DNA of 20,070 bases. Source: a virus. Below the pieces are notes generated by a model that did not search any database, had not been told where the DNA came from, and saw nothing but the letters and a program-made list of their open reading frames with translations. The translations under genes were made by a program, and so were the position numbers. Numbering within the stretch: position 1 is the first letter of the stretch; each line of letters opens with the position of its first letter. Location of the stretch: positions 1 to 20,070 of IMG/VR virus record IMGVR_UViG_3300034022_001056. One strand, written 5' to 3'. Shown here one piece after another: positions 1 to 20,070 of the stretch.

Positions 1-231
1 CAGAAGCCCTTCGGCCCCGGCATGACCCCGGCCAAGCGCGACCGCCAGAACATCCACGGCGACATCTTGCAGCTCCAGCAGAAGGTGGCTCGCGACCTTG
101 CCGAAATGGAAGCTGCCCCAGATCGGTGGAACACCAGCAAGCTCGCGGCGCGCCGCAAGACCCTCGCAGATGCCGAGGCCCGCTTCGCCCGCTGCGAGGC
201 CCGCATAGCCGCCGAGGAGGTCGCATCGTGA
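1..231 (+). CDS. Partial coiled-coil small protein, 5' end cut by window
   Basis: The frame is open from the first base, with seven codons before the first ATG at 22. No ribosome binding site precedes that ATG, so the gene probably begins upstream of the window. The visible part (about 76 residues) is rich in Ala, Arg, Glu and Gln with no Pro in its second half. It is predicted to be mostly helical, with coiled-coil-like spacing from about residue 15 of the ATG form onward. No family is recognised. Its TGA stop (229-231) overlaps the GTG start of the next gene in a GTGA junction, the first of many such couplings here, which supports the frame being translated. Function unknown; it could be a small scaffold or host-interaction protein. 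Confidence 0.55.
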   Translation, partial: QKPFGPGMTPAKRDRQNIHGDILQLQQKVARDLAEMEAAPDRWNTSKLAARRKTLADAEARFARCEARIAAEEVAS

Positions 232-368
232 CCCACCACACCCTCACGGAGCTGCTGGTGCGCCAGAGGCGCCAGCAGCGCATGGCACAGCGGCTGGCCG
301 GCATGATGGCCTGCGCGTGGCTCTTGCTGACCGCCACGATGATCGCCGGCTGGATGCTGACATGGTAG
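228..368 (+). CDS. Small single-pass membrane protein (46 aa, GTG start)
   Basis: The GTG at 228 is chosen because a strong GAGGAGG site (214-220) lies 7 bases upstream and the start overlaps the previous stop as GTGA. Longer in-frame starts (for example 126) would lie inside the previous gene. The product has a hydrophilic, Arg/Gln-rich N-terminus of about 25 residues, then one hydrophobic segment (roughly residues 26-45, including CAWLLLTATMIAGWML). The C-terminus ends two residues after the segment. By the positive-inside rule the N-terminus should be cytoplasmic. There is no lipobox or signal peptidase site. It could be a holin-like, superinfection-exclusion or envelope-interacting protein, but nothing in the sequence decides this. 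The stop overlaps the ATG of the next small membrane ORF. Confidence 0.6.
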   Translation: MTHHTLTELLVRQRRQQRMAQRLAGMMACAWLLLTATMIAGWMLTW

Positions 369-493
369 ACCCCGAGCGCCACGGCAAGCGCCACCTGAGC
401 TATCGGCAGTCCATCGTGCTGCTGGCGGCTATCCTGCTGGCGTTCGCCATCACCCTCGCACCGTGGGCGCTGCCCATGCTGCCGTATCGATGA
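362..493 (+). CDS. Second tiny membrane protein (43 aa)
   Basis: The ATG at 362 overlaps the TAG of the preceding membrane-protein gene (ATGGTAG, 362-368). The 43-residue product has a basic N-terminus (two His, two Arg and a Lys within the first 16 residues). A long hydrophobic stretch follows (about residues 18-37, SIVLLAAILLAFAITLAPW), then a short tail. This fits one transmembrane helix with the N-terminus inside. No strong Shine-Dalgarno is visible, so translation is probably coupled to the upstream gene. The pair of overlapping one-helix proteins resembles the layout of some phage lysis or membrane-modifying gene pairs. Neither has spanin or lipoprotein features, and no lysin is visible nearby. 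Function unknown. Confidence 0.55.
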   Translation: MVDPERHGKRHLSYRQSIVLLAAILLAFAITLAPWALPMLPYR

Positions 494-505
494 GGAGACC
501 GACCA

Positions 506-745
506 ATGACTAAGATCGAGAAATTGAAGGCCGAACTCGACGCCGCATACGACGACCGAAACGCCGCCCTTGACGCCGCCCGAGACGCTTTCGACGCCGC
601 CCGAGACGCTTTCAACGCCGCCGTAGACGCCGCCAATGCTGACCGGGACGCCGCCATTGCCGCCTACCTCGCCGCCCTTGCAGCGCCATCAGCGCCGCCT
701 TGGTGGCGAACACCTCGCAGCGCAAGAACAGGAGCAGACCGATGA
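506..745 (+). CDS. Ala/Asp-rich heptad-repeat protein, tandem paralogue 1 (79 aa)
   Basis: First of three adjacent paralogues that share the start MT-x-(I/L)-E-(K/R)-L-K followed by repeated DAA units. A GAGGAGA site (492-498) precedes the ATG by 7 bases. Residues about 19-55 repeat with a period of seven: two exact DAARDAF units, then NAAVDAA, NADRDAA and IAAYLAA. This predicts a continuous amphipathic helix or coiled coil. The C-terminal 20 residues differ from both paralogues. Bases matching the conserved paralogue ending (a gene-end string near 713-733) are present but read in another frame, so this copy has a shifted tail. The stop overlaps the next start as ATGA. No known domain; a role in oligomerisation or scaffolding is a guess. 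Confidence 0.65.
   Translation: MTKIEKLKAELDAAYDDRNAALDAARDAFDAARDAFNAAVDAANADRDAAIAAYLAALAAPSAPPWWRTPRSARTGADR
572..613 (+). repeat. Two exact 21-base direct repeats inside paralogue 1
   Basis: Bases 572-592 and 593-613 are identical and abut directly. Each encodes the heptad DAARDAF. Further GACGCCGCC-like units continue on both sides and in the next two genes. This suggests that the family grows by slippage or unequal exchange of heptad-sized DNA units. Confidence 0.85.
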
Positions 746-939
746 CTGAGATTGAGAGACTGAAGGCCGACCGGGACGCCGCCGTATGCGCCGCCCTCAA
801 CGCCTTCGACGCCGTTGTATACGCCGACCGCGACGCCGCCCTTGACGCCGCCCTTGACGCCTTCGACGCCGCCCGCGCCGCCTCCGTTACCTACCTCGCC
901 ATTCTCGCAGCGCAAGAACAGGAGAAGAACAATGACTGA
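742..939 (+). CDS. Ala/Asp-rich heptad-repeat protein, tandem paralogue 2 (65 aa)
   Basis: Second of the three paralogues. The ATG at 742 sits in an ATGA overlap with the previous stop, with an AGGAG site at 730-734. Upstream in-frame starts (700) would lie inside paralogue 1. The sequence begins MTEIERLKADRDAAV and continues with degenerate DAA/DAF heptads, ending YLAILAAQEQEKNND. This is the same ending as paralogue 3 and, out of frame, as the DNA at the end of paralogue 1. Compositional bias (Ala, Asp, Arg) and periodicity suggest a single long helix that could self-associate or pair with its paralogues. The gene end plus the next Shine-Dalgarno appear to have been duplicated together, because the CAAGAACAGGAG string is repeated at each junction. 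Function unknown. Confidence 0.65.
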   Translation: MTEIERLKADRDAAVCAALNAFDAVVYADRDAALDAALDAFDAARAASVTYLAILAAQEQEKNND

Positions 940-1144
940 TCTGGAAAAACTGAAAGTTGCACGGGATGCCGCACTCGCAGCCCACCACGCCGCAGGTGTC
1001 GCGCGCGACGCAGTCCTCGACGCATACGATGCCGCAGCCATCGCCGCCGACGCCGCGCGCGCCGCCTCCGCCGCCGTCCGCGACATCTACGCCACTTACA
1101 ACGCCATTCTTGCAGCACAAAAACAGGAAACCCCCAATGAGTAA
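932..1144 (+). CDS. Ala/Asp-rich heptad-repeat protein, tandem paralogue 3 (70 aa)
   Basis: Third paralogue, starting MTDLEKLKVARDAAL and ending YNAILAAQKQETPNE. The ATG at 932 overlaps the preceding stop by eight bases (ATGACTGA), with an AGGAGAAG site just upstream. The body (about residues 10-55) is almost pure helix-former sequence built from Ala, Asp and Arg, with the seven-residue phase less regular than in paralogue 1. This divergence suggests it is an older copy. Longer in-frame starts (815) give a Pro/Thr-rich N-terminus typical of an out-of-frame shadow and were rejected. An ATG at 1137 overlaps its stop with the same eight-base geometry (ATGAGTAA), although the reading frame beyond that ATG looks non-coding. 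Function unknown. Confidence 0.65.
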   Translation: MTDLEKLKVARDAALAAHHAAGVARDAVLDAYDAAAIAADAARAASAAVRDIYATYNAILAAQKQETPNE

Positions 1145-1149
1145 GACAC

Positions 1150-1365
1150 ATGGCGAAACGGATAATGGACTACAAGATCGACCCGCTATTCAGGACGCCG
1201 GGGTTGCCTCGCATCCTGCAATTGCGACAGATCAAAGCGCAGACATATATGACCCCCGGCGAGCAGCGGGAGTTGAAGCGCCTCGAGGAGACGCAACAGA
1301 CGATCGAGTTCCTGTTTCACCGGGGAAAGCGAAACGCCGCAAGGCGAAAGCCAAAGACATCGTGA
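1150..1365 (+). CDS. Hypothetical small basic protein (71 aa)
   Basis: This 71-residue frame overlaps a competing frame that begins at ATG 1137. I prefer it because, counting codon by codon, about three quarters of its third positions are G or C. In the competing frame only about two fifths are, while clear genes here are strongly GC-rich at that position. The product is basic and largely helical (LPRILQLRQIKAQTYM, then EQRELKRLEETQQTIEFLF, ending in an Arg/Lys-rich tail), with no recognised family. The weakness is its ribosome site: the good AGGAAA signal is placed for ATG 1137, not 1150. Re-initiation after a short leader started at 1137 is possible. The stop overlaps the GTG of the next gene as GTGA. 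Confidence 0.55.
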   Translation: MAKRIMDYKIDPLFRTPGLPRILQLRQIKAQTYMTPGEQRELKRLEETQQTIEFLFHRGKRNAARRKPKTS

Positions 1366-1781
1366 TCGGCGCAGAGAAACCGGCCGCGCTCAAGCACGGG
1401 CGCCGCATGCAGAGCCGTACCGCCAAGGGCGAGGCGCAACAGTCTCACCGCATTTGGGTAGCCGACGCATACCTCACCGGGAGGCAGACGATGCGAGAGT
1501 TGGCCGTGGAAAACGGCATCTCGGTGTTCACCGTGCGCGACTGGGTCCGCGATCGCCGAGACAGCTTCCTCGTCGACCCCCACCTGCGCCCGGCAGACGT
1601 CGTCGTGAAACGCGAGATACAGAGCAACGCGGCCATCTCGATCGGTGTGTTTGGAGCGGGCGGCAGTATGTCCGACGAGGGCGTCAGGCGCGCCACGCGC
1701 GACCTAGAGAAGGCCATCGTGAAGGGGCTGGCGGCACGGGGGTTGTCCCCGTTGCCCTACCGCAGGGAGATCAAGGCATGA
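1362..1781 (+). CDS. Helix-turn-helix DNA-binding protein (139 aa)
   Basis: Residues about 42-66 (counted from the GTG) read TMRELAVENGISVFTVRDWV, a clear homeodomain-like or resolvase-type helix-turn-helix. It has the typical small residue, turn Gly and recognition helix. A basic region precedes it (KHGRRMQSRTAKG), and a C-terminal helical part ends in a basic tail. The GTG at 1362 is preferred because it makes a GTGA junction with the previous gene, and GC-rich third positions begin about there. In-frame alternatives are ATG 1137 (214 aa, with a low-complexity N-terminus) and ATG 1407. It could be a transcription regulator, or less likely a small-terminase-like protein, but no large terminase is nearby. 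The stop overlaps the next ATG as ATGA. Confidence 0.65.
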   Translation: MIGAEKPAALKHGRRMQSRTAKGEAQQSHRIWVADAYLTGRQTMRELAVENGISVFTVRDWVRDRRDSFLVDPHLRPADVVVKREIQSNAAISIGVFGAGGSMSDEGVRRATRDLEKAIVKGLAARGLSPLPYRREIKA

Positions 1782-1972
1782 CACGCGAAGTTGAGATACT
1801 GCACCGCAGCGCGGCCGCTCTGGCCGCCATGGACGCCGCCAAGCGCGCGTTCAAGGCCGCCGAGAGCGAAGTGCAGCGCATGTGCCGAGAGTACGAGAGC
1901 GTGTCCGGTGCGCGCGGACTGGCACCCCACCATCTGGCGCAGAGTTGCCGGGCACGTGGGATCGAGGCGTGA
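1778..1972 (+). CDS. Small helical protein (64 aa)
   Basis: The ATG at 1778 overlaps the upstream stop as ATGA and has a good AGGGAGA site at 1764-1770. Residues about 5-42 form a single Ala/Arg/Glu-rich helix (AAALAAMDAAKRAFKAAESEV), similar in style to the upstream Ala/Asp heptad proteins but without their signature start. It ends with a short Cys- and His-containing tail (HHLAQSCRARG). No family is recognised. Its stop overlaps the GTG start of the nuclease-like gene as GTGA, so the two are probably translated together. A longer in-frame form from 1454 was rejected because it is a shadow of the helix-turn-helix gene. Confidence 0.55.
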   Translation: MTREVEILHRSAAALAAMDAAKRAFKAAESEVQRMCREYESVSGARGLAPHHLAQSCRARGIEA

Positions 1973-2397
1973 GTAGGCCCGTCTACGAGAGCGATGCGGA
2001 TCGCAGCAATCAGGCGACCGTCATCGCCAAACTGGAACGCGCCTTCGGCCTGACGGCCACCGCGCCCAAAGATCCGTTCGCGCGATACGACGCCGTGTTC
2101 CGCCGCCAGCCGCGCCCCTACGTCGTCGAGATCAAGGTGCGCCACAACACGCGCGAGAAATACTCCACCTACATGCTGAGTGAGCAAAAATACAATGCGC
2201 TCTGCGCCATCCACGCGAGGGGCGCCGACGTCCTGCTGGCGGTGCAGTGGACGGATGCGCTTGGCACCGTTCAGGTGCCTGTCGAGCACACGCTGGGTAC
2301 CGGAGGACGCTATGACCGAGGCGACAGCCGCGATGTCGAGCGCGTAGTGCATATACCGATCAGCAGTTTCACCACCGTGACGGAGACCCCACGATGA
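1969..2397 (+). CDS. PD-(D/E)XK-type nuclease-like protein (142 aa, GTG start)
   Basis: The central region matches the core of the PD-(D/E)XK nuclease fold. Asp41 lies in ARYDAVF at the start of a strand, a short hairpin follows, and YVVEIKVR supplies the Glu54-x-Lys56 pair. Next comes a helix with SEQKYNAL, like the Gln/Tyr-bearing fourth motif of several such families, then a strand LLAVQW. The length of 142 suits a single-domain resolvase or repair-type nuclease. Such enzymes use divalent metal to cut DNA, and the exact substrate cannot be told here. The GTG at 1969 overlaps the upstream TGA. The 1882 ATG would add a shadow-like Arg/Pro-rich extension. The family assignment is by motif only. 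Confidence 0.6.
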   Translation: MSRPVYESDADRSNQATVIAKLERAFGLTATAPKDPFARYDAVFRRQPRPYVVEIKVRHNTREKYSTYMLSEQKYNALCAIHARGADVLLAVQWTDALGTVQVPVEHTLGTGGRYDRGDSRDVERVVHIPISSFTTVTETPR

Positions 2398-2546
2398 CTG
2401 TCAGCCAAGGCTACCAAGACGCCCTCGCCGGGCGCAACAACGCCAACAGCAGCCCCGACTATGTCAAAGGGTGGTTGACAGGCTGGCGCGAGCGCATGCT
2501 GGCGTGGAACAGCGTCAGCCAGCCTGCCGGGATTGACACACGTTAA
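2394..2546 (+). CDS. Ribosome modulation factor-like small protein (50 aa)
   Basis: The 50-residue product shows the signature spacing of the RMF/CrpP-like family. Gly6-Tyr7 begins the N-terminal helix, Ala12-Gly13-Arg14 ends it, and a polar loop leads to Trp27 and Gly30-Trp31-Arg32-Glu33. In Escherichia coli RMF the corresponding elements are RGYQAGIAGR and WLGGWREAM. Cellular RMF binds the ribosome and promotes inactive 100S dimers in stationary phase; whether this protein does so is inference. The ATG overlaps the nuclease stop as ATGA. The TAA stop lies inside the operator-like dyad of the first promoter element (2544-2557), so the end of this gene and the regulatory site share bases. An alternative reading is a generic small phage protein with a chance GWR motif. 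Confidence 0.6.
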   Translation: MTVSQGYQDALAGRNNANSSPDYVKGWLTGWRERMLAWNSVSQPAGIDTR

Positions 2547-2597
2547 GCAGGGGCTTGCGCACACCGGCGGCACCCTCTACGGTGCCGCCCATCAGCA
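2533..2597 (+). promoter_or_regulatory. Promoter/operator-like element, copy A (divergent)
   Basis: TTGACA (2533-2538) is followed at the conserved distance by the dyad TAAGC-AGGG-GCTTG (2544-2557). The shared leader string CATCAGCA (2590-2597) sits ahead of the Cro-like gene. Unlike the other three copies, the bases at the -10 position (2556-2561, TGCGCA) are poor. An extra hairpin separates the dyad from the leader. It may be a weakened promoter or mainly an operator for autoregulation. Confidence 0.55.
2566..2589 (+). promoter_or_regulatory. Perfect 9-bp hairpin in leader of Cro-like gene
   Basis: GGCGGCACC (2566-2574) and GGTGCCGCC (2581-2589) are exact reverse complements around a six-base loop. 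No U-tract follows, so an intrinsic terminator is unlikely unless helped by a factor. It occupies the place where copies B-D have their -10 box and transcription start. It could instead be a DNA-level binding site or an mRNA 5' structure. Confidence 0.6.
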
Positions 2598-2616
2598 TAG
2601 AACAGAGGACGACAGC

Positions 2617-2829
2617 ATGAATGCCATCGAACGCGCCATTGAGCGTGCCGGGAGCCGCGCCGCCTTCGCCAAAACGCTGGGCGTGACAGTGCAGGCCGTC
2701 TGCCAGTGGGTGCGTCGTGGCTGGGTGCCGCCGGCACGCGCCCTCGAGATTGAGGATCTCTACGCCATCCCGCGCGTTGAGCTGATGAAGCCGGAACTGC
2801 GCGCGATCATCCAAGCCGCAGCACAGTAA
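2617..2829 (+). CDS. Cro/YdaS-like repressor (70 aa)
   Basis: Residues about 3-48 match the short Cro/YdaS-type helix-turn-helix fold. IERAIERAGSRAAFAKTLGV gives helices 1-2, TVQAVCQWVRRGWVPP gives the recognition helix and the typical W-x-x-G-x-(V/I)-P turn, and ALEIEDL begins the next helix. Proteins of this family bind palindromic operators as dimers and control the phage lytic/lysogenic decision. The ATG at 2617 is preferred over 2533, which would run through the promoter element; an AGAGGA site lies just upstream. The gene directly follows copy A of the four-copy dyad element, so autoregulation and control of the other copies is a natural inference. No divergent CI-type repressor gene is visible on the other strand. 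Confidence 0.75.
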   Translation: MNAIERAIERAGSRAAFAKTLGVTVQAVCQWVRRGWVPPARALEIEDLYAIPRVELMKPELRAIIQAAAQ

Positions 2830-2854
2830 TCCCGTGGACGAGGAGGGACAGCCC

Positions 2855-4879
2855 GTGCCACAGATACTACCGATCGCGGCGCAGCACTCGGCAATCGAGG
2901 CTCCGACAGAACTGCGCATGTTGCAGGGCTGGCTCCTGTATCGTCTGGAGACGCCGGACGGCGCGGACAAGCCGCTCAAGGTGCCGTACTACGTCGACGG
3001 CGGGCGCCGCCACGGCCGTCAGGGGTCACCCGAGGATCGCGCCAAGCTGACGACGTTTGCCGCAGCCAAGGCAGCCGCCGCGCGTCGCGGCATGAACGGT
3101 GTCGGGCTGGCGATGATGCCCGAGTGGGGCTTCTCCGTCCTCGACTTCGATAACTGCGTCGGCCCGGGCGGGGAACTGCCGCCCGAGGTCGCGGCCATCG
3201 CGCACTACACGTATTCGGAATACAGCCCGAGCGGCAAGGGCATCCACGCCTTCGTGCGCGGCAACTACGGAGATCGCAAGTCGCAGTCGCGCGGCAACGA
3301 GTTCGGTTTCGAAACTTTTAGCGACACAGGTTTCCTGACATTCACCGGCAACACCCTGTTTGAGGTCGACGTCACGGGCCTGCACGACACGATAAGCAAC
3401 CTCGACGCCAAGGTCGCGCCACTGTGCGCCAAGCGTTTCAGCGCCAACACGGCGCCCGCCGTCCTCGACGACGACTTCACGATCGGCAGAGAGCCTCGCC
3501 TCAATCTCACCGTCGAGCGCATGACCGAGCTGGTCAACGCCCTCGACCCGGACATGGGCCGCGACGACTGGATCCGCGTCGGCATGGCCCTGCACCACGA
3601 GAGTGGCGGCGACGACACCGGCTTCGACATCTGGGACGACTGGTCGGCCGGCGGGGGCACCTACCCCAGCACGGAGGCTCTGCGCACGCAGTGGGACAGC
3701 TTCACGCGCCGGCAGGCACCGGGCCGCCCGCAGGTGACCATGGCGTCGGTCATCAAGATGGCCAAGGACGCCGGGCGCGTCTCGCCCACGACGACGCCGG
3801 AGCAGATACTGGCCGTCGCCGAGCAGATCATCGCCGATCGCCCAGCCAAATCCGTTGGCCGCTTTGGCCCCGTGCCAATTTTCGACCTGTCGCAGCTTCC
3901 GCCGGGCAAGTGGCTCGTGAAAGGCGTCATGCCCGCCGGGCAGCTGTACTCGATCTACGGAGCCAGCGGGAGCGGCAAGACGTTCATCGCCCTCGACCTT
4001 GCCTTTGCCATTGCCTTGGGTCACCCGTGGCGCGGACACCGCGTCGAGCGCGGCCGCGTCGTGATCATCGCCGCCGAGGGCGGCACGGGCATCGGCAAGC
4101 GCGGCGAGGCCTATGCACGCCACCACGGCATCGACCTGCGCAATGTCGACCTGCACATCATCACGGCCGCGCCGAACTTCCTTGAGGAGATGGACGTCGC
4201 CGAGGTCATCGCCGAGATCAAGGCGCTGGGCGGCGTCGTCGCCGTGTTCGTCGACACGGTCGCGCAGGTCTCGCCCGGCGCCAACGAGAACACCAGCGAG
4301 GACATGGGCCGCGTGCTGGCCAGCATGCGCCTCATTGCCGAGGCCATCGTCGCTCTGGTCGTGGCCGTGCATCACGCCGGCAAGGACTTGTCGAAGGGGG
4401 CACGCGGCTGGTCCGGCTTCCGCGCCGCCATGGACGGACAGATGGAGGTCACGCGCCACGAGAACGGCAGCCGCGAGTTGCGCCTTGACAAGATGAAGGA
4501 CGGCGAGGACGGTTTGCGTTGGGGCTTCAAGCTGGCGGTAGTCGAGGTCGGCTTTGACAGCGACGGCGACACCATCACGTCCTGCGTGGCCGTGGAGGCT
4601 GACCTGCCGCAGGCGGCCGTCACCGGCGATCGCAAGGAGGTCGTGCGCTACGGCAACACCGAGCGTCACGTCCTCGAGATGATTGAGCTGCACCACCGCA
4701 CGGCGCCTGACGTGGCGCTGGGCATCCTCACGGACCAGTGCGTCGCCGCTCTGGCAGTGCCGGAGGCAGGCAAGCGCGACATCCGACGCCAGTCCGTGCA
4801 GCGCGCGATTATCTCACTCGCCAAGCGGAAAGAGGCTCCGATCAGCATCGAGAGAGGGCGTGTAATTATTTGCATGTAG
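2855..4879 (+). CDS. Fused primase-helicase (prim-pol, PriCT-like, AAA_25/RepA-like ATPase), 674 aa
   Basis: Likely makes primers and unwinds DNA at the phage fork. The GTG at 2855 has an ideal AGGAGGG site 7 bases upstream. The GTG at 2834 has none. Domains in order: an archaeo-eukaryotic-type primase core with the metal-binding LDFDN near residues 96-100 and the SPSGKGIH motif near 124-131; a PriCT-2-like region around 225-285 (LVNALDPDMGRDDWIRVGMAL, with Trp-rich WDDWSAGG); then a RecA-like ATPase with Walker A GASGSGKT at 369-376, Walker B VAVFVDT at 462-468, and a VAVHHAGKD sensor-like segment near 504-512. The C-terminus may be a winged helix. Similar fusions replace separate primase and helicase genes in many phages and plasmids. 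It is followed directly by promoter element copy B. Confidence 0.85.
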   Translation: MPQILPIAAQHSAIEAPTELRMLQGWLLYRLETPDGADKPLKVPYYVDGGRRHGRQGSPEDRAKLTTFAAAKAAAARRGMNGVGLAMMPEWGFSVLDFDNCVGPGGELPPEVAAIAHYTYSEYSPSGKGIHAFVRGNYGDRKSQSRGNEFGFETFSDTGFLTFTGNTLFEVDVTGLHDTISNLDAKVAPLCAKRFSANTAPAVLDDDFTIGREPRLNLTVERMTELVNALDPDMGRDDWIRVGMALHHESGGDDTGFDIWDDWSAGGGTYPSTEALRTQWDSFTRRQAPGRPQVTMASVIKMAKDAGRVSPTTTPEQILAVAEQIIADRPAKSVGRFGPVPIFDLSQLPPGKWLVKGVMPAGQLYSIYGASGSGKTFIALDLAFAIALGHPWRGHRVERGRVVIIAAEGGTGIGKRGEAYARHHGIDLRNVDLHIITAAPNFLEEMDVAEVIAEIKALGGVVAVFVDTVAQVSPGANENTSEDMGRVLASMRLIAEAIVALVVAVHHAGKDLSKGARGWSGFRAAMDGQMEVTRHENGSRELRLDKMKDGEDGLRWGFKLAVVEVGFDSDGDTITSCVAVEADLPQAAVTGDRKEVVRYGNTERHVLEMIELHHRTAPDVALGILTDQCVAALAVPEAGKRDIRRQSVQRAIISLAKRKEAPISIERGRVIICM

Positions 4880-4883
4880 GCGG

Positions 4884-4926
4884 TTGACAGGCCAAAAGCA
4901 CCCGCTTACAAGACCGTATCAGCAAC
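4884..4926 (+). promoter_or_regulatory. Promoter/operator-like element, copy B
   Basis: A consensus TTGACA (4884-4889) and a 17-bp spacer lead to TACAAG (4907-4912). The dyad AAAGC-ACCC-GCTTA (4895-4908) occupies the spacer, and the shared TATCAGCAAC leader follows (4917-4926). An AGGGAGGG ribosome site and the ATG at 4944 come next. It begins five bases after the primase-helicase stop, so it would drive the genes from 4944 onward. Confidence 0.7.
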
Positions 4927-4943
4927 AGGGAGGGACACCCGAA

Positions 4944-5111
4944 ATGACGAAAGCCGCAAACTATTACAAGCTCGGCAAGGGCCGCGCCGTCGTCTGCATC
5001 GAGATCATCGACGCAGGTCACCGCGTTCAGCTCGCCGAGCATCAGGTTGACGGGAAGCGCGCCGCGCGTGCCGTGGCCGCACAGTACAACGCAACCCCGT
5101 GGAACTTTTGA
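4944..5111 (+). CDS. Hypothetical small protein (55 aa)
   Basis: First gene after promoter element B, with a strong AGGGAGGG site about 10 bases before the ATG. The in-frame ATG at 4884 falls in the promoter and is rejected. The 55-residue product is mildly basic and looks like a compact alpha/beta protein: YYKLGKGRAVVCIEIID suggests two strands, and KRAARAVAAQYNATPWNF an amphipathic C-terminal helix. No family is recognised. Its position as the first gene of this transcription unit, ahead of the nuclease and SSB, is typical of small phage early proteins that act on host functions, but that is inference. Confidence 0.6.
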   Translation: MTKAANYYKLGKGRAVVCIEIIDAGHRVQLAEHQVDGKRAARAVAAQYNATPWNF

Positions 5112-5112
5112 C

Positions 5113-5334
5113 ATGACTGACATCTGGGAATTGTTCCGCGAAGAAGAAGAGCGCCGCGTTCAGGAAGAGCGCAAGCTGATGGCCGCCGAAGACGCCGCGT
5201 GGAAGGCGCTGCCGCAGGCCGAGCGCGACCGCATCCTCGCCGAGCGCGAGGCCAAGTGGGAGGCCCTGCCTGACGAACCAGAAACGGACGACGAAGAATA
5301 CGAAGATGAAGAGGAGGACGACGATGATGAATGA
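5113..5334 (+). CDS. Small protein with highly acidic C-terminal tail (73 aa)
   Basis: The ATG at 5113 lies directly after the previous stop (TGACATG). The 5047 start would lie inside the previous gene. Residues about 5-50 form a charged helix rich in Glu and Arg (EEEERRVQEERKLMAAEDAAW) with two similar segments, AAWKALPQAERDRI and AKWEALPDE. The last 20 or so residues are almost all Asp and Glu. Such tails can mimic DNA or bind SSB-type and histone-like partners, and phage anti-host proteins often have them; no specific role can be assigned here. The end of the gene overlaps the start of the next one, and the acidic codons also supply its GAGGAGG ribosome site. Confidence 0.6.
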   Translation: MTDIWELFREEEERRVQEERKLMAAEDAAWKALPQAERDRILAEREAKWEALPDEPETDDEEYEDEEEDDDDE

Positions 5335-5470
5335 CCGCAACTACCTGCGCACGCTCACTGATCGCGAGCTTATGGAACTCGCGACAGCCGACAGCGAGCT
5401 GGCAATCGTGCTGGCAGAGCGCCTTGAAGAGGCACGCAGCAACACCCCCGCATATGGAGACGACGCATGA
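5324..5470 (+). CDS. Small conserved-looking phage protein (48 aa)
   Basis: Two adjacent ATGs (5324 and 5327) follow a GAGGAGG site (5311-5317) embedded in the acidic tail of the upstream gene. The product (NYLRTLTDRELMELATADSELAIVLAERLEEA) is a two-helix protein. It resembles the short phage proteins with an N-Y-L-R-x-L-(T/S)-x-x-E-L start and L-x-x-E-L-A-x-R-L-E ending that I recall from many phage early regions. Function unknown. Its TGA overlaps the ATG of the next gene (ATGA, 5467-5470). A competing frame starting at 5331 has a shadow-like composition and was rejected. Confidence 0.6.
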   Translation: MMNDRNYLRTLTDRELMELATADSELAIVLAERLEEARSNTPAYGDDA

Positions 5471-5895
5471 CATACCGCATCGAGATAACCGCAGACAGCC
5501 TCGCCGAACTGGCCGGGCGCGTCTCCGCACTGGCCGTACAGTTGCAGACACAGCATGTGCCTGTGATCGTGCACCACGCCAGCAAGACGCCGAAAAAGGC
5601 CGCCGTGCTGCACGAGGTGCCGCCGTTCACGCTCACCGTTGAGCCGGCCCTCGATCCGGCACCAGAGCCTGTTGCGGAACCTGTCGCACTTGTGGCGGAG
5701 CCTGTCGCGCCCGCCGTCGTCGTGTACGACCCTGTCGTCGACATCGCGCCCCGCGTCCTTGCCTACGTTGCCCTGCGCGGCCGTGACGCCATGCTCGAGC
5801 TGTTGTCGCAGTTCGGTGTCGAGCGCGCGTCACACGTCCCACCGGAGCATCACGGCGAACTGGTGGCCCTCCTCGACGCGGTTATCAACGCATGA
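5467..5895 (+). CDS. Hypothetical two-domain protein with Pro/Ala/Glu linker (142 aa)
   Basis: Three parts are visible. An N-terminal alpha/beta segment (MTYRIEITADSLAELAGRVSALA, about residues 1-40) is followed by a low-complexity linker of Pro, Ala, Val and Glu (about 55-85, with EPVAEPVA-type repeats). A C-terminal helical domain (about 90-142) contains RVLAYVALRGRDAMLELL, then a short loop, VPPEHHGELVALLDAVI. I recall the C-terminal pattern (a helix, a Gly-containing turn, a Pro-Glu before a helix) as a recurring module in small phage proteins next to recombination genes, but I cannot name the family. It is coupled by ATGA overlaps to the genes on both sides, and the downstream neighbour is the Cas4-like nuclease. 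It may be an accessory to that nuclease or to the SSB. Confidence 0.6.
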   Translation: MTYRIEITADSLAELAGRVSALAVQLQTQHVPVIVHHASKTPKKAAVLHEVPPFTLTVEPALDPAPEPVAEPVALVAEPVAPAVVVYDPVVDIAPRVLAYVALRGRDAMLELLSQFGVERASHVPPEHHGELVALLDAVINA

Positions 5896-7067
5896 GCGCA
5901 CACGCGAAACTGTCGCCGTCGGGGGCGCACCGCTGGATGCGTTGCCCCGGCAGCGTCGCCCTCGAGGCACCGTTCCCGGACAACAGCAACCGCTTCTCGG
6001 CGGAGGGCACGCTGGCGCACACGCTGGCCAGCGAACATCTCGGCGGAAGTGGCTTGCACCCGTATCACCGGATCGGCGAGGTCCACGAGGTGGACGGGTT
6101 CAATTTCACCGTCACTAAGGAGATGGCGGCATTCGTGATCGATTACGTCCGCCTCGTGTGGGAGTACGCCGAGGGTGGCATGCTCCTCGTCGAGAAGCGC
6201 GTCGACTTTAGCCCGGTGATCGACGTCCCGGAGAGTTTCGGCACGTCCGACGCCATCATCATCAAGGGCGACGAGCTGATCGTGATCGACCTGAAATACG
6301 GCATGGGCGTCAAGGTCGACGCGACCGAGAACGAGCAGCTGCAACTGTACGCCCTCGGCGCGCTGAACGACTTTGGCATTCTGGCCGACTTTGCGGTGGT
6401 CACGATGGTGATCCACCAGCCGCGCCTGAACTACGTCAGCGAGTGGACGGTACCCGTCGAGGTGCTGCGCGCCTTCGGCGAGGACGCCCGTCTGTCTGCC
6501 GTCGAGGTGCTGCACCACGAGGCACCCCGCCTCGAGGCCGGCGAGAAGCAGTGCCGCTTCTGCAAGGCCAAGGCCGTCTGCCCGGCCCTGAACGACAACG
6601 TCTCGCTGGCCACGGCCGGCGTGGCGACTGTCGCGGACTTTGCCGAGTTCCTGCCGGCGCTGGCCGAGGACGGGCTGTCGACGGCCATGTCGCGTGTCGA
6701 GTTGGTTGAGCAGTGGTGCAAGGGCATCCGCGCCGAGGTCGAGCGTCGCCTGCTTGCAGGCACGCCCGTCGAGGGCTACAAGCTGGTCGCCGGGCGCAAG
6801 GGCAACCGCGCGTGGAGCGACCCAAGCGAGGTCGAGCAGATCTTGAAGAGGTCGTTCCGTCTGCGCGACGACGACATGTACGAGCAGGTGCTGATCAGCC
6901 CGACGGCGGCCGAGAAGCTCCTCAAAGATACCCCGAAGCGGTGGGCACGGGTCCAAGACCTGATCACGCGCGGAGAGGGCAAGCCATCTGTGGCACCCGC
7001 CACGGATACCCGGCCAGCATTGGCCATCGCGTCGGTCGCGGACGAGTTCCGCGCCCTTCTCAACTGA
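5892..7067 (+). CDS. DUF2800 / Cas4-RecB-like PD-(D/E)XK nuclease with four-Cys cluster (391 aa)
   Basis: Matches the phage DUF2800 family. The N-terminus (HAKLSPSGAHRWMRCPGS) supplies Cys18. GTSDAIII (Asp120) and VIDLKYGMGV (Asp133-x-Lys135) form the PD-(D/E)XK active site, with NEQLQLYALG giving the Gln/Tyr fourth motif near 147-154. The group CRFCKAKAVC gives Cys221, Cys224 and Cys230. One N-terminal Cys plus three C-terminal Cys is the arrangement that holds a 4Fe-4S cluster in Cas4 and AddB-type nucleases. The enzyme probably resects DNA ends for recombination-dependent replication. It is coupled to the upstream gene (ATGA) and precedes the DUF2815 SSB, a pairing common in phages. Intactness looks good: all key residues are present. 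Confidence 0.85.
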   Translation: MSAHAKLSPSGAHRWMRCPGSVALEAPFPDNSNRFSAEGTLAHTLASEHLGGSGLHPYHRIGEVHEVDGFNFTVTKEMAAFVIDYVRLVWEYAEGGMLLVEKRVDFSPVIDVPESFGTSDAIIIKGDELIVIDLKYGMGVKVDATENEQLQLYALGALNDFGILADFAVVTMVIHQPRLNYVSEWTVPVEVLRAFGEDARLSAVEVLHHEAPRLEAGEKQCRFCKAKAVCPALNDNVSLATAGVATVADFAEFLPALAEDGLSTAMSRVELVEQWCKGIRAEVERRLLAGTPVEGYKLVAGRKGNRAWSDPSEVEQILKRSFRLRDDDMYEQVLISPTAAEKLLKDTPKRWARVQDLITRGEGKPSVAPATDTRPALAIASVADEFRALLN

Positions 7068-7085
7068 CAACTGGAGATCTGAAAA

Positions 7086-7685
7086 ATGACAACTGAAACT
7101 CGCCGCGCCGTCACTCTGATGCTCAAGAACAAGCGTCTGGGCTTCGTCGACCTCGCCGAGCCGCGCTCGATCAACGGCGGCAAGCCCGTATACGGCATGC
7201 GTATCATCGTCCCGCCGACCGACGCGGACGCCAAGGCCATCAACGATGCCATCGTCGAAGTCGCAATCACGCAGTGGAAGGACAAGGCCGGTGCCGTCCT
7301 CGACATGCTGTACGACAAGGGCCGCGTCGCGTACCTGAAGAAGGACTACCGCAACCTGAAGGGCGACATCTACAAGGGCTTCGAGGGCATGTACTCCCTC
7401 GGTGCCAGCTCGCCGGGCGACAAGCCGCCGGCGTGCTACGACGAGTTCGGCCGCCAGTTGTCGGCGTCCGAGATCAGCCGCAAGATTTACAGCGGCTGCT
7501 ACGCGCACGTGAAGGTGGAGCTGTACCCGCTCCTGCGCGACGACGGCAACCGCATCTCCTGCGCCATCCTCGGCGTCATGTTTGCGGCCGACGGTGAGGC
7601 ATTTGGCGGCGGCTCTGCGATGGCCACGGCGGACGACTTTGCCGGCCTGACCAAGGCCCCGATCGACGTGTCAGACCTGTTCTGA
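7086..7685 (+). CDS. DUF2815 single-stranded DNA-binding protein (199 aa)
   Basis: Matches the phage DUF2815 family, whose characterised member from enterobacteria phage Enc34 is an OB-fold SSB. Recognisable parts are the first strand MLKNKRLGFVDLAEP, the segment KGFEGMYSLGASS near residues 96-108, IYSGCYAHVKVELYPLL near 136-152, and ILGVMFAADGEAFGGG near 160-175. The C-terminal tip is acidic and ends in Phe (DDFAGLTKAPIDVSDLF). This is the usual SSB tail that recruits partner replication proteins. It would coat ssDNA for the polymerase and nuclease encoded on either side. The ATG follows a GGAG site and lies 18 bases after the nuclease gene. Its stop overlaps the GapR start by one base (TGATG). 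Confidence 0.85.
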   Translation: MTTETRRAVTLMLKNKRLGFVDLAEPRSINGGKPVYGMRIIVPPTDADAKAINDAIVEVAITQWKDKAGAVLDMLYDKGRVAYLKKDYRNLKGDIYKGFEGMYSLGASSPGDKPPACYDEFGRQLSASEISRKIYSGCYAHVKVELYPLLRDDGNRISCAILGVMFAADGEAFGGGSAMATADDFAGLTKAPIDVSDLF

Positions 7686-7939
7686 TGATCGACGCCGACC
7701 ACAACCGGGCGGCGGAGGATCTTCGCCTCTTCCTCGAGCGCATCGAGCGTCTCGAGGAGGAGAAGAAGGGCATCTCCGACGACATCCGTGACGTCTACGC
7801 CGAGGCCAAGGGCAACGGCTGGGACACCAAGACGATGCGCAGGCTCATCGCCCTGCGCAAACTCGACCCCGACGCGCGTGCGGAGCAGCAGGCGCTGCTT
7901 GAGACGTACGCGAGGGCTATTGGCCTCGATTTAATTTAA
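7685..7939 (+). CDS. GapR-like DNA-binding protein (DUF2312), 84 aa
   Basis: The sequence is almost a consensus GapR. NRAAEDLRLFLERIERLEEEKKG gives the long first helix, ISDDIRDVYAEAKGNGWDTKTMRRLIALRKLD follows, and LLETYARAIGLDL ends it; 84 residues is the family length. In Caulobacter, GapR is an essential nucleoid protein that binds overtwisted DNA ahead of forks and RNA polymerase and stimulates type II topoisomerases. Homologues are known in alphaproteobacterial phages. Its place between the SSB and DNA polymerase suggests it manages supercoiling during phage replication. It is the strongest host clue in the window. The start shares a base with the previous stop. No strong ribosome site is visible beyond that coupling. 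Confidence 0.9.
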   Translation: MIDADHNRAAEDLRLFLERIERLEEEKKGISDDIRDVYAEAKGNGWDTKTMRRLIALRKLDPDARAEQQALLETYARAIGLDLI

Positions 7940-7948
7940 CGCTATAGG
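7920..7948 (+). promoter_or_regulatory. Candidate promoter at end of GapR-like gene
   Basis: TTGGCC (7920-7925), a 17-base AT-rich spacer, and TATAGG (7943-7948) form a plausible but weak sigma-70-type promoter. A start near 7951-7955 would coincide with the base of the leader hairpin. The CTATAGG string (7942-7948) also resembles the core of T7/SP6-type phage promoters, but no single-subunit RNA polymerase gene is visible here. It carries no AAGC-N4-GCTT dyad. Confidence 0.35.
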
Positions 7949-7950
7949 CG

Positions 7951-8069
7951 GAGTGGTGGTGGCCGGGAGGAAGCCCGGCTGCCGCCACTCTGTTCTGGTG
8001 AGCCGCGCCGCCGGGCGTGTCCCCGCCTGTTGCTGATAACTTGCGGCGCGTCTCTCCTGAACAGAGTGG
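7951..8069 (+). promoter_or_regulatory. Structured leader of DNA polymerase gene with competing stems
   Basis: Bases 7951-7967 and 7974-7990 form an uninterrupted 17-bp stem (three G-U pairs) with an AGGAAG loop. Bases 7985-7995 (CCACTCTGTTC) are instead an exact complement of 8059-8069 (GAACAGAGTGG), enclosing another exact 8-bp stem (8004-8011 with 8043-8050). The first hairpin and the long-range stem share 7985-7990 and cannot coexist. The distal strand ends 10 bases before the proposed TTG start at 8080. No U-tract follows the hairpin, which argues against a simple terminator. This is the only gap over 100 bases between genes in the window. Confidence 0.55.
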
Positions 8070-8079
8070 GACAACTCTC

Positions 8080-10041
8080 TTGACAACCCTACACCTCGAC
8101 CTTGAAACCTTCAGCGAAGTGCCGATTACGCACGGCACGCACGCCTACGCCGAGAGGGCCGAGGTGCTGCTGGTGGCCGTCGCCGTCGACGACGCGCCCG
8201 TGGACGTGTGGGACACGCAGGACCGGCCAGACTGGCGATCGGACTTGCAGCGCCTGATCAACGACGCCGACACCGTCGTCATACACAACAGCCACTTCGA
8301 CCGCACGGTGCTGCGCCACTGCGGCGTCACGATCCCCGTAGAGAAGATCGAGGATACGATGGTCCTTGCGCTGCAGCACAGCCTGCCGGCGTCTCTGGGC
8401 GCCCTGTGCGACGTCCTCGACGTGCCCAGTGACATCGCTAAAGACAAGGCCGGCAGGAAGCTGATACAGTTGTTCTGCAAGCCGCGAGGGAAGAACGTCA
8501 AACTGAGAAGGGCTGATCGTGACACACACCCCGCCGAGTGGGCCGCCTTCGTCGAGTACGCCCGGCTGGATGTGGACGCGATGCGAGACGTACGCCGACG
8601 CCTCCCACGCTGGAATAACAGTGTGGGTGAGCGGGAGCTGTGGCGGCTCGACCAGAGGATTAACGACGGTGGTATCGCCGTTGACGTCGGTCTCGCCCGA
8701 GCTGCACTTAGAGCTTTCGAGCGAACTTCGCGATCTCTGGCAGTTCGCAGCGGACGTCTGACGAACGGCGCCGTCGGCAGCCTGACACAGCGCGCCAAGT
8801 TGCTCGACTACCTGCGCGGCGTGCTGCACCTTGACATTGCCGACCTGACCAAGGCCACCGTCGCAGGTGTGCTGCAACGCAAAGACCTGCACCCCGAGGC
8901 GCGTGAGCTGCTGGAGATCAGGCAGCAGGCAGCGGCTACGTCGCCGGCCAAATACGGCGTCATCATCAACGCGGCCAGCAGCGACGGTCGCTTGCGCGGC
9001 ATCATCCAGTTCTGCGGCGCGTCGCGCACCGGACGCGACGCCGGTCGCCTGTTCCAGCCGCAGAACCTGCCCCGCACGTTCCTCAAGCCAGATTACATCG
9101 AGAGCGGCATCGCGGCCATGAAGCTGGACTGCGAAGACCTGCTGATTGACAACGTGTCGGAACTCTGCACGGGCGCCGTGCGCGGCTGCCTCATTGCCGA
9201 GCCGGGCAAGAAGCTGGTGATCTCCGACTTGTCGAACATTGAGGGTCGCGTCTTGGCGTGGCTCGCCGGCGAGCAGTGGAAGGTCGACGCATTCTACGCC
9301 TTCGACCGGGGCGAGGGACACGACCTGTACGTCGTTGCGTACAGCAAGGCGTTCGGCGTCGAGGCCGATGTCGTCGTCGAGAACAAGAAGACCGGCGACG
9401 GCACGATGCGCCAGTACGGCAAGGTCATGGAACTCGCCGGGGGCTACGGCGGCGGTGTCGGCGCGTACCGCACCATGGGCGGCGCGGCCGTGGACGCGCT
9501 GAAGGACGACGCCATCCAGACGCTGGTGACGTCGTGGCGCAAGGCGCATCCGAAGACGGTGGCGCTGTGGCACGCCGTGGAGCGTGCGGCGCGTGCCGCC
9601 ATCGACAAGCCGCTGGAGGAGTTCCCCGTCGGCGCACTGAGCGTGGGCATGAAGGACAAGTGGCTGCGCATCAAGTTGCCGTCCGGGCGATACCTGTCGT
9701 ACCCGGACGCGGCCGTCAATGACGACGGGCGGCTGACGCACAGCGGCGTCAACCAGTTCACGAAGAAGTGGGAGACGCTGGAGACGTACGGCGGCAAGCT
9801 GGTCGAGAATATCGTGCAGGCCGTGGCGCGCGACGTGTTCATGGTCGGCATGCGCAACGCCGAGGCTGCCGGGTATCCCGTCTGCATCCGCGTACACGAC
9901 GAGCTGATCACCGAGACGCCAGACACGGAGGCGTACAGCGTTGATCGGCTGTCGGCGCTCATGGCCACGAACCCGTCGTGGGCCGCCGGGCTGCCCCTGC
10001 GCGCCGCCGGCTTCGAGACACACCGTTATAGAAAAGAATGA
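8080..10041 (+). CDS. Family A DNA polymerase with 3'-5' exonuclease domain (653 aa)
   Basis: The replicative polymerase of the phage. The N-terminal DEDDy exonuclease has LDLET (Asp7, Glu9), HNSHFDR (Asn70 to Asp74) and YARLD (Tyr160, Asp164). The polymerase domain has motif A as SDLSNIEGR (Asp383, Glu near 388), the finger helix with Lys448 followed by ELAGGYGGGVGAY, and motif C as IRVHDE (His606-Asp607-Glu608). There is no 5'-nuclease domain, as usual for phages. The TTG at 8080 is proposed because the exonuclease core begins at once (LTTLHLDLE). The longer GTG form from 8017 would be encoded through the structured leader and adds a non-homologous-looking stretch. Start codon choice is the main uncertainty; the stop is certain. 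Confidence 0.88.
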   Translation: MTTLHLDLETFSEVPITHGTHAYAERAEVLLVAVAVDDAPVDVWDTQDRPDWRSDLQRLINDADTVVIHNSHFDRTVLRHCGVTIPVEKIEDTMVLALQHSLPASLGALCDVLDVPSDIAKDKAGRKLIQLFCKPRGKNVKLRRADRDTHPAEWAAFVEYARLDVDAMRDVRRRLPRWNNSVGERELWRLDQRINDGGIAVDVGLARAALRAFERTSRSLAVRSGRLTNGAVGSLTQRAKLLDYLRGVLHLDIADLTKATVAGVLQRKDLHPEARELLEIRQQAAATSPAKYGVIINAASSDGRLRGIIQFCGASRTGRDAGRLFQPQNLPRTFLKPDYIESGIAAMKLDCEDLLIDNVSELCTGAVRGCLIAEPGKKLVISDLSNIEGRVLAWLAGEQWKVDAFYAFDRGEGHDLYVVAYSKAFGVEADVVVENKKTGDGTMRQYGKVMELAGGYGGGVGAYRTMGGAAVDALKDDAIQTLVTSWRKAHPKTVALWHAVERAARAAIDKPLEEFPVGALSVGMKDKWLRIKLPSGRYLSYPDAAVNDDGRLTHSGVNQFTKKWETLETYGGKLVENIVQAVARDVFMVGMRNAEAAGYPVCIRVHDELITETPDTEAYSVDRLSALMATNPSWAAGLPLRAAGFETHRYRKE

Positions 10042-10057
10042 GGTATATCAGTGACTT

Positions 10058-10261
10058 ATGTTCACGCAGCTTGACCCAGCCATCCCGATGTCGACGAGCA
10101 AGGGCGACGGCCTCGCCCTCGCCGTCATCGACTACGGCATGGAGCACAGCCTGCTGTGGGTCGTGGCGCTCGACGACAGCGGCGAGATATGGTGCGTGCC
10201 GAACGCCGAGGTGCGCGTCGTCGCCAACTGGTCGATGGGCCGGCGGCTGACGCATGCGTGA
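10058..10261 (+). CDS. Small conserved-looking phage protein next to DNA polymerase (67 aa)
   Basis: The product is a compact beta-rich protein with LALAVIDYGMEHSLLWVVALDDSGEIWCVPNAEVRVVANWSMGR. I recall the combination of a D-x-G-E-I-W-x-V-P-N segment and a terminal N-W-(S/T)-x-G-R from small proteins encoded beside family A polymerases in other phages, but I know no function. The ATG at 10058 lies 17 bases after the polymerase stop, with only a weak AGG upstream; an internal ATG (10088) is an alternative. Its end overlaps the start of the VRR-NUC gene by eight bases (ATGCGTGA), so these two are probably translated together. It could be a polymerase or nuclease accessory. Confidence 0.65.
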   Translation: MFTQLDPAIPMSTSKGDGLALAVIDYGMEHSLLWVVALDDSGEIWCVPNAEVRVVANWSMGRRLTHA

Positions 10262-10556
10262 GAGCCAGATCGAGGCGGAGCTGAAGAGGCGCGTGAAGGC
10301 GGCGCACGGGCAGACGCGCAAGGTGCGCTGGCTGTGCCGCAACGGCGCGCCCGATCGGCTGATCTGGTGGCCCGGGCCACGCGCCGCCTTTGTCGAGATC
10401 AAGCGCCCCGGCGAGGGCGTGGACTGGCGCAGCCCGCAGGGGCGGGAGATCAGCCGCCTGCGCGCCGACGGTTGGGCCGTGTACGTGCTGAACGAGGTGG
10501 CGCAGATCGACGGAATAATCGACGAGGTACGAAAAAAGTCTCTTGACGCCGTGTAA
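10254..10556 (+). CDS. VRR-NUC domain nuclease (100 aa)
   Basis: A stand-alone VRR-NUC protein, the minimal PD-(D/E)XK fold found in many phages and fused in eukaryotic FAN1. Visible motifs are an N-terminal helix with Glu residues (SQIEAELKRRV), the GAPDR motif with Asp34, FVEIKRPG with Glu48 and Lys50, and QGREISRLRADGW with Gln62 and the conserved aromatic turn. Family members cut branched or flap DNA structures, and in phages they probably process Holliday-type junctions during replication or packaging. The length of 100 residues is normal for the phage form. The gene is coupled to the preceding small gene, and its TAA stop lies within the dyad of promoter element copy C (10554-10567). 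Confidence 0.87.
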   Translation: MRESQIEAELKRRVKAAHGQTRKVRWLCRNGAPDRLIWWPGPRAAFVEIKRPGEGVDWRSPQGREISRLRADGWAVYVLNEVAQIDGIIDEVRKKSLDAV

Positions 10557-10585
10557 GCACCCGCTTAAAAGGGTGCATCAGCAAC
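10543..10585 (+). promoter_or_regulatory. Promoter/operator-like element, copy C
   Basis: TTGACG (10543-10548), a 17-bp spacer and TAAAAG (10566-10571), with the perfect dyad TAAGC-ACCC-GCTTA at 10554-10567 and the shared GCATCAGCAAC leader (10575-10585). From the dyad to the leader it matches copy D except for two central dyad bases. A second dyad, GCACCC with GGGTGC (10557-10562 and 10571-10576), is present only here. It overlaps the end of the VRR-NUC gene and should drive the gene at 10597. Confidence 0.72.
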
Positions 10586-10596
10586 GGAGACACCCC

Positions 10597-11529
10597 ATGT
10601 GCAACTCAGCCACCTGCCAGCACGACGACCTGAACGATGACATCTTTGACATCTTCGGCCTCGCACCCGTCAGCAACTCCTCTGTTGCCGCGCCCGCAAC
10701 GTACGACACCGTGCTTGCCGACGCGCAGGTCGCCAACACGCGCCGCTTCGAAGAAACCTGCCCGGCCTGCCGTGGCAGCGGTGTTTTTCGCAGCTACAGC
10801 GGCCGCGTCGTCGGCGACTGCTTCAAGTGCAAGGGTAAGGGCACGCAGTTCTTCAAGACCAGCAACGACGACCGCGCCAAGGCTCGCGACGCCGCCGACG
10901 CCCGCAAGGCGAAGGCCGCCGCCGCAGTTGCCGAGCAGGCCAGCGCGTGGCTCGAGGCCAACCCGGTCGAGGCCGAGTGGCTCCGCCAGCCGGTCACCGG
11001 CGACTTCACCTTCCACGCCGACATGCTGGCCGCGCTGGTCAAGTACGGCAGCCTGACCGAGCGTCAGGAGGCCGCCGTCCGCAACGCCGCCGCCAAGAGC
11101 GCCGCGCGCAAGGCCCAGTGGACCGCCGAGCGTGCCGATCGCGACGCCAACAAGGCCGTCGTCGAGATCAGCCGCATCGCAGACGCCTTTGCATCTGCCA
11201 AGGACGCTGGCCTCAAGTTCCCGAAGCTGCGCCTCGACACGTTCACCTTCTCGCTGGCACCGGCCACCGGCAGCAACGCCGGCTCCGTGTACGTCAAGGA
11301 CGGCGAGACCTACCTCGGCAAGATCGCCGACGGCCGGTTCACCCGCAGCCGCGACTGTGACGACGCTGTCGAGGCCCGCATCGTCGCCGCATGCGCCGAC
11401 CCGGCAGCGGCAGCGGAGGCCTACGGCCAGCGCACCGGCCAGTGCGCCTGCTGCGGTCGCGAGCTTACGGCGGCCGAGAGCATCGCCCGCTCGATCGGGC
11501 CGATCTGCCTCGAGAAGTGGGGCTGGTAG
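10597..11529 (+). CDS. Zinc-binding protein with DnaJ-type CxxCxGxG motifs and DUF6011-like C-terminus (310 aa)
   Basis: Two DnaJ-like zinc motifs are present: CPACRGSG (Cys55, Cys58) and CFKCKGKG (Cys75, Cys78), which together can bind one zinc ion. A long Ala/Lys/Arg-rich helical region follows (about 90-210). Next is a beta-rich part (LRLDTFTFSLAPATGSNAGSVYVKDGETYLGKI, split by a short loop). The C-terminus CACCGRELTAAESIARSIGPICLEKWG (Cys283, Cys286, Cys304) resembles the DUF6011 knuckle, with its C-x-x-C-G-R-x-L and G-P-x-C parts. No J-domain is present, so it is not a co-chaperone by itself. A nucleic-acid-binding role is plausible. The ATG at 10597 follows promoter element C and a GGAGA site; the 10543 start lies inside the promoter and is rejected. 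Confidence 0.7.
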   Translation: MCNSATCQHDDLNDDIFDIFGLAPVSNSSVAAPATYDTVLADAQVANTRRFEETCPACRGSGVFRSYSGRVVGDCFKCKGKGTQFFKTSNDDRAKARDAADARKAKAAAAVAEQASAWLEANPVEAEWLRQPVTGDFTFHADMLAALVKYGSLTERQEAAVRNAAAKSAARKAQWTAERADRDANKAVVEISRIADAFASAKDAGLKFPKLRLDTFTFSLAPATGSNAGSVYVKDGETYLGKIADGRFTRSRDCDDAVEARIVAACADPAAAAEAYGQRTGQCACCGRELTAAESIARSIGPICLEKWGW

Positions 11530-11546
11530 TGACACGCAGATGCCGC

Positions 11547-11589
11547 TTGACATCCTGTAAGCAATCGCTTAAAAGGGTGCATCAGCAAC
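11547..11589 (+). promoter_or_regulatory. Promoter/operator-like element, copy D
   Basis: TTGACA (11547-11552), a 17-bp spacer and TAAAAG (11570-11575). The perfect dyad TAAGC-AATC-GCTTA is at 11558-11571, and the leader GCATCAGCAAC at 11579-11589 is followed by an AAGGAG ribosome site and the ATG at 11605. The N4 centre differs from copies B and C while both arms are conserved, as expected if a dimeric protein reads the arms. Confidence 0.75.
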
Positions 11590-11604
11590 GAAGGAGACTT
11601 ACCA

Positions 11605-12354
11605 ATGCCTACCGCCACTCTCAAGCCCGTCAAGCGCGCTGCCAAGGGCCACAACCGCTTCTGCGGCCCGGCCGCGCTCTCGATCATCGCGGGCGTCGAC
11701 ACCGCCGAAGCCGCCGCCGTCATCCGTCAAGTCAGCCGCAAGCGTAACGTGATGGGCACCTCGAACTGGGAAATCCTGCGCTCGCTCAACCTGCTCGGCT
11801 TCAAGGCGTCCTCGGCGGCCAAAGTCGATCCGCTTAACCGCAAGAAAAATCCGACGCTCGCCAGCTGGCTCGATGGCGACGAGCGCGACGGGCAGTCCCT
11901 CTACCTCATTGCCGCCGGGTACCACTGGCAGGTCGTGCAGGGGCGGCGCTTCTGCTGCGGGATCACCAAGGACATCGTCTCCACGCGCGACGCCAAGGTC
12001 AAGCGCCGCGCCCGGATCAGCGGCGTCTGGAAGATCGAGGGCGTGCGCAAGGTCGCGCTGGCCGACGTGCTGCCGGCCAAGCCCAAGCGCGACACGTCGG
12101 ACGACGCCGCGCAAGCTAAGGCCAAGCGGCTGGCCAAGCAATACGACATCAAGATCGAGGTAGACACCTATGGGCACGGCCCGGAGCGCCACGTGACCAT
12201 CATCGTCTGGGGGCCGACTTGGGCGCCGCACTTGGACGAGGAAACCGTTGACCCGTTCTACGACAATCACTTCACGTATGACTGGCGGGAGGCCCTTGAG
12301 CTGGTCGAGGAGTACGTCAAGCTGATCACCGCCAACCCTGAGCTGGTGGCGTGA
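11605..12354 (+). CDS. Papain/C39-like cysteine peptidase-fold protein (249 aa)
   Basis: The N-terminal half looks like a papain-fold cysteine peptidase related to C39-type enzymes. GHNRFCGPAALSIIAG puts a candidate nucleophile Cys20 at the start of the central helix. The segment SLYLIAAGYHWQVVQGRRFCCG gives a candidate His107 on the first strand, and Asp123 (GITKD) could be the third member. The C-terminal half (about 140-249) is charged and includes a Lys/Ala linker and a strand VTIIVWGP. Such domains cleave peptides or transfer acyl groups, but no partner is visible and the protein may be inactive. It is the first gene after promoter element D, with an AAGGAG site, and its stop overlaps the helicase start as GTGA. 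Catalytic assignment is by motif only. Confidence 0.6.
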   Translation: MPTATLKPVKRAAKGHNRFCGPAALSIIAGVDTAEAAAVIRQVSRKRNVMGTSNWEILRSLNLLGFKASSAAKVDPLNRKKNPTLASWLDGDERDGQSLYLIAAGYHWQVVQGRRFCCGITKDIVSTRDAKVKRRARISGVWKIEGVRKVALADVLPAKPKRDTSDDAAQAKAKRLAKQYDIKIEVDTYGHGPERHVTIIVWGPTWAPHLDEETVDPFYDNHFTYDWREALELVEEYVKLITANPELVA

Positions 12355-13715
12355 CACGCACCTTCACCCCTCATGAGTATCAACGCGACATCATGCAGTT
12401 CATTTGGGACAACCCGCGTTGTGGCGTGTGGGCTTTTATGGGCACCGGGAAGACGGTGTCGACGCTGACGGCGCTGGACGCCCTCGACCTGTGCGACGGC
12501 GTGTACCCGATACTGGTGCTGGCACCGAAGCGGGTGGCGCGGTCGACGTGGCCCGAGGAGGTCGCGAAGTGGCACCACCTGCGTCACCTGCGCGTGTCCG
12601 TCGTCACCGGCACGCCGAAGCAGCGTCAAGCCGCGCTTGACACGCCGGCGGACATTTTTACGATGAATTACGACAACCTCGTCTGGCTGACCGAGACGCT
12701 CGGCGACGCGTGGCCCTTCAAGACGGTCGTGGCGGACGAGTTGACGCGCCTCAAGTCCTTCCGCATCCGGCAGGGCAGCAAGCGCGCCGGCGCACTGGGT
12801 CGCGTGGCGCACACGAAGGTGACGCGCTTCATCGGCCTCACCGGCACTCCCGGCGCGAACGGGTTGAAGGATTTGTGGGGCCAGACGTGGTTCCTCGACC
12901 GGGGCGAGCGCCTCGGCCGCACCTTCAGCGCCTTTCAGGACCGCTGGTTCCGCACGGGCTATGACGGCTTCAGCATGTCGCCCATGGCGCACGCGCAGGG
13001 CGAGATCGAGGCGGCGCTGAAGGACATCTGCCTGACCGTGTCGGGGCTGCCCGTGGACGAGCCGATCTTCAACTCAATCGAGGTCGACCTGCCACCGGCG
13101 GCGCGTAAGCTGTACGAGGACATGGAGCGCGACGCCTTCGCGGAGATCGCCGAGTTCGGCATCGAGGCGGTCAACCCGGCCGTCAAGATGTCCAAGTGCC
13201 TCCAGATGGCCAACGGCGCCCTGTACGTCGACGACAGCGGCGCGTGGGAGGAGATACACGACGCAAAGCTGGAGGCGCTGGAGAGCGTCGTGGAGGAGGC
13301 CAACGGCGCGTCCGTGCTGGTGGCGTACAATTTCAAGAGCGACCTCGCGCGGCTGCGCAAACGGTTCCCGCAGGCGTGGGTCCTTGACGCCGACCCGCAG
13401 ACTATCGTGGAGTGGAATGCGGGCAAGATACCACTGCTACTGGCGCACCCGGCGTCGGCGGGGCACGGCCTGAACCTCGCCGACGGTGGCAACATCTTGG
13501 CGTTCTTCGGGCTGGACTGGAGCCTCGAGCTGCACATGCAGATTATCGAGCGGATTGGCCCGATGCGTCAGAAGCAGGCCGGTTATGATCGGCCGGTGTT
13601 CGTGCACTTTATCGTCGCGCGCGACACGGTCGACGCGACGGTGCTGGAGCGGCTCCGGTCGAAGCGCAGCGTGCAAGCGGTATTATTAGAAGCGATGAAG
13701 AGGAAAGCGAAATGA
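12351..13715 (+). CDS. SNF2-type superfamily 2 helicase (454 aa, GTG start)
   Basis: A complete phage-type SNF2-like helicase or translocase. FTPHEYQ (residues 5-11) is the Q-motif region, MGTGKT (30-35) the Walker A, VLAPKRV motif Ia, and VVADELTRLKS (Asp129, Glu130) the DExx box. LTGTPGANGLKDLW is motif III near 163, SAGHGLNLADGG is motif V, and ERIGPMRQ (400-407) is motif VI with its arginines. The ending RSVQAVLLEAMK is typical of this phage group. It probably remodels protein-DNA complexes or drives branch migration during recombination-dependent replication with the VRR-NUC and DUF2800 nucleases. The GTG overlaps the preceding stop (GTGA), so it depends on the C39-like gene for translation. 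Its own stop overlaps the next ATG (ATGA). Confidence 0.88.
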   Translation: MTRTFTPHEYQRDIMQFIWDNPRCGVWAFMGTGKTVSTLTALDALDLCDGVYPILVLAPKRVARSTWPEEVAKWHHLRHLRVSVVTGTPKQRQAALDTPADIFTMNYDNLVWLTETLGDAWPFKTVVADELTRLKSFRIRQGSKRAGALGRVAHTKVTRFIGLTGTPGANGLKDLWGQTWFLDRGERLGRTFSAFQDRWFRTGYDGFSMSPMAHAQGEIEAALKDICLTVSGLPVDEPIFNSIEVDLPPAARKLYEDMERDAFAEIAEFGIEAVNPAVKMSKCLQMANGALYVDDSGAWEEIHDAKLEALESVVEEANGASVLVAYNFKSDLARLRKRFPQAWVLDADPQTIVEWNAGKIPLLLAHPASAGHGLNLADGGNILAFFGLDWSLELHMQIIERIGPMRQKQAGYDRPVFVHFIVARDTVDATVLERLRSKRSVQAVLLEAMKRKAK

Positions 13716-14053
13716 ACCATCAGTGTGGCAGATGCGACGCGTTTTACTGGGATATGGCTGGCGCAAAGGCCTGCGAGCATGAGCCGGCCAAGCTGACCGG
13801 TGGCAGCAGTAGCTACTACACGGTGCGCGTCGAGCGGCCGACGTCCGGCGGCGAGCCGTACACGGCCGAGTGCAACGACATCATCGAGGCGCTGCAAATG
13901 GAGTACGACGTGGCCAACGTCTTCAAGGCGGCGTGGCGCGTGGCCGCGCTACGTCAGGGCCACGGCAAGCCGGGGCAGGACAGCGCGCGGTACGACGGCG
14001 AGAAGATCGTGTTCTTCGGGACACGGATTGTGGAACGGGAGGACGGGAAGTGA
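13712..14053 (+). CDS. DUF3310-like protein with N-terminal Cys/His knuckle (113 aa)
   Basis: The C-terminal two thirds resemble the phage DUF3310 (SaV-like) family. ECNDIIEALQMEYDVANVFKAAWRVAALRQG matches the pattern of a helix before N-(V/I)-F/I-K-x-x-x-R, followed by YDGEKIVFFGTRIVE. The N-terminus adds Cys5, Cys8, Cys21 and His23, spaced like a small zinc knuckle. The middle (SYYTVRVERPTSGGEPYTA) looks like a beta hairpin. Family function is not established; members are often encoded near nucleotide metabolism or replication genes. An AGAGGAAAG site lies upstream, and the ATG overlaps the helicase stop (ATGA). The stop overlaps a GTG start for a further small ORF. Confidence 0.7.
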   Translation: MNHQCGRCDAFYWDMAGAKACEHEPAKLTGGSSSYYTVRVERPTSGGEPYTAECNDIIEALQMEYDVANVFKAAWRVAALRQGHGKPGQDSARYDGEKIVFFGTRIVEREDGK

Positions 14054-14202
14054 CGGCTAAGAACTCCGGGTTTTGCCCTCACGACGCGCCTTGGGAGATG
14101 CCGTGCCTTTTTTGCGAGGAGCAAGATATTTCGCCGCCAATGCCGAAGCCTCGCTCGTCGCGAAACCCCCCGAAGCGTAACCCTCGCGCCCAAACCGCTT
14201 GA
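14050..14202 (+). CDS. Small Cys/His-rich protein (50 aa), overlapping the convergent gene
   Basis: The GTG at 14050 forms a GTGA overlap with the DUF3310-like gene, with a GGAGG site a few bases upstream. This is the same coupling used throughout the operon. The 50-residue product has FCPHDAPWEMPCLFCEE, in which Cys9, His11, Cys20 and Cys23 could bind a zinc ion. A Pro/Arg/Lys-rich tail follows and may be disordered. No family is recognised. All but its first seven bases lie over the 3' end of the minus-strand gene ending at 14057. One of the two may therefore be shorter than drawn, or both are read from opposite strands. It would be the last gene of the plus-strand operon. Confidence 0.45.
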   Translation: MTAKNSGFCPHDAPWEMPCLFCEEQDISPPMPKPRSSRNPPKRNPRAQTA

Positions 14203-15535
14203 TGTCCTCAAGATACTTGGATTGCTTGTCTACCCACTCTTGATCGAATTGCTGGATGCGGGGATCTGATCCATACGCTTTCTTTATCTTGCCGGGCGTG
14301 CGGCCGAACAGGTACGCCTGTTTTTGCACCGGAGTGTAAGGCGCGTCTTTCATCGCCTCCGCATAATTGCTGAACATCAGCTCGCGGGGAACACCTGCCT
14401 CTGTTTTCCCGAAGTATTCACCACCAAGGCCCGCAGGGTAGTTGGGGTGCGCCAACTCGCCGGTGTCAGCGGCGTATCCCTTGAACGGGCGCAGCGAGGA
14501 GATCATCTGCCCTGACGTGCCTTCGGGAGCGTACAGGAGATCGGGTGTCGCGAGTGCCGCTCTGTTTGCGCCGATGTCCGGGAAACCTGATGAAAGCGCG
14601 CTTGCCTTATCCATCATCTGGGTGACTGCGGTGCGCTGCGGCATCTTCACGGCACTGATGTCGTTTAGCTGGGCGGCTGCGGCTATCGGATCAACGCCAA
14701 AACCGATGAAGTCAGGGCGTTTTAGCTTGCGGCGGATAGCCTCGTCCATGACATCCAACTGCTTTTGCGAGACACCCCCAGCGGCGATCTGCCGGCCGAT
14801 CAAGTCGATCATGGAAACAGATTGGTCGCCGCCTGTCGCGCCCATCGTCGTGTAGATACCCGCAATCGGGCCACCAAGCATTTGCTCGGCCTGTTGCCGT
14901 TGTTTGTCGATGGCGCTGATAACGCCCTGATTGGAGCGCCAGACGTCAGTGCCCCCCATAGCCGCCTGCTGGCGCGGAAAGTCCGGCCCCGCATATGTTT
15001 GCGTGGAGCCTACCTGCGGTCGGTCGTTGACGCCGTGGATCAGCGTCGCGCCGCGTATCCGGTCACCGATCAGCGGAATGCCGCCGGCAAACTCCTTCGC
15101 AATTTCCTCGGGCGACCGAACTATCTCCGGCGGCATTTCGAATGCGGGGCTGGTCCGCGCTTCCACGCGGTTTGCGGGCACGCTCCCCGCCAACCCGGAG
15201 TACCCCCGGTTGCTTTGTGCCATGAAGGGGTGACGGCCCACGATAGGCACTCCCCGCTCGATGGCGAAAGACCCGCCGAGGCCCGCGCCTTGCGGAAACC
15301 GCACATCCTGCAATTCAGGATGCCGTTCGGCGACGGGTTCGACCGCTTGGTACTTGGGCGCGCGTGGGGTCGCGGGGACTTTTTTGCTTTTGGCGGCGAG
15401 AGACACAGGCGCGACCGCCTTGGCAGCGCGTGCCGCTGGCTTGGTCGCCTTCGCGGCAGCTTCCGCCAGCTTAGCGGCCTCCTCGGCCTTCTTTGCCGCT
15501 TTGGCGGCCTTTACGGCAAGGCTCATGATACCCAT
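14057..15535 (-). CDS. Putative virion-associated protein (492 aa)
   Basis: No enzyme family is recognised. The N-terminal 60 residues are a Lys/Ala-rich helix (AKKAEEAAKLAEAAAKATK) followed by Pro-containing linkers. The middle is a mixed alpha/beta region with Gly-rich loops, including MLGGPIAGIYTTMGATGGDQ near 225-245. The basic C-terminal tail follows a YASGGF element (residues 453-458). An AGGAG site precedes the ATG by 7 bases, and the start shares one base with the stop of the upstream gene (TGATG); MSLAV three codons later is an alternative start. It is the last gene of the minus-strand block of large Gly/Ala-rich proteins, so an internal virion or ejection-protein role is the best guess. 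Its 3' end overlaps the plus-strand operon for 146 bases. Confidence 0.6.
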   Translation of the reverse strand: MGIMSLAVKAAKAAKKAEEAAKLAEAAAKATKPAARAAKAVAPVSLAAKSKKVPATPRAPKYQAVEPVAERHPELQDVRFPQGAGLGGSFAIERGVPIVGRHPFMAQSNRGYSGLAGSVPANRVEARTSPAFEMPPEIVRSPEEIAKEFAGGIPLIGDRIRGATLIHGVNDRPQVGSTQTYAGPDFPRQQAAMGGTDVWRSNQGVISAIDKQRQQAEQMLGGPIAGIYTTMGATGGDQSVSMIDLIGRQIAAGGVSQKQLDVMDEAIRRKLKRPDFIGFGVDPIAAAAQLNDISAVKMPQRTAVTQMMDKASALSSGFPDIGANRAALATPDLLYAPEGTSGQMISSLRPFKGYAADTGELAHPNYPAGLGGEYFGKTEAGVPRELMFSNYAEAMKDAPYTPVQKQAYLFGRTPGKIKKAYGSDPRIQQFDQEWVDKQSKYLEDIKRFGREGYASGGFATSEASALAAKYLAPRKKGTASPKARREGKTRSS

Positions 15536-17046
15536 CAGTGGCTCCTGCCAGATACAGCGCCGCCTGTAGCATAGTTTCGCATGGCGTTCATGAGGTCTGC
15601 GTGGGTCGTTGCCTCGTTACCGGCCTTGTCCCACACCGTGTGGTGGGCGAGGTGCTGGTAGTACGGCGCGAGGTCGTCGGGGAGCGCCAAACCTAAAGAA
15701 GACAGGCGCCCAGCCAGCCGATCTACGGCTTCCAAACCCCCGAGACCACTTTTGCGCCCCATGTAGGACGTGGCATCTGCAGTCGGCCGCCCGGTGTTCA
15801 ACACGATCTGCCGCGCGTCGAGGGTGGGCAGGTCTCCACGGCCGAGCATGGACCCGACGAAACCCGCCTTCGGCGCAGCTACCCCACGAACCTTGTCGCG
15901 GATGAACGCGCGGTAGTCTGCAATGCCGCCGGCGTCGCCCGGTGTGGCGAGAATGAGGTCCGACATGCGCGGGGCTTCCTGCGGCAGGTTCTGGGCGGCC
16001 CACTCAAGATCCTCAGCAAGTTTGTTTTGGAACCCAAACGGAGAAAACTTAGCCTGCAGATCTTCCAGCGCGTCCGTCCGAACCTGCCCGCGTTGCGCGG
16101 CGTCGAGATAGGCCTGCCCCGCGTCCGTCCCGAGCCACTCTGCAAAAGCGCCCTCGGGACGCACCATGTCGAGGTTTAGCTGGCCTAGCTCGAGGCCACC
16201 GCGTTCTGCGGTGGCGAGGGGGCGCGCCTGCCGTTGAATGCTGGACCGCGTGATGCCGTACGCCTTCAACAAGTCGCGCGGCTCCATGCCGCGCTGCGCC
16301 TGCAGGTTCTTCTCCTGCATGAACCGCCCGAAATTTATTGCCTCGGGCGAGACAGCCGACAGGTCGCCGAGGTCTTGTTGAACCTCCCCGAGGGGGCGCC
16401 AGTTCCAGTCTTCAATGCTGCGCGTTTCCGGGTCTACGTACGCTGCTTTGGGCGCGCTTGTCTCCGCTGCGCGCTTCGCGACGGGAGCCGCCCGCCGACC
16501 GCGCACGGCCCTGCCGGCCAGCGCACCGGCACCCTCCAGCGCCCTTACGGCCATCTTGCCGGGCACGGGTGCCACCATCATGGCAGCCTCGTAGGCACTG
16601 CTGAGCGGGTTGTCGTACAGTTGCCCCGGCAGCGCCTGCACGCCGCTGACGATGGCGTCCTGCGCGCCTCTCGACATGCGGGTCGCGCCCGGGTCGTAGC
16701 CGGCACCGCGCGGTGCGCCCATCGCGTCGAGACCGCGCTGCGACGTGCCAGTCACGAGCTGGTTGCCAGTCCTGCCGAGGAGCTGGGCGATGTCCGCGCC
16801 GGCGTCGAACGTGGTGCGGTAGTCGCCGCGCAGCGCAGGCCCACGCAGCTCTGGCGGCAGCATGTCCCCCAGCCGCTGGGCTGCGCCGAGGGCGAAGCGG
16901 CTGCCCGTGTCAGCCATCTCCGGCAGCGAGCGCACGCCCTCCACGATGCGGCGGCCCACCACGGGCACGTCGCTGGCGATGTTGCGGCCGTACTGCGCGA
17001 GCAGCTCCGCGAGGGTCGGCTCCTTCTTGCGCGGCTTGACGGCCAT
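15535..17046 (-). CDS. Putative virion-associated protein (503 aa)
   Basis: Middle gene of the minus-strand block, joined to both neighbours by one-base TGATG overlaps. The N-terminus is Lys/Arg-rich. Residues about 25-190 are helical and Gly/Ala/Pro-rich, with weakly hydrophobic stretches such as AYEAAMMVAPVPGKMAVRAL. A basic AGRAVRGRRAAPVAKRA patch follows. The C-terminal third contains DARQIVLNTGRP, LGGLEAVDRLAGRL and LAPYYQHLAHHTVWD, which are striking but not motifs I can assign. It ends NYATGGAVSGRSH, sharing the A-x-GG element with the neighbouring proteins. Nothing suggests a peptidase or transglycosylase active site. A minor virion or DNA-ejection component is inferred from context only. 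Confidence 0.58.
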   Translation of the reverse strand: MAVKPRKKEPTLAELLAQYGRNIASDVPVVGRRIVEGVRSLPEMADTGSRFALGAAQRLGDMLPPELRGPALRGDYRTTFDAGADIAQLLGRTGNQLVTGTSQRGLDAMGAPRGAGYDPGATRMSRGAQDAIVSGVQALPGQLYDNPLSSAYEAAMMVAPVPGKMAVRALEGAGALAGRAVRGRRAAPVAKRAAETSAPKAAYVDPETRSIEDWNWRPLGEVQQDLGDLSAVSPEAINFGRFMQEKNLQAQRGMEPRDLLKAYGITRSSIQRQARPLATAERGGLELGQLNLDMVRPEGAFAEWLGTDAGQAYLDAAQRGQVRTDALEDLQAKFSPFGFQNKLAEDLEWAAQNLPQEAPRMSDLILATPGDAGGIADYRAFIRDKVRGVAAPKAGFVGSMLGRGDLPTLDARQIVLNTGRPTADATSYMGRKSGLGGLEAVDRLAGRLSSLGLALPDDLAPYYQHLAHHTVWDKAGNEATTHADLMNAMRNYATGGAVSGRSH

Positions 17047-19775
17047 CAGAGGTGCATCCGGGGCACTTGTTGGACCCGGGGCATAGTCGCCAGACCGCCG
17101 CGCGCCATGGCCGCCGGCTGGTCGACCTGTATCTCGGTGCCATCCGGCAGCGTCACTATGCCCGTCTCAGGGTCATAAGATCCTTGTTCGCCGAGTTCCA
17201 TCGGTGCCGCTGCTGGCTCCGGCGAGAACGGCTTGACGGCAGGCGGAAGCGGGACAGCGTTTGCCGGCAGACGCTCGGCGGCGGCGGGGTCGATGCGTGA
17301 CGCGGGGTCGTACAGGAAACCGCGCGTTACGTCCGGTGTCAACGCGCGCCCGGGAACCGATGCTGCGTATTTCGACACAAGGTCAGCCATGCCCGTCACG
17401 ACACGATTACGGGGAGCCGTCAGCGTCCGCTGGATCGCGGCGCGGCCCGTGCGCGAGTACGGGGCGCCGAGGAGGCCCATGAGGCCGCCGCCGACGAGGA
17501 TATTGGACGCCATGTCGGTGCCGGCGTCTGCACCCTCTGGCTGGTCGCGCAGTGCCGCACTGCCGCCGGACAAGGCGGAACCGAGAGCCAGCGGGACGAG
17601 CATTCGGCCAGCAGTACCGCTGTCGCCCACATCAGACGGCAGGCGCATCGCGCCGGCCTCTATAGTGGGCTGCGATGGGTATTCGCCCCGGGCTGCCTTG
17701 GCCTTGCCGCCAAACATTTTCGTGTTCTTCACCGTTGCACGCTTGATGGCGGCGGGCGTGAACACACCGCCGGCATTCGCTGGGGCCATATTGATGGCAT
17801 CGGCGACAGACGCAAGGTTGCCGTATGTCTCGTTCGCGTTCTTAAATAGAATTGCGTTATCAGGATACTGGCGCTCCATCGCGCCCTCAAACTCCTCGCG
17901 CAGGTTCTTCAACACTGGTGACACGCTTGAAGACAATGGATCGTTTTCGTATGCCTTCGTCAGCTTTGTGATCTCCTGCACGATGGTCTGAAGATACTTG
18001 CCCGGTATCTCACCCGTCGTCGGATCGATGAGGGGGCCGATGAGGTCATTGAGCTGTGTGCGCAGTTCCAGCCCGACGCGCGGGATGGACTGCACTTTGC
18101 TGCCAACCTGCTGTACGCCCTTCAAGAGTTCGGCGTCGGGCATGATCGAGATGCCGTTGAGTGCGTTGTCGTAGGCGTCCTTGACGTGCCGCTCGGCAAT
18201 GGTGAAGCCCGCGTGCCCAATCTCACCGCCGGTGGTGGCGCCGAGAGGGGCCAACCGCTCGTCAAGTATTCTGCGGTTAAAGTCCTCTAGGCTCTCCCGA
18301 CGGCGTTCCGCCGCCGCATTGCCGATGACCGGGTACTTCTCAAGAACGTCCTCAAGCTGCTTGGCGCGACCGCCAAGCAACTGCCCGGGTGTCATGCGGA
18401 TACCCGCCTCCGACAGCCGCAAGACGTCGGGATCTTGGACGCCGCGAAGGGCGGAGCCAGCGACGTTCATGGCACCACGTCCGAGTATGCCTAGTCCTGT
18501 GCCGAGGGCCGCTCCGGTGGCGGCGCCGCTGTAGCCACTACCCGGCTCGGCAGCGCCGGCGCCCTGATAGGCACCGAGGAGTGCGTCCGTCATGATGGGG
18601 GCAGCGCGGCCGTAACCGCGCGCCGCGAGGAGCGCTTCGCCGCCGAGGCCAAGGGCCGCCGAACCGGCAAACTGGCCAGCCATTGTCGAACCGGGGTACT
18701 GCCGCTGCAGGCCCTCCATGACGGCCTTCGTCCGCTCTTCGTCGCCCGAAATCGCGGGGAGGAAGCCGCCCGAGAGGATGTCTGCTGCGCCGACGACACC
18801 CGCGCCGACGGGACTTGCCCCGACAGCTCCGGTGGTCTTCGCGAGACCCGTGACGGGTTGCAAGAACTGCTCGATGTCCACGGCGGGCGTCGCACCCGGG
18901 TTGGACTTGACGTAGGAGACGACCTCCTCAACGTTCTTGGCCTTGGCACCCAAACCGGGTTGGACGGTGTCGAGGTAACTGCGGATCTGCGAGGCGTCCG
19001 CGCCCTCCGACACCATACTGCCAACAATGCCGTTAAGACCTTTGTAGAGGGCCGACTTCGCGTCAACGGCTTTGTCGCTGGTGAGTTCCTGCTTACCCTT
19101 GCGCGGGTCCGTGGCAAGGGTGGGAATGCTGTATTTACGCATGACTTCAGGCGAGTTTGCGTCCTCGTTGTTCATGTATGCGCGAGCTTTTTTGTAGTGC
19201 GTCTCGACGTTCGAGAGCGCCCGCTGCATGGCCATGGGCGACATGTTAGGGAGCAAGAGACCCATGTCGCCTTCAAGGATTTTGAGTTCCTTTTCGGACA
19301 GCGCGCCGAAACCAGAGGCTCCGGTCTTGGACTGGGCTTTCATCGCCTTCAGGGTCTCGATGACGCTGGGCGCGGTGATGTTTGTCAACGCATTCCTAAG
19401 ATCGGTTGCCTGCGTGGCGTTGAGCTTACCCAAGACCTGCCCGGGAAGGCCAGTGGAGTAGGGGCCGATCAGCGACCGTGCATATGCGATGTTATTGAGA
19501 ATGGCGTCGTTCTTGTCGAGGGCGAGTGCCTTCGCCTGCGGAGACGGCGGAGTAGGCTCCGCCGCCTCTGCCTTTGCGCCGACTACCCTTGCCGTGCCTT
19601 CGAGGATTTTTCTTTTGAGCGGACGATTGCGCTTCTCCTCAGCCGCTTTGTCTGCGGCAATTCGAGCTGTTAGATCGCGGGCGGCGATGACGCTTTGTCT
19701 GTCCACCTCGCGCGAACTCAGAGGCGCGGCAGGTGCACGCGCGAAACCGGCGTCGTCAAATGGGTCCAGTGCCAT
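17046..19775 (-). CDS. Large internal virion / DNA-ejection-type protein (909 aa)
   Basis: The ATG at 19775 follows directly on the stop of the upstream gene (TAACATG) with an AAAGGG site; the 19862 start would lie inside that gene. Residues 142-164 (KAMKAQSKTGASGFGALSEK) and the flanking helices resemble the segment with S-x-T-G-x-x-x-G-x-(V/L)-S-x-x-E-L that I recall from ejection-type proteins of podovirus-like phages. Residues about 316-446 are Gly/Ala-rich and hydrophobic, suited to membrane insertion. GIRMTPGQLLGG (458-469) and the helices after it recur in large phage virion proteins. The C-terminus has a Pro/Glu region and a MARGGLA element 20 residues from the end. No lytic active site is visible. 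A channel-forming or ejection role is inference. Confidence 0.62.
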   Translation of the reverse strand: MALDPFDDAGFARAPAAPLSSREVDRQSVIAARDLTARIAADKAAEEKRNRPLKRKILEGTARVVGAKAEAAEPTPPSPQAKALALDKNDAILNNIAYARSLIGPYSTGLPGQVLGKLNATQATDLRNALTNITAPSVIETLKAMKAQSKTGASGFGALSEKELKILEGDMGLLLPNMSPMAMQRALSNVETHYKKARAYMNNEDANSPEVMRKYSIPTLATDPRKGKQELTSDKAVDAKSALYKGLNGIVGSMVSEGADASQIRSYLDTVQPGLGAKAKNVEEVVSYVKSNPGATPAVDIEQFLQPVTGLAKTTGAVGASPVGAGVVGAADILSGGFLPAISGDEERTKAVMEGLQRQYPGSTMAGQFAGSAALGLGGEALLAARGYGRAAPIMTDALLGAYQGAGAAEPGSGYSGAATGAALGTGLGILGRGAMNVAGSALRGVQDPDVLRLSEAGIRMTPGQLLGGRAKQLEDVLEKYPVIGNAAAERRRESLEDFNRRILDERLAPLGATTGGEIGHAGFTIAERHVKDAYDNALNGISIMPDAELLKGVQQVGSKVQSIPRVGLELRTQLNDLIGPLIDPTTGEIPGKYLQTIVQEITKLTKAYENDPLSSSVSPVLKNLREEFEGAMERQYPDNAILFKNANETYGNLASVADAINMAPANAGGVFTPAAIKRATVKNTKMFGGKAKAARGEYPSQPTIEAGAMRLPSDVGDSGTAGRMLVPLALGSALSGGSAALRDQPEGADAGTDMASNILVGGGLMGLLGAPYSRTGRAAIQRTLTAPRNRVVTGMADLVSKYAASVPGRALTPDVTRGFLYDPASRIDPAAAERLPANAVPLPPAVKPFSPEPAAAPMELGEQGSYDPETGIVTLPDGTEIQVDQPAAMARGGLATMPRVQQVPRMHL

Positions 19776-19776
19776 G

Positions 19777-20070
19777 TTACAAGACCCTTTCTTGGCCGTC
19801 AGGGGTGAGAAAACGCTTGCCCCTGTTGGCGGGGTTTTGCCGCGCAGCGATAGCCTGCTCAAGGGTCAGTGTGGGGATTTTCGGACCTATGCGTTCGCCG
19901 GTGTACGGGTTCGTCAGTACATCGTTGACATTGATGCCGGCGACGGGCTTGTTCGCCTTCGCCATCAGTTCCGCCAACTTCACTTCGGTATCCACTTCCT
20001 GATCGGCAAGCTCCAACGCACCCTTATTTTGCGCCAACTGCATCGCGGTCAGCGCCTCCGCGCGGCCCTC
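19777..20070 (-). CDS. Partial virion-type protein, 5' end beyond window
   Basis: The frame is open through the right edge of the window, so only the last 97 residues are seen. The ATG at 20043 has no convincing ribosome site and nine open codons before it, so the gene likely starts outside. The visible part begins with a Glu/Ala/Gln-rich helix (LAQNKGALELADQEVDTEVKLAELMAKA) and ends with a loop-rich tail containing NPYTGERIGPKIPTLTLEQAIAARQNP. It resembles the C-terminus of a coiled-coil internal virion protein, but no family is named. Its stop is one base from the start of the 909-residue gene, so the two belong to one operon. Confidence 0.55.
   Translation of the reverse strand, partial: EGRAEALTAMQLAQNKGALELADQEVDTEVKLAELMAKANKPVAGINVNDVLTNPYTGERIGPKIPTLTLEQAIAARQNPANRGKRFLTPDGQERVL

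Follow-up and report, generated by a model that had tools for sequence, protein, structure and literature searches.

A 50-residue protein of uncultured phages related to Caulobacter phages, named RMFL here, is likely a distant homologue of ribosome modulation factor (RMF), as judged from comparisons of their sequences. RMFL retains the residues of the class reported to be needed for dimerisation, and it has lost the N-terminal basic arm and the Cys-Pro loop. We suggest that it is probably a relative of RMF in shape and not a working ribosome-dimerising factor.

RMFL is a conserved coding gene of the early region

The DNA analysed (hereafter, the window) is the complete 20,070-base IMG/VR virus record IMGVR_UViG_3300034022_001056, probably a genome fragment. 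The RMFL gene lies at 2394..2546 on the plus strand, from the ATG at 2394 to the TAA at 2544-2546, and its product of 50 residues (MTVSQGYQDALAGRNNANSSPDYVKGWLTGWRERMLAWNSVSQPAGIDTR) is exactly the one that an earlier note on this DNA had placed there, as verified by translation; HMM matches, profile-profile alignment (hhalign) and pN/pS further support the assignment. The translation start region (2379..2397, plus strand), read directly from the sequence, has a GGAG motif ~8 nt upstream of the ATG, and the start codon overlaps the stop codon of the upstream PDDEXK_14 gene (ATGA).

Relatives of RMFL were found on 15 other IMG/VR contigs, with identities of 72-100%. Three contigs encode a protein identical to that of the window, and the seven other distinct variants that were aligned are 72-92% identical to it. 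Across the 39-codon core of the family, pN/pS was ~0.04-0.4, with synonymous differences of up to 0.8 per site and non-synonymous differences of at most 0.21; the ratios of ~0.04 to 0.38 indicate that RMFL is under purifying selection, and it is a genuine conserved coding gene of the early region. Searches of 50,697 phage records, 72,556 plasmids and the contigs of GTDB genomes with the patterns used detected no relatives, and RMFL is thus a narrow viral family. Degenerate DNA patterns for GY...GW returned the same contigs and noise, and a second pattern added other RMF/CrpP-type phage proteins (see below).

Resemblance to RMF and the parts that are missing

The earlier note had proposed that RMFL resembles RMF, and searches with RMF-family profiles did return RMF, at scores below the curated cut-offs. 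The window protein matched the NCBIfam RMF model NF011162 with an E-value of 6.6e-4 (19.5 bits against a curated cut-off of 40) and the Pfam RMF family PF04957 with an E-value of 0.035 (14.6 bits against 27.9). All eight distinct members of the family matched both models (best E-values 7.6e-5 and 0.035, respectively), and since every single-sequence HMM score fell under the curated RMF cut-offs, the homology is likely and not certain.

Profile-profile alignment gave a clearer signal. The RMFL family was aligned to a profile of 49 distinct canonical RMF rows, drawn from Enterobacterales and 398 Pseudomonadota genomes, with a probability of 95% (P 3.8e-8, score 41.3), and the highest scores after shuffling of columns were 25.5 in 60 shuffles and 21.9 in 400. 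When the RMF profile was run over 5157 distinct viral ORFs (40 amino acids or longer), the RMFL members took ranks 1-8 (E-values 1.1e-5 to 6e-4; next ORF 0.01), a ranking that speaks for specificity and not for frequency because the loci were partly fetched for carrying RMFL. Against all PDB sequences, the RMFL family profile placed RMF at ranks 1, 2 and 3 (E-values 0.05-0.55). Profile and profile-profile comparisons therefore uphold the proposed resemblance to the RMF core. Matches to DUF2623, Glyco_hydro_30 and an acetylcholine-binding protein were weak and inconsistent, and were rejected as identities for RMFL.

The landmarks on which the resemblance had been proposed are all found in the translation (G6-Y7, A12-G13-R14 and W27-x-x-G30-W31-R32-E33). 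Their spacing was said to be RMF-like, which holds from GY to AGR (GYQDALAGR in RMFL, GYQAGIAGR in E. coli RMF) and fails between AGR and the first Trp, where RMFL is three residues shorter than E. coli RMF. Residues conserved in at least 85% of the 49 RMF rows include R3, K5, R6, D7, R11, G16, Y17, G20, G23, R24, C29, P30, W40, G43, W44 and R45, with C29-P30 being invariant. The RMFL family retains the equivalents of G16, Y17, G23, R24, W40, G43, W44 and R45, and the two that correspond to G23 and R45 (G13 and R32) are invariant in the family. R3, K5, R6, D7 and R11 are absent, as only five residues precede GY; P30 is missing from every member, and Cys alone and G20 are each found in one subgroup only. 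According to a review, R3, K5 and R11 of RMF have a part in binding the ribosome, with R3 and K5 contacting 16S helix 28, and mutants of G23 and R45 bind and do not dimerise (PMC8778775).

The missing arm is not an annotation error. No in-frame ATG, GTG or TTG lies upstream of RMFL in the window, and an in-frame stop precedes the usual ATG by one codon in four related loci (L008-L011), so the idea that translation begins further upstream and includes an overlooked arm was rejected. The calculated properties of the proteins differ as well, with pI values of 4.3-8.3 for the RMFL family versus 10.9 for E. coli RMF, and charges of -3.5 to +0.5 versus +6.6. In summary, RMFL shares with RMF (PF04957; NF011162/PRK14563) the GY-x5-GR and W-x-x-GWRE motifs, a length of ~50 residues, the G23/R45 equivalents and, by low-confidence prediction, a probable two-helix hairpin; it differs in having no basic arm (R3, K5, R6, R11) and no Cys-Pro loop, in the loop being three residues shorter, in being neutral to acidic and in scoring under the family cut-offs.

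RMFL is probably a two-helix protein, based on structure prediction. AlphaFold2 with rows from the RMFL family gave helices at residues 5-17 and 21-41 with low confidence (pLDDT 64.4, pTM 0.32); adding E. coli-type RMF rows raised the pLDDT to 66.9, still low confidence, and shortened the first helix (5-11 and 21-41), and the pTM of the models was 0.32-0.37. RMF itself reportedly consists of two helices with a linker between them (PMC8778775), so the prediction is compatible with RMF and is not proof of it. Foldseek returned no PDB match for either model, a negative that is uninformative.

These results also bear on convergence, in which a short phage protein of two helices, unrelated to RMF, would match it by chance through a hairpin rich in Gly and Trp. 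RMFL would then have another function, such as one in replication or transcription together with the neighboring helix-turn-helix (HTH) and orf1779 proteins. The sub-threshold HMM scores of a short protein are what would be expected from this, as are the missing Cys-Pro, the loop shortened by three residues and the absence of a structural match by Foldseek (an uninformative negative). However, a chance match is disfavored by an hhalign score of 41.3 against a maximum of 21.9 in 400 shuffles, by ranks 1-8 among 5157 viral ORFs, and by the top three PDB sequence matches of the RMFL profile all being RMF. We consider convergence possible and rather unlikely, and distant homology with RMF the likelier origin.

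Neighboring genes and probable host

In the window, RMFL lies within the gene order orf1150, HTH, orf1779, PDDEXK_14 nuclease, RMFL, Cro/YdaS and primase/helicase, followed by replication genes (DUF2800, ssDNA-binding protein, GapR, polymerase A, VRR_NUC and SNF2 helicase). All genes from orf1150 to the Cro/YdaS gene are on the plus strand. Conservation within the cassette is highest for orf1150 (1150..1365), at 80-100% identity. orf1150 is followed by a gene for an HTH_28-like protein (1407..1781, start approximate; HTH_28 E-value 8.6e-5, slightly under the cut-off), which by synteny belongs to the conserved early cassette. Next comes orf1779 (1778..1972, from the ATG at 1778), encoding a small protein of 64 residues that is probably helical and had no Pfam or PADLOC match; it overlaps (GTGA) the gene for the PDDEXK_14 phage nuclease (1969..2397, GTG start; Pfam PF24579, E-value 1.3e-26). 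By synteny, the nuclease gene was found upstream of RMFL only in viruses of the window type. The PADLOC search gave no match. Two other features of the window were noted. At 506-1140, three consecutive Ala/Asp-rich ORFs that resemble one another, with 21- and 33-base tandem repeats and a similar leader before each, look like duplications, and three long proteins of ~490-940 residues at 14057-19862 on the minus strand, with no Pfam match, are possibly structural or internal virion proteins.

The earlier note had described RMFL as encoded just before the regulator. This is so in the window, where a Cro/YdaS-like gene follows (2617..2829; YdaS_toxin E-value 1.9e-12, P22_Cro E-value 2.7e-8), but in most other RMFL loci this gene is absent or more distant. 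RMFL was kept in loci where the replication module differs (L256-L259, L261 and L264-L266) and where no Cro/YdaS gene was found. By contrast, orf1779 lies directly 5' of RMFL in most relatives. Among 18 loci with orf1150 and ~3 kb or more of downstream sequence, 12 carry both orf1779 and RMFL, two carry RMFL alone and four carry neither, so that every informative locus with orf1779 (12/12) also has RMFL. Given that RMFL persists without Cro/YdaS and tracks orf1779, its conserved genetic partner is orf1779 and not the regulator; this association is suggestive and does not amount to independent evidence, because the loci are related to one another. Between RMFL and the Cro/YdaS gene, a perfect 9-bp hairpin (2566-2589; GGCGGCACC-CTCTAC-GGTGCCGCC) with no T-run after it is identical in one related locus (L001), and the fold z-score of the region is only -1.25; the hairpin is a possible operator or terminator.

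The nearest cultured relatives of the virus are the Caulobacter phages RW, KcrB, RLK and GB2A (polymerase 62% and primase 48% identical), and its replication gene order matches that of RW and KcrB. RMFL was not detected in the matching region of these two phages. The virus also encodes a homologue of GapR (7685-7939; PF10073, E-value 7.8e-33), a nucleoid protein known from Alphaproteobacteria, which fits an alphaproteobacterial host of the Caulobacter type. The host is thus probably alphaproteobacterial.

Possible function and relation to other Rmf/CrpP-fold proteins

The earlier note had also suggested a role in ribosome dimerisation and hibernation, and this part found no support. R3, K5 and R11, reported to bind the ribosome, are absent, the charge is about zero or negative and the Cys-Pro is lost. 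The parts with which RMF holds ribosomal RNA are missing, which makes RMFL doubtful as a ribosome-dimerising factor, and direct formation of 100S particles by RMFL appears improbable. Moreover, 100S-forming bacteria outside the gamma class have been reported to lack RMF and to use long HPF (PMC6177447), and the probable alphaproteobacterial host falls outside the gamma class.

Because of the missing RMF parts and the gene linkage, we tentatively favor, at a little under an even chance, that RMFL is an Rmf/CrpP-type hairpin acting by protein contact and not by 16S rRNA clamping or 100S dimerisation. The hairpin would have been retained as a small protein-binding module that works by protein-protein contact, with the product of orf1779 as the first candidate partner, and RMFL would act on a host factor either via that protein or directly. 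Clamping of the 3' region of 16S rRNA and 100S dimerisation would not be part of this action. Any contact with the ribosome would be via ribosomal proteins, or RMFL would compete with the host's Rmf/CrpP-fold proteins, and such contact would use the G23/R45-equivalent residues without the rRNA-binding ones.

A true hibernation or initiation-blocking factor would instead sit on the 30S platform near the anti-Shine-Dalgarno early in infection and shut or redirect host translation, with a partner in place of the rRNA-binding arm. The invariance of the G23 and R45 equivalents, reported to be needed for dimerisation, is in line with this, and phages are known to carry other hibernation factors, namely HPF (PMC6375957) and, in phage TayeBlu, a protein homologous to a newer family of hibernation factors (PMC12772287). 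With phage-encoded HPF, as with RMFL, a phage carries a gene akin to that of a ribosome hibernation factor, but HPF belongs to the Ribosomal_S30AE family and is found only in large phage genomes (PMC6375957). However, the loss of R3, K5 and R11, the neutral to acidic charge and a probable host class reported to be without RMF (PMC6177447) all speak against such a factor, which we regard as unlikely. Less likely still is that the arm-less RMF, with orf1779 replacing the arm, targets ribosomes or the long-HPF hibernation system in alphaproteobacterial hosts that lack RMF; if true, the pair would be a phage-specific two-component control of ribosome hibernation.

RMF and CrpP are placed in one Rmf/CrpP family by NCBIfam, which already names small phage and related proteins of this fold (NF041887, Rmf_like_phage, "Rmf/CrpP fold protein"; NF041886, Rmf_CrpP_fam), and RMFL can thus be regarded as a divergent variant of known phage Rmf/CrpP-fold proteins. 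Membership of the same broad fold class would also allow RMFL to be a CrpP-type accessory protein, comparable to the Rmf/CrpP relatives associated with ICEs, and to have an unrelated accessory role. But the window protein did not match NF033696, NF041856, NF041886 or NF041887 at E-values up to 10, which weakly refutes this, and no plasmid relative of RMFL was found, leaving the CrpP-type role highly improbable. Across the RMFL family, no member matched NF041886 or NF041887 at E-values up to 1, and the CrpP models NF033696 and NF041856 were likewise not matched. Nearly all bacterial Rmf/CrpP members fetched keep a CPY/NPY-type loop, which RMFL does not have.

Another phage protein, encoded on contig L227 (1406-1492 and upstream; MGQSCWDAGYRAGIKGKLLSDCPFRPGSRRKEWVEGWR...), is similarly RMF-like and ~48 residues long, but has an intact CPF loop, is basic (pI 9.7) and passes NF041886 (38.5 bits, cut-off 28); it fits the RMF/CrpP family far better than RMFL does. 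Phage proteins of ~180-240 residues from three other contigs (L216, L225 and L234) have an RMF/CrpP-like motif in the C-terminal half, behind another region, which suggests that the fold serves as a domain in longer phage proteins. Three Pseudomonadota genomes (G144, G152 and G272) have four to five PF04957-like genes each, mostly of divergent CPY/NPY types.

Our search of openly available literature found no paper on phage RMF-like proteins, and no published function was found for the phage Rmf/CrpP-fold proteins, to which RMFL adds a divergent, arm-less branch. RMFL provides a natural contrast, in that it keeps the residues reported for dimerisation and has lost the ones reported to bind the ribosome. 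Should RMFL act on ribosomes all the same, it could allow the roles of the two RMF parts to be told apart; if it does not, it shows that a phage protein with an RMF-like match and no arm ought not to be labelled a hibernation factor.
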